Shown: piece by piece, positions 1 through 50,184 of the stretch
Layout: the number at the start of each line of letters is the position of its first letter
How positions within the stretch are numbered: position 1 is the stretch's first letter
Assembly (NCBI RefSeq): GCF_000430005.1
Contig: NZ_AUCY01000025.1
Coordinates: 1-50,184 of the forward strand
DNA from: Desulfovibrio cuneatus DSM 11391
GTDB taxonomy: Bacteria; Desulfobacterota; Desulfovibrionia; Desulfovibrionales; Desulfovibrionaceae
DNA: 50,184 nt
Direction: 5' to 3'
Position numbers and translations under genes: made by a program
Notes under the pieces: model-generated
Told to the model about the DNA's origin: nothing
Seen by the model: the letters and a program-made list of their open reading frames with translations, nothing else
Databases searched by the model: none

Positions 1-629
1 TGCTGTCGCAAACCTTCGGGTAGTTGTTCCACCCCTTTCCCATCAATGGTCTTTGGTATTTCCCCTACTGCGCTTTCTCCATGAGGGGCACCAAAGGGGT
101 GCGAAATGCCTTTATGTGAAGCGCCGCCAGAGCTTGCCTCGGCCGCAGTAAATTCCAACCCCTGCGGGTCAATACAACTTACGGGGTCATCCACACAGTA
201 GTCGTACAAATCAGCATCGCCGCGCAAGTCGCGGGCAGGGTCTTGGGCGGTGAAGCGTCCGGTTTGCGGGTCATAGTCGCGGTAGCCGAAGCGCACGAAG
301 CCCGTGTGTTCATCCACCAGCCCACCCGCAAAACCGAGGGGAAACGACAGTTGCGGGAAGGAGTCACGCAGGACGTTACCAAAGCTATCGTAGGTAATTT
401 CCTTCACCATGCGCCCGTCTTCCGTGCTTAAGGTGCGGATGCTGCCCACCTGGTCGGCCCCGATGTGCAAAAATAGGGAGTCTGTGGCCCCTTGTGCTTG
501 GAACATTGGGGAATACTGATCCAGATTGCCGCGTTGAAAGCGCTCCTTAATGAAGGCCGCCCCCGTACCACTAATATTTACCCCGGTGGGAGCACGTTGG
601 CCCTTGTACTGGAATGTGTAGCGGGTTTT
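1..629 (-). pseudogene. RHS-repeat protein, truncated C-terminal core (tip fragment)
   Basis: Reading the minus strand leftward from 629 gives the end of an RHS/YD-repeat core: a DQVGSIRTL stretch, GNVLRDS, then FGYRDYDPQTGRFTAQDP followed by DLYDYCVDDP. This is the conserved core end after which RHS proteins carry a variable, often toxic, C-terminus. RHS proteins are large secreted or surface shell-forming proteins used in contact-dependent competition. The variable tip starts near plus position 150 and runs off the window. The same frame meets a TAG stop at 630-632, a few bases before a long inverted-repeat arm, and no large N-terminal part follows; the phosphate genes begin at 2513. I read this as a displaced tip left by recombination. 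A functional displaced cassette using an internal start is possible. The family is clear; whether it is expressed is unknown. Confidence 0.8.
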
Positions 630-639
630 CTATGGGTGT

Positions 640-1013
640 ACGAAGTTTTTTGCGGCGTGCCGTCGCGTCCTACCTCTTTTCTTCATTAGTTTGCCGCTCC
701 GCTAGGGTTAGGGGGCCCTTGTGCGGCCCCCTAACAACCCCACACCCACGGGGCTGCACCCCGTGACCCCGCTGGGCCAGTGGCCCGCGCTCAGGTAGAT
801 TTGTTCCGCTCACTCGAAGACTCGTACGCTGCACAAATATATTCGCGCGGGAGGGCACCGTGCTGCCTATAAGTAGGCTCGTCTAAGGTGGTGAAGCGGT
901 ACAGAGATGGCTAGTGCCACATAAGGTCATTGCCACGCAGGCAGGGAGTGCTGCAAAAGCGTTCCACACTCCGTATGAGTGGGCGGGCGCAGCAAAGCGC
1001 GCGTAGGGTGGGG
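640..1013. repeat. Left arm of long imperfect inverted repeat
   Basis: This stretch is inversely related to 1905-2282. A 52-bp block at 799-850 is perfectly complementary to 2075-2126, and 709-773 matches 2153-2218 with few differences. Shorter matched blocks continue inward (around 915-935 and 970-1010). The outer boundary lies next to the stop that ends the RHS frame. The arm itself holds GC-rich hairpins and no convincing gene. Together the arms bracket about 0.9 kb with a single AT-rich gene. Confidence 0.85.
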
Positions 1014-1117
1014 GTGACTCGAAGAATTACCTGTAAGGTGCGGCGAGGACGCCGCGATTTTACATACATACTGGGCAATTTCCCAGGATAGGAAAGTTTT
1101 TTGTACAATCAGATAAT

Positions 1118-1627
1118 TTACTCTTGGAGAAGTAATAAGCGTTGCAACTGCAATTGAACGTTGGTGACAATTTTTTGCTCTAATTCTTGGCGAGTAATAA
1201 GAAAATCTTTTAATTCAAAATCGATATTTTTCTTTGCATAGATATGTTCAACTAATTCATTACTCATTGCAGTTGCTTTTCCATACAAAACATCAACTTC
1301 CTTTGAAAGATCACTATCGAGCAATGGCTTAATTAATTTATACTTTTTTTCAATTTTGTTAAATCGTTCTGACACTTTGCTTACAGTATCTTTTTCACGC
1401 TTTGAATCAGAGAGATCAAAAGTTACGTCCTCTAGATTGGTTATTTCTGATAAGTTGGCGTGCAGTGTTGTATATCTATATTTAATCAAATCATTAATTG
1501 CCTTTTGGCTTTCGATTTTGCGTATATTACGGTTGTTGCTAAATGAAATTATTACATTAAATATACCTGTTAGCGCGGCTACAATTACAGCAGAAGAAAT
1601 CAGTATGTTAAATATTGTATTTTCCAT
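1118..1627 (-). CDS. Orphan small membrane protein with helical cytoplasmic tail, AT-rich
   Basis: I do not recognise this 169-residue protein. Residues about 4-28 form one hydrophobic segment, followed by a basic stretch (NNRNIRKIESQK) that would sit in the cytoplasm. The rest is charged, lysine- and glutamate-rich and probably all helical with coiled-coil character, ending in a leucine-rich LQLQRLLLLQE. The start is supported by a GGAGTG ribosome binding site about 8 bases upstream. Codon use is far more AT-rich than that of neighbouring genes, suggesting transfer. It lies alone between two long inverted-repeat arms and next to an RHS tip. That setting fits an immunity or defence-type accessory gene, but nothing in the sequence proves it. 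Confidence 0.7.
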   Translation of the reverse strand: MENTIFNILISSAVIVAALTGIFNVIISFSNNRNIRKIESQKAINDLIKYRYTTLHANLSEITNLEDVTFDLSDSKREKDTVSKVSERFNKIEKKYKLIKPLLDSDLSKEVDVLYGKATAMSNELVEHIYAKKNIDFELKDFLITRQELEQKIVTNVQLQLQRLLLLQE

Positions 1628-1904
1628 GCATTCACTCCGTTTTGTTTCTGTCTTTCAATAGTCAGAAGTGAAAGAAAAAGGCAACCTTTCTGATGTATCA
1701 AGATGTACGGATGTATGAAGCGCCTTCGGCAAATATGTGTACAAAATCAGTGAGTACTCGACACCTTTCCTCGTCATGCAGAATTGCCCGCATGCCCACT
1801 TATGCTAATTGCGATTATTAAATTAACACTTCCATGCTTTTTGAGAATGAACTTCTGTGGCAATTCCCATTGCTCCTTCGCCACCCTTATCAGACGAGCC
1901 TACC

Positions 1905-2282
1905 CATAGCCCCCCCTAGCCCACGCGCGCTTTGCTGCGCCCGCCCGCCCATACGGGGTGCGGTAGTTTTGGTGTTGCTAGCCAGATTCGAAGCAATTAC
2001 CTTTTGTGGCACAGCAATTAATTGCAGCAAGCAACCGATAAGCGCCATTACTCATTTCCAGCAGGGTGTACTCTCCGCGCGAATATATTTGTGCAGCGTA
2101 CGAGTCTTCGAGTGAGCGGAACAAATCTATCTGAGCGCGGGCCTCAGGCTTAGCGGGGTCACGGGGTGCAGCCCCGTGGGTGTGGGGTTGTTAGGGAGCC
2201 GCACAAGGGCCCCCTGACCCAAGCGGAGCGGAAGAATAAAGAGAAAAGAGGAATGGTGTGGCGCTTGCGCCGCAAAAAATTA
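1905..2282. repeat. Right arm of long imperfect inverted repeat
   Basis: Inverted counterpart of 640-1013, with its strongest block at 2075-2126. The outer end (2222-2282) also matches the reverse of 640-700, including an AGCGGAGCGG and a GCGCCGCAAAAAA segment. No gene is supported between 1628 and 2512: the plus-strand frame at 1834-2115 is only the repeat read through. Confidence 0.85.
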
Positions 2283-2442
2283 GCCTAACATCCTAAGAAT
2301 ACTGGATCCCTGCCTTCGCAGGGATGACAGTGCTTAGGCTGGGGTGGCGGCACGCCGTACAAAACTACGCGCTATCATATTGAAAATACTGGATCCATGC
2401 CTTTGCAGGGATGACGGCGGCTGGTGTGGCGGCACGCCGCAC
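2281..2442. repeat. Tandem pair of palindromic intergenic repeats
   Basis: Two direct copies, 2298-2360 and 2385-2442, each begin AATACTGGATCC, contain a small hairpin (ATCCCTGC with GCAGGGAT in the first copy) and end in a GGTGTGGCGGCACGCCG-type hairpin. The first copy is itself flanked by AGCCTAA and TTAGGCT. Short palindromes of the form 'ggatcc...gcagggatgac' are a widespread type of bacterial intergenic repeat. Confidence 0.75.
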
Positions 2443-2468
2443 TCTCTCACCCCCTCCCCCCTCTAAAC

Positions 2469-2498
2469 CAAAAAAGGGAGGGGAGGCCCCGCCTCCCC
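2469..2498 (-). terminator. Rho-independent terminator after phoU
   Basis: On the minus strand, downstream of the phoU stop, GGGGAGGC-GGG-GCCTCCCC forms a perfect hairpin. It is followed by TCCC and a run of six T. It would end the phoB-phoR-pstB-phoU transcript. Confidence 0.8.
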
Positions 2499-2512
2499 AT
2501 TCCCCCATTCTC

Positions 2513-3208
2513 TTATTGCCCCTGCGCTTCCGCATGTGTTTTATGCTTCAAGCTGGTGCCTTCCACCATAAAATACGCATGTTCCGCAATGTTGGCCGCA
2601 CGGCCATAAATCCTCGTTAACGCCCGCGCCACCAGCAATTGATGCATGGTATGCAATTGTCTGCCATAGCTGTTTGGTTCTGCGCTTTCCGGGCTTGGCA
2701 AGCTGTCATGCAGCAGCCGCACTTCCAGTTGTGTTACGTCGGCACTGCCCCTGCTTACCTGCAAGGCCAGTGGCATGTCTTCCTGCTGGAAGGCGGTAAG
2801 GGCGCTTTGCAGGGCACGCCGGGCCACCTGCATAAGCTCGCGCAGTTGCGGGCTGGTGCATTGGTCTTTGTCTTGTTGTATAAGCAACGCGCGTTCCGCA
2901 ATGCTTACCGCTTCATCCCCAATGCGTTCCAAATCTACTGCCATGCGCAGGGTGCTTACCAGAAAGCGCAAATCCCGTGCCACGGGCTGGGCGCGGGCCA
3001 GAATGGAAAGGGCAAGGCTGTCAATTTCATTTTCCAGGGCATTAATGGTGTGGTCGTGGTCAATAACCTGAACCGCCAGGGGGGTGTTGCCCTCTTCAAG
3101 GGCGATGCAGGCGCGTTCCACCGCTTCGCGTGCTTCTGCGCACATCACAAGCAGGCGGGTGCGCAGGTGGGTAAGCTGGGTGTGCAGGTGTGTGTCGTGT
3201 GCTGTCAT
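2513..3208 (-). CDS. phoU: Phosphate-specific transport system accessory protein PhoU
   Basis: PhoU is a cytoplasmic all-helical protein with two three-helix repeats. It represses Pho signalling when phosphate is plentiful by acting between the Pst transporter and PhoR. The 231-residue length is typical. Both repeats are visible, with the metal-binding type pattern in LALSILARAQPVARDLRFL and a matching LLVARALTRIYGRAANIAEHA. I place the start at MTAHDTH because an AGGAAGG binding site sits just upstream, inside the end of pstB; the longer open frame only overlaps pstB. It is the last gene of phoB-phoR-pstB-phoU, four bases after the pstB stop, and is followed by a terminator. A second, different PhoU-like protein (DUF47) occurs at 39901-40581. 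Confidence 0.93.
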   Translation of the reverse strand: MTAHDTHLHTQLTHLRTRLLVMCAEAREAVERACIALEEGNTPLAVQVIDHDHTINALENEIDSLALSILARAQPVARDLRFLVSTLRMAVDLERIGDEAVSIAERALLIQQDKDQCTSPQLRELMQVARRALQSALTAFQQEDMPLALQVSRGSADVTQLEVRLLHDSLPSPESAEPNSYGRQLHTMHQLLVARALTRIYGRAANIAEHAYFMVEGTSLKHKTHAEAQGQ

Positions 3209-3212
3209 GTGG

Positions 3213-3980
3213 TTACCCGAACCTTCCTGTAATGTAGTCTTCAGTTTGTTTTTTCGCGGGGCGCGTGAACAGGGTGTCGGTTTCGCCGTGTTCCACCAAC
3301 GTGCCCATGTAGAAAAAGGCTGTGTAGTCGGAAACACGCGCGGCCTGCTGCATGTTGTGCGTTACAATGATAATGGTCAAGTGGCTTTTCAGTTCGTGAA
3401 TGCTTTCTTCAATTTTTTGCGTGGCAATGGGGTCAAGGGCGCTGGCTGGTTCGTCCATAAGCAGTACTTCTGGTTCCACGGCCAGGGCGCGGGCAATGCA
3501 CAGGCGTTGCTGCTGCCCGCCGGAAAGCCCCAGGGCGGAAGCGTCCAGCCTGTCTTTTACTTCTTGCCAAATGGCGGCGCGTTTCAGCGCGGCTTCTACC
3601 CTGTCGCCTATTTCCGTTTGGTTTGCAAGGCCGTTTACCCGCAGGCCATAGGCCACATTTTCAAAAATGGTTTTGGGGAAGGGGTTGGGCCGCTGGAACA
3701 CCATGCCCACCCGGCGGCGCAACTCCACCACATCCAGGGAGGATGCATAAATATCTTGCCCGTCCAGCAGGATGCTGCCTTCCACCCGCGTGCCGGGAAT
3801 AAGGTCGTTCATTCTGTTGAGGCAGCGCAAAAAAGTACTTTTGCCGCAACCGGAAGGGCCAATGAGGGCTGTTACCTTATTGGAAGGAAAATCAAGGGAA
3901 ACATCATGCAAGGCATGATGCTTGCTGTAATAAAATTGTACATTTTTTGTTGTAATGCCAGTGTTTGATTGTGTGGTCAT
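3213..3980 (-). CDS. pstB: Phosphate ABC transporter ATP-binding protein PstB
   Basis: ATPase of the high-affinity phosphate importer, working on the cytoplasmic face of PstC-PstA. The 255-residue protein has Walker [10 protein letters not shown] near residue 40, the ABC signature LSGGQQQR, Walker B VLLMDEP and a following SALDP loop, with the PstB-typical [19 protein letters not shown] segment. The start MTTQSNTG is chosen because its ATG overlaps the phoR stop (ATGA) and a GGAGCGGAGCC site precedes it. It is separated from its membrane partners pstC and pstA, which lie on the opposite strand across the divergent promoter. This is unlike the usual pstSCAB-phoU order. Confidence 0.95.
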
Positions 3981-5722
3981 ATGGCTCCGCTCCCGATTAG
4001 GGGAAGTGTAAATAAAAATGCGGTGGCGGCGTTTTGGCTTGGGCTTTCCACCCAAATGCGCCCGTGCAGCCGCTCAACACTGTGCTTGCAAATGGCAAGG
4101 CCAAGGCCGCTGCCACCACCCCGGTGCTTTTCCACCCGGTAGAAACGTTCAAAAATACGGGGCTGGTCAGCCAGGGGAATGCCGGGGCCATTATCAGCCA
4201 CCATAAACAGGGCGTGGTCCCCGTGGGCTTGGCCTGTAACGGTTATGGTGCTGCCTTGGGGGGCATAGCGGCAGGCGTTTTCCAGGAGATTACGGAAAAT
4301 TTGCTCCAGCAGTTGCTTGTCTGCCTGCACTTGTACACCAGGGGAAAACGTAGCGGTTACCTGAAGGTCATTGGCCTGTATGGGGGCTTGCAGCATATTT
4401 AGTGCCGCATCAAATGCTTCTTGCGGGGCAATGGCTTCCTGGGCCGGGGCAAATGTTTCTGCCTCCAGCCGGGAAAGGGCCAGCAGCTCGTTCACCATGC
4501 TGCTAATAACCGTGCTGTGTTTATGAATAATGGTGGCAAAGCGTTTGCCGTCTTCCGGCATGTTTTCCATGTCTCTAAGGGTTTCCGCATAGCCTTGCAG
4601 GGCCGTGAGGGGGGTGCGCAGTTCGTGGGAAACATTGGCTACAAAGTCGCGGCGTATGGTTTCCAGGCGTTTAAGTTCTGTTACGTCATGGAACACTGCC
4701 ACAAGCCCCAATGAGGCAGCCGCCTGCTGGGCCGGGCGGGCCAGCAGCACCATAAACACGCTGCCATTGTGGGCGCGTACCTGCACCGTTTGGTTGGTAC
4801 CGTAATTTCCTGCGGTGGCCAGCAGGGCAGTCACGGCTTCCTGCAATTCCCGGCAGGGCACTGCTTCAATAATCTGCTTGCCATCGCAACGCTGGGCCGC
4901 AGGGAACAGGTGGGAAAATGCCCCGTTCATGCGGCGAATGCCCCCTGCCGGGGCAAGCACCAGCACCCCTTCGGCCATGGTTTCCAGAATGGCGTTTAAC
5001 TGGGCTGTTTGGTCGGCCTCTGCCTGCACAAATTCTTCCAGCGACTGGGCCATGCGGTTTACAGCGTGGGCCAGGGGCATAAATTCCTGCCCAGGCAGCT
5101 TGTGCAGGCGGCGGGAAAATTTACCCTGTGAAATACCTTCAACAATGTGCACCATACCGGAAAGGGATTTTTCCAGCCGGGCGGAGAACACCCAGGCCAG
5201 CAGCAGGGAAAGGGCCACAATGCCCCCGGCAGCCAGGGAAAGGCCCTGTAACTGCCCTTCCACCTGTTGGCTTACCCCGGCAAAAGGCGTGGCAAGGCGC
5301 ACAATGGTGCCATCTTTTTGCAGGAAGGCGGCATACACCAATTCTGTTTGCAGGGTATTGCTAAAGCGCGTGGCAAAGCCTTGCCCTTGCTGCACTGCCT
5401 GAATGACTTCCGGGCGGTCTGCGTGGTTGTCTGTTTCACGGGTATTTTTGGCGTCGGAGTCGGCCAGCACTGCCCCGGTGGCATCCAGCAGGGTAAGGCG
5501 AATGTGGGTACGCACCACCGCTTCCAGTGCTGCATTTTTACTGTCTTTGGTGTGCAGCAGGGCTTCCACCAGCAGGGCTTCCTGGGCAAGGCGGTTGTAT
5601 GCTTCCTGCAACAGGGCCTCATGCAGCATGGGGCGTATGTACAGCAGGGGGAACAAAAGCCCCACTGCGGCTACCGCAAGAAAACAGCTAAATAGCCGGA
5701 ACCGGAATGAGCGGAATTTCAT
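3977..5722 (-). CDS. phoR: Phosphate regulon sensor histidine kinase PhoR
   Basis: Membrane sensor kinase that phosphorylates PhoB in phosphate starvation. In its 581 residues I see a first membrane segment (about 9-30), an extracytoplasmic region of some 130 residues, a second segment (about 163-182), a HAMP linker, a PAS-like region (about 243-350), and the kinase core: VSHELRTP with the phospho-acceptor His near 366, N-box [18 protein letters not shown], and [10 protein letters not shown]. The extracytoplasmic domain is larger than in E. coli PhoR, which has almost none, and resembles the longer PhoR type. Start by AAGGAA before ATG; nine bases separate it from phoB. Its stop overlaps the pstB start. 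Confidence 0.93.
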
Positions 5723-5731
5723 TGGATTTCC

Positions 5732-6415
5732 TTATTTTTCTTTAAAGCGGTAGCCAACACCACGAACAGTTTCCAGCAGTTCTGCCGCTTCTCCCAGTTT
5801 GGCCCGCAGGCGGCGCATGTGGGTATCAACGGTGCGGGCATAGCCTTCAAACTGGTAGCCCCACACGCTGTTGAGCAATTGTTCCCGGCTGCAAACTTGC
5901 CCTGCGTGGCGCATAAGGTATTCAAGCAGGCGAAATTCTGTTACAGTAATGTCAAGGGGAACCCCATTGAAGTGGGCTGTGTGCGCTTCCGGGTGCAGGG
6001 CAAGGCCATGGCGTTCCAGTGCCCCGGTGGGTGCTTCGGCTGTGTGGCGTTGCAGTACATTGCGCACCCGCAGTAGCAGTTCACGCACGCTGAAGGGCTT
6101 TACCACATAATCTGCCGCGCCCAGTTCAAGCCCCACAACCCTGTCCATTTCCTCGCCTTTGGCCGTTAGCATAATAACAGGGGTGGCGGCAACTTCCGGC
6201 TTTTGGGCCAGTGCCTTGAGCACGCCAAAACCATCCAGCCCCGGCAGCATCACATCAAGTAACACCAGGTGCGGCTTGCGCTGCTGTACAAGGGCAAGTC
6301 CTTTTTTTCCATCTTCGGCACTTATGGTGGCATACCCGGCTTTTTGCAGGTTGTAGGCCAACAGTTCCCGAATGTCGTTTTCGTCTTCAATAATACAAAC
6401 CAGTTGCTTTTCCAT
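5732..6415 (-). CDS. phoB: Phosphate regulon response regulator PhoB
   Basis: OmpR/PhoB-family transcription factor of 227 residues. The receiver domain has IIEDENDIREL (acidic pocket), LLDVMLPGLDG with the phospho-acceptor Asp, and MLTAKGEE plus VVKPFSV (switch Thr/Lys). The C-terminal winged helix includes VTEFRLLEYLM, SREQLLNSVWG and TVDTHMRRLRAKLG, followed by VRGVGYRF. When phosphorylated it should activate pst genes at Pho boxes such as the one near 6545-6584. Start MEKQLV is preferred (GGAG about 10 bases upstream); an ATG 14 codons earlier is possible. First gene of the minus-strand pho operon, divergent from pstS. Confidence 0.94.
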   Translation of the reverse strand: MEKQLVCIIEDENDIRELLAYNLQKAGYATISAEDGKKGLALVQQRKPHLVLLDVMLPGLDGFGVLKALAQKPEVAATPVIMLTAKGEEMDRVVGLELGAADYVVKPFSVRELLLRVRNVLQRHTAEAPTGALERHGLALHPEAHTAHFNGVPLDITVTEFRLLEYLMRHAGQVCSREQLLNSVWGYQFEGYARTVDTHMRRLRAKLGEAAELLETVRGVGYRFKEK

Positions 6416-6544
6416 GCTATGGCTCCATGCAAACACGTGGGCGGTGAACGGTTCCACTTGTTAGGCTAAGGCAACATTTAGGACGTGTTTGCGACAATCT
6501 TGTGAAGGCAGTGTGTCATTTCTGTTACAACTATCGTATTTTTT

Positions 6545-6584
6545 TTGTCACACAACAGTACGTTTTTTGTCACCGTTTTGCCAC
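6545..6584. promoter_or_regulatory. Pho-box-like direct repeats between phoB and pstS
   Basis: TTGTCAC-CGTT-TTGCCAC at 6567-6584 has the 7-4-7 arrangement of a Pho box (two half-sites 11 bp apart). Another TTGTCAC lies at 6545-6551, exactly 22 bp (two periods) upstream. The site sits about 80-115 bp before the pstS start and about 150 bp from phoB, so it could serve one or both divergent operons. The match to the enteric consensus is my reading of the sequence. Confidence 0.65.
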
Positions 6585-6661
6585 ATTCAAATCGCATATA
6601 TTTCTCACATGCAGCAAATACCGCTGTACATCACTTGTAAAAAATTCAAAGGGAGTTCTGT

Positions 6662-7498
6662 ATGTCACTACAATCTTTCATGAAAAAGACGCTGTTCACC
6701 CTGCTTTTGGGGGCTACTACCCTGGCAACCCCCGCTTTTGCCAAAGAAGAAATTGTGATTAACGGTTCTACCACCGTGCTGCCAGTTATGCAAAAGGCTG
6801 CGGAAAGCTACATGGCCATTAATAATGATGTGGACCTGGTGATTTCCGGTGGCGGTTCTGGCAACGGCATTAAAGCCCTTACCGATGGCCTGTGCCAGAT
6901 TGCCATGTCTTCCCGCGATATGAAAGATAACGAGCGTGAGCTTGCCAAGAAAAAGGGTGTAGACCCGGTGCGTATTGCTGTGGCAGTGGATGCCCTGTTG
7001 CCTGTGGTGCACCCCTCCAACCCGGTGAAGTCCCTTACCCTTGAACAACTGCGCGGCATGTATGCTGGTGAAATTACCAACTGGAAGCAAGTGGGCGGGC
7101 CAGACAAGACCATTGCCGTGATTTCCCGCGACACCTCTTCCGGCACGTACGAATCATGGAACGATTTGGTCATGAACAAGGTGAAAGTAGCGCCTTCTGC
7201 CCTGCTTCAGGCTTCCAACGGGGCTGTTGTGCAGGCTGTTTCCAAAAACCCTAACGCCATTGGCTACATTGGTTTTGGCTACCTGGATAAAAGCGTGAAA
7301 GGGCTGGATATTGGCAGCATCAAGGCCACTGCGGAAACCGCCCTGGCCCGCCAATGGCCTGTGGCACGTGAACTGTTCCTGTTCACCAACGGGCAGCCCA
7401 CCGGCAATACCCAAAAGTTCATTGAATACCTGCTTGACCCGCAAAAAGGCCAAAAGGCCGTGGCTGAAGTGGGCTTTATTCCCCTGCCCAAGAAGTAG
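6662..7498 (+). CDS. pstS: Phosphate-binding periplasmic protein PstS
   Basis: Periplasmic receptor delivering phosphate to PstCA. A cleavable signal peptide is clear (basic MKKT, hydrophobic core, TPAFA followed by KEE; cleavage near residue 27). The mature part begins with INGSTTVLP and carries ISGGGSGNGIKAL, IAMSSRDM and ISRDTSSGTYESW, the phosphate-contact motifs of the family. At 278 residues it belongs to the shorter PstS type. ATG is preceded by GGGAG at a good distance. First gene of pstS-pstC-pstA, downstream of a Pho-box-like site. A string of hairpins (7560-7712) separates it from pstC and may reduce read-through, which would make the binding protein more abundant than the membrane parts. 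Confidence 0.94.
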   Translation: MSLQSFMKKTLFTLLLGATTLATPAFAKEEIVINGSTTVLPVMQKAAESYMAINNDVDLVISGGGSGNGIKALTDGLCQIAMSSRDMKDNERELAKKKGVDPVRIAVAVDALLPVVHPSNPVKSLTLEQLRGMYAGEITNWKQVGGPDKTIAVISRDTSSGTYESWNDLVMNKVKVAPSALLQASNGAVVQAVSKNPNAIGYIGFGYLDKSVKGLDIGSIKATAETALARQWPVARELFLFTNGQPTGNTQKFIEYLLDPQKGQKAVAEVGFIPLPKK

Positions 7499-7559
7499 CC
7501 CGCTGTTTGGTGGTATTCTAAGAAAAGAGCATTATGCACGGGTTTTACTTGCTTTCATT

Positions 7560-7712
7560 GGGGACGCTGTCCCCTAGCCCCTGCAAGGGGCGTGACGCCC
7601 CTTGACCCCCATTTGCGCTTACGATCCAGCGTTGCGGGAAAGTAAGCGCTGATGCGGGTTCCAAGGGCATCATGCCCTTGGCGGAGGGGGCTGGGGAGGC
7701 AGAGCCCCCCCA
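7560..7712. repeat. Modular GC-rich hairpin repeat, copy R1
   Basis: A chain of short hairpins: GGGGAC-gct-GTCCCC, then CAAGGGGCG-tga-CGCCCCTTG, then a central pair GCGCTTAC (7615-7622) with GTAAGCGC (7642-7649), then CAAGGGC with GCCCTTG, then a GGGGAGGCAGAGCCCCCCC end. The reverse complement aligns throughout with R4 (48686-48839), except that the central hairpin differs. It lies between pstS and pstC. Confidence 0.8.
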
Positions 7713-7761
7713 AGTAAAAAGAGTAATAGCACTAGGCTAATTGGCCCAAAAAGGATTTCCC

Positions 7762-8667
7762 ATGGGTTCTTCCTCATCACTCAGCGCCCTGCACAGGGAA
7801 AAAGCCGCCCACTGGTTACTGGCAGGGGTGGCTTGTACTGCCTTGTGCGTGCTGTGCGCCATTATGATTTTTCTGTTTGCCGAAGGGCTGCCCCTGTTTT
7901 TTGAATACAGTCCGGTGCAGTTTTTTGGTGGCAAGTTCTGGTACCCCACCTCTGAACCACCGGAGTTCGGTATTCTTGCCCTGCTGGCAGGTTCTGTAAG
8001 CGTTATGCTGCTTGCCACCGCCATTGCCGCGCCGTTGGGGGTGCTTACCGCAGCCTACCTTACGGAAATAGCCCGGCCCGCAGTGCGCCGCGTGGTAAAG
8101 CCCTTTGTGGAACTGCTGGCCGCGCTGCCTTCCGTGGTTATTGGCTTTTTCGGTATGGTGGTGGTTGCCCCGTGGATGCAGGAAACCTTTGGCCTGAACA
8201 CCGGGCTGAACCTGCTGAACGCCGCCCTGATGCTGGCGTTTATGAGTGTGCCCACCATTTGCTCCATTGCGGAAGATGCGCTGTTCGCCGTGCCCCGGTC
8301 CTTGCGGGAAGCTTCCCTGGCGCTGGGGGCCACCCGGTGGGAAACCACGTTCCGGGTGGTGCTGCCTGCGGCCCTTTCCGGCATTGGCACGGCCCTTATG
8401 CTGGGCATGTCCCGTGCCATTGGGGAAACCATGGTGGTACTTATGGTGGCAGGCGGTGCAGCCATGCTGCCGGGTTCCATTTTCGACCCGGTGCGCCCTA
8501 TGCCTGCTTCCATTGCGGCTGAAATGGCGGAAGCCCCGTTCCGGGGGGAACATTACCACGCCCTGTTTGCCATTGGCCTGGTGCTGTTCCTGTTTACCCT
8601 GTGTTTTAACCTGGCTGCCAGCTTTATTGCTGAACGCTACAAGCAAACCGGGAGTTCTGCCCTGTGA
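7762..8667 (+). CDS. pstC: Phosphate ABC transporter permease PstC
   Basis: Inner-membrane permease (301 residues) with about six membrane segments. It has the binding-protein-dependent permease motif in SLREASLALGATRWETTFRVVLPAALSG, the EAA loop that contacts PstB. PstC-specific features are the long periplasmic loop after the first segment (FGGKFWYPTSEPPEFGILALL) and ALPSVVIGFFGM. Start ATG at 7762 follows AAAGGA; the frame upstream of it opens only on TTG. Its stop overlaps the pstA start, so the two are translationally coupled. Confidence 0.93.
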   Translation: MGSSSSLSALHREKAAHWLLAGVACTALCVLCAIMIFLFAEGLPLFFEYSPVQFFGGKFWYPTSEPPEFGILALLAGSVSVMLLATAIAAPLGVLTAAYLTEIARPAVRRVVKPFVELLAALPSVVIGFFGMVVVAPWMQETFGLNTGLNLLNAALMLAFMSVPTICSIAEDALFAVPRSLREASLALGATRWETTFRVVLPAALSGIGTALMLGMSRAIGETMVVLMVAGGAAMLPGSIFDPVRPMPASIAAEMAEAPFRGEHYHALFAIGLVLFLFTLCFNLAASFIAERYKQTGSSAL

Positions 8668-9524
8668 GTATAAGCACCGCACGAAACCGCCACCGCACAG
8701 AATTTTTGATGTTTGGTGTGCTGCGCCTGAGCGCCCTTATTAATATTGCGGCCCTGCTGGGCATTTGCGTTTTTTTGGTGGTGCAGGGTGCCCCTGCCAT
8801 TACCTGGGAATTTTTAAGCCAGCCGCCGCGCCGTATGATGACAGCCGGGGGCGTGTGGCCCTGCATTGTGGGTACCTTGCTGCTAAGCTGCGGTGCCTTG
8901 CTGGTGGCTTTTCCCACCGGGGTGGCCACGGCGGTGTATTTGCATGAATATGCTGGCAGAAGTCCCTTTGCCCGTGTTATTCGCCTTGGGGTGGCCAACC
9001 TTGCCGGGGTGCCTTCCGTTGTGTTCGGCCTGTTTGGCCTGGCATTTTTTGTGACGTGGTGCGGCTTTGGGGTGAGTATTCTTTCCGGCATTTTAACTTT
9101 GGCAGCCCTTACCTTGCCAGTGGTTATTGGTACGGCGGAAGAAGCCCTGCGCCAGGTGCCGGATACCTACAGGGAAGCTTCCCTGGCCCTGGGGGCCACC
9201 AAGTGGCAAACCATAGGCCGGGTGGTGTTGCCTTCCGCCTTGCCGGGTATGCTCACTGGGGCCATTCTTGGGGTGGCCCGCGCCGCAGGGGAAACAGCCG
9301 CCATTATGTTTACGGCAGCGGTGTTCTACACCCCCAAAACGCCGGATTCCATTTTCAGCGCCGTTATGGCCCTGCCGTACCATATGTATGTGCTGGCTAC
9401 TGCCGGAACAGATATTGAAAAAACACGGCCCCTGCAATACGGCACGGCCCTGGTGCTTATTGTGCTGGTGCTGGGCATGAACATTGGGGCTATTGTGCTG
9501 CGCGACAGGTTACGGGTGGAGTAG
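8664..9524 (+). CDS. pstA: Phosphate ABC transporter permease PstA
   Basis: Second permease of the phosphate importer, 286 residues, about six membrane segments, with the EAA loop YREASLALGATKWQTIGRVVLPSALPG and the PstA-like LAGVPSVVFGLFGLAFFV. The start is GTG, overlapping the pstC stop (GTGA), with GGGAG upstream. It ends the plus-strand pst operon. pstB is missing after it and is instead at 3213-3980 on the other strand. A large palindrome (9528-9656) begins four bases after its stop and may act as transcript end. Confidence 0.93.
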   Translation: MSISTARNRHRTEFLMFGVLRLSALINIAALLGICVFLVVQGAPAITWEFLSQPPRRMMTAGGVWPCIVGTLLLSCGALLVAFPTGVATAVYLHEYAGRSPFARVIRLGVANLAGVPSVVFGLFGLAFFVTWCGFGVSILSGILTLAALTLPVVIGTAEEALRQVPDTYREASLALGATKWQTIGRVVLPSALPGMLTGAILGVARAAGETAAIMFTAAVFYTPKTPDSIFSAVMALPYHMYVLATAGTDIEKTRPLQYGTALVLIVLVLGMNIGAIVLRDRLRVE

Positions 9525-9527
9525 GGG

Positions 9528-9656
9528 GTACACTCTGCCATTTTGCCCTCTCACTGCGTCAGATTTCGCCGCGTATTTCAGTCGAGTACCGTAAGAGTAC
9601 ACTCCTTCATACGCGACTCATCTTTTTTGTGAGAGAACAAAATTGCTAGAGTGTAC
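9528..9656. repeat. Large palindrome, diverged copy D of the 125-bp family
   Basis: Outer arms GTACACTCT (9528-9536) and AGAGTGTAC (9648-9656), then CTCTCAC with GTGAGAG. The centre (9579-9605) reads, reversed, GGAGTGTACTCTTACGG followed by TACTCGACTG. This lines up with the centre of copies A, B and C (GGAGTGGACTCTTCCGTCC then TCGACTG), whereas the outer stems are unrelated. It lies between pstA and the convergent dehydrogenase gene. Confidence 0.7.
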
Positions 9657-9814
9657 ATGGGCAGTGAGAGAAGGGTAGAGGAATGGTATATACCCTTGCC
9701 TTGCTGTGCGCAGCAGCTTGGGCAATAGGATTTAGCTTTTCTTCAGTTGCTCAATCTCCACAAGGTTGTAGAGGTTTAGAATTACTTCAATAACACTCTG
9801 GCTGGCGTTATGTG

Positions 9815-10654
9815 CTACAGATTAAAATTTTGCCTATGGGTTTGGCGCAAACCAGTCAGTTTTTCGATAAGAAGCGTAAACATGCTTAAGGGCAGCAACG
9901 AATGCAAAAACGCTACTAATCTTGTGTCTGCGCCAGATCTGTAACGCATCCTCCACGTGTTTTCTGTTGCTGCTTGATAGATTGTTCTTGCACTCACATT
10001 CGGCATAAATCCTTTCTCTATATTTTTTAACAAGGATTTGTACGATGCTCTGAAATTTTCTACATAATCGGTGTGAATAGTGTCATTAACACCAGTAAGC
10101 GTGTCATATAAAGACGTTTTTACAACTCCTGGCTCAACGATTTTCACTTTAATATTTAGTGGTTTAAGTTCATATTGAAGCGATTCTGACAAGCCTTCCA
10201 GCCCCCACTTACTGGCATGGTAAATTGTCTGGAACGGAAAGGTGGTAAACCCCGCTATGGATGAAATATTAATTATAGTGCCAGACATTTTTTTTCTAAA
10301 ATGTGGCAATACAGATTGTGTGCAGGTAATGACACCTTTGATGTTGGTATCAAGTATATCCGCGACTTCACCTTCTGACATGGATTCGAGCGGCTTGGTG
10401 TTATAAATACCGGCATTATTTACCAGAACATCTATTTCTCCGAAAGTTTCCAGAGCGATTGCAAACGCTTTTTTTACACTTTCCGGTTCTTTCACATCGC
10501 ACCGAACTTGAATAATGTTATCAAAAACACACGATTCCATATCATTTTCAGGATTATGCATTGCCGCAATGACATTCCATCCTTTGGTGGCAAAAATTTT
10601 TACAGCTTCTTTGCCGATTCCAGATGATGCTCCAGTGATAAAGACTGTTTTCAT
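9815..10654 (-). CDS. Short-chain dehydrogenase/reductase (SDR)
   Basis: NAD(P)-dependent oxidoreductase of the classical SDR family, 279 residues. It has a TGASSGIG cofactor loop (residues 7-14), NNAG (79-82), a catalytic Ser near 131 in ISSIAG, and the YxxxK pair Y145/K149 in YHASK. The C-terminal 30 residues are hydrophobic (HSLLPLSMFTLLIEKLTGL). Substrate cannot be told. Base composition is much more AT-rich than the surrounding chromosome, as in the ArsR gene just upstream on the same strand (94-base gap), so the two probably arrived together and may be co-regulated. The SDR family is certain; the role is unknown. Confidence 0.88.
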   Translation of the reverse strand: MKTVFITGASSGIGKEAVKIFATKGWNVIAAMHNPENDMESCVFDNIIQVRCDVKEPESVKKAFAIALETFGEIDVLVNNAGIYNTKPLESMSEGEVADILDTNIKGVITCTQSVLPHFRKKMSGTIINISSIAGFTTFPFQTIYHASKWGLEGLSESLQYELKPLNIKVKIVEPGVVKTSLYDTLTGVNDTIHTDYVENFRASYKSLLKNIEKGFMPNVSARTIYQAATENTWRMRYRSGADTRLVAFLHSLLPLSMFTLLIEKLTGLRQTHRQNFNL

Positions 10655-10748
10655 GATTCTCTCGTTGTTGTTAAATTAATTTTTTGACCTGTAGATTTGA
10701 TAAATCGACAAGCATCGAATTGTTATTTGAATTTTTTTTGTTCCCTCA

Positions 10749-11039
10749 CTATTTATGAAAGACCAACTGAAATACCTCCTCTACGATGTCTTGGTTGACT
10801 CGGCAAATCAAAAGTTTACCTTTTTTTTCAGTTTCGATGAGCCCAGCATTTACAAGTTCCTTTATGTGGTGCGAGATTGTAGGAGCGCCAATACTGAAAG
10901 AGTTCATAATATTAATAAGAAAACATTCGCAACCAGCATCAAATTCGGATTCATGGCACTCCATTATTTTCAGGTAAAGCTCAAGCCTATTCGGGTTTGA
11001 CAATGCCTTAAAAATTTTCGCAGCTTTTTTAGGTTCCAC
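10749..11039 (-). CDS. ArsR-family winged-helix repressor
   Basis: Small (96 residues) DNA-binding repressor. The N-terminal IFKALSNPNRLELYLKIM and the recognition region SIGAPTISHHIKELVNAGLI are typical of ArsR/SmtB proteins. It has three cysteines within 14 residues (MECHESEFDAGCECFL), which could bind a metal or sense thiols or oxidants, although they are not in the standard ELCVC position. The start is GTG preceded by AAGGA at a spacing of eight; no in-frame ATG competes. It is AT-rich and located upstream of an SDR gene on the same strand, which is its likely target. Confidence 0.85.
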   Translation of the reverse strand: MEPKKAAKIFKALSNPNRLELYLKIMECHESEFDAGCECFLINIMNSFSIGAPTISHHIKELVNAGLIETEKKGKLLICRVNQDIVEEVFQLVFHK

Positions 11040-11263
11040 GCCATCATCCTTTATGTTTTGATAGTTGTCGAAACGTAAATTAATAATTCCTGCGTGTCAA
11101 TTGTTATTGATTATGCTCAGAGTAATCCTCTTTACCATTTTGACGGATGGCTACTTGCCTCTCTTGCATTGCACAACCCAGTCCACTAATGTTCAATCCT
11201 GCCCACAAAAAATGCTGGTATGAATGCTGGTACAATTCCCGTTCGCTTTCTGTTTATCCATAT

Positions 11264-11428
11264 TTATCGAGCACATAAAACTGCTTGACGAACAAGGCGG
11301 AAGAGCGACCAGTAAAACCACATGCCCGCAGAAATAGTGGGTAGCCCCAGCATGCCTGCGCCAATAGACGTGCCCGCAATAATCATGGAGCCGCCAAGGA
11401 TACTGTTTTTCCGTCCTGGATCTGTCAT
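11264..11428 (-). pseudogene. Remnant of an aromatic amino-acid permease (TyrP/Mtr type)
   Basis: The minus-strand frame from ATG at 11428 gives MTDPGRKNSILGG, then SMIIAGTSIGAGMLGLPTI and SAGMWFYWSL. This is the first membrane helix of the HAAAP aromatic amino-acid permeases (TyrP, Mtr, TnaB). Similarity then stops and the frame ends after about 54 codons, whereas intact permeases have about 400. DNA to about 11200 may hold a scrap of the far end, but I cannot show it. It lies directly downstream of tyrosine phenol-lyase on the same strand, so a lyase-plus-tyrosine-permease operon has probably lost its transporter by internal deletion. Confidence 0.65.
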
Positions 11429-11632
11429 GTTGCACGCTCCTTGTGAAAAGAGGGGAGCAAAGCCCCCCTCTCTAGTAGACAAGTTTAACTTTGAGAAGTT
11501 ACACCCTGTTGCCGTGAAGCGCGTGAGATGCTCTATGTAACACATGGAGATATATAATAAAATGACACGCTTCGCGAGTGTCCGCTATGCGTCCACTGAA
11601 CAATTTCAAAGTGAAATTGCTCTATCCACTGG

Positions 11633-13416
<1,784 letters not shown>

Positions 13417-13554
13417 AGGTGGGAAGTGCATTTACGAAGATGCGGAATCTATTTGCCACAGCTTAAGGGGATTGGCAAGCCTTTTCTGGTGGTGGCCAGC
13501 AGGAAGCCGCCATGGGTCTTTTTTGCTATGAAATAAATCAGCGTTTTCCTGCCG

Positions 13555-14235
13555 CTACTGTGGAGCGCCTTTCAGGACAGGCACTTCCGAAGGCAAGCCA
13601 ACTGGGGCAACAAATTTGGCAAAACCTGTACTGTTCCAGCGAAAGAACACCCGGTTGGCCACAGGCACCTGCACCATGCCTTCCTTGCCCCAAAAACTTG
13701 GTTTTGCTTCAAGCTGTGCCCCTTCCAGGCAAATTTTGGTGGTGTACGTTATGCCGGGGGCCAGCAGCACATTGGGGGAAAGAAAGTCCTGCACCGGGGG
13801 GTCTTCCGGGTTTTGCAGGGGCACAATGCGGCCGGAAGCGTCAAAATTCCACAGTTCTGCCGCGCAGTTGTCCTGGGCGCGGGCGCCAATGGCCACCACG
13901 CCCCCCCCGGCGTTGCGGAACACATGCACAGCCACGTCGGCAAATTCACCCTTGATGGTGGAAATGAACAGGGTGTCTGCGTCGCTATGGGAAACGGCCC
14001 AGGTGGCGCTGTAACCACATTCCAGAATCAGTTCTTTTTCTTCTTCTGTAATGGAACTGGGGGTGTTGTCAAAAATACTGGGAGGAATTTGCATGAACAA
14101 CTGTTTTGGCGTTAATTGGCGGGTGGTTTCTGCTGCATGGGCCGTTGTGGGCAGGTTTATAACCAGCAGGGCAGCCAGGGCAAACGCCGCAACAAAAGGG
14201 AGCACAGGGGGACAGAAGCAAAAATGGAACCGCAT
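13555..14235 (-). CDS. Exported protein of unknown function
   Basis: A 226-residue protein with a signal peptide (MRFHFCF... hydrophobic core ... TTAHAAE). The mature part contains FMQIPPSIFDNT near its start, a central region with three cysteines (ECGYSATW, DNCAAELW, KICLEGAQ), and a C-terminal half that is mostly beta-like. I do not recognise the family. Periplasmic location is likely and disulfides are possible. Start chosen at ATG 14235 because AAGGAGT stands in front of it; the longer frame lacks a binding site. Monocistronic on the minus strand, facing away from the DUF554 gene at 14453. Confidence 0.75.
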   Translation of the reverse strand: MRFHFCFCPPVLPFVAAFALAALLVINLPTTAHAAETTRQLTPKQLFMQIPPSIFDNTPSSITEEEKELILECGYSATWAVSHSDADTLFISTIKGEFADVAVHVFRNAGGGVVAIGARAQDNCAAELWNFDASGRIVPLQNPEDPPVQDFLSPNVLLAPGITYTTKICLEGAQLEAKPSFWGKEGMVQVPVANRVFFRWNSTGFAKFVAPVGLPSEVPVLKGAPQ

Positions 14236-14452
14236 ATTCCACTCCTTACGCATTGCGCGCAGATTCGTTGTATTCTGAAATGTCGTCATGCACTTACTAT
14301 ACGCGTAAAAGCGGAAATTGTCATGCCCGGGAAGCGTGTATTATGGTGTTTTTGGAAGGAAAAAGGTTCCTGCTTGCATTCCTGGCACGGCAGGTATACC
14401 GTGCCAAGGTGCAAACCGCATTGTAGCCTTCTGTGCGAAAAGGATGCCGAAT

Positions 14453-15148
14453 ATGATTCTTCCCATTGGTTCCCTGATAAATGCCACGGCAATTGTGGTG
14501 GGTGCGGGCATTGGCATGTTGCTGGGCGACAGGCTGCCCGGACGCATGCGTGAAAGTGTGTTCCAGGGGCTTGGGCTGTGCACCATGGCCATTGGCATGA
14601 GCATGACCTTGAAGACGCAAAACCCCCTGTACGTTATCGGCAGTATTTTGGTGGGTATTATTATTGGGGAAGCCCTGGACCTTGAAGGCCGCATTAACCG
14701 GGGGGGCGAAGCGCTGAAAAGAATTTTGCGTTCTCGTAACGGTGGTTTTACAGAAGGCTTTGTTTCCGCTTCCCTGCTGTTTTGCATAGGCTCCATGGCT
14801 ATTATTGGCCCACTGAATGAAGGACTTTCCGGCGACAAAAGCATTGTGCTGACCAAGACAATGCTGGACTTTTTCGCCTCCATAGCCTTTGGTGCCGTGT
14901 ATGGTTCCGGGGTAATGGCATCGGCCCTGCCCTTGCTCATTTACCAAGGCAGTATTACCTTGTTCGCTGAAGGCATTCGCCCTTACCTTAACGACCACAT
15001 TCGGGCAGAACTGGAAGCCACAGGTGGTATTGCCATTATGGGCATCGGGCTCAACCTGCTTGGGCTGCTTAAAATACGGCTCTCCAACTTTTTGCCAGCC
15101 TTGCTGGTGGTGGTGTTGCTGTGCCTTCTCATTGGCTCCCTTATTTAG
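14453..15148 (+). CDS. DUF554 family membrane protein
   Basis: A 231-residue inner-membrane protein of the DUF554 family (YdfK/YqgA type). It begins with LPIGSLINATAIVVGAGIGMLLG, and the family-typical GLGLCTMAIGMSM, GEALDLEGRINRGGEALK, FVSASLLFCIGSMAIIGPLNEGLSGD and FGAVYGSGVMASALPLLIYQGSITL are all present. About six or seven membrane segments. The family is thought to be a transporter but has no firm assignment. Start at the ATG nine bases after AAAGGA. Followed by large palindrome A and then uvrA on the same strand. Confidence 0.85.
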   Translation: MILPIGSLINATAIVVGAGIGMLLGDRLPGRMRESVFQGLGLCTMAIGMSMTLKTQNPLYVIGSILVGIIIGEALDLEGRINRGGEALKRILRSRNGGFTEGFVSASLLFCIGSMAIIGPLNEGLSGDKSIVLTKTMLDFFASIAFGAVYGSGVMASALPLLIYQGSITLFAEGIRPYLNDHIRAELEATGGIAIMGIGLNLLGLLKIRLSNFLPALLVVVLLCLLIGSLI

Positions 15149-15210
15149 AGAAATTAACGAATGAAATGAGTCAATTGCTCTAGGGAAACACTGATTACAT
15201 GATATTTTAG

Positions 15211-15334
15211 AAACGCGCAGTTATTTCGTTTGGCAAGGCGCGAGCTTTTTTTGAAGCAGGAGTGGACTCTTCCGTCCTCGACTGTTTCAAAAAAAGTGAT
15301 GCAACGCCGCCAAACGGAATAAATCAGCGTTTCC
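15211..15334. repeat. 125-bp palindrome, copy A
   Basis: Outer arms AAACGCGCAGTTATTTCGTTT and its inexact complement ending AATCAGCGTTTCC; inner arms TTTTTTTGAA and TTTCAAAAAAA; apical hairpin GGAC-TCTTCC-GTCC. An extra copy of the outer arm, GGAAACACTGATT, lies at 15184-15196. It sits between DUF554 and uvrA. The T run is on the 5' side of the hairpin, so this is not a classical terminator. Confidence 0.85.
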
Positions 15335-15403
15335 CCTTACTATACGGGGGAAGCGTTGCCTCTTTCCCCTTTCCTCCTTTTACCCACACTGAACATAACG
15401 ATA

Positions 15404-18283
15404 ATGAGCGATACAAACAGCACCCAGCGTAAAAACAGCATTTATATTGAAGGCGCCCGCCAACATAACCTGAAAAACCTTACCCTGCATATTCCGCGTG
15501 AAGAACTGGTGGTTATTTGCGGGCCTTCCGGCTCTGGCAAGTCTACCCTGGCCTTTGACCTTGTGTACGCGGAAGGGCAGCGCCGCTATGTGGAATCGCT
15601 TTCCGCCTATGCCCGCCAGTTTTTACCGCAAATGGACAAGCCCGCCGTAGATAAAATTGAAGGGCTTTCCCCTGCCATTTCCCTGGAACAGCAAACCACA
15701 GGCCGTAACCCGCGTTCCACCGTGGGCACGGTAACGGAAGTATACGACTTTTTACGGGTGTTTTTTGCCCGGCTTGGGCGCATGCATTGCCCCAAGTGCG
15801 GCAAGCCCATTGAATCGCGTGCGCCCGACGAAATTATTGCCGATATTCTGGCCCTGCCGGAAGGCACGCGCTTTCTGGTGCTGGCCCCCCTGGTGGAATT
15901 GCAAAAAGGCACCCATGTGGACCGCCTGAAAAAGCTGCGGGCCGAAGGCTTTGCCAGGGTGCGGGTGAACGGGGAAGTGTATGCCCTGGAAGAGGTGCCT
16001 GCCCTTGATAAAAATAAAAAGCACCGCATTGACCTGGTGGTAGACCGCCTTGTGCTGCGCGAAGGCGTGCGCGGGCGGCTGGCCGATTCTGTGGAACTTG
16101 CCCTGCGTTATGGTGAAGGGCGGCTCACCGTGGTGGAACTGGATAAGGACGGGAAGGAAGAGCGGGAAACCATTCACAGCACGCTTTCTGCCTGTGCCAG
16201 TTGTAAAATCAGCCTGCCTGCCCTTTCCCCCCAGCTTTTCTCCTTTAACAGTCCGCAAGGAGCTTGTTCACGTTGCCTTGGCCTTGGCACGGTGGAGTAT
16301 TTTGAGCCGGCCCTGATAGCGCCCAACCGGGGGGAAAGCCTTTCCACCGGGGGGCTTTTACCTTGGAAAAACCCCAAAGTGGCGGCGAAGTATGCCGATG
16401 AACTGCGCGCCCTGGGCAAGCGGTTTGGTTTTACCCTGGAAACGCCCCTGAAAGAATTTTCAGCCGATGCCCTGGACGCGCTGTTTTATGGGGAAGAAGA
16501 GCCCGGCACCCCCCGGCGCGCAGCGGAAAGTAACTTGCGGCGCAACTGGATGGGTGGTTCTGTAGAACGCGCAGGCAAGCGCGGGGCGGCTGGCGGGTGG
16601 CCCGGTGTGCTGGCCATTCTGGAGCGCGGCATGGCCTATGGCGACGCCTGGCGCGACGAACTTTCCCGCTACCGCCAAACCACACACTGCCCTGAATGCG
16701 GCGGTGCCCGCCTGAACCCCACGGCCTGTTCTGTGCGCGTGGGGGATGTGAGCATTGTGGATTTTTGCAATCTTTCCATTGAGCGTGCCCACGCCTGGGT
16801 GACAGAGCGTGAGTTTACGGGCAGGCAAGTGCTGGTGGCAGAACCACTGGTGAAGGAAGTGGGGCACCGCTTGCAGTTTATGGTAAGCGTGGGCCTTGGC
16901 TACATTTCCCTTGGGCGGAACATGGCCACCCTTTCCGGCGGGGAAGCGCAGCGCATTCGCCTTGCCTCTCAACTGGGTTCCGGCCTGGTGGGGGTAACCT
17001 ATGTGCTGGACGAACCCTCTATTGGTCTGCACCCGCGCGACAACCTGCGCCTGATTGAAACCCTACGCAGCCTGCAACGGCGTGGTAATTCCGTGCTGGT
17101 GGTAGAACATGACGAAGCCACCATACGTGAGGCCGATAACGTTATTGAACTTGGTCCTGGTTCAGGCGAACTGGGCGGGGAAATTGTCTTTCAGGGAACT
17201 GTGCCGGAACTTTTGGCTTCCTCTTCCCTTACTGCCAAGTATTTGCGCGGCGACATGAGTGTACCGCGGCCTGAAAAGCGGCGGGAAGCCAAGGGCGAGT
17301 TATTAATGCAAGGCGTGACCACCAACAACTTGCGCAACATTGATTGCCGCATTCCCCTTGGGGTGTTTGTGTGCGTTACCGGGGTGTCTGGTTCGGGCAA
17401 AAGTTCCCTGGTGGTAGATACGCTGTACAAGCACCTGGCCCTTTCCCAGGGGCTGAAGGTGGAAAACCCCGGCACCATTGCAGGCTTTACCGGGGCAGAA
17501 GCCATTGAGCGCATTATTGCCATTGACCAAACCCCCATTGGCCGCACCCCGCGTTCCAACCCGGCTACCTATACCAAAATATTCGATGAAATTCGCACCA
17601 TTTTTGCAGGCACGCCAGACGCCAAAAAACGGGGCTATACCCCTGGGCGGTTCAGCTTTAACGTGAAGGGCGGGCGGTGCGAGGCATGCAGCGGCGACGG
17701 GCAAATTCGGGTGGAAATGCACTTTTTGCCAGACGTGTTTGTGCAGTGCGATGTGTGCCAGGGCAAGCGCTATAACCATGAAACCCTGGAAGTGCGCTAT
17801 AAAGGGCTGAACATTGCGGAGGTGCTGGATTTAACTGTGCATCAGGCCCGTGAGTTTTTTACAAACTACCCCATTCTGGAACGCCGCCTTGTGTTGCTTG
17901 AAGAAGTGGGCCTGGACTATTTGCGCCTGGGGCAACCTGCCACCACCCTTTCCGGTGGTGAAGCGCAACGCATTAAGGTTTCCCGCGAGCTGGGAAAACG
18001 CAACCTGCCCGGTACCATATATATTCTGGATGAACCCACCACAGGCCTGCATATGCATGAGGTGGGCAAACTGATAACCGTGCTGCACCAGTTGGTGGAA
18101 CGCGGTGCCAGCGTTGTGGTTATTGAACATAACACCGACGTGATTATGTGTGCCGACCATGTTATTGACCTTGGCCCTGGGGGCGGGGAAAATGGCGGGC
18201 TAATTGTGGCCCAGGGCACGCCGGAAGAACTTCTGGAAGATGCTCAGTCTGTAACCGGAAGTTTTTTGAAAAATAATGGGTGA
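15404..18283 (+). CDS. uvrA: Excinuclease ABC subunit A
   Basis: DNA damage-recognition ATPase of nucleotide excision repair. About 959 residues with two ABC cassettes: first Walker [10 protein letters not shown] (near residue 35) and second GVSGSGKSS (near 665), each with an LSGGEAQRI signature. The two zinc modules are present: CASCK...CSRCLGLG in the first half and [19 protein letters not shown]...[10 protein letters not shown] in the second. The start at ATG 15404 (MSDTNSTQ) begins shortly before the conserved [12 protein letters not shown]; the binding site is weak and an upstream start cannot be excluded. Monocistronic, downstream of palindrome A. Confidence 0.95.
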
Positions 18284-19510
18284 TGTTTCTGATTACTTCC
18301 AGACGTTGGCGAACATTTGCGAGCTTATAGCCTTGCCAACGCTGTAGCGATTTCCCCCTGTTTCTAGGATTGAAAACTCTTTAGGTGGCTTCCCGCAGGG
18401 GAAACGTGCCAAAATGCATGAATAAAGGAAATAATTTCCCCTGTAAGATGAGTTTTTTTTGTGATTTAGGCCCTATTTCGCCCTGCCTGCGCAGAGCGGA
18501 ATAGGGCGGGAAAAGTACGCAGAGCGCAAGCTGGCATTGCTCTTATTGCAGGCTGGGGGGCAAAAAAGACATTAGGTAGCCTATATGCTTGCTGTACTTT
18601 TCTTGAGAAAACCGTTATCATGGTTGTCAGGTGTTGTCATGCTGTGGTATGAGGTGAGTATGCACAGTGTTTTATATACTGTTGTGCACTCAGGTGTATT
18701 GGAATTGATGGCTTTTTTGTGGAAAGCAACGCTCTAGACAAAATAAATGACCATTACACGTGCAGCATCTTCTGTAGAGACCCATTGATTAATTATTATT
18801 AATCAACTCTATGCCCAAACAAACGAAAACCCGTTTGCTTGGTAACGTTACAGAGCCCGCATATTATACAGGAAAAGTGACTTCTCCTTATTCTTGGATT
18901 CTGGTCTTTTTATTACGTAAAAAGACACAGGGCAACACGTAAGCAGTGTTTTCCTTACTGCGCACAGGGAACTGCATTCCCTTTATTCGTGCCTGTTGGG
19001 TACCTTTCTTGCGGAAACCGCCATAAGGCTATGTTGTTATAGGCTTGTTTTGGAATTCTCTTCGCTGTTGGTGATAGTGGAGGAGAAAATAGTGAAAAAA
19101 CCGTTTTAATTTAGGGTATTTACGAATGGAATGAGTTAGTTGCTCTATAAGGGTTTTTCGTAAAATCCTCGCCGCGACAATTCTGCAGGACAACGGAATT
19201 GGACGGGGGACCAACGTGACCCCGGCGTAAGGCGAGCCACAGGATGTGGCGAGTCAAATAGACGCAGCCTAGCTTTGCTTACTGTTCAGCGACTATTTCA
19301 AGGGCTACATGTTTCAGGGGGACTGGCTGTAAAAAAGAAGTATCCCAAGATGCTTGAAAGAGATACTGGACTAGAAACAAAGCGTTTATGCCGAATCTCC
19401 TATTAATGGGATTGCATAAATGGCGTTTTTGAGTATAAAATACCTCTCTTGCAGTGTACCGGCATGTACGGCTTTTTCGCTTCACTTTTTTCATGTTTCA
19501 GGAGTTTTTC
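18284..19510. other. 1.2-kb gene-free stretch with many hairpins
   Basis: No frame here has gene-like codon use. Visible structures are a stem CGTTGGC...GCCAACG just after uvrA (18303-18339), CCCTATTTCGC with GCGGAATAGGG (18471-18506), an AT palindrome TTGATTAATTATTATTAATCAA split as TTGATTAA and TTAATCAA (18785-18806), and hairpins near 19180-19250 including GCCACAGGATGTGGC. Bases 19111-19139 match 15154-15182 (ACGAATG-AATGAGT-A-TTGCTCTA). It could hold a small RNA or the remains of lost genes; I cannot name either. Confidence 0.6.
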
Positions 19511-20989
19511 ATGGGACGTTTTCACAGCATTGATGAAGTCTACAGTGCACTTTTTGTAGACTTTGATAATATTTTTGCACGCCTTACTGAGCAGGACCCA
19601 GCGTTGGCACGCACTTTTGGTTCCTACCCTCAGCGTTGGCTGCGCTGGATTGAAAGCCATGCCTTGCGTATGATGTATGGCGACAACGTTCGGCGCCGCA
19701 TTTTGAAAAAGGTGTGTTATTTAAACCCGCAGCGTTTTCTTGAATTCCGACCTTATTTTGTACGTACTGGCTTTCATGTGGTAGATTGCGCCGCCCATTC
19801 CAGCAATGGCCGTGCCAACACCAGCGTTCACGTTACCCTGGACTGTCTTGACGTGCTGAACCACTCTGTGCGCTATGACGAAGTTATCCTTCTTTCAGGC
19901 GATGCAGACCTGACTCCGCTTCTGCTCAGGGTGCAGGAACATGCAAAACGCAGCCTTGTGCTTGCCATTGGGTACACCCCGCCCGCGTTTTCTGCTGCCT
20001 GTTCCTGGCGCATTCGGGAAGACTGGTTTATTACTCAAGCCCTTGAAGAATCTCGTTTTGAAGACAGCGAGGCACCTGGGGGGGAGCGTGTAGCCGAAGC
20101 GCGTCATGAAGAGGCCCGCGACCTTCGGCCTGCTGAACCCAAGGCCTTGGCCCCGGTGGAAGCTCCTGCGCCTGCTGCCCCTAAATATGCCCCTGCCCCA
20201 CATGCGCCAGCACCCAGCGCACCCCCTGCTGTGCAGCCTGCACAGCTGAAAAGAAACGTACGGCAAAAAGAAAAAACGGTGGAATTGAATATTCCTGTTT
20301 CCCGCCGTATTCGCCTTGTGGAAGTCATCAAGCAGTTGGTGCTTGAATCCAATGTGCCCATTCCGCTGCCTTCCATTGCCCAGGTGTTGCAGCATGAACA
20401 GGAATCTACCCCCGACTGGTTTGGGGCAGGTACCCTGCGCGAGCTTTTGGACCTTCTCGACCTTACCCCCCTGGCTTTTTCCCATGCCGGGCAAGGGTTT
20501 GTATACGACCCGCAACGCCATGAAAAGCCTGATAATGCCAGCATCCGCAGTGTGTTCAAGCAAAGTCACCCGGAACTGTATGATTTTGCCCTGCGCGTAA
20601 ATCAACTGACAGATGTGCCCATGCTCAAGCCGGAATTGTATGCCCAGCTACTGCAAATGCTTTCAGAAGAATTGGCCGTGAACGGGTATTCCCGCAAGCA
20701 CACTGTGCAGAATATTGAAGACCGCTGCTACGATGAAAGTGTGGGCGTGGATTCAGAACAACTCGGCTTTATTCTGGATGCTATTCAGCAAGGCGGGGCC
20801 ACATTGCCCCCCCGCGCTGCTACGGTAACGGTTGACGTTTTGGAAACAGCCCTTTTGGAACGCGCTACCCAGCTTTGCAGGCAAGCCATGTTGCCGTGCG
20901 GTAAAGACGAAATGCGCCTGTTGCAACAGTGGCTTACCAGCCAGCCTGTTGCCCCAAAACCTGTGCGCCGCCGGACGACTCGCCCGTAA
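19511..20989 (+). CDS. NYN-domain nuclease-like protein with LOTUS (OST-HTH) domain
   Basis: A 492-residue protein in three parts. Residues 1-185 form an NYN (PIN-like) domain: LFVDFDNIFA, SVHVTLDCLDVL and LLSGDADLTPLLLRVQ carry the acidic residues expected of a metal-dependent RNase. Residues about 195-255 are an alanine/proline-rich linker. From about 265 a LOTUS/OST-HTH domain follows (RRIRLVEVIKQLVLE...DWFGAGTLRELLDLLDL...FVYDP). The last 160 residues, helical, may hold a further such module. NYN-LOTUS proteins are thought to bind and cut RNA; the best-known relative of this layout is eukaryotic MARF1. Start ATG follows CAGGAG by six bases. It stands alone after a long gene-free stretch. 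Confidence 0.85.
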   Translation: MGRFHSIDEVYSALFVDFDNIFARLTEQDPALARTFGSYPQRWLRWIESHALRMMYGDNVRRRILKKVCYLNPQRFLEFRPYFVRTGFHVVDCAAHSSNGRANTSVHVTLDCLDVLNHSVRYDEVILLSGDADLTPLLLRVQEHAKRSLVLAIGYTPPAFSAACSWRIREDWFITQALEESRFEDSEAPGGERVAEARHEEARDLRPAEPKALAPVEAPAPAAPKYAPAPHAPAPSAPPAVQPAQLKRNVRQKEKTVELNIPVSRRIRLVEVIKQLVLESNVPIPLPSIAQVLQHEQESTPDWFGAGTLRELLDLLDLTPLAFSHAGQGFVYDPQRHEKPDNASIRSVFKQSHPELYDFALRVNQLTDVPMLKPELYAQLLQMLSEELAVNGYSRKHTVQNIEDRCYDESVGVDSEQLGFILDAIQQGGATLPPRAATVTVDVLETALLERATQLCRQAMLPCGKDEMRLLQQWLTSQPVAPKPVRRRTTRP

Positions 20990-21319
20990 CATACTGTATT
21001 TAATACCTATGCACGCAGCCCCATGGTGTGTGCTTATGCAAGGCATTTGCTGGCACTGGCTGGCAGGTGCCTTGTTGCTTTTGCAGGGGTGGGGCATGGG
21101 TAAGGCAGTTGCAGTCGGTATTATTTTCGTCCTGTTTTTTTAAAACCAATGCAGAATCAGGGGATTTTAGTAAAATATTCAGTGATTTCAGGCGAATGAT
21201 ATTTTCTTTGAAACGCTGGGGAAATAGGGTACTATGCAGGGCGCGGCGGTGCAGTTGGGCTTTATCTGCTGCTCGGTTCTTCTTTTCTACAACATCATGC
21301 CACCAGGTATTTTGCGTAT
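20990..21319. other. Intergenic stretch, no gene seen
   Basis: Apart from being the probable promoter region of the M23 peptidase gene, I see no RNA, repeat or gene-like frame in these 330 bases. Confidence 0.5.
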
Positions 21320-22690
21320 ATGACAACACCTTCTTCTCCTCTTGGGCAATCCTCTCCTTTTGGGCGTAAGCGCAGAATAGTATTATACGGTATCATTGCT
21401 TTGCTGGCCTTTGTTGGGTTCGGCGTGGGCGGCTATATGTATTATGCTGCCAACTACGACCTGGACAGCCCCGCAGTGGACCCTTCTGTGCTGTATTCGG
21501 AACAAACCAACAGTACCGCTGGCGCCACGGTAGACGAAGATTTGGCCCAAACAGAAGAACCTGCTGCCGAAGAACCCCCCACCAATGTGCAGCGCGGGGT
21601 TGTGGGCAAGGGTACCACCGCTGGCAACCTGTTGCAGGAGTGGCTGCCCCCGGCAGACGTGCAGTCGGTTCTTTCTGCCTCGCAAAAAGTGCATTCCCTC
21701 AGCAATATCCGTGTGGGGCAGCCCTTTGAGGTAACCCAAGAAAACGGTGGGCTGACCAAATTTGAATATGAAATTGATGACGACAAAAAACTAGTTGTTT
21801 CAAAGGATGAAAATGATGAATTCAGCGCATGCGTATTGCCCATTGAATACGACGTGCTGCTGGACAGGGTGGAAGGCACCATTGATTCCAGCCTGTTTGA
21901 ATCCATGGCGGCCCTGGGGGAAACCCCTGTGCTGGCGGTGAACCTGGCAGAAATTTTTGCCTGGGAAGTGAACTTTATTCGCGATATCCAGCCCGGCGAC
22001 AGCTTTAAGGTGCTGGTGGAAAAGCGTTTTCGCGATGGAGAATTCAAGGGCTACGGCAAGCTGCTGGCTGCGGAATTTGTGAACCAGGGCAAAAAGTTTG
22101 AAGCCTTTTCCTACAAAGATCAGTTTGGCAAAATAGTGTATTATAATACCAAAGGGGAAAGTGTGCGCCGGGCCTTTTTGAAGGCTCCCCTTTCCTTTTC
22201 CCGCATTACCTCGCGCTTTACCAACAGGCGCTTTCACCCTGTGTTGCAAACCTGGAAGGCACACCCCGCCGTGGATTATGCCGCCCCAACGGGCACCCCG
22301 GTAAAAGCCATTGGCAATGGGCTGGTGGTGTATTCCGGCTGGGGCACAGGGGCTGGTAACTATATCACCCTGAAGCACTCAGGCGGGTATGAATCCATGT
22401 ATTTGCACCTTTCCGGGTTTGCCAGGGGGCTGAAAAAAGGGAAAAAGGTTTCACAGGGTGAGGTTATCGGGTTTGTGGGTAGCACAGGCTATTCCACTGG
22501 GCCGCATCTGGACTTTCGTATGAAACAAAACGGAAAATTCCTGAACCCGGAAAAAAGCCTTTCCCCACGGGCAGAGCCCATTACAGGCAAAGCGTTGCAG
22601 ACCTTTCAGGCCCGCAGTGAACGCCTGCGCGGCTATATTTCTGGCACAAAAAGTTTGACCGAATACAACCGCGAGAAGGATTCTTTGTAA
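21320..22690 (+). CDS. M23-family cell-wall metallopeptidase, membrane-anchored
   Basis: A 456-residue protein with a short cytoplasmic N-terminus, one membrane segment (about residues 17-40), an OapA/LysM-like middle region (VGKGTTAGNLLQEWL...SLSNIRVGQPFEV) and a C-terminal M23 peptidase domain of the MepM type, expected to cut peptidoglycan cross-links in the periplasm. The first zinc motif HxxxD is intact (HPAVDYAAP), as are FHPVL and MYLHLSG. The second motif reads GPHLDF where most members have HLH, so the usual third zinc ligand His is Asp. Variants of this position exist in the family, so activity is uncertain. The gene two bases downstream is probably co-transcribed. Confidence 0.88.
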   Translation: MTTPSSPLGQSSPFGRKRRIVLYGIIALLAFVGFGVGGYMYYAANYDLDSPAVDPSVLYSEQTNSTAGATVDEDLAQTEEPAAEEPPTNVQRGVVGKGTTAGNLLQEWLPPADVQSVLSASQKVHSLSNIRVGQPFEVTQENGGLTKFEYEIDDDKKLVVSKDENDEFSACVLPIEYDVLLDRVEGTIDSSLFESMAALGETPVLAVNLAEIFAWEVNFIRDIQPGDSFKVLVEKRFRDGEFKGYGKLLAAEFVNQGKKFEAFSYKDQFGKIVYYNTKGESVRRAFLKAPLSFSRITSRFTNRRFHPVLQTWKAHPAVDYAAPTGTPVKAIGNGLVVYSGWGTGAGNYITLKHSGGYESMYLHLSGFARGLKKGKKVSQGEVIGFVGSTGYSTGPHLDFRMKQNGKFLNPEKSLSPRAEPITGKALQTFQARSERLRGYISGTKSLTEYNREKDSL

Positions 22691-22692
22691 CC

Positions 22693-23853
22693 ATGAGCAA
22701 CGAACTACTGACGCATAAAGCCCTTGCAGAATTACTTGGCGTTTCGGAAACCACGGTAAAAAGTTATCGCCGCAAGTTTCCTGGCTGTATTCCCGTTGCC
22801 AACCAGGGTAAGCCCATTCGTTTTACGTCGGAAGCAGCCGCGGTGGCCTTGCGCATACGCGACCTGTTTTCCACAGGCATGAGTGTGGAAGAGGTGCGCC
22901 GCCGCCTTGCTTCAGAATTTGCCTGGATTCAGGCCGAAGCGCCTGAAGACAGCCCCCCCCAGGCCGCCAGTGCCCTTGCCAGTGCAGCCATTGCCCCGGA
23001 GCTGACCTTGGGCGTGAGCAACATGGCAAAAAGCATGGTTACCATAACGGGGCAGCAAAAAACTATTCTTGAACGGGTGAAGGGCATTGAATCTGCCCTG
23101 GAAGATATGGGAGTTGCCGGCGTTGCTGTGAGCGAGGAAGAACGCCGCAAAAAAGCCGATGCCGCCCGGTTGAAGGAGGAACGCCTGGAAGCACGCCTGA
23201 CCCAGCTTGATGCCGTTACCCAGGATTTGGCTGGCAGCCTTGCCGTGCTGGCAGACCAGTTTGGCAAGTTTGTGGTAAAGCAACAGGTTCCAAGCCAAGT
23301 AGCCTTTGCGGCTGCGCCTGCGGCCCCTGCTCATGGTACAGAAGCCGTGCCCCGTGCTGCCACAGAGGCGGCTGTGATAATAGCAGAAGACGCTACCGGC
23401 GAGAGAACCCCCACCACGTTGGCCGGAGCCAACCCGGAAACCCCAGGGCCAGAAACGTTGCGTCCGCTGCCTATGGAAGAAGCTGTTGCTGCAGAAGAAC
23501 CGGCACGGTCATTTTTTTCCTTGCGTCTTATTGTACGCTTGCCAGACGGAAGCTATTCCAGTGTGGGGGGCCGCAGCCGGGGGCGTTTTTCCCTGGAAGA
23601 TTTCAAGGCCCTACTGGCCCACCGGTACCCCGCAACCCGGCTTGCCCCCCTGCGTTTTACGGCGGAGAATAATTTTTGGCGTATGCAGGCCACCTTGCCC
23701 GAAGAAGAAGCCCCGGTGCAGCTAGAACTGCTGCTGGAAGAACGCATGACCCACAAAGGCTTTGCCGTGGTGGAAGTGGCTGAACTGAAAATAAGCAACC
23801 GGGCTGTGCATCCTTCGGAAGTGTGCAATCTTATTGACACCCTTGTGGGGTGA
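22693..23853 (+). CDS. Helix-turn-helix (MerR-like N-terminus) protein of unknown function
   Basis: A 386-residue protein starting with a MerR/excisionase-like helix-turn-helix: THKALAELLGVSETTVKSYRRKFPGCIPVANQGKPIRF, then AAAVALRIRDLFSTGMSVEEVRRRL. A helical, probably coiled-coil middle follows (about 130-200, ERVKGIESALEDMG and KADAARLKEERLEARL). After a low-complexity Ala/Pro/Glu linker, a folded C-terminal domain of about 115 residues begins at RSFFSLRLIVRLPDGSYSSVGGRSRGRFSL. I do not know that domain. ATG follows the M23 stop by two bases with AAGGA upstream, so the two are coupled. A DNA-binding role linked to cell-wall work is inference. Confidence 0.75.
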   Translation: MSNELLTHKALAELLGVSETTVKSYRRKFPGCIPVANQGKPIRFTSEAAAVALRIRDLFSTGMSVEEVRRRLASEFAWIQAEAPEDSPPQAASALASAAIAPELTLGVSNMAKSMVTITGQQKTILERVKGIESALEDMGVAGVAVSEEERRKKADAARLKEERLEARLTQLDAVTQDLAGSLAVLADQFGKFVVKQQVPSQVAFAAAPAAPAHGTEAVPRAATEAAVIIAEDATGERTPTTLAGANPETPGPETLRPLPMEEAVAAEEPARSFFSLRLIVRLPDGSYSSVGGRSRGRFSLEDFKALLAHRYPATRLAPLRFTAENNFWRMQATLPEEEAPVQLELLLEERMTHKGFAVVEVAELKISNRAVHPSEVCNLIDTLVG

Positions 23854-23888
23854 GCTCTGTAAAAGCTTTTTCCGTAATGGTAATAAAA

Positions 23889-23920
23889 AATGGGCCAGCA
23901 CTGCAAAGTGTTGGCCCATT
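23889..23920. terminator. Bidirectional hairpin terminator
   Basis: AATGGGCCAGCACT and AGTGTTGGCCCATT pair around a GCAA loop between two converging genes (the HTH gene and ispH). The minus-strand side is followed by TTTTTTATTA. It probably serves ispH best. Confidence 0.8.
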
Positions 23921-23962
23921 GTGCAATGGTCTTAATACTGGCTGCTGCCTGCGTGAAAAACG

Positions 23963-24817
23963 TTACTGCTGCTCCAGCCATTGCCGCATTGCAGCAATGT
24001 GGGCATCCGGGGTGGAAGCCCCGGCGGTAAGCCCCACCACGCTTGCCCCGTGCAGCACATCAGGGGGCATGTCTGCCACTTGTTCCACGTGCACAGTGGC
24101 GGCGCCCTGGGCCTTGGCCACTTCTGCCAGGCGGCGGGTGTTGCCGCTGTTCAGGCCGCCCACCACCACCATAAAATCCACCTGGTTTGCCAGGGCTAGC
24201 ACTTCCTGCTGGCGTTCACGCGTGGCATTGCAAATGGTATGCAGCACAGGGGGGTTGCCCCCGCATTGTTTTTTGACCCAAGCGGCTATTTCTGTAAACG
24301 CTTCCTCGTCTTGCGTGGTTTGAGCGGCCAAAAAATAGCGTTTGCCTTGGGCCAGGGGTAAGCGTTCCAACTCGGTGAGGGACCCAAACACATGGGCGTT
24401 GTGCCCGGCATAGCTCACAAGGCCTTGCACTTCCGGGTGGTCTTCTTCACCATACAAAAGCAGGGTACGGTTTTTGGCAGCTTCTTTGGCAATGGCAAGC
24501 TGAGCTTTTTTCACCTTGGGGCAGGTGGCGTCAATAATGGTGGCCCCAGAAGCTTGCAGTTCTTCCTCCACTTCTTTGGGAATGCCATGGGCACGAATAA
24601 CCACCCTGTCGCCAGGTTGCACTTGTGTTGCCGTGTTCAGGCAAAGAACGCCCTGTTCCTGGTAAGCCTGCATAACCAGCGGGTTGTGAATGATGGGGCC
24701 AAGGGTAATGAGCCTGCCAGGGACGTTCTTTCCCTCTGCCAGAGTCTTGTCCAATTTTTTCAGAGCAAGGCTTACCCCAAGGCAGAAGCCTGCGGTTTTA
24801 GCCTGGAGTACTTTCAT
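23963..24817 (-). CDS. ispH: 4-hydroxy-3-methylbut-2-enyl diphosphate reductase IspH
   Basis: Last enzyme of the MEP isoprenoid pathway, giving IPP and DMAPP from HMBPP. 284 residues, normal for the family. The three [4Fe-4S] cysteines are C12 (AGFCLGV), C99 (DATCPKV) and C196 (TICNATRERQ). Also present are RAHGIPKEVEEE and the C-terminal VGLTAGASTPD. The start overlaps the stop of the upstream dus gene (ATGA), so the pair is translationally coupled. Confidence 0.95.
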   Translation of the reverse strand: MKVLQAKTAGFCLGVSLALKKLDKTLAEGKNVPGRLITLGPIIHNPLVMQAYQEQGVLCLNTATQVQPGDRVVIRAHGIPKEVEEELQASGATIIDATCPKVKKAQLAIAKEAAKNRTLLLYGEEDHPEVQGLVSYAGHNAHVFGSLTELERLPLAQGKRYFLAAQTTQDEEAFTEIAAWVKKQCGGNPPVLHTICNATRERQQEVLALANQVDFMVVVGGLNSGNTRRLAEVAKAQGAATVHVEQVADMPPDVLHGASVVGLTAGASTPDAHIAAMRQWLEQQ

Positions 24818-25911
24818 AGTGCTTCTCCTGCCAGTTGCGTTGTGCGGAAGAATCGTTGCATAATGGCTTCAAAGGCTTCCCAGCTTTCACATTGGGTCAG
24901 TTCCTGGCGTAAAGCCCGTGCCCCGGACAATTGCTTCACATAGCGCGGCACAGCGGTGCGCATTTTTACCAGGGCAGGGGAAAGGCCACTGCGCCCCGGC
25001 TTGCCTGTGCTGTGCAATTGGGCCAGGGTGGCATGGCGGCGAATAATGGTTTCCAGTTCCTTGGGCTGCATGGCAGGTGGCGCTGCACCAGTGGTCAAAG
25101 CTGCTGTATATTGCTGGAAAATTGCCGGGTTGGCCAAAGCCCCACGGGCAAACATAACGCCGTTTACCCCGGTTTGGGCCACGCAGTGCACGGCATCTTG
25201 GGCGGTAAACAAATCGCCACTGGCAATAACAGGAATACGCAGTTCTGTGCGTAGGGTTGCCAGGGCGTCCCACTGGGCCACACCGGTAAACGCCTGTTTG
25301 GCAGAGCGCGGGTGCAGGGTTACCCAGGCTGCACCCATGGCTTCCAGTTCTTTTGCCAGGGCAAGAAATACCTGTTCCCCATCACGCCAGCCAAGGCGCA
25401 GTTTAAAGCCCACGCTGCCAGGTTCTGCTGCCTGCACCATGGCCTTTGCCACCTGCAAGGCGTTGGGAATGTCTTGGAGCATGGCAGAACCAGCCCCGGT
25501 TTTGGTGACCTTGGGTACAGAGCAGCCCATGTTCAGGTCAAAGTAGCGATAGCCCCTGGCCCGCAATTCTTCCACGGCAGGGCCAAGAAACGCCGCCTCA
25601 TTACCAAAAAGCTGCACCACCAGGGGCGTGTCTTGGGGCAAGGTCTGCAACAACGCTTCCGTGCCGGAAAGGGCCGCTTCACGCGCTTTTGCTCCCTTGG
25701 CTTGCAGTCCGTATATAAGGCCCTTGGCGCTGACCATTTCCGTGCAGGTAATGGCGGCCCCCAGTTCCCGGCACAGCAGGCGAAAAGGCAGGTCGGTGTA
25801 CCCGGCCAACGGGGCCAGCCAGGGCAGGCCAGGGGCAATGGTCAGGCCAGCGGCAGTGGTGCAGGATTGGGAGAGTAGGGGGGACGTATGGCTTGTGGCT
25901 GGTGATGTCAT
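24814..25911 (-). CDS. dus: tRNA-dihydrouridine synthase
   Basis: FMN-dependent TIM-barrel enzyme that reduces uridines in tRNA. Motifs in order: LAPLAGYTDLPFRLLCRELGA, CTEMVSAKG, LVVQLFGNE, the active-site loop FDLNMGCSVPKVTKTGAG (Cys), VGFKLRLGW, TLHPRSAKQAFTG, IASGDL and GVMFARGALANP. About 365 residues from MTSPATS. The start is uncertain because no good binding site is visible; a downstream start near LTIAPGLP is possible. Which uridine it modifies cannot be read off; the sequence is closest to the DusB-like group in my judgement. Co-transcribed with ispH. Confidence 0.92.
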   Translation of the reverse strand: MTSPATSHTSPLLSQSCTTAAGLTIAPGLPWLAPLAGYTDLPFRLLCRELGAAITCTEMVSAKGLIYGLQAKGAKAREAALSGTEALLQTLPQDTPLVVQLFGNEAAFLGPAVEELRARGYRYFDLNMGCSVPKVTKTGAGSAMLQDIPNALQVAKAMVQAAEPGSVGFKLRLGWRDGEQVFLALAKELEAMGAAWVTLHPRSAKQAFTGVAQWDALATLRTELRIPVIASGDLFTAQDAVHCVAQTGVNGVMFARGALANPAIFQQYTAALTTGAAPPAMQPKELETIIRRHATLAQLHSTGKPGRSGLSPALVKMRTAVPRYVKQLSGARALRQELTQCESWEAFEAIMQRFFRTTQLAGEAL

Positions 25912-26206
25912 TGTGTATAAAATGAGTCTGGGTTGTTCTGTGCAGATGCATGCGCGGGCGCTGTGCAGAAAAAGCACATGGAGGGTTTTCTTGATTTATA
26001 ACGGGCTGCGCGCTATGAAGCTGCACTGCCAACAAGAAGGGAAGAAGGGCACACCGTTGTGTGATCTTCCTTTCACAAGGGAATACATGGGCTTTTTCAG
26101 CCTGCAAGTCAACAGGTGGGCAGGCAACTGCTTGCTGCATTTCACCCTATTTCACTGTTTTTAGCCATGCTATACGCAGTGCTACCAGCACTGCCACAGG
26201 ATATTT

Positions 26207-26986
26207 ATGAGCCGTCTTTCATTTAATTATGCCCAGGAACGTTGCGTGCGCCTTGCAGGCAAGGCCATGCAATCAACAGATATGATATACCCTGGTGCGC
26301 GCATTGGCGTGGCGGTTTCAGGCGGGGTGGATAGCTGGGTGCTGTTGCAAGTGCTCAAAATTCGGCAGCGCATTGTGCCGTTCCATTTTGATATTATGGC
26401 CCTGCACGTAAACCCCGGCTTTGATGTTACCAGCCATGCCCCCCTGTTACCCTGGGTGCAGGCCAATGGCGTTGCCGCCCACGTGGAAGTGACAGACCAT
26501 GGCCCGCGCGGGCACAGCCCGGAAAACCGCAACCGCTCGGCCTGTTTTTATTGCGCCATGCTGCGGCGCAAGCGTCTTTTTGGCCTGTGCACCCATTATG
26601 GCCTTACCCACCTGGCCTTTGGGCACAATGCAGATGATTTGGTTTCCACCTTTTTCATGAACATGTTCCAGGGTGGCCGGGTGGACGGCATGAGCATGAA
26701 GGAGCCGTTTTTTGGCGGGGCGCTTATGGTTATTCGCCCCCTGATGCTGGTGGAAAAAAAGCTCATTATTAAGGCGGCCAAAACGTGGGAGTTGCCCGTG
26801 TGGAGCAACCCTTGCCCTTCCGCCATGAATGGCACGCGGCGCAGCAGCGTACTGGAAGATGTGGAGAATTTGTGCCGGGAGCATAAGGAACGCAAGAAAA
26901 ATATTTTCAATGCCCTGTGCCGCTGGCAGCATGGCCTGCACCTGGCTGCGGGTAAGCAGGCCGGGCCAGAGGCAGAGGAAGAGTAG
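26207..26986 (+). CDS. TtcA-like tRNA thiolation enzyme (PP-loop ATPase)
   Basis: A 259-residue adenylating PP-loop protein. The ATP motif reads VAVSGGVDSWVLL (residues 35-47), followed by HVNPGF. It has a CxxC at C113/C116 (SACFYC), GHNADD, and a further Cys at 203 (WSNPCPS). This three-cysteine pattern is that of TtcA, which holds an Fe-S cluster and makes 2-thiocytidine-32 in tRNA. TtcA itself usually has SGGKDS, so this is a TtcA/TilS-family member whose exact product I would leave open. ATG is preceded by AGGA. It stands alone and is followed by hairpin repeat R2. Confidence 0.85.
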   Translation: MSRLSFNYAQERCVRLAGKAMQSTDMIYPGARIGVAVSGGVDSWVLLQVLKIRQRIVPFHFDIMALHVNPGFDVTSHAPLLPWVQANGVAAHVEVTDHGPRGHSPENRNRSACFYCAMLRRKRLFGLCTHYGLTHLAFGHNADDLVSTFFMNMFQGGRVDGMSMKEPFFGGALMVIRPLMLVEKKLIIKAAKTWELPVWSNPCPSAMNGTRRSSVLEDVENLCREHKERKKNIFNALCRWQHGLHLAAGKQAGPEAEEE

Positions 26987-27001
26987 TTCCTGTCTTTTAT
27001 C

Positions 27002-27072
27002 GGGGAGGGCGCTGTCCCCCAGTCCTTCTGCACGGGACATGACGCCCTTTGCCCCCCATTTGTGCAGAAGAC
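27002..27072. repeat. Modular GC-rich hairpin repeat, partial copy R2
   Basis: Begins GGGGAGGGCGCTGTCCCCC, continues GGGACATGACGCCC and then CCCCCCATTT, matching the first half of R1 in order. After CCCATTT the sequence is GTGCAGAA (27062-27069), which pairs with TTCTGCAC at 27026-27033. The second half of the module is missing. Confidence 0.65.
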
Positions 27073-27112
27073 AAAATTGGGCATTGCGGTGCCTTGGGCG
27101 GTGAGCACACCA

Positions 27113-27141
27113 TAAAAAAACCCCTGCAAGCAGGGGTTTTT
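27113..27141 (-). terminator. Rho-independent terminator after dsrC
   Basis: AACCCCTGC-AA-GCAGGGGTT is followed by a run of seven T on the minus strand, 24 bases after the dsrC stop. Confidence 0.88.
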
Positions 27142-27164
27142 GAAAAGCATGTACTGCGAAAGTC

Positions 27165-27482
27165 TTATACGCAGCCAGTGGGCTTGGGCAGGCCAGCCAT
27201 TTTACAGGCGCCTTTACCAGGACCAGAGGGGAACAGCTCGTACACTTCTTTCAGCTTAAAGCCAGTGTTCTTGGAAAGGATACGCACCATAGGAGCGATG
27301 CCGTTCTTCTTGTAGTAATCTTGCAGGAAGTCCAAGATTTTCTGGTGATCAGGGGAGATTTCGCTGATGCCTTCGGAGTCTTTTACATACTCCATCCACT
27401 CTGGGCACCAGTCGTCGAAACGCAACAGGAAACCGTCTTCATCCACTTCGAACGATTTACCCTTGTAGGATACATCTGCCAT
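27165..27482 (-). CDS. dsrC: DsrC, sulfur-carrier protein of dissimilatory sulfite reduction
   Basis: DsrC takes sulfur from sulfite at DsrAB as a trisulfide on its C-terminal arm and passes it to the membrane DsrMKJOP complex. This 105-residue protein keeps the whole arm: ELFPSGPGKGACKMAG then LPKPTGCV, with cysteines at 93 and 104, the spacing and numbering of functional DsrC. TusE-type relatives lack the first Cys, so this is the dissimilatory form. AAGGAGG stands before the ATG. As is usual for dsrC in this group, it is a single-gene unit away from dsrAB, with its own strong terminator. It is the best marker of the host's lifestyle. Confidence 0.96.
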   Translation of the reverse strand: MADVSYKGKSFEVDEDGFLLRFDDWCPEWMEYVKDSEGISEISPDHQKILDFLQDYYKKNGIAPMVRILSKNTGFKLKEVYELFPSGPGKGACKMAGLPKPTGCV

Positions 27483-27907
27483 CGTGTCCTCCTTGGACTA
27501 GTATAGCGGTGCGTTATACATACATGGCCTGGGGCCGAAAGGCACCAAGCATCTTTCCAGCAGCACGACACTGCTTGCTTTTCTATTATGGCGTGCCACC
27601 ACAAACCCTGTTCCCATGCCCACACAGTGTGCATGGCTGCCCTTTTGGCAGTGGCCGTTCTAGCACCCCACAAAAAAGTGGAGCGTGTCTGCACACCCCT
27701 TCTTCAGTAAGGCGTTACCGAGACTATCTATACCCCATGCCTGCTGAATTTGCAAGGGGAGGCATAAGGAAATACGCAGGCTTTATGGAGTGTTTTTTAC
27801 CCAGCTCCTAATTTTGGCGCTTGTATGCTACTGCCTGTGTACTGTGCCATAAAAAACTGGCGTACCCTGGTAAGCGCCTTTCCCCGCCCATGCTGCGGCC
27901 GGGGCCG
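27483..27907. other. Intergenic stretch upstream of dsrC, no gene seen
   Basis: These 425 bases hold the promoter region of dsrC and the end region of the CBS-ACT gene. Frames in it lack binding sites and gene-like composition. Confidence 0.5.
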
Positions 27908-28576
27908 TTATTCCATGGAAATGCCCTTTTCCCAATAAATGAGTGGGAAGCGTTGCCCCATGGAACCAATAACGGCGTCGCGCTTGGCAGGTTCCAGCGG
28001 GCGCAGGCGAATATATACCCGGCGGCTGGGGGCATCCTGGCTGTTTTGGGAGGTCAGCACAGAAACAGTGCTGACTTCCAGTTCGCGCAGGGCGTCCATT
28101 ATGGGGCGCAGCGTGCCTGGCTTGTTGGCAATTTCAAAGGCAAGCTGAATGCCGCCGCTTTCTGCCCCGGTAATGTTCAGCAGCAGTTTAAAAATATCGG
28201 AATCAGTAATAATACCGCAAACTTTTCCTTCTTCATCCACCACGGGCACGCCACCAAAGCGTTTGGTCACCATGAGCCGGGCAATGCCTTCCACAGAATC
28301 GTCTTTTGCTGCCTTTTCCGGGTTTTTGGTCATAATTTCTTTGACCTTCATTTCCGAGAGCAGGTAGTACAGCTCGTGCATGTCTAGTGTGGTGGCCTTG
28401 GAAGGGGAGGCGTCTTTAATGTCCCTGTCGGAAACAATGCCCACAAGCTTTCCGTTGTCGTCCACAACAGGCAGCCTGCGTATACGGTTGTCTTTCATCA
28501 TGCGCGAAGCCTTCATAACAGAGACTTCAGGGGTAACGGTAAGTACTTTTTGTGTCATCCATTCTTGAACAAGCAT
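27908..28576 (-). CDS. CBS-pair and ACT-domain regulatory protein (AcuB-like)
   Basis: A 222-residue cytoplasmic protein. Residues about 1-60 and 75-135 are two CBS motifs (VQEWMTQKVLTVTPE...RLPVVDDNGKLVGIVSDRDIKDA; VKEIMTKNPEKAAKDD...GVPVVDEEGKVCGIITDSDIF), which bind adenosine ligands. Residues about 140-210 form an ACT-like ligand-binding domain (IQLAFEIANKPGTLRPIMDAL). The order resembles AcuB-type proteins. The partner enzyme is not evident from the context. ATG follows CGGAGG. Single gene on the minus strand. Confidence 0.88.
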   Translation of the reverse strand: MLVQEWMTQKVLTVTPEVSVMKASRMMKDNRIRRLPVVDDNGKLVGIVSDRDIKDASPSKATTLDMHELYYLLSEMKVKEIMTKNPEKAAKDDSVEGIARLMVTKRFGGVPVVDEEGKVCGIITDSDIFKLLLNITGAESGGIQLAFEIANKPGTLRPIMDALRELEVSTVSVLTSQNSQDAPSRRVYIRLRPLEPAKRDAVIGSMGQRFPLIYWEKGISME

Positions 28577-28926
28577 GCAACCTCCGAAGGTATGTAACGC
28601 ACCACTTGGGTGTTGCGGTTATGGAACCGCGGATTAAGGAAACGTTGTGGAGTCCGTTAGGCACGCACGATTTTTTCAAGCGGCAGCCATCATGCACAGG
28701 GCATGGTATATTGTGGCAGTATCTGTTTTCTCTATTTCTGCCAGTATCTGATTTTTTTATTAGTATATGCTTTTTCGGTTTGGGGAACAAGCCACTACTC
28801 GCTTTCTTTTTTGCTTTTTGGTATATAGCCAAAAGGGGCAAAATTGGCCACATGTTGCAGTAGGTATGTTACACAATGCAATGCTGATGGTTGCGAACAT
28901 TCAGCCGCCCCATAAGGAATTTCAAT
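28577..28926. other. Divergent intergenic stretch, no gene seen
   Basis: Promoter region for two divergent genes (CBS-ACT to the left, YitT family to the right). It is AT-rich around 28720-28860. I see no RNA gene or repeat. Confidence 0.5.
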
Positions 28927-29793
28927 ATGCAAAAATCATTCTCCCCCAACAGTCCTGCCAGCATTGCCTGGAACATGATGCTGTTGACAGTGGGCGCCCT
29001 TTTGTTTTCATTTGGTGTTAAATGCATTGCCCAGCCCCACGGCTTTGTTGCCGGGGGTATTTTTGGCACATCCCTTCTTATTTCCTACATAGACGATCGC
29101 TTGAGTGTGGGTGTGCTGTACGCCCTGCTCAACATTCCTGTGCTGCTTTTGGGGTGGTGCTTCCTCAGCCGTCGCTTTATTTTGTATACCATTTACAGTA
29201 TTACCGTGGCCTCCATTGCCAGTGAACTGCTCACCTTCAATGCTGGGGTAACACAGCCCATTCTGGCGGCTGTGGCTGCGGGCATTGTGTGCGGGGCGGG
29301 TTCCGGCATTGCGGTGCGTTCCCTTGGTAGCGACGGCGGACTTACCGTTATTTCTTTGATTTTACACGATAAATACAACCTGAATGTGGGTACATTCAAT
29401 ACGGCCTTTAACGCGGTGCTGTTTTTGGTGGCCTTGCCCATTATTAAGGTAGATAACGTTATTTATTCCATGATCATTACCTACCTGACCTCTACGTTAA
29501 TGAGCTATTTCATGGGAATGTTTGATGAACGCAAGCTCATGTTCATTATTTCCGACCAGTATGAATTGATAGCCAGCAATATTTTGAAGTACCTTGGCCG
29601 TGGCTGCACCATGCTACATGGGCGCGGGGCCTTTACCATGCAGGAACGTGAAGTGCTTATGACCGTGGTGAACAACTACCAGTTGCGCCGGGTGGAAGAA
29701 ATTGTGTTTGCCGCAGACCCTTCTGCCTTCGTGATTATTGAAAATACCCAGCAGGTGTTGGGGAAAGGGTTTTCTTCGCGCAAGCGGTATTAA
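28927..29793 (+). CDS. YitT family membrane protein (DUF161-DUF2179)
   Basis: A 288-residue protein with about five or six membrane segments in the first 200 residues (SIAWNMMLLTVGALLFSFGVKCI, VAGGIFGTSLL, GLTVISLILHDKYNLNVGTFNTAFN) and a soluble C-terminal DUF2179 domain (FIISDQYELIASNIL...GRGCTMLHGRGAFTMQEREVLMTVV). This is the standard YitT layout; the transported substrate is unknown. AAGGAA precedes the ATG. Monocistronic, followed by a strong terminator. Confidence 0.88.
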   Translation: MQKSFSPNSPASIAWNMMLLTVGALLFSFGVKCIAQPHGFVAGGIFGTSLLISYIDDRLSVGVLYALLNIPVLLLGWCFLSRRFILYTIYSITVASIASELLTFNAGVTQPILAAVAAGIVCGAGSGIAVRSLGSDGGLTVISLILHDKYNLNVGTFNTAFNAVLFLVALPIIKVDNVIYSMIITYLTSTLMSYFMGMFDERKLMFIISDQYELIASNILKYLGRGCTMLHGRGAFTMQEREVLMTVVNNYQLRRVEEIVFAADPSAFVIIENTQQVLGKGFSSRKRY

Positions 29794-29826
29794 GGAAGCG
29801 CAGATATATTTCATCAGGGACGCAAA

Positions 29827-29868
29827 CAACGCGCCCGGCTTCCTTGAGGGGAAACCGGGCGCGTTGTT
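29827..29868. terminator. Hairpin terminator
   Basis: CAACGCGCCCGG and CCGGGCGCGTTG form a strong stem around a 17-base loop after the YitT gene. The T run is short (TTGTTAT). Confidence 0.75.
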
Positions 29869-29967
29869 ATGGTGTGTGTTGTATTATGGGGAGTGCGTTC
29901 TGCCTGTTCTGTGCTCTTTATCCGCTCGGGCTTCGGCTCCCGCCCTGCGGGCGGTTCTCAATTCCGC

Positions 29968-31455
29968 TTATTTCCCTTTCTGGGCCATAATTCTATACAG
30001 TGTGGCAAGGCTTATGCCCAGCTCTTTGGCTGCAGCCCGTTTGCCGGGAACAGATTTGCCATGTTTCACGAGCATAGCTTGCACCATGGTTGTGGTTATG
30101 CCGGAACGCGGCTGGTGCTGGGGTGTTTGTACAGGTGTTCCTTCTTGTGGAAGCAGGTCATACGGCGTTTCAAAACGCGGTGCCAGGTCTTCCCAGGTAA
30201 TGCGCCCGTTCTTGCTGAAGGCAATGCCGTATTCCATGAAGTTTTTCAGTTCGCGCACGTTGCCGGGCCAGTGGTATTCCATGAACTTGGCCATAAGCAC
30301 AGGGTCCACCACCACGGTATGCGAGCCAACGGCCCTGCATTCACGGGTGATGAAGTGCATGATAAGGGGGCGGATATCTTCCTTGCGTTCACGCAGGGGG
30401 GCCAAATACAAGGGCATAACGTTGAGTCGGAAGTACAGGTCTTCGCGAAATGAGCCCTGGCGCACCATGTGGCGCAGGTCTTTGTTGGTGGCCGCAATAA
30501 TGCGGGTGGGCACGTGGGTGAGTTTGGCATCTCCCACCTTGCGCACCATGCCGTCTTGCAGAATACGCAGCAGTTTTACCTGCAACAGCATGGGCAGTTC
30601 GCCAATTTCATCCAAAAACAGGGTGCCCCCGGCGGCCTGTTCCCACAGCCCTTGCTTGCCTGCGGCATTGGCCCCGGAAAAGGCCCCAGCCGCATAGCCG
30701 AACAGTTCGCTTTCCATAAGCGCTTCCGGCAACGCTCCGCAATTTATCGGTACGAAAGGGCCGGCAGCGCAGGCGCTGTTTGTATGAATGGCCTGGGCGG
30801 CAAGTTCCTTGCCTGTGCCAGATTCGCCAAACAGGAGCACTGGGGCCGTGGTGGGGGCTACGCGAATAATGTGTTCTTTCAGGGTGGCAAGGGCCAGGGA
30901 ATGTCCCACCAGGGCGTCCAGGCTGTTGCGGCCTTCCGCATTTTCTGCCCGTGTTTCCAGGGGTAAGGCCCCGGTGCGGTGCAAAAGGTCCACAAGCTGG
31001 CGCACCAACATAAAGGCCCGTTCCGCGCATTCCAGCAAGGCCATGCGCTGGCCCTGGTCGAAGGTGACTATTTGCACAGCTCCGGCAATGCGCCCTTCCA
31101 GCAACAGGGGGGCCGTGTAGTTTGCCTGATCTTTGCACTGGGCGTTTTGCGAACAGTGCAGGCATGTGCCTTCTTCCCTGGGGCGCAGCATAACAGTTTG
31201 CACGCCGCTGTGAATACTTTCCGCAAGGCGGGTGTCTTTGGGCGCTGCCAGGCCAATACCCAACTTGTAAGGGCCTGTACCGGCAACGCAAATACAGTGG
31301 GCGTCAATTACTACGACCTCCACTGAAAAAAGGCCCGTGAGAATTTCCAGAAATGACTGCAACGGCTCCCAGTGTTTTGTTTGCGCCATATGGCGCTTGC
31401 CTTTGCTGTTGCTGACCCAGGCCGGAGAACCTTTGTGTATGCTGTCTGGTGACAT
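29968..31455 (-). CDS. Sigma-54-dependent transcriptional activator with Cys-rich sensor region
   Basis: About 495 residues. Residues 1-180 form a sensory region with VVVIDAHCICVAGTG and a cysteine cluster CLHCSQNAQC (near 98-107) that could hold a metal or Fe-S centre. Residues about 182-415 are the AAA+ domain: Walker A GESGTGKE, Walker B GTLFLDEIGELP, and RLNVMPLYLAPLRERKEDI. The sigma-54 contact loop reads GAFSGA instead of the usual GAFTGA. The C-terminus is a Fis-type helix-turn-helix (KRAAAKELGISLATLYRIM). ATG follows AGG at five bases. It lies downstream of the cysteine desulfidase gene, which has a sigma-54 promoter candidate, so regulation of that gene is the likely role. Confidence 0.9.
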   Translation of the reverse strand: MSPDSIHKGSPAWVSNSKGKRHMAQTKHWEPLQSFLEILTGLFSVEVVVIDAHCICVAGTGPYKLGIGLAAPKDTRLAESIHSGVQTVMLRPREEGTCLHCSQNAQCKDQANYTAPLLLEGRIAGAVQIVTFDQGQRMALLECAERAFMLVRQLVDLLHRTGALPLETRAENAEGRNSLDALVGHSLALATLKEHIIRVAPTTAPVLLFGESGTGKELAAQAIHTNSACAAGPFVPINCGALPEALMESELFGYAAGAFSGANAAGKQGLWEQAAGGTLFLDEIGELPMLLQVKLLRILQDGMVRKVGDAKLTHVPTRIIAATNKDLRHMVRQGSFREDLYFRLNVMPLYLAPLRERKEDIRPLIMHFITRECRAVGSHTVVVDPVLMAKFMEYHWPGNVRELKNFMEYGIAFSKNGRITWEDLAPRFETPYDLLPQEGTPVQTPQHQPRSGITTTMVQAMLVKHGKSVPGKRAAAKELGISLATLYRIMAQKGK

Positions 31456-31490
31456 ACTCACCTGCTGTGCAAAAAGATTATGTTGCTATG

Positions 31491-31613
31491 AAACGCGGAG
31501 TTATTCCGTTTGGCGGCGTTACTTCATTTTTTTTTGAAACAGTCGAGGACGGAAGAGTCAACTCCTGCTTCAAAAAAACTCGTGCCTTGCCAAATGAAAA
31601 ACTGAGCGTTTCC
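31491..31613. repeat. 125-bp palindrome, copy B (inverted relative to A)
   Basis: Same element as 15211-15334 in opposite orientation: AAACGCGGAGTTATTCCGTTT at one end and GAGCGTTTCC at the other, centre CAGTCGAGGACGGAAGAGTC (31540-31559). It lies between the cysteine desulfidase and sigma-54 regulator genes. Confidence 0.85.
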
Positions 31614-31677
31614 TAAAAAACGATGTACCCAGTGGTTCCCTCAACGCGAAAAGGAAAATCCGAACAAAATCGTTGTG

Positions 31678-32961
31678 TTACTTCGTTGGTTTGTGCTCTG
31701 CCTCGGACTTCTGGAGCATCATGGTGGCCATGTACTGGTCAATAACCTGGAACAGCCCGTGGGAGAATTTGTCCAGAATTTCTCCGGTTTCATGCAGGGA
31801 AGTGGCACTCAGGCCCTGGTTTTCCCGCAGGCCGCCACCGTGAATGGCCAGGGAGGCTGCATTCCAGGCTTCCGCTGCGGCAGTACCCACTTTCAGGCTG
31901 CACGTTTCCTTGGCACCATCGCACAGCATGCCCAGCAAGCTGGCTACAAACGTTACCACGGCCCGTTCTGCCTGTTCGGCTGTGCCGCCCTGCAAGCGCA
32001 CAAGCCCTGCCGCCGCCCCTGCCCCGGCTGCCACGGCGCACCCACACACAGGGGTAAGGCGCCCGGTGTGGGCTTTAAGGAAGCCACACACAAGGTGGCT
32101 TAAAGCAAGGGATTCAGCCAGTTGCCTTTCACTGCATTTCAGGCTGCGGGCCGCCACCACAATGGGCACAATGGCTGTAATGCCGTGGTTGCCGCTGCCT
32201 GCGCTGCTCATTACCGGAAAGTCGCCACCGCTCATGCGCACTTCTGAAGCCCCTGCCGCGGCGTTACGAATTTGATCTGCCAAGGAGGCGTGCCCGTCTT
32301 CATCCAAAAGGCCGGAGCCCATGCCCCAGTCTTCATGCTGGCTGGCGTCTGCCACCACCATGTTCATGCGTGCCCCTTCCAGCAGCAGCACTTCATCGAC
32401 AGCGTCCACGGAAGTAGCAAATTGCCACAGGTCTTGGATGGAGAACTGGCGAATTTCTTCATACAAAGCGTCTACGCTTTGGGCAGCGGCAGGGGGTGCC
32501 TGGAACAGGCAAACATCGTCCCGGTACAGTTCTTCAATGCGGTCGTGGCGGTGGGCAATGGTGCAGTGTGCGGTGTGCCCGCCCCCATGCACCGTAACCC
32601 GCACCCACACCGGGGGCACGTCAGGCGTAATGGATTCTGTTACCTTGCCCGTATCAAGAAGAGCCTGGGCCTTGGCAATAACAGCATCGCTAATGCCGTG
32701 CAGCACCATAAGGCCCTGGTCCGGGTTGCCCCCAAGGGCACCCAGGGCGGCAGCCATTACGTTGCCGCGCAGGTTGGGCAGGCCGGGCAAGCCTACGGAG
32801 CGGCCATTTTTGAAGACGTTCAGGGAAAGCGCAATTTCCATATGTTCCACAGGCAGTTCCAGCGCCTTGGCGGCTTTGCCCGCTGCAAGGGCAACTGCCC
32901 CTGGTTCTGTGCATCCAAATGAAGGCTTCACTTCCTGAGCTAAAAAATTCTTCATGTCCAT
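31678..32961 (-). CDS. cyuA: L-cysteine desulfidase (CyuA/UPF0597 family)
   Basis: Fe-S enzyme breaking L-cysteine into pyruvate, ammonia and sulfide. The 427-residue protein matches the UPF0597 (YhaM/CyuA) family, related to the iron-sulfur serine dehydratases: KPSFGCTEPGAVALA near the start (C17), GRSVGLPGLPNLRGNVMAAALG, VRVTVHGGGHTAHCTIAHRHDRIE, MSSAGSGNHGITAIVPIV, and MLCDGAKETCSLK with two further cluster cysteines. AAGGAG stands seven bases before the ATG. A -24/-12 type promoter lies about 50 bases upstream (33010-33024), and an activator gene of the matching class lies downstream. In a sulfide-producing organism it would allow growth on cysteine. Confidence 0.9.
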   Translation of the reverse strand: MDMKNFLAQEVKPSFGCTEPGAVALAAGKAAKALELPVEHMEIALSLNVFKNGRSVGLPGLPNLRGNVMAAALGALGGNPDQGLMVLHGISDAVIAKAQALLDTGKVTESITPDVPPVWVRVTVHGGGHTAHCTIAHRHDRIEELYRDDVCLFQAPPAAAQSVDALYEEIRQFSIQDLWQFATSVDAVDEVLLLEGARMNMVVADASQHEDWGMGSGLLDEDGHASLADQIRNAAAGASEVRMSGGDFPVMSSAGSGNHGITAIVPIVVAARSLKCSERQLAESLALSHLVCGFLKAHTGRLTPVCGCAVAAGAGAAAGLVRLQGGTAEQAERAVVTFVASLLGMLCDGAKETCSLKVGTAAAEAWNAASLAIHGGGLRENQGLSATSLHETGEILDKFSHGLFQVIDQYMATMMLQKSEAEHKPTK

Positions 32962-33009
32962 TGTGGGCTCCTTGTACGCTTGCCAGGGCGTGATGTTTCT
33001 TTTAGTTTA

Positions 33010-33024
33010 GCATCTTTTATGCCA
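33010..33024 (-). promoter_or_regulatory. Candidate sigma-54 (-24/-12) promoter of cyuA
   Basis: The minus strand reads TTGGCATAAAAGATGCT, with GG and GC separated by exactly 10 bases, close to the TGGCAC-N5-TTGCT consensus. The predicted start point lies about 35-40 bases before the cyuA ATG. Confidence 0.65.
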
Positions 33025-33220
33025 AAGCACCAAAGTATTGTGCCCCTGTGATTATTCCGACTTGCTCCCTGCCGCAGCATGAGAAATTATCGCAAACAAA
33101 TGAGGATTTCTCAAGTGAGAATACTGAGACCCCCCCAGGGCGTGCCTGCAAGGGCTGCTTTGAGGGTGTGTGGCTGGGAATATGGGGATGGTGGCTATAG
33201 ACATTCCTCTCTTTTCAAGA

Positions 33221-33255
33221 CAAAAAAAGGGAACGTACCTGCGTACGTTCCCTTT
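33221..33255 (-). terminator. Rho-independent terminator after tRNA-Pro
   Basis: GGGAACGTAC and GTACGTTCCC pair around a short loop (CTGC). On the minus strand the stem is followed by a run of seven T. Confidence 0.85.
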
Positions 33256-33264
33256 GGGAAAATC

Positions 33265-33341
33265 TGGTCGGGATGAGAGGATTCGAACCTCCGGCCCCAT
33301 ACACCCCATGCATGTGCGCTACCAAGCTGCGCTACATCCCG
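33265..33341 (-). tRNA. tRNA-Pro (anticodon GGG)
   Basis: A 77-base cloverleaf: acceptor CGGGATG pairs with CATCCCG, D arm GCGCAGCTTGGTAGCGC, anticodon loop ATGGGGT giving anticodon GGG, T loop TTCGAAT, and an encoded CCA end. A terminator follows directly. Confidence 0.94.
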
Positions 33342-33534
33342 ACGAGGCAGATATCTACCCCAGGCGGCGGCGTGAGTCAACCCTTTGTGGCGGCTTTTTG
33401 CAAGAAAATGCAAATTTGTGGGTGCTCAGCAGTGGGTTGACAACCCTGGCGTTGGCGGGCAAGTTGACTGATCGTTTTTGGCAGCAACGGCTGGCGTTCT
33501 TTTGTCCATGAACTACCCTTTTTGCAGGAAGACC

Positions 33535-34173
33535 ATGATAAGTGCATACCTAAGCGGCTTTGCCACAGGGGCCAGCTTGATAATAGCCATTGGCGCGCAA
33601 AATGCCTTTGTGCTGGTGCAGGGCATTCGCCGGGAATACCACATTATATGCGCCGCCCTGTGCGCTACTTTGGATGCGTTGCTTATAGCCGCCGGGGTGT
33701 TGGGGGTAGGCACGTTTGTGGCTTCCAACCCTTACCTGCGCCTTGGTTCCGGCATTGGCGGGGCGCTGTTTTTGGCCTGGTTTGGGGCTGGTGCGTTGCG
33801 TTCTGCCATACATGCGGGGAAAATGGACGTTTCCACCCAGCAGGCCGGGGGCAGGGGGCTGCGCCAAACGGTGCTGGCCCTGCTGGCTGTTTCCCTGCTC
33901 AACCCCCATGTATACCTGGACACGGTGGTGCTGCTGGGGGCCATAAGCGGCAACTACGCAGGCGATGGGCGCTATTTTTTTGGGGCAGGGGCCATAACCG
34001 CTTCTGTGGTGTGGTTTTTCTGCCTGGCGCTTGGGGGTGCGTTGCTGGCCCCGGTGTTTGCACGGCCCCTGGCCTGGCGTGTGCTCTACCTTATTGTGTG
34101 CGGCATGGTGTGGCTTGTGGCGGCTGGCCTTGCTGTGGATGTGTGGGGGCAGGTGATTTTGTTACAAGGATAA
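33535..34173 (+). CDS. LysE/ArgO-family amino-acid exporter
   Basis: A 212-residue membrane protein with about six membrane segments. The LysE/ArgO hallmarks are visible: GFATGASLIIAIGAQNAFVLVQGIRR at the N-terminus and LAVSLLNPHVYLDTVVLLGAISG in the middle. These proteins export basic amino acids (arginine, lysine) from the cytoplasm. QNAFVL and NPHVYLDT resemble the ArgO subgroup more than RhtB. Start at the ATG after AGGAAG. Monocistronic with a strong terminator downstream. Confidence 0.9.
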   Translation: MISAYLSGFATGASLIIAIGAQNAFVLVQGIRREYHIICAALCATLDALLIAAGVLGVGTFVASNPYLRLGSGIGGALFLAWFGAGALRSAIHAGKMDVSTQQAGGRGLRQTVLALLAVSLLNPHVYLDTVVLLGAISGNYAGDGRYFFGAGAITASVVWFFCLALGGALLAPVFARPLAWRVLYLIVCGMVWLVAAGLAVDVWGQVILLQG

Positions 34174-34193
34174 TAGTTTTGCTACAGAATAAT

Positions 34194-34236
34194 AAACAGC
34201 CGTGCAGCACGCTTTTGGGTGCTGCACGGCTGTTTG
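34194..34236 (+). terminator. Rho-independent terminator
   Basis: ACAGCCGTGCAGCAC and GTGCTGCACGGCTGT form a 15-bp perfect stem with loop GCTTTTGG, followed by TTGTTTG. It lies between the converging exporter and phosphoesterase genes and can serve both. Confidence 0.88.
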
Positions 34237-34250
34237 TTTGTGGGCATAAT

Positions 34251-35405
34251 TTACTGGTTAAGCGCCTGCTTGTTCTGGCTTGAACGCAAGGTTATGTGGG
34301 TAATTTCAGCAGGTACACCAAAGCGGCCAGGGAAGCCGCTCCAAAGCCCTACGCCGTTATTCACGTACAGCAGCATGTCGCCCACCTGGTACTGCCCGGA
34401 AACAAAGCCCTGGTTAAACATGGCGATAATGCTGTCCAGCCCGGTAATAATTCCACCGTGGGTGTGTCCGGAAAGTTGCAGGTGTGCGCCTGCCGGGGCA
34501 TTTTCCAGCGCCCCTGCTGGGCGGTGGTCTAACATAATGGTGAATGTGCCCGGTGTAATGCCCTGCATGGCCTGCTGTGGGTTGGGCGTTATCAGGCCAT
34601 ACCGGCTTGCGGCTGGGTCGGAAACACCCGCAATGGCTACCGGGCCACCGGGCAGGGGCACAAGTTTGTGGCTGTTTTCCAGCACAGGCAGGCCCAACGC
34701 TTCATACCCCTTACGCCAGGGGGAGTAACCGGAATAGTATTCATGGTTGCCAAATACGGCAAATATTCCGTGGGTGGCCTGTAAGCGGGTAAGGGCAGCC
34801 ATGTCTCCTAAGCGTTGTTCTGGGGTGCCATCCACCAGGTCGCCTGTAAGCAAAATAAGGTCAGGGTGCAAGGCATTGACTATTTCCACCACAGCTTCCA
34901 CGCGGGGGGCGCGCAGCATGGCACTGGCATGCAGGTCACTCAGTTGTACCAGGGTCAGGCCGTCCAGGCTTGGGGGCAAGGTGGGCAGGGTAATTTCCAT
35001 CGTGCGCACATCCGGCACCCGAATGCCTTCCCACATGGCATAGGTGGAAAGAAGCATGGCAAGGCCAACCGTGGCCGTTGCCATGCGCGGCGTGTTGGGC
35101 AGGGGGCGCGTGTGCAGGCCAGCCTTGCGGGCCATAAACAGCACAAGGGAGGTAATGTCACGCAGGAGCAGCAACACCACCAAAAAGAATAACCCCATGA
35201 ACAGCCAGCCCATAAGGAAAAGCGCAGGTCCGGGCACGTTTGCCAACACAATGGAGCCAAAAAAAAGGCGCAGCCACATGAGTTTTTGGGCAATAATAAG
35301 CAGGCTCAGGCCTGCCAGCCATTTTACCCACCTGGGGGCTGGCAATGGCAGCACAAAGCGGAACAAGGGGTAAAGGAACAGGACCAAGCCGTAATAAAGA
35401 ATCAT
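34251..35405 (-). CDS. Membrane-anchored metallophosphoesterase (YkuE/YaeI-like)
   Basis: A 384-residue protein with about four N-terminal membrane segments (residues 1-125) and a C-terminal calcineurin-type phosphoesterase domain. All metal motifs are intact: SDLHAS, TGDLVDG, FGNHEYYSG and SGHTHGG. The domain resembles the group that removes phosphate from lipid-linked substrates (YkuE, YaeI, LpxH-like), consistent with the membrane anchor, but the substrate is unknown. ATG 35405 is preceded by CAGGAG; the TTG start further out is unlikely. Confidence 0.88.
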   Translation of the reverse strand: MILYYGLVLFLYPLFRFVLPLPAPRWVKWLAGLSLLIIAQKLMWLRLFFGSIVLANVPGPALFLMGWLFMGLFFLVVLLLLRDITSLVLFMARKAGLHTRPLPNTPRMATATVGLAMLLSTYAMWEGIRVPDVRTMEITLPTLPPSLDGLTLVQLSDLHASAMLRAPRVEAVVEIVNALHPDLILLTGDLVDGTPEQRLGDMAALTRLQATHGIFAVFGNHEYYSGYSPWRKGYEALGLPVLENSHKLVPLPGGPVAIAGVSDPAASRYGLITPNPQQAMQGITPGTFTIMLDHRPAGALENAPAGAHLQLSGHTHGGIITGLDSIIAMFNQGFVSGQYQVGDMLLYVNNGVGLWSGFPGRFGVPAEITHITLRSSQNKQALNQ

Positions 35406-35544
35406 GTATGCTCCTGGCAAAAGCAGGGGAATGGTGTTGCCTTATAGGTCTGATTGGGTATGAAAGGGCGCACGGATTCTGTGATTGCCCAACTTGACAT
35501 ATTGTACTGTTCTTGCCCGTTGTCAATGGCAGTGCCAGTACAAA

Positions 35545-35576
35545 CGCCGGGTGAGCCCGTGTGAGCCAACCCGGCG
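35545..35576 (-). terminator. Hairpin after the beta-lactamase gene
   Basis: CGCCGGGT and ACCCGGCG pair around 16 bases. On the minus strand TTTGT follows. The T run is weak, so termination may be partial. Confidence 0.5.
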
Positions 35577-35616
35577 CAATCCCGTTGCTGAACGTTTGTG
35601 TCCTGGGGGTAATGTA

Positions 35617-36408
35617 TTATAAAACGCCCAGCGCTTTCAAACAGGCTTTGCCCAACTCCACCCGGTTGGGAGCATTGGGGGTGGGCATGTCTATGTTCAG
35701 GGCGAAAGCATAAATTTTTCCGTCTTTTTGTACCCAGCCAACCCACCAGCCAATGTTGGGGTCTTCAGCATCGGCAGTGCCCGTTTTGCCATGCAGTTCC
35801 CAGTTGGCCCCTTTTTCCAGAAGCGTAATTTCACGGGTGGCGGCCTGGGCTTCTGCTGAAATAGGCAGGGTGCCCTTGGCAAGGGCGGCCATGAACCGGG
35901 CCTGTTCAAGCGCACTAATGGCAAGGGGACCCTTCAGCCAGAAGGTGTCTGCCACGGTGCCGGGGTTTGCGTTGCCGTATTCCATGGCGTCCAGCATTTC
36001 TTTGTACGGCTGCAAACCCACGCGGCGGGCCAGTTCCTGGTATACTGGCACGTTGGAAACCGTAATGGCTTCACGCAGGCTCATGTCTTTTTCCCATTCC
36101 TTGCGTGGCTGTGGCTTGCCGCCATAGGGCAGTACCTCGTCCACACTTTTCACCGCCCCGGTGGCAAGGCCAATAAGGGTGTTGGGAATTTTAAAAGTGG
36201 AGGCAGGAATAAAGCGCTCTTCTGCCCGCAGGCGGTTGTAGCCTGTGTACACACCGTGCTCCACATCGTACAGCACAAAGGTGCCAATAACACCATTCTT
36301 GGCAAATACATTGGCAGCTTCCTGGCTGTCGCGCCACTCAGCAGCCACGGCAGGCATACACAACAAAAGAGCAACGGCAAAGCTCAACAGGCGGGTGATG
36401 GAGCGCAT
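35617..36408 (-). CDS. Class D (OXA-type) beta-lactamase
   Basis: Periplasmic serine beta-lactamase homologue of 263 residues with a signal peptide (MRSITRLL...PAVAAEWR). Class D motifs appear in order: STFK at 70-73 with the acylated Ser and the carboxylated Lys, SNV at 118-120, YGN at 144-146, a Trp in FWLKGPLAIS that shields the carbamate, and KTG at 208-210 followed by GWWVGWVQ. All catalytic residues are present, so it is probably active; the spectrum cannot be read from sequence. GGAGG precedes the ATG. The gene stands alone between hairpin repeat R3 and a phosphoesterase, with no integron or IS next to it, and has host-like composition. It is probably a resident gene. Confidence 0.93.
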   Translation of the reverse strand: MRSITRLLSFAVALLLCMPAVAAEWRDSQEAANVFAKNGVIGTFVLYDVEHGVYTGYNRLRAEERFIPASTFKIPNTLIGLATGAVKSVDEVLPYGGKPQPRKEWEKDMSLREAITVSNVPVYQELARRVGLQPYKEMLDAMEYGNANPGTVADTFWLKGPLAISALEQARFMAALAKGTLPISAEAQAATREITLLEKGANWELHGKTGTADAEDPNIGWWVGWVQKDGKIYAFALNIDMPTPNAPNRVELGKACLKALGVL

Positions 36409-36454
36409 GGGAAACCTCCAGGGGAATGACTTTTGATGAGCAGTACGATTGGGA

Positions 36455-36529
36455 AGGCTCTGCCTCCCCAAGCCCCCTGCAAGGGGAATCATTCCCCTTG
36501 CAGGGGGCTTGGGGGACAGCGTCCCCCAA
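36455..36529. repeat. Modular GC-rich hairpin repeat, compact copy R3
   Basis: Has the AGGCTCTGCCTCCCC left end and GGGGGACAGCGTCCCCC right end shared with R1 and R4. Between them is a perfect 24-bp inverted repeat: 36466-36489 pairs with 36491-36514 around a single C. The central variable hairpin is absent. It lies 12 bases past the aspS stop, and the strong stem could also end that transcript. Confidence 0.85.
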
Positions 36530-36540
36530 AGTATAGCAGG

Positions 36541-38367
36541 CTACTTCTTTTCTTCTTCGCGTAATTTCAAGTGGAGTTCCCGCAACTGGCGGGCGCTTAC
36601 GGGGGAGGGGGCATCTGTCATGAGGCAGGTGCCTTTTTGTGTTTTGGGGAAGGCGATAACGTCGCGAATGGAGCTGCTGTTGGTCAGCAGCATCACCAGG
36701 CGGTCAAGGCCAAAGGCAATGCCGCCGTGTGGTGGCGCGCCAAATTCCAGGGCGTTGAGCAAAAAGCCGAACTGGGTTTCTGCTTCTTCCTGGGTAAAGC
36801 CGAGGGCTTCAAACATATCACGCTGAATGTGCCCTGCGTGGTTGCGTATGGAGCCGCCCCCCACTTCACTGCCGTTAAGCACCATGTCGTAGGCACGGGC
36901 CAAGGCGTTGGCAGGGTCGGTGCGCACAAGGTCCATGCTTTCCACTTCAGGGGAGGTGAAGGGGTGGTGGCAGGCCACATACCGCTTTTCTTCCGGGTTG
37001 TATTCAAACAGCGGGAAGCGGGTTACCCACAAAAAGTTGAAGCTGTTTTCATCAATAAGCCCAAGGTGGTGCCCAAGCTTTACGCGTAGGTTGCCAAGGG
37101 CGGCGTTGACCATGTCTGGTTCGCCAGCCTGGAAGAACACAATGTCGCCCACTTGCAGGCCAAGGGCTGCGGTAAGGCCAGCGCGTTCGTCCTCAGAAAG
37201 GAACTTGGCAATGGGAGACTGCCATTCATCTTCGCGGATTTTGATCCAGGCAAGGCCTTGTGCCCCGTAAATTTTCACAAACTCGGTGAAGTCGTCAATT
37301 TCTTTGCGGGTCAGGCTTTCCCCGCCGGGTACGCGCATGGCTTTTACCAGCTTTGCCGTGGCAAACAGGCGGAAGCCAGAACCGGATACAATGCTGGTAA
37401 CGTCCTGCAAGGGCAGGTCAAAGCGGGTGTCGGGTTTGTCCACACCGTAGCGGCCCATGGCCTCGGCATAGGGCATGCGGGGGAAGGGGGTGGTAATGTC
37501 CAGCCCTTTCACTTCCTTGAACACGCGGGCCATAAGCCCTTCAGCCATGCTCATAACCGCTTCTTCATTCACAAAGGACATTTCAATGTCTACCTGGGTG
37601 AATTCCGGCTGGCGGTCTGCGCGCAGGTCTTCGTCACGAAAACAGCGGGCCACCTGGAAGTAGCGGTCAAGGCCGCTCACCATAAGGAGCTGCTTGAACA
37701 ACTGGGGGCTTTGGGGCAGGGCGTAAAATTCCCCTTCGTTGGTGCGGCTGGGCACCAGGAAGTCGCGGGCCCCTTCCGGGGTGGACTTGGTGAGGAACGG
37801 GGTTTCCACTTCCACAAACTCGAGTTCGTCCAGGTAGCGGCGCACGCTTTGGCTCACCCTGTGGCGCAGCATCAGGTTTTGGGTCATGCGCGGGCGGCGC
37901 AAATCCAGGTAGCGGTATTCCAGGCGCAGGTTTTCGTTGGGGTCGGCGCGGTCTTCCACCACAAAAGGCGTGGTTTTGGAGGTGTTCAGCAGCTTCCATT
38001 CTGTTACGACCACTTCAATGCCGCCAGTGACCATGGAAGGGTTGGCCATGCCTTCAGGCCGGGCCCGCACAGTGCCCGTAATGGCCAGCACGTATTCAGA
38101 ACGAATGATGTGGGCCTGCTCGTGGGCTGCGGGGGCAACTTCCGGGCTGAATACCACCTGGGTCAGGCCAGCACGGTCGCGCAGGTCAATAAAAATAAGG
38201 CCGCCGTGGTCGCGGCGAAACTGCACCCAGCCAGCCAGGTTGACTTCGGCTCCAATATTATTGGTGGTAAGCTGCCCGCAGGAATGGCTGCGAGTGAACG
38301 CACCAAGGGGTTGAATGAACTGCTGATGCTCTTCCTGAACTGAATGTTGTGAAGGTTGTTGGCTCAT
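36541..38367 (-). CDS. aspS: Aspartyl-tRNA synthetase
   Basis: Class II aminoacyl-tRNA synthetase of 608 residues, the bacterial type. N-terminal anticodon-binding OB fold ([41 protein letters not shown]), class II motif 2 ([27 protein letters not shown]), the bacterial GAD insertion, and motif 3 ([12 protein letters not shown]). Before the OB fold is a 25-residue extension ([20 protein letters not shown]) not usual in the family. It may be an added tail, or translation may start later; AAGGA does stand before this ATG. Whether it charges only tRNA-Asp or also tRNA-Asn is not decided here. It follows hisS with palindrome C between them. Confidence 0.94.
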
Positions 38368-38480
38368 GTGTGGTCCTTGTATTTCACCGGATAGCGAATG
38401 GTGTGGCAACTCAACGTAAGTATTGGGGAATGCTGTCCCTGCTCAATAAAATGAACAATGCAATGACTAGCTGGCATTTT

Positions 38481-38606
38481 GGAAACGCGCAGTTATTTCG
38501 TTTGGCAAGGCGCAAGCTTTTTTTGAAGCAGGAGTGGACTCTTCCGTCCATGACTGTTTCAAAAAAAGTGAAGCAACGCCGCCAAACGGAATAAATCAGC
38601 GTTTCC
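38481..38606. repeat. 125-bp palindrome, copy C
   Basis: Nearly identical to copy A and in the same plus-strand orientation: GGAAACGCGCAGTTATTTCG start, TTTTTTTGAA and TTTCAAAAAAA inner arms, centre GGAGTGGACTCTTCCGTCC, end AATCAGCGTTTCC. It abuts the hisS stop codon (38607-38609) and fills the gap to aspS. Confidence 0.87.
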
Positions 38607-39863
38607 TTAGGAAACACTTTGCGCCCAGGCCGGCAACGCATCAAACGCAACAGAAACCTGCTCGCTGGTGTCCATATTTTTAATGGTGACGCTGTGTTCC
38701 TGCAACTCAGTTTCCCCCAGCAGCAGGCAAAAGCGGGCAGCGTTTTTGGAAGCCAGGCGCATTTGGCTTTTCAGGCTTTTGGCTGCAAAGGAAAGTTCCC
38801 CGGCAAGGCCGCTTTCACGCAGGCGCTGGGCCAGGCGCACTGCCGTTGCCGGAGCTTCCGGCGCTTGGCAGGCAATGTAAAAGTCCGGGCGCTGTACGGG
38901 CTGTTCTTTTTCTTGCAGCATCAGGGCAAGGCGTTCCATGCCGCAGGCAAAGCCGATACCGGGCATATCAGGCCCGCCAAGCTGGGAGACAAGACCGTCG
39001 TAGCGGCCACCACCAGCCACAGAGCCTTGTGCCCCAATGCTGCTTGAAATCACCTCAAACGTGGTGCGCATGTAATAATCCAGCCCGCGCACCAGGCGTG
39101 AGTTGAGCTCGTAAGGGACATTTTCCGCGTCCAGCAGGCTTTTTACGGAGCCAAAATGTTCGCGGCACGGTTCGCACACGCTTTCGCCAATGGTGGGAGC
39201 GTTTTCGGTTAAGGCCTTGCACCCCGGTTCTTTGCAGTCCAGCACGCGCAAGGGGTTGGTGGCCATGCGGCGGCGGCAGTTTTCACATAATTTGTCTGTG
39301 TCCAGCCCTTCCAGATACCGGGTGAGGCTTTCGCGGTAGGCAGGGCGGCATTCCCGGCAACCCAGGGTGTTCAGTTCCAGGCGCAGGCCTTCCAGCCCTG
39401 CTTCCTGCAAAAAGCGCATGAGCATGAAAATAACTTCTGCATCTGCTTGCGGCTCATGGGCACCAAGGCATTCACAGTCTAGCTGGTGAAACTGGCGCAT
39501 ACGTCCTTTTTGAGGACGTTCATAACGGAACATGGGGCCGTAAGAAAAAAGTTTGCTCACCCCTTCACGGTTGGGGCAGCCCCCTTCAATGTAGGCCCGC
39601 ATAATGCCTGCGGTGGCTTCCGGGCGCATGGTAAGCATACGGCCCTTGCGGTCGGGGAAGGTGAACATTTCTTTTTGTACCACGTCTGTTTCCGTGCCAA
39701 TGGAACGGCAGAACAGGTCGGTGTATTCAAGAATGGGCACGCGCAGTTCTTTATAGCCGTAGCTTCCAAACACGCGCAGGGCTGTTTGTTCCAGCATGCT
39801 GAACACGGTGCTGTCGGGCTCAAAGAGGTCTGCAAATCCCTTGATGGTAGAAAACTTGGTCAT
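38607..39863 (-). CDS. hisS: Histidyl-tRNA synthetase
   Basis: Class II synthetase, 418 residues. Motif 1 region (FRPE-like RPEATAGIMRAYIEGG), motif 2 (FSYGPMFRYERPQKGRMRQFHQLDCECLG), the histidine-specific segments LVRGLDYYMRTTFEV and GGGRYDGLVSQLGG, and motif 3 (GIGFACGMERLALML). The insertion domain contains C-rich pairs (CENCRRR, CKEPGCK, CEPCREHFG) consistent with a structural metal site. AAGGA precedes the ATG. Starts only 37 bases after the DUF47 gene on the same strand, so it may be read from the pit transcript as well as its own promoter. Confidence 0.95.
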   Translation of the reverse strand: MTKFSTIKGFADLFEPDSTVFSMLEQTALRVFGSYGYKELRVPILEYTDLFCRSIGTETDVVQKEMFTFPDRKGRMLTMRPEATAGIMRAYIEGGCPNREGVSKLFSYGPMFRYERPQKGRMRQFHQLDCECLGAHEPQADAEVIFMLMRFLQEAGLEGLRLELNTLGCRECRPAYRESLTRYLEGLDTDKLCENCRRRMATNPLRVLDCKEPGCKALTENAPTIGESVCEPCREHFGSVKSLLDAENVPYELNSRLVRGLDYYMRTTFEVISSSIGAQGSVAGGGRYDGLVSQLGGPDMPGIGFACGMERLALMLQEKEQPVQRPDFYIACQAPEAPATAVRLAQRLRESGLAGELSFAAKSLKSQMRLASKNAARFCLLLGETELQEHSVTIKNMDTSEQVSVAFDALPAWAQSVS

Positions 39864-39900
39864 TGAATATTGTCCTTAAAAAGAAGAAACTTGGTGGAAG

Positions 39901-40581
39901 TTATTTGGCTATCATAACGCGCAGCATGTCAGCGCAGTCTTCAACACTGTGGCTCATGACAAGCAACTTTTCCACAAAGTGAATAAGCTGGTAAATGTCT
40001 TTAAAATCCATTTTAGAATTGTAAAAACGCGAGCGCAGGTCATGGGCCAGTTTGCTCACTACTTTGTGCTGCTGCCGAACGTTGCGGTACAGTATTTTTA
40101 CTTCACTGCGTTCAATGCCTTCATCATGCACCCAGGCCACCGTCCCTTCCAGGGCAGGCTTGAGCAGTTGGACGCACTTGGAAACTTCATCAATAAAAAT
40201 AAGAACATCACGCTGGAATTCTTCGGGCACTGTAACGTCGCGCATGGCAATCCATTGCAGGCTGTCTTGCGCGGCGTCCAGAATATCGTCTTGGGTACGG
40301 GTGTAAGTAAAAAACAGGTGCTTATCCACAGGGAAAAAGATGCCGGAAGGCAAATGGTTGCGGATATAGCGCTTAATGGTGTCGGCATGTTCTTCCACAG
40401 CATTCAGCTCGTTTTGCAACATACTGAATTCCTGGCAGGCGTGGCCGTCGCTGGTAATGTAGCACTCCATGGAACCTTCAATAAGTTCCATGCCTTTGGC
40501 TATTTGTTCGTAATGCTCCAGCAGGCCCAGCATGGGAGAACGCAAGGAAATAAGCCCAAAAAAAGGAATGCGCATTGCCAT
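39901..40581 (-). CDS. DUF47/PhoU-like Pit accessory protein
   Basis: A 226-residue all-helical protein of the DUF47 (TIGR00153-like) family. It begins MRIPFFGLISLRSPMLGLLEHYEQIAKGMELI and has EEHADTIKRYIRNHLPSGIFFPVDKHLFFTYTRTQDDILDAAQ, the conserved metal-pocket region, and ends VEKLLVMSHSVEDCADMLRVMIAK. Members are usually encoded next to Pit transporters and are thought to control them. Here pit is 129 bases upstream on the same strand. GAGAGG stands before the ATG. It is distinct in sequence from PhoU at 2513-3208. Confidence 0.9.
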   Translation of the reverse strand: MAMRIPFFGLISLRSPMLGLLEHYEQIAKGMELIEGSMECYITSDGHACQEFSMLQNELNAVEEHADTIKRYIRNHLPSGIFFPVDKHLFFTYTRTQDDILDAAQDSLQWIAMRDVTVPEEFQRDVLIFIDEVSKCVQLLKPALEGTVAWVHDEGIERSEVKILYRNVRQQHKVVSKLAHDLRSRFYNSKMDFKDIYQLIHFVEKLLVMSHSVEDCADMLRVMIAK

Positions 40582-40710
40582 AAAAACCTCTCTACCTGAA
40601 CCAGTTCAGGCCGCCGGGCAAGCATGGTACCTGCCGGGTAAGAATGCCGCAAGGGCGGCTAGTGTATTGTTGTCTAAAACAGGGTACCCGGCATGGTCCA
40701 GGATGAGACC

Positions 40711-41946
40711 CTAAATGGAGAAAATGGCCCGGAGTATCTGAAAAATAACGAGGCAGCTAAACCCTGCAATGGGTACGGTAAGCACCCAGTATAATAAAAT
40801 TTTGCCCAGCACGCGAAAATCAACCGCCTGGAAGCCCCGCGCAAGGCCCACACCCACTACAGAACCCACCGCCGCATGGGTGGTGGAAACAGGCAACCCC
40901 AGGTTGGAAGCCATAAGCACCGTTGTGGCAGAAGAAAAAGCCACGGAAAAGCCACGGGTGTTGTTCATTTTGGTAATGCGTTCACCCACTGTGCCCATAA
41001 CCTTGTGCCCCATAACCATAATGCCAAAGGCAATGCCAATGCCCCCCAGCACGAGAATCCATAGGGGAATGGGGGCGTTGGCGGCAAGTGCCCCCTGGGT
41101 GGCAATGTAATAAATGGCAATAACAGGGCCAATGGCGTTGGCAACGTCGTTGGCACCCTGGGAAAGGGCCACATAGCACGCCGTGCCCACCTGCATACGC
41201 TTGAACACTTCTTCCACCTGTTCCCCCGGCTTGAGATGGCTGGGTAAAAAGCGGTGCAGCACCCTGTTGCAGGCAATGCGCGTAATAATAAACAGGGTAA
41301 CGGCAATGCCTATGCCATGCTTCCAGTTCAGGCCCAGGCTTTTGCCAATGGGTGTTTTAAAGCAGAAGGAAAGCACCACCAGAATAAGGGTGAGGGATAT
41401 CCACACAGGTACCCAGCGTTTGGTGGCGGCAACCCTGTCGTTACTGTGGATAATGGTGCGCCGTATATGCATGAATACCATGTAGGCGATAAGTGCCCCA
41501 AAGAAAGGGGAAACCACCCAGGAAAGAACAATTTCAAACATGCGCGACCAGTACACCACTTCATAGCCGCCTGTGGCCAGGCCAAAACCCACAATGCTGC
41601 CTACAATGGAGTGGGTGGAAGACACAGGCAGGGCGGTGTAGGTGGCAACAAGCACCCACAGGCCGGAAGAAAGCAGAGCCGCAAACATGCCCAGCATAAG
41701 CACTTGGGGGGGGATGAGTTCTGCGTTGATAATGCCCTTGTAAATGGTGGAAGCAACGTGCGAACCTAAAAATACGGCACCGGCAAAGTTCAGTACGCTG
41801 GCAATAAGAATGGCCTGGCGCACGGTAATGGCCTTGGCCCCCACGGCTGAAGCCATGGAGTTTGCCACATCGTTTGCACCCAGGCTGAAAGCCATTAAAA
41901 AGCCGCCAAAGGCTGCGGCAATGAGAATTATATACGAGATGTCCAT
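40711..41946 (-). CDS. pit: Low-affinity inorganic phosphate transporter (PiT family)
   Basis: A 411-residue membrane protein with about ten segments and the two inverted PiT signature repeats: MAFSLGANDVANSMASAVGAKAIT near the N-terminus and ALSQGANDVANAIGPVIAI in the second half, each later followed by a PVSSTHSIVGSIVG or PVSTTHAAVGSVVG stretch. It takes up phosphate (probably metal-phosphate) driven by H+ or Na+. Start MDISYI is favoured; the binding site (GGACC) is weak. Forms an operon with the DUF47 gene downstream, and complements the high-affinity Pst system at 2.5-9.5 kb. Confidence 0.93.
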   Translation of the reverse strand: MDISYIILIAAAFGGFLMAFSLGANDVANSMASAVGAKAITVRQAILIASVLNFAGAVFLGSHVASTIYKGIINAELIPPQVLMLGMFAALLSSGLWVLVATYTALPVSSTHSIVGSIVGFGLATGGYEVVYWSRMFEIVLSWVVSPFFGALIAYMVFMHIRRTIIHSNDRVAATKRWVPVWISLTLILVVLSFCFKTPIGKSLGLNWKHGIGIAVTLFIITRIACNRVLHRFLPSHLKPGEQVEEVFKRMQVGTACYVALSQGANDVANAIGPVIAIYYIATQGALAANAPIPLWILVLGGIGIAFGIMVMGHKVMGTVGERITKMNNTRGFSVAFSSATTVLMASNLGLPVSTTHAAVGSVVGVGLARGFQAVDFRVLGKILLYWVLTVPIAGFSCLVIFQILRAIFSI

Positions 41947-42158
41947 GCAAGGTCCAGGTTGGTGATAAATGCTAAATCTCATGTGAAAAAATCACATCGG
42001 CGTACCATACCTGCCCTCATGCCATTTGTCAAAAAAAGCTTGTTTTGTCTGGTGCTGCGGGCTGCCATTGGGGGAATACGCACTGTTCTGCATTGCCTGC
42101 AATGAGGGCATGGTCGGCATTGACCACATGTGCCCGAGCCGCGTGTGCTAGCCCTGGG

Positions 42159-42950
42159 CTACAGGGTAAATGCGGCAAAAAACAGGGCAACCCCAAGGGC
42201 CATGGCAGTTTCGTGCCGGGGCAGGGGGGGCAGGGTCAGCCATGCGCTGTTGGTGTCCAGCCCCCGGCTGGCAATGGCCATGGCTTGCTGCATGGTGCGG
42301 CTGTACAGCAGGCGAAACAGGTGGGGCAGGGCGTTTTTCCAATAGGCAAAGCCCTGTTCCGGCAGGCCGCGTACCCTGGCGGCAAGGCGCACGGCGTGGG
42401 CTGCGCTGTGTATGGCAGGCAGGTAATGCACCATAAGGGCAAGGCTCAGGGCAGGCTTCCAGGCGTTTTGGCGCAGCAATGGAGCCACAAACCATACTGC
42501 GGCCCGTCCTAATGCGTGGGGGGAAAGATGCAGGGTAAGGCTAAGGGCAAAGGCCATAAGCAGGGCAAGGCGGCACAGCAGCAGGGCAGCGCCGGGCAAG
42601 GTAGCCCATAAGGCAGGGGGCAGCGCTATGCGCAGTGCATGGGGAAGGGTGGCAATGTCCCCCCAGTGCATGGGGGGCAACACTTCACTTAAGGTAAAGG
42701 CCCAGGTAATGGTTGCCCAGAACAGGGAAAAACGCACGGTGCGGGCCATGGTGCCCTGGGGGGCGAGTTGGCATGTGCCTGCCCGGTGCCATACATATAG
42801 CAGGGCTGCGGCATAGGCACACAGCCCTGCCCACCCGGCGTGCCACACGCACAGGCTGGCAGCAAGGGTTAGCCCCAGGGCCAGGCGCGGGTCGCGCAGG
42901 GGGCGGGGCAAGGCCGCGCCACGGGATGGGGGCGTGGTGTTAGCGCACAA
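42159..42950 (-). CDS. Orphan EcfT/CbiQ-type transporter membrane protein
   Basis: About 263 residues with five to six membrane segments. The C-terminal cytoplasmic part contains AVRLAARVRGLPEQG and AMAIASRGLDT, the two Arg-Gly coupling motifs by which EcfT (CbiQ) proteins touch their ATPases. It should be the shared transmembrane part of a vitamin or metal (ECF) importer. No ATPase or substrate-binding subunit is adjacent in this window. The only plausible start is TTG at 42950, overlapping the end of the upstream exporter gene by 11 bases, which suggests coupled translation; the next in-frame ATG is about 67 codons inside. Confidence 0.75.
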   Translation of the reverse strand: MCANTTPPSRGAALPRPLRDPRLALGLTLAASLCVWHAGWAGLCAYAAALLYVWHRAGTCQLAPQGTMARTVRFSLFWATITWAFTLSEVLPPMHWGDIATLPHALRIALPPALWATLPGAALLLCRLALLMAFALSLTLHLSPHALGRAAVWFVAPLLRQNAWKPALSLALMVHYLPAIHSAAHAVRLAARVRGLPEQGFAYWKNALPHLFRLLYSRTMQQAMAIASRGLDTNSAWLTLPPLPRHETAMALGVALFFAAFTL

Positions 42951-43740
42951 GGGTGTAAAGCATTTGAGTGGCTACCACATACAGCAGTAGGGCAAAATAG
43001 CGCTTGAGCTTGGGAATGGGCAGCGTGTGGGCAAGTTTGGCCCCAAACGGTGCGGTGCATACGCTGGCTACTGTAATGCCAGCCAGGGCCGGCAGGTAAA
43101 TAAAGCCCAGGGTGTAGGCTGGCAGGGCTTCTTTACCAAGGCCGTTGAACACGTACCCCGCTGCCCCCGCAATGGCAATAGGAAAGCCAATGGCGGCTGA
43201 AGTGCCAATGGCGGTACGCATGGGCACGTTGCACCATGTCATGTACGGCACGGAAAGGGTACCCCCGCCAATGCCCACCAAACTGGAAACAAACCCGATA
43301 ACGCTGCCTGCCAGAGAGTTGCCCACAATGCCGGGAATGGTGCGCGAGCCGCTGGGCTTGATGTTCAGCACCATTTGGGTGGCAACGTAATATAAAAAAA
43401 CAATGAAAAAGCCTTTCAGCCACACAATGGGCATAAGGGTTGCCACTTTGCTGCCCACAAATGTGCCCACAAGAATGCCCATAGTGACCTGGCGTACAAT
43501 GTGCCATTGCACGGCTTTGTTCCGGTGGTGGGCCATAAAGCTGGAAACAGAGGTAAACATGATGCTGGCAAGGGAAGTGCCAAGGGCAATGTGGTGGCTG
43601 TATGGGGTGGAAATGCCCTGTAAGGCCATGGCGTAGGTTATCATGGGGACAATAACCAGGCCGCCGCCCACGCCAAGCAGGCCGGCAAGCAGCCCGGCAA
43701 TGGCGCCAACACACATATACACAACGATAGCCGTAAGCAT
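42940..43740 (-). CDS. TauE/SafE family sulfite/anion exporter
   Basis: A 266-residue membrane protein with about eight segments in two repeats: AIAGLLAGLLGVGGGLVIVPMI...HHIALGTSLASIMFTSVSSF and SVIGFVSSLVGIGGGTLSVPYM...AIGTSAAIGFPIAIAGAAGYV. The paired GxGGG motifs mark the TauE/SafE (DUF81) family, which exports sulfite, sulfoacetate or similar anions. In a sulfite-handling bacterium sulfite is a natural guess, but the substrate is not fixed by sequence. Start at ATG 43740 after AGAAGG. Overlaps the EcfT gene. Confidence 0.88.
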   Translation of the reverse strand: MLTAIVVYMCVGAIAGLLAGLLGVGGGLVIVPMITYAMALQGISTPYSHHIALGTSLASIMFTSVSSFMAHHRNKAVQWHIVRQVTMGILVGTFVGSKVATLMPIVWLKGFFIVFLYYVATQMVLNIKPSGSRTIPGIVGNSLAGSVIGFVSSLVGIGGGTLSVPYMTWCNVPMRTAIGTSAAIGFPIAIAGAAGYVFNGLGKEALPAYTLGFIYLPALAGITVASVCTAPFGAKLAHTLPIPKLKRYFALLLYVVATQMLYTLVR

Positions 43741-44371
43741 GGTGCCTTCTTGTGGGTTAAGGATGCACGAAAAAAAATAGCTTGCGCCCCCCTGGCAAGG
43801 GGAAGCGTGGTGCTGCGGACAACGCAGCCCAGCGTAACTGCCTTGGGGCATTTAAGTTTTGCCTGTGAAAACAGCGCACCATAGGCACGTGCCGTTGAAG
43901 CTGGTCAATCTTTTCGGCAATGCCTGGGGAAAGATTGGCAGGTGGCCAGTACGCCTGTGTGGTGAATTTCAAGGAAAAACACGTTGCCGTTGCGCCGTCA
44001 GCATTACACCCGCCCATGGCTTTCGGCAAGTTTTATATGAAAGCAAGGGGTATAAAAAAGAGTGCTTGCGAAGAGGCCCCATTGCTTTTTCAGGAAAACT
44101 GGGTATATAAAATACAAGTGCACCGAGCCTTCTTTTGGGCAATTTCATGCTCCATGGCAAAGGCTTTGGTGCCTATGAATGCAAAATAATATGCCGGACA
44201 GTATTGTTCTGGCGTCATGGTTTCTGGTGTTGTCAATACCCATAAGGCAGAAAGGGCTTGCGCGGGCTTGCCGTTTATTGTTTTATGTTACAAGAAAAAT
44301 GGGGCATGTGCAGGGTGGGTGTGCTGGCAGCACTGCCAGGCCAATTGCCAGAACTGCCAGGAGTAAATTTG
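43741..44371. other. 630-bp divergent intergenic stretch, no gene seen
   Basis: Lies between the divergent TauE and CheX-like genes. Frames in it lack binding sites and have no recognisable domain. It probably holds both promoters; an AT-rich segment with TATAAAA is at about 44050-44110. No palindrome of the two main families is present. Confidence 0.5.
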
Positions 44372-44836
44372 ATGATGAGCAATGTAGAAATAGCAAAGCC
44401 CTTTGTTGTGGCAACGCGCGATATTCTTCAAACAATGGCCAGCATGACAGTGGAAGCCGGTGCCCCGTATGTAAAGCAGAGCATGGTGGCCAATGGCGAT
44501 GTTTCTGCCCTGGTGGGGGTAACAGGGGACAAAAAGGGCACCATTGCTGTTTCCTTCAGCAAGGCATGTGCTGTTGCCCTGGTTAAGGCCCTGCTGGGAG
44601 AAGATATTCAAGACCTGATGCAAGACGTGCAGGATGCTGTGGGTGAATTTACCAATATGGTTTCCGGGCAGGCCCGGGCCAGCCTGGCTGCCAAGGGGCT
44701 TACCCTGCATGGCTCCACCCCCACAGTGGTTATGGGCACAAACCATATTCTACGCCACACCGCAACTGGCCCGGTGGTGGTTATTCCCTTCACCTCCAGC
44801 GCTGGTTCGTTTACCGTGGAATTTTGCTTTGAATAG
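44372..44836 (+). CDS. CheX-like chemotaxis phosphatase-family protein
   Basis: A 154-residue cytoplasmic protein resembling CheX/CheC. It has KPFVVATRDILQTMASM at the N-terminus, a GTIAVSFSKACAVALVKALLG core, and DAVGEFTNMVSGQARASL, which contains the ExxN pair used by CheX and CheC to dephosphorylate CheY-P. Members are also found as stand-alone partners of response regulators. No chemotaxis genes are in the window. ATG 44372 follows AGGAG by eight bases (a second ATG is next to it). Followed by a strong terminator. Confidence 0.82.
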   Translation: MMSNVEIAKPFVVATRDILQTMASMTVEAGAPYVKQSMVANGDVSALVGVTGDKKGTIAVSFSKACAVALVKALLGEDIQDLMQDVQDAVGEFTNMVSGQARASLAAKGLTLHGSTPTVVMGTNHILRHTATGPVVVIPFTSSAGSFTVEFCFE

Positions 44837-44879
44837 CTGCCAGAACAACGCGTAACGAAAGACACAGGCTGTGTATACC

Positions 44880-44915
44880 AAACAAAAAGCCCCCACATGG
44901 GGGCTTTTTGTTTGG
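44880..44915. terminator. Bidirectional Rho-independent terminator
   Basis: AAACAAAAAGCCCCC-ACAT-GGGGGCTTTTTGTTT is a perfect hairpin with T runs on both strands, between the converging CheX-like and proline-rich protein genes. Confidence 0.9.
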
Positions 44916-44944
44916 CTGGTGCCATGCAGGGCAGTGGCGTTATT

Positions 44945-45451
44945 TTATTTCGCCTTGGGGGCGGAAAATTGCCACAGCTCTTTGGCGCTTGGGTTCACGC
45001 TGCCTACCCCTGGGCGCGGCTGGGCAGGGGAACTGGCATTTTGCCCTGTTGGGGCTTCAGCTGGTGCGCCCCCTTGGGCATTGGCACCAGGGGTGCCTTC
45101 CGGGGTGGCATCGTCTGCATCGCGCATACGGCCCTCAGGCAGTTGCCCGGTGTGTTGCATGTCTTGCGGTGTGCCAGCCTGCTGTGCTGCCGGGGGTTGT
45201 TCACTGGCAAGGGTGGGGTCGCCCCCTGGTTGCAGGGCCGGGGGCACGGGCGTTGCCACTGGCGGGGGGGCTGTTGGTGGTGCTGGTGGTGCTATTGTTG
45301 GGAGTGCTGCTGGGGGTGCCGGGGGTGGCCAGTGGGTTACATTGCCTTTTCCCCATGCATCGGCAAAGTCGGCAAGGTTTCCAGGTGCCCCGTGTGCGGC
45401 TGCATTGATGAATAACATGGCAAAAAAACTTGCAAGGGCAATTGGGCGCAT
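44945..45451 (-). CDS. Exported proline/alanine-rich protein
   Basis: A 168-residue protein with a short signal peptide (MRPIALASFFAMLFINAAAHGA). After NLADFADAWGKGNVTHWPP comes a long low-complexity region rich in Pro, Ala and Gln, ending SVNPSAKELWQFSAPKAK. It is probably unfolded in the periplasm or a spacer at the cell surface. I recognise no family. GGAAGGAG stands before the ATG, which supports real translation. It is divergent from rpsA. Confidence 0.72.
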   Translation of the reverse strand: MRPIALASFFAMLFINAAAHGAPGNLADFADAWGKGNVTHWPPPAPPAALPTIAPPAPPTAPPPVATPVPPALQPGGDPTLASEQPPAAQQAGTPQDMQHTGQLPEGRMRDADDATPEGTPGANAQGGAPAEAPTGQNASSPAQPRPGVGSVNPSAKELWQFSAPKAK

Positions 45452-45722
45452 GGGCTCTCCTTCCTGTTTCTTGTTTCATACCTTTTGGGGCAGGCTTAGG
45501 CAAGGGGGGGGAATGGTGGGCCGTTTTCCCCGCGGCGGAACAGGGCAAGAAGACAGAAATAAAATATAATTTTTGGGTGAATTTGGTGTGTTTGCTGCCC
45601 TGTGCAGGGGGCAGAAGGAGAAAATCGAATGTGGGGGCTATTTTTGTGTTGTATTTAGGGGGGGGCTCTGGTATAGAAGGCGAACCCAAATTTTGGGAAT
45701 TTTTTTTGGTTGGAGAACGTGT

Positions 45723-47450
45723 ATGGCAACAAATGCGGAACTGGAAATGGGCCTTGATGGCGATTTGTGCTTTGAAAGCGCCCTGGAGAACTACCTTAAC
45801 CCTGATTTTGGCGACCTTGAAGAAGGTTCCATTGTAAAAGGGGAAGTAGTACGGATTGATGACGACCACATTCTTGTGGACGTGAACTTCAAGTCTGAAG
45901 GGCAGATTCCCGCTGGGGAATTTCGCGACGCTTCCGGCGTAGTGAACGTAAGCGTGGGCGACAAGGTGGATGTCTTTGTTGTGCGTAAGAACGAAAGCGA
46001 AGGCACCATCGTTCTTTCCTACGAAAAGGCAAAGCGCATGCAGCTGTTCGACCAGCTGGAAAACGTGCAGGAAAAGAACGGCATTTGTACTGGCCGTATT
46101 CAGCGCCGCATCAAGGGCGGCTACACAGTGGACCTTGGTGGCGTGGAAGCATTCCTGCCCGGTTCACATGTGGACCTGCGCCCCGTGCCCGATATGGACG
46201 CCCTGGTAAACCAGGAGTTCGAGTTCCGTGTTCTGAAAATCAACCGTCGCCGCAGCAACGTTATCGTTTCCCGGCGCGTGCTGCTTGAGGAAGAAAGAGA
46301 TGCCAAGCGTCATGATTTGCTTGGCACCCTCGAGGAAAACCAGATCGTCAAAGGCCGCGTGAAGAACATCACCGAATACGGTGTGTTTGTGGACCTTGGC
46401 GGCCTCGATGGTCTCCTGCACATTACCGACATGTCCTGGAAGCGCATCCGTCACCCCAAGGAAATGGTTACCATGGGTCAGGAACTGGAACTGCGCGTTC
46501 TGGCTTTCGACCGCGACAACCAGAAAGTTTCCCTTGGTCTGAAGCAGCTTGTTGCAGACCCATGGCAGGATATTACTGCCAAGTTCCCAGCCGGTGCCCG
46601 CTTTAATGGCAAGGTAACCAACCTGGTGGACTACGGCGCATTTGTGGAACTGGAGCCCGGCGTTGAAGGCCTGGTACACATTTCCGAAATGTCCTGGACC
46701 CGCAAACTGCGTCATCCTTCCCAAATGGTGAAGGTGGGCGAAGAAGTGGAAGTGGTTATTCTGGGCGTTGACCAGGATAAAAAGCGCATTTCCCTTGGCA
46801 TGAAGCAAGTAAAGCCCAACCCTTGGGAACTTGTGGCCGAGAAATTCCCCGAAGGCACAGTTATTGAAGGTGCTATCAAGAACATTACCGAGTTCGGCAT
46901 TTTCATTGGCATTGAAGACGGCATTGACGGCCTGATTCATGTTTCCGACATCAGCTGGACCAAGAAAATCCGTCATCCCAACGAAGTGTATCAGGTTGGC
47001 GACATCGTTCAGGCCAAAGTGCTTACCGTTGACCAGGAAGCTGAAAAGTTCACCCTGGGCATCAAGCAGCTGACCGAAGACCCATGGAGCTACGTGCCAG
47101 ACAAGTACCCCGTGGGCGGCATGGTGGAAGGTGTTGTGACCAACATCACCGACTTTGGTGTGTTTGTTGAAGTGGAAGAAGGCATTGAAGGCCTGATTCA
47201 CGTTTCCGAAATCAGCAGCAAAAAGGTGAAAACCCCTGCTGAAATGTTCAAGGAAGGCGTGGTTATTCAGGCAAAAGTGATTCATGTTTCCGCTGAAGAA
47301 CGCCGCCTTGGTCTTTCCATCAAGCAAATGAAAGAAGAAGAAGAGCGCAAGAAGCCCAAAGACTTCCGCACCGGTGGCGACACTGGTGGGCAAAGCCTGG
47401 GCGACCTGCTCAAAGCAGCCAGCGAAGACGCACAGGCTACCGAAGAGTAA
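45723..47450 (+). CDS. rpsA: 30S ribosomal protein S1
   Basis: RNA-binding ribosomal protein that recruits mRNA to the 30S subunit. The 575-residue product has six S1 (OB-fold) repeats. The two N-terminal ones are diverged ([55 protein letters not shown]). The other four are canonical, of the type [30 protein letters not shown]. Start MATNAELE follows GGAGA; the longer frame upstream is unsupported. Codon use is more biased toward C-ending codons than in the neighbours, as expected of a highly expressed gene. Its terminator is at 47519-47560. Confidence 0.96.
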   Translation: [575 protein letters not shown]

Positions 47451-47518
47451 GCGCTTCCACGATATGCGGCCTTGCCCGTGGCTTTCCCCCTTGGGGGCCA
47501 CAGGCAAGGCAAGTTTAC

Positions 47519-47560
47519 AAAACGGGCTTTTTCAGGCATTCCCTGAAATAGCCCGTTTTT
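47519..47560 (+). terminator. Terminator after rpsA
   Basis: AAAACGGGCT and AGCCCGTTTT pair around an inner hairpin (TTCAGG with CCTGAA) and are followed by TGTATTTTTTC. A further hairpin at about 47473-47510 (CTTGCC...GGCAAG) precedes it. Confidence 0.85.
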
Positions 47561-47636
47561 GTATTTTTTCTTCAATGCTCGTGCAAGGCGTAATGCCATT
47601 ACCCAGCCCCACAACCCCTGCTTGCAAAGGAACGTT

Positions 47637-48671
47637 ATGGAATACCATATTCAGTTTACGCCTGAAGTGCCCGCCCTGTTGTTGCTTGACCAGCGTTTTT
47701 TGCCCAGCCGGGAAGAATTTTTTACCTGCCGCACTGTGCAGGACGTAGTGTATGCCTTGCAGGAAATGGTGGTACGCGGTGCCCCTGCCATTGGCGTTAC
47801 TGCCGGGTTTGGTTGCGTTCTGGCGGCCCATGAAGTGGCAGGTACGGAAGACTGGCACGCCCGGTTAGACGAGCTGTTGACCTCCCTTGCCGCCGCCCGC
47901 CCCACAGCCGTGAACTTGGCCTGGGCCGTACTGCGCATGCGCAGTGTATGGCGCACGCTTGCCCTGCCCAGCCTGGAAACACTTACCGCTACCTGGCTGG
48001 CAGAAGCCCTGGCCATGCAGGCGGAAGATGTGGCCATTAACCGCCGCATGGGGGCCCATGGCGCTGCATTGATTGCCGATGGCGATACCGTTATGACCCA
48101 CTGCAACGCAGGTGCCCTGGCTACTGCCGGGTTTGGCACCGCCCTTGGGGTTATTTACGCCGCCGTGGAAGCGGGCAAGAAAGTTCATGTTATTGCCAAT
48201 GAAACGCGGCCCTTTTTGCAAGGGGCTCGCCTCACCGCCTTTGAACTGCACAAGCACGGTGTGCCCGTGACCATTGCCTGCGACAATGCCTGCGCCCTGC
48301 TTATGCACCAGGGCCGGGTGAACAAGGTAGTGGTAGGGGCAGACCGCATTGCCGCCAATGGCGATGCAGCCAATAAAATTGGTACCTTTGGCGTGGCCCT
48401 GCTGGCAAAGCATTTTGGCATTCCCTTTTATATCGCTGCACCTCTTTCCACCATAGACCGCAGCACTGCCACCGGGGCTGATATTCCCATAGAGCAGCGC
48501 ACCCCGCGGGAAGTAACCCACGTGGGCGAAACGTGCATCACCCCCGAAGGTGTACCTGTGTTCAACTTCGCCTTTGACGTGACCCCCGCAAGCCTCATTG
48601 CGGGCATCATTACCGAAAAAGGCGTGGTGCCTGCCAACCAGCAGGCCATTGCCGAGCTGTTTGTGGAATAG
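47637..48671 (+). CDS. mtnA: Methylthioribose-1-phosphate isomerase
   Basis: Methionine-salvage enzyme converting 5-methylthioribose-1-phosphate to the ribulose form. 344 residues. Family features in order: [17 protein letters not shown], the active-site Cys in [44 protein letters not shown], and [19 protein letters not shown] with the catalytic Asp. These separate it from the related eIF2B-like ribose-1,5-bisphosphate isomerases, though some organisms use MtnA in other salvage routes. AAAGGA precedes the ATG. Followed by hairpin repeat R4. Confidence 0.93.
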
Positions 48672-48685
48672 CATAGAATTTGGTG

Positions 48686-48839
48686 AGGCTCTGCCTCCCC
48701 AACCCCCACCGCCAAGGGCATGATGCCCTTGGAACCCCGCATCAGCGTTCATCTTTTCGCCTTGCAAAAAGATGAACGCAAATGGGGGTCAAGGGGTATC
48801 ATGCCCCTTGCAGGGGGGCTGGGGGACAGCGTCCCCCAG
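48686..48839. repeat. Modular GC-rich hairpin repeat, full copy R4
   Basis: Starts AGGCTCTGCCTCCCC, then CCAAGGGC-atgat-GCCCTTGG, then GCATCAGCG. A central hairpin pairs GCGTTCATC (48745-48753) with GATGAACGC (48771-48779). Next come AAATGGGGGTC and CAAGGGG...CCCCTTG, ending GGGGGACAGCGTCCCCC. Apart from the central hairpin it aligns with the reverse of R1 throughout. Confidence 0.85.
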
Positions 48840-48857
48840 AAAAAAACGAGGTTTATT

Positions 48858-49211
48858 ATGAACTACCAGTGGCTTGATGCGTATTGTACAGGAAAGAAAG
48901 GTTGTGAGAGTGACTATAAGGAAGAGTGGGGTGCGCGGCGCTACATGCTGTTTGGCAAAATGTTTGCCATGCAGGGGAGCGACAAGGAAGGCAACGCTAT
49001 TATTACGTTGAAGATAGAGCCCAGCTATGGGGCGCAGCTTCGGCAAGAGCATGAAGACATTGTGCCGGGTTACTACATGAATAAGCTGCACTGGAATTCT
49101 GTGCGCCTCAACGGGGTCGTGCCGGAAGCGTTGCTGAAAGAAATGATTGATGAGTCGTATGATATATTGCGGCTGTCGTTGCCCAAGAAGCAGCAAAAAG
49201 AGCTGGAATAG
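48858..49211 (+). CDS. MmcQ/YjbR-like protein
   Basis: A 117-residue cytoplasmic protein similar to the MmcQ/YjbR fold (CyaY-like, DNA-binding type in some members). It begins with WLDAYCTGKKGCESDYKEEWGARRYMLFGKMFAMQ and has the typical ITLKIEPSYGAQLRQEHEDIVPGYYMNKLHWNSVRLNG...LLKEMIDESYDIL. The exact role is unknown. ATG is preceded by CGAGG. Located just upstream of a truncated AraC-type gene on the same strand (17-base gap). Confidence 0.8.
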   Translation: MNYQWLDAYCTGKKGCESDYKEEWGARRYMLFGKMFAMQGSDKEGNAIITLKIEPSYGAQLRQEHEDIVPGYYMNKLHWNSVRLNGVVPEALLKEMIDESYDILRLSLPKKQQKELE

Positions 49212-49228
49212 CGGCGGGGGGGTGCACC

Positions 49229-49849
49229 GTGGGCAATGCGATGCGCGGAAGCGAGTATTACTATACACAGGGCGGCAGGGCAGAGGTTGTGCTTTCCGGC
49301 GGGAAAGCGCAGCACTTTCCGTGGCATATGCACATGCAGCATTGGACAGTGGGTGTGGTGCTGGCTGGCGCAGTGGTGCTTGGTCAGGCGCAAGAACAGC
49401 ACACATTTGCGCCAGGGCAACATTTTGTTTTGCGCCCCTGTGTGTCGCACTGCCTGACGCTGGATTCCCAGGCGCAAATGCTGACAATGTGCATACCCTG
49501 CGGCAGTGAACCAGATGAAGTAAGGGAAAGCCTTGGCTGGTTGCTGCAACGTGCGTGCGGTACTGCTGGTGTACATGTTCCTGCGGGATATGAGCAGAGG
49601 GTGGCAGTACTGCTGGAAAAGAGTATTATCTTTTCTGCTGCACGGGATGGTTCCCAAAGAAATGACCACAGGCCGTGTGCGGGCTTTTCCGTGGCGCAGG
49701 CCATTGTGCAGCGGATTCTGGAGGCACCGGAGCAGCCATTCTCTCTTGTGCAAATGGCGCAAGAAGCAGGGTACAGCCCATGGCACTTTTTGCGTATGTT
49801 CCAGCGGCTTATGGGGCTAACGCCCCATGCCTTGATAAAAAATCGGTAA
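49229..49849 (+). pseudogene. AraC-family regulator truncated by an IS element
   Basis: The first 120 residues are an AraC-type cupin sensor (FPWHMHMQHWTVGVVLAGAVVL, FAPGQHFVLRPCVSHCLTLD). Near residue 160 the DNA-binding domain starts with the first helix-turn-helix (PFSLVQMAQEAGYSPWHFLRMFQRLMGLTPHALI). The frame then ends after KNR, at 206 residues, where AraC proteins continue for about 55 more with the second helix-turn-helix. The break coincides with TTGAT at 49832-49836, and an IS200/IS605-type left end follows. The start is GTG at 49229, or ATG four codons later. Probably inactive. Confidence 0.82.
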
Positions 49850-49905
49850 ACCCCAGGCTCTGCCTGGGGACTCCCAAAGTTTGACTTTTCCAGAAATAGA
49901 AGAGA

Positions 49906-49944
49906 CCTCCGTTGTTGAACCGCTCAAAGTTCATCAACAGGAGG
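49906..49944 (+). promoter_or_regulatory. Hairpin covering the tnpA ribosome binding site
   Basis: CCTCCGTTGTTGA (49906-49918) pairs with TCATCAACAGGAGG (49931-49944) and buries the AGGAGG before the tnpA ATG. IS200 is known to limit transposase translation by such a structure, and this copy appears to do the same. Confidence 0.75.
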
Positions 49945-49950
49945 CCCCAA

Positions 49951-50184
49951 ATGGATGGAGCCTTGAGTTTAAGTCACTCCAAATGGGTTTGCAAGTACCA
50001 TGTGGTTTGGATTCCAAAGTACCGCAAGAAAAAGCTTTTTGAAGGTTTGAGAAAGCAGCTTGGTGATGTCTTCCACGCTCTTGCCCAACAGAAGGAATGC
50101 AGGATTTTGGAAGGGCATTTGCTCACAGACCATGTGCACATTCTTATCTCAATTCCACCAAAGATGGCAGTTTCTTCTGCTGTT
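49951..50184 (+). CDS. tnpA: IS200-type Y1 transposase TnpA, partial
   Basis: The first 78 residues of a HUH-class tyrosine transposase: SHSKWVCKYHVVWIPKYRKK, then the HUH motif in LTDHVHILISIPPK. The gene continues beyond the window, so the catalytic tyrosine is not seen. The small IS200 type acts without a TnpB in many elements; whether a tnpB follows here is unknown. AGGAGG precedes the ATG. Confidence 0.92.
   Translation, partial: MDGALSLSHSKWVCKYHVVWIPKYRKKKLFEGLRKQLGDVFHALAQQKECRILEGHLLTDHVHILISIPPKMAVSSAV

Follow-up and report, generated by a model that had tools for sequence, protein, structure and literature searches.

Hairpins that keep their pairing while their sequence changes pose an old question, and the answer given to it has usually been selection on RNA. 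The question arises again in a 50,184-nucleotide stretch of Desulfovibrio cuneatus DSM 11391 (the whole of this stretch is called the window here), which is one contig of a 3,359,127-base, 76-contig genome with a completeness of 96.3%. A sequence-only reading of the window had singled out four elements, R1 to R4, in which constant flanks enclose self-pairing and apparently interchangeable centres, and had likened them to a mosaic REP/BIME system. How does the centre of such an element vary and stay paired?

Here we describe these elements as copies of a hairpin string, a six-hairpin foldback of about 160 bp that is present in about 100 copies in the 3.36-Mb genome. The string pairs without preference for strand or for G·T, reassorts most of its modules within 160 bp and, at some orthologous sites of a related species pair, carries whole-tip paired differences, features that make the choice among template switching, conversion and selection testable. 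We consider it somewhat probable (about 0.55) that this string represents a miniature interspersed element of REPIN-like type in the Desulfovibrionaceae, a DNA foldback with held arms and a self-pairing centre that is rewritten by template switching or by conversion. The string also raises the question of what moves REPIN-like elements where RAYT is not found.

Anatomy and copy number of the hairpin string

In an intact string, H1 is followed by a CCCC/GGGG closing stem (H2), which encloses H3, H4 and H5, and then by H6. The elements of the window, with the parts of R4, are as follows.

48680..48838, + strand: R4, intact hairpin string, flanked by an mtnA-like (IF-2B-family) gene and a YjbR-family gene
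48680..48702, + strand: R4 H1, outer hairpin, triloop TCT
48704..48816, + strand: R4 H2, CCCC (48704-48707) pairing with GGGG (48813-48816) and enclosing the inner three hairpins
48712..48732, + strand: R4 H3, inner hairpin, triloop TGA
48745..48779, + strand: R4 H4, central hairpin, variable, 35 nt
48790..48810, + strand: R4 H5, inner hairpin, triloop TCA
48820..48838, + strand: R4 H6, outer hairpin, triloop AGC
7556..7713, - strand: R1, intact hairpin string, flanked by a PBP_like_2 (phosphate-type binding protein) gene and a BPD_transp_1 permease gene
27004..27089, - strand: R2, right half of a string, decayed (nhmmer E 1.7e-10)
36449..36530, + strand: R3, string without H3 and H4 (the centre), flanked by a class II tRNA-synthetase gene and a transpeptidase gene

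R4 and R1 do align end to end, in units slightly longer than first described, and their centres, correctly quoted at the outset, are two 35-nt versions of the same hairpin. The predicted fold of R4 reaches -104.9 kcal/mol against -62.1 +/- 4.7 in 200 shuffles (z -9.2), and that of R1 lies at z -6.65. R3 lacks the centre, as had been noticed, with H3 and H4 both missing; it is made up of H1, an extended symmetrical H5 hairpin and H6, and since the 19-nt left arm and the H5-side right arm of this hairpin are perfect reverse complements of each other, R3 looks like a template-switch self-copy. R2 is indeed half a unit, the right half in a decayed state, but the different arm that had been taken for its replacement centre falls away: in our reading the pair TTCTGCAC/GTGCAGAA brackets H5 and forms no such centre.

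The right-end palindrome GGGGACAGCGTCCCC occurs 94 times in the genome with at most one mismatch, against no occurrence of its letter-reversed control, and together with the matches of a blastn search with R4 (best 40 of 162 candidates scored) and of a covariance model (149 over both strands, best 150 of 2,849 candidates scored) this shows that the copies are not due to chance. The model was built from 43 intact copies, left after 5 non-intact units had been removed by hand from the 48 found; the string is similar to its own reverse complement, and the model matches many places on both strands. Distinct string sites in the genome stretches examined number 103, and their gene contexts, called with a simple home-made codon-usage gene finder, are tandem with the string opposite (40) or in the same orientation (36), convergent (19), within a predicted open reading frame (4) or an end (4). 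Among the 95 resolved sites none lies between divergent genes, where about 20 would be expected from the composition of the window, whose divergent pairs make up 7 of its 36 gene pairs and contain 2,529 of its 12,105 intergenic bases (binomial probability about 2e-10 by bases and 1e-9 by gene pairs). Plasmid and phage records searched with R4 gave no match, and a pattern search of viral contigs found two, neither of which scores under the string model.

A variable centre that stays mostly paired

Across the 43 intact copies the mean pairwise divergence is 0.338 (33.8%) in the centre and 0.077 (7.7%) in the arms, and the two are barely correlated (r 0.08). All 43 centres are different, and in a wider set of 78 (84 rows minus 6 with broken or replaced centres) 77 are distinct and 69 are 35 nt long. 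The triloops of the side hairpins are close to fixed (H1 TCT in 41, H3 TGA in 36, H5 TCA in 39 and H6 AGC in 37 of the 43 copies), and the loop of the centre is free. In four other genomes (G007, G008, G012 and G014) the centre is, by eye, seemingly no more variable than the arms.

Over the 62 base pairs of the 43-copy alignment 96.7% of cells are paired, against at most 58% in slid control structures. Changes on both sides affect 15 pairs and 159 cells, compared with 10.5 and 52.5 in shuffles, and in helix 4 they reach 11 of 22 pairs. Within the centres 624 of 685 base pairs are Watson-Crick and 61 are not. Drift without pairing, which the sequence-only reading had held against a diversifying system, is thus found in one half only: the centres drift, but for the most part they remain paired. 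The centre is no set of swapped cassettes either, for the centres once called interchangeable keep, in 69 of 78 cases, one 35-nt frame within which they differ partly by paired substitutions, and their divergence at orthologous sites resembles that of the adjacent spacer (see below).

Paired change is also seen between similar copies. Among 70 copies whose centre is gapless, 62 copy pairs differ at exactly two of the 32 stem bases, and in 24 of these both differences fall within one base pair, where 1/31 would be expected if the differences were independent; the copies share ancestry, so that copy pairs are not independent events. Nearest neighbours that differ in one base pair do so on one side in 27 cases and on both sides in 24, of which 18 exchange one Watson-Crick pair for another. 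The best-supported reading is a REPIN-like foldback with held arms and mostly reassorting modules, in whose tips and centre the two sides of the hairpin often change in concert, although similar counts of paired change could also arise from selection on the hairpin with fast double substitution.

Mismatches in the centre stems of the wider set are G·T in 52 cases and A·C in 43 (p 0.41). This near equality, together with the occurrence of the string on either strand and its avoidance of divergent promoters, favours pairing that acts in DNA rather than in RNA.

Reassortment of modules and inserted cassettes

Polymorphic columns have a mean r2 of 0.087 if they belong to one module and of 0.0282 if they belong to different ones, and permutation gives about 0.024 for both (0.0238 +/- 0.0014 between modules, with a within-module standard deviation of 0.0015). 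The modules are therefore close to linkage equilibrium, with between-module linkage that is slight, not nil, and on this ground the string is a mosaic. The core of the initial description, an interspersed REP-like family of mosaic make-up whose flanks are constant and whose self-pairing centre is diversified, is borne out by the low linkage between modules (0.028) and by the 77 distinct centres among 78. H5 is mostly either GGGG-AA-TCA-TT-CCCC or GGGG-CG-TCA-CG-YCCC, with strong linkage inside the hairpin, and these two forms are unlinked to the nearby centre (Mantel 0.012, 121 of 300 permutations as high). Distances in H3 and in the centre are correlated (Mantel 0.199, 2 of 300 permutations as high), and within H4 the inner part is likewise correlated with the outer (0.276, 0 of 300).

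Two cassettes were met in and around the strings. X is a 78-nt hairpin cassette (best 40 of 98 candidates scored), and at the 30 distinct junctions inspected its right flank is the string-hairpin ATCAT in 12 and the ACTC of another repeat, family D, in 18; at locus L328 a string left flank is joined across X to a D right flank, and in L333 the left flank of X is rearranged. Cassette Y occurs 30 times in the loci examined, in several cases between H1 and H3. At about 2183-2590 of L248 (G000:C31) three Y cassettes of the CTCCACGGCTCGCTACGCTCGCGACTGCCGTCGGC type stand in close succession with their flanks repeated.

Orthologous strings in two related species

The window MtnA is 61-63% identical to that of the five same-genus genomes matched, and 62-70% identical to the first 30 named matches listed, nearly all of them Desulfovibrionaceae or related records. 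Genomes of the own genus being too distant for orthologous sites, the comparison was made in another genus, between the closely related species G023 and G087, which are 90% identical over one 3.2-kb locus and 82-95% at other sites. Thirteen of the 19 G023 sites examined have an orthologue among the G087 string loci examined; in this one species pair, seven site pairs have a full string in both genomes and were scored, and the other 6 of the 13 are partial and went unscored.

Pooled over the seven full strings, identity is 216/217 (99.5%) in H5 and 162/177 in H1, both biased upwards because the search was run with these two hairpins as patterns, allowing up to 3 edits and up to 4 substitutions, and 146/162 in H3 and 127/147 in H6. 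The centre is identical at 470/683 positions (69%), the adjacent 60-nt flanks at 300/449 and 229/438, and the more distant flanks at 3120/3614 and 2690/3773. The divergence of orthologous centres is thus about equal to that of the adjacent spacer, and a hypermutable centre, which we had considered, is rejected on this account. Orthologous centres also resemble each other more (0.67) than non-orthologous ones do (0.51 +/- 0.11, 42 comparisons), which indicates that a centre is passed on by descent rather than drawn afresh each time; long hairpins are still predicted in the orthologous centres of both species.

Change at orthologous sites, the outcome proposed earlier as support for an exchange process, does occur in this species pair. 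The H3 tip reads CATGATG in one species and AGTGACT in the other at two sites and CATGATG against GATGATC at a third, every form being fully paired, so that clean, fully paired tip alleles are present at three of the seven orthologous full strings. At L357/L358 the tip is CGTGATG against GGTGACTC, neither form fully paired; one site differs in the H3 loop (TGA against TCA), and two have the same tip, at one of which (L407/L421) two stem bases differ without compensation. Flips of the TGA/TCA loop are too few in these data to prove inversion. Among the partial pairs, L410/L419 differs at the tip of H5 (AGTCACT against GATCATC), L412/L423 differs at two bases of H5, and pieces have been gained or lost at L414/L402, L416/L399 and L413/L426. 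As for copies that are fixed and never mobile, which had been named as evidence to the contrary, sites are often shared (13 of 19), yet the one site checked more widely, the first orthologous one, has no string and an unrelated spacer in four other species of this genus (G111, G140, G151 and G129).

Distribution in the Desulfovibrionaceae

The string model matches 27 of 59 genomes, the own genome included, at E <= 0.001 (best 50 candidates scored per genome), namely 24 of 35 family genomes against 3 of 24 same-order genomes outside the family, a rough negative control in which each of the three has one weak match. In an even draw from the Desulfovibrionaceae (best 24 candidates scored per genome) matches were found in 60 of the 119 genomes and in 29 of the 44 genera; all these counts run over both strands, and some of the weakest matches may be unrelated hairpins rich in G+C. 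In the other genomes read, the arm sequences are their own and the layout is common to all. The commonest readable triloop in the loci of eleven other genomes is TCA/TGA (111), followed by GGA/TCC (49). A string stands directly after mtnA, as at R4, in L138 (4074-4191, 66.8 bits), and a weak string-like match does so in L164 (4133-4257, 26.7 bits).

A possible role of Y1 transposases was examined through PF01797, which has matches in 13 of the 24 family genomes that bear strings and in 5 of the 11 that do not. The search gave no PF01797 match in the remaining 11 of the 24 string-bearing genomes, several of these assemblies being incomplete, and the matchless genomes include G023 (29 string matches), G030 (15), G024 (10) and G029 (8), all four with a listed completeness of 99-100% (matches over both strands, best 50 candidates scored per genome). 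We see no sign that the string depends on a Y1 transposase. In the own genome there are ten PF01797 matches, all at contig ends, and those read are of the IS200 type.

Relation to known repeats

The closest known kind is the REPIN, which PMC3116915 describes as two conserved inverted 16-mers, typically 71 or 110 bp apart, around a spacer whose length and hairpin capacity are critical and in which compensatory changes are common. Like a REPIN, the string has conserved inverted ends around a hairpin-capable spacer, is extragenic and is present in many copies per genome, and its centre varies in sequence, with compensatory changes, at a fixed length (35 nt in 69 of 78). Unlike a REPIN, it has two hairpins in each arm, a unit of about 160 bp and no GTAG foot, and no PF01797 match accompanies it in 11 of 24 string-bearing family genomes; for the string, moreover, module reassortment and orthologous tip differences have been measured. 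The core phenomenon is thus already known in REPINs (PMC3116915). New, as far as our searches show, are the many genomes without a detectable Y1, the presence of four side hairpins whose loops are nearly fixed, the reassortment measured here and the paired tip differences at orthologous sites. In the open-access literature we found no description of these repeats in Desulfovibrio.

BIMEs are built of REP units and are bound by gyrase, IHF or Pol I. According to PMC2817692 and PMC3733652, REP and BIME sequences are palindromic, extragenic and mosaic, and the string, a palindromic, extragenic mosaic of several modules, shares these traits; but its modules belong to one layout, whereas BIMEs are arrays of one unit, and its CGTC lies, by reading, inside hairpins and not as an end tag. 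A further hallmark of RAYT-type REPs, according to PMC6006769, is the tetranucleotide GTAG or GTGG, which stands on the 5' side of the hairpin at a distance of 0-2 nt, and this foot is absent from the 43-copy consensus. The REP/BIME likeness first proposed stands for the mosaic and extragenic character, and fails for the foot and, in 11 of 24 string-bearing family genomes, for PF01797. In attC the order of GTT and AAC is opposite to that in the string, and an attC-like recombination site was dropped for this reason.

Template switching, according to PMC8794818 and PMC8604942, makes and repairs hairpins, homogenises the arms of inverted repeats and inverts spacers. The likeness to the string lies in compensatory changes of several bases at once, in the homogenising of arms and in the inversion of spacers at hairpins; the difference is that those accounts concern RNA genes and yeast genes, and the process is here proposed for a dispersed mosaic repeat.

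Origin of the string and rival explanations

Under the reading that we favour, the foldback consists of two inverted arms, each of two hairpins with near-fixed triloops, around a central hairpin whose sequence is free and whose length and self-pairing are kept. String copies would have spread as parts of non-autonomous mobile elements, given that the outer ends differ among copies and that a site can be empty in relatives, and the arms would be held by recognition, by copy-to-copy conversion or by both. Replication would switch template within or between hairpins and copy one arm onto the other, which would leave centre and tips self-complementary. The centre drifts with its pairing kept, probably by hairpin-templated template switching or by conversion between copies, with selection against unpaired forms as a possible addition; the uncompensated changes at orthologous sites indicate that such a process would be imperfect. 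For the host, the string may serve as an inter-cistronic or 3'-end hairpin block, and a part in the termination or protection of transcripts would be plausible from its position.

A related but more tentative proposal is that the string belongs to a Y1-independent class of foldbacks, in which copies, each at its fixed chromosomal site, trade hairpin modules with one another through hairpin copying at the DNA level. The TGA/TCA and outer triloops, read by a putative protein, would steer this exchange, the centre would be free except for self-pairing, and small hairpin cassettes, here one of 78 nt, would sit at such tips.

That the string is a structured RNA element, a 3' UTR, terminator or attenuator kept locus by locus through compensatory evolution in the transcript, we hold to be unlikely, in spite of the strong covariation and of the empty count between divergent genes (0 of 95 resolved sites), both of which speak for it. 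In the genus of G023 and G087 some centres are, by inspection, G+C hairpins between runs of A and T and resemble bidirectional terminators, which also speaks for it. Yet between tandem genes the string points the same way (36) about as often as the opposite way (40), the model matches both strands at many places, G·T is in no excess over A·C (52 and 43), and most modules reassort almost freely. Under Rfam 15 two tRNAs alone exceed the gathering score in the whole window, the strings are weak matches at most and all below that score (R4 25.8 bits at best, cut-off 75), and no terminator-like site is called at R4.

MITEs are non-autonomous elements with terminal inverted repeats, and an ordinary MITE moved by a TIR-recognising transposase, with the string as a passenger and its centre merely drifting, appears somewhat less credible again. 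The string is likewise non-autonomous, its families are genome-specific, its site can be empty, and TIR-like ends surround some copies: by eye, strings lie between ends of the TTAAGGAAACGCTGATTTATTC type in G007, G008, G012 and G014 and between different ones in G017. As for a target-site duplication, TA is suspected by eye at the ends of G008 and G012 copies, and no clean junction was seen. In the own genome the ends, scored leniently on 43 copies, are of type T2 on both sides in 12 and on one side in 8, and of type T1 on at least one side in 9 and on both in 1. The same score finds neither type in 14 copies and ends of either type on one side only in 16, so that TIRs are not general at full string copies. 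Two unrelated end types in one genome, with an arm identity to consensus of 0.938-0.959 in every class, are hard to reconcile with such a MITE; the string ends are unrelated among copies or missing, its interior covaries, and from a plain passenger one would not expect paired centres or triloops that persist from genus to genus.

A true REP/REPIN system moved by RAYT or by the resident IS200-type Y1 transposase would account for the shared REPIN layout (PMC3116915) and for the AGGCTCTGCCT tip common to H1 and the resident IS200-type hairpin end, but is very improbable in view of the 11 of 24 string-bearing family genomes without PF01797, among them the string-rich, near-complete G023, G030, G024 and G029, of the confinement of the ten own-genome matches to contig ends, and of a consensus without the GTAG/GTGG foot.

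Other repeats in the window

The IS200-type element with this hairpin end lies at 49851-50184, where it is truncated by the contig end. Repeat family D is present at 15189-15334, 38461-38606 and 31490-31578, with ends of the GAAACGCTGATTTATTC type and a long hairpin; D-like ends flank hairpin strings in G007, G008, G012 and G014. A 173-nt inverted repeat, 92% complementary, occupies 678-850 and 2075-2247, its copies 1,224 nt apart, and resembles the ends of a mobile element. Close by, at 2285-2328 and 2372-2415, lies a 44-nt direct repeat, 84% identical, which contains a palindrome of the TGCCTTCGCAGGGATGAC type.
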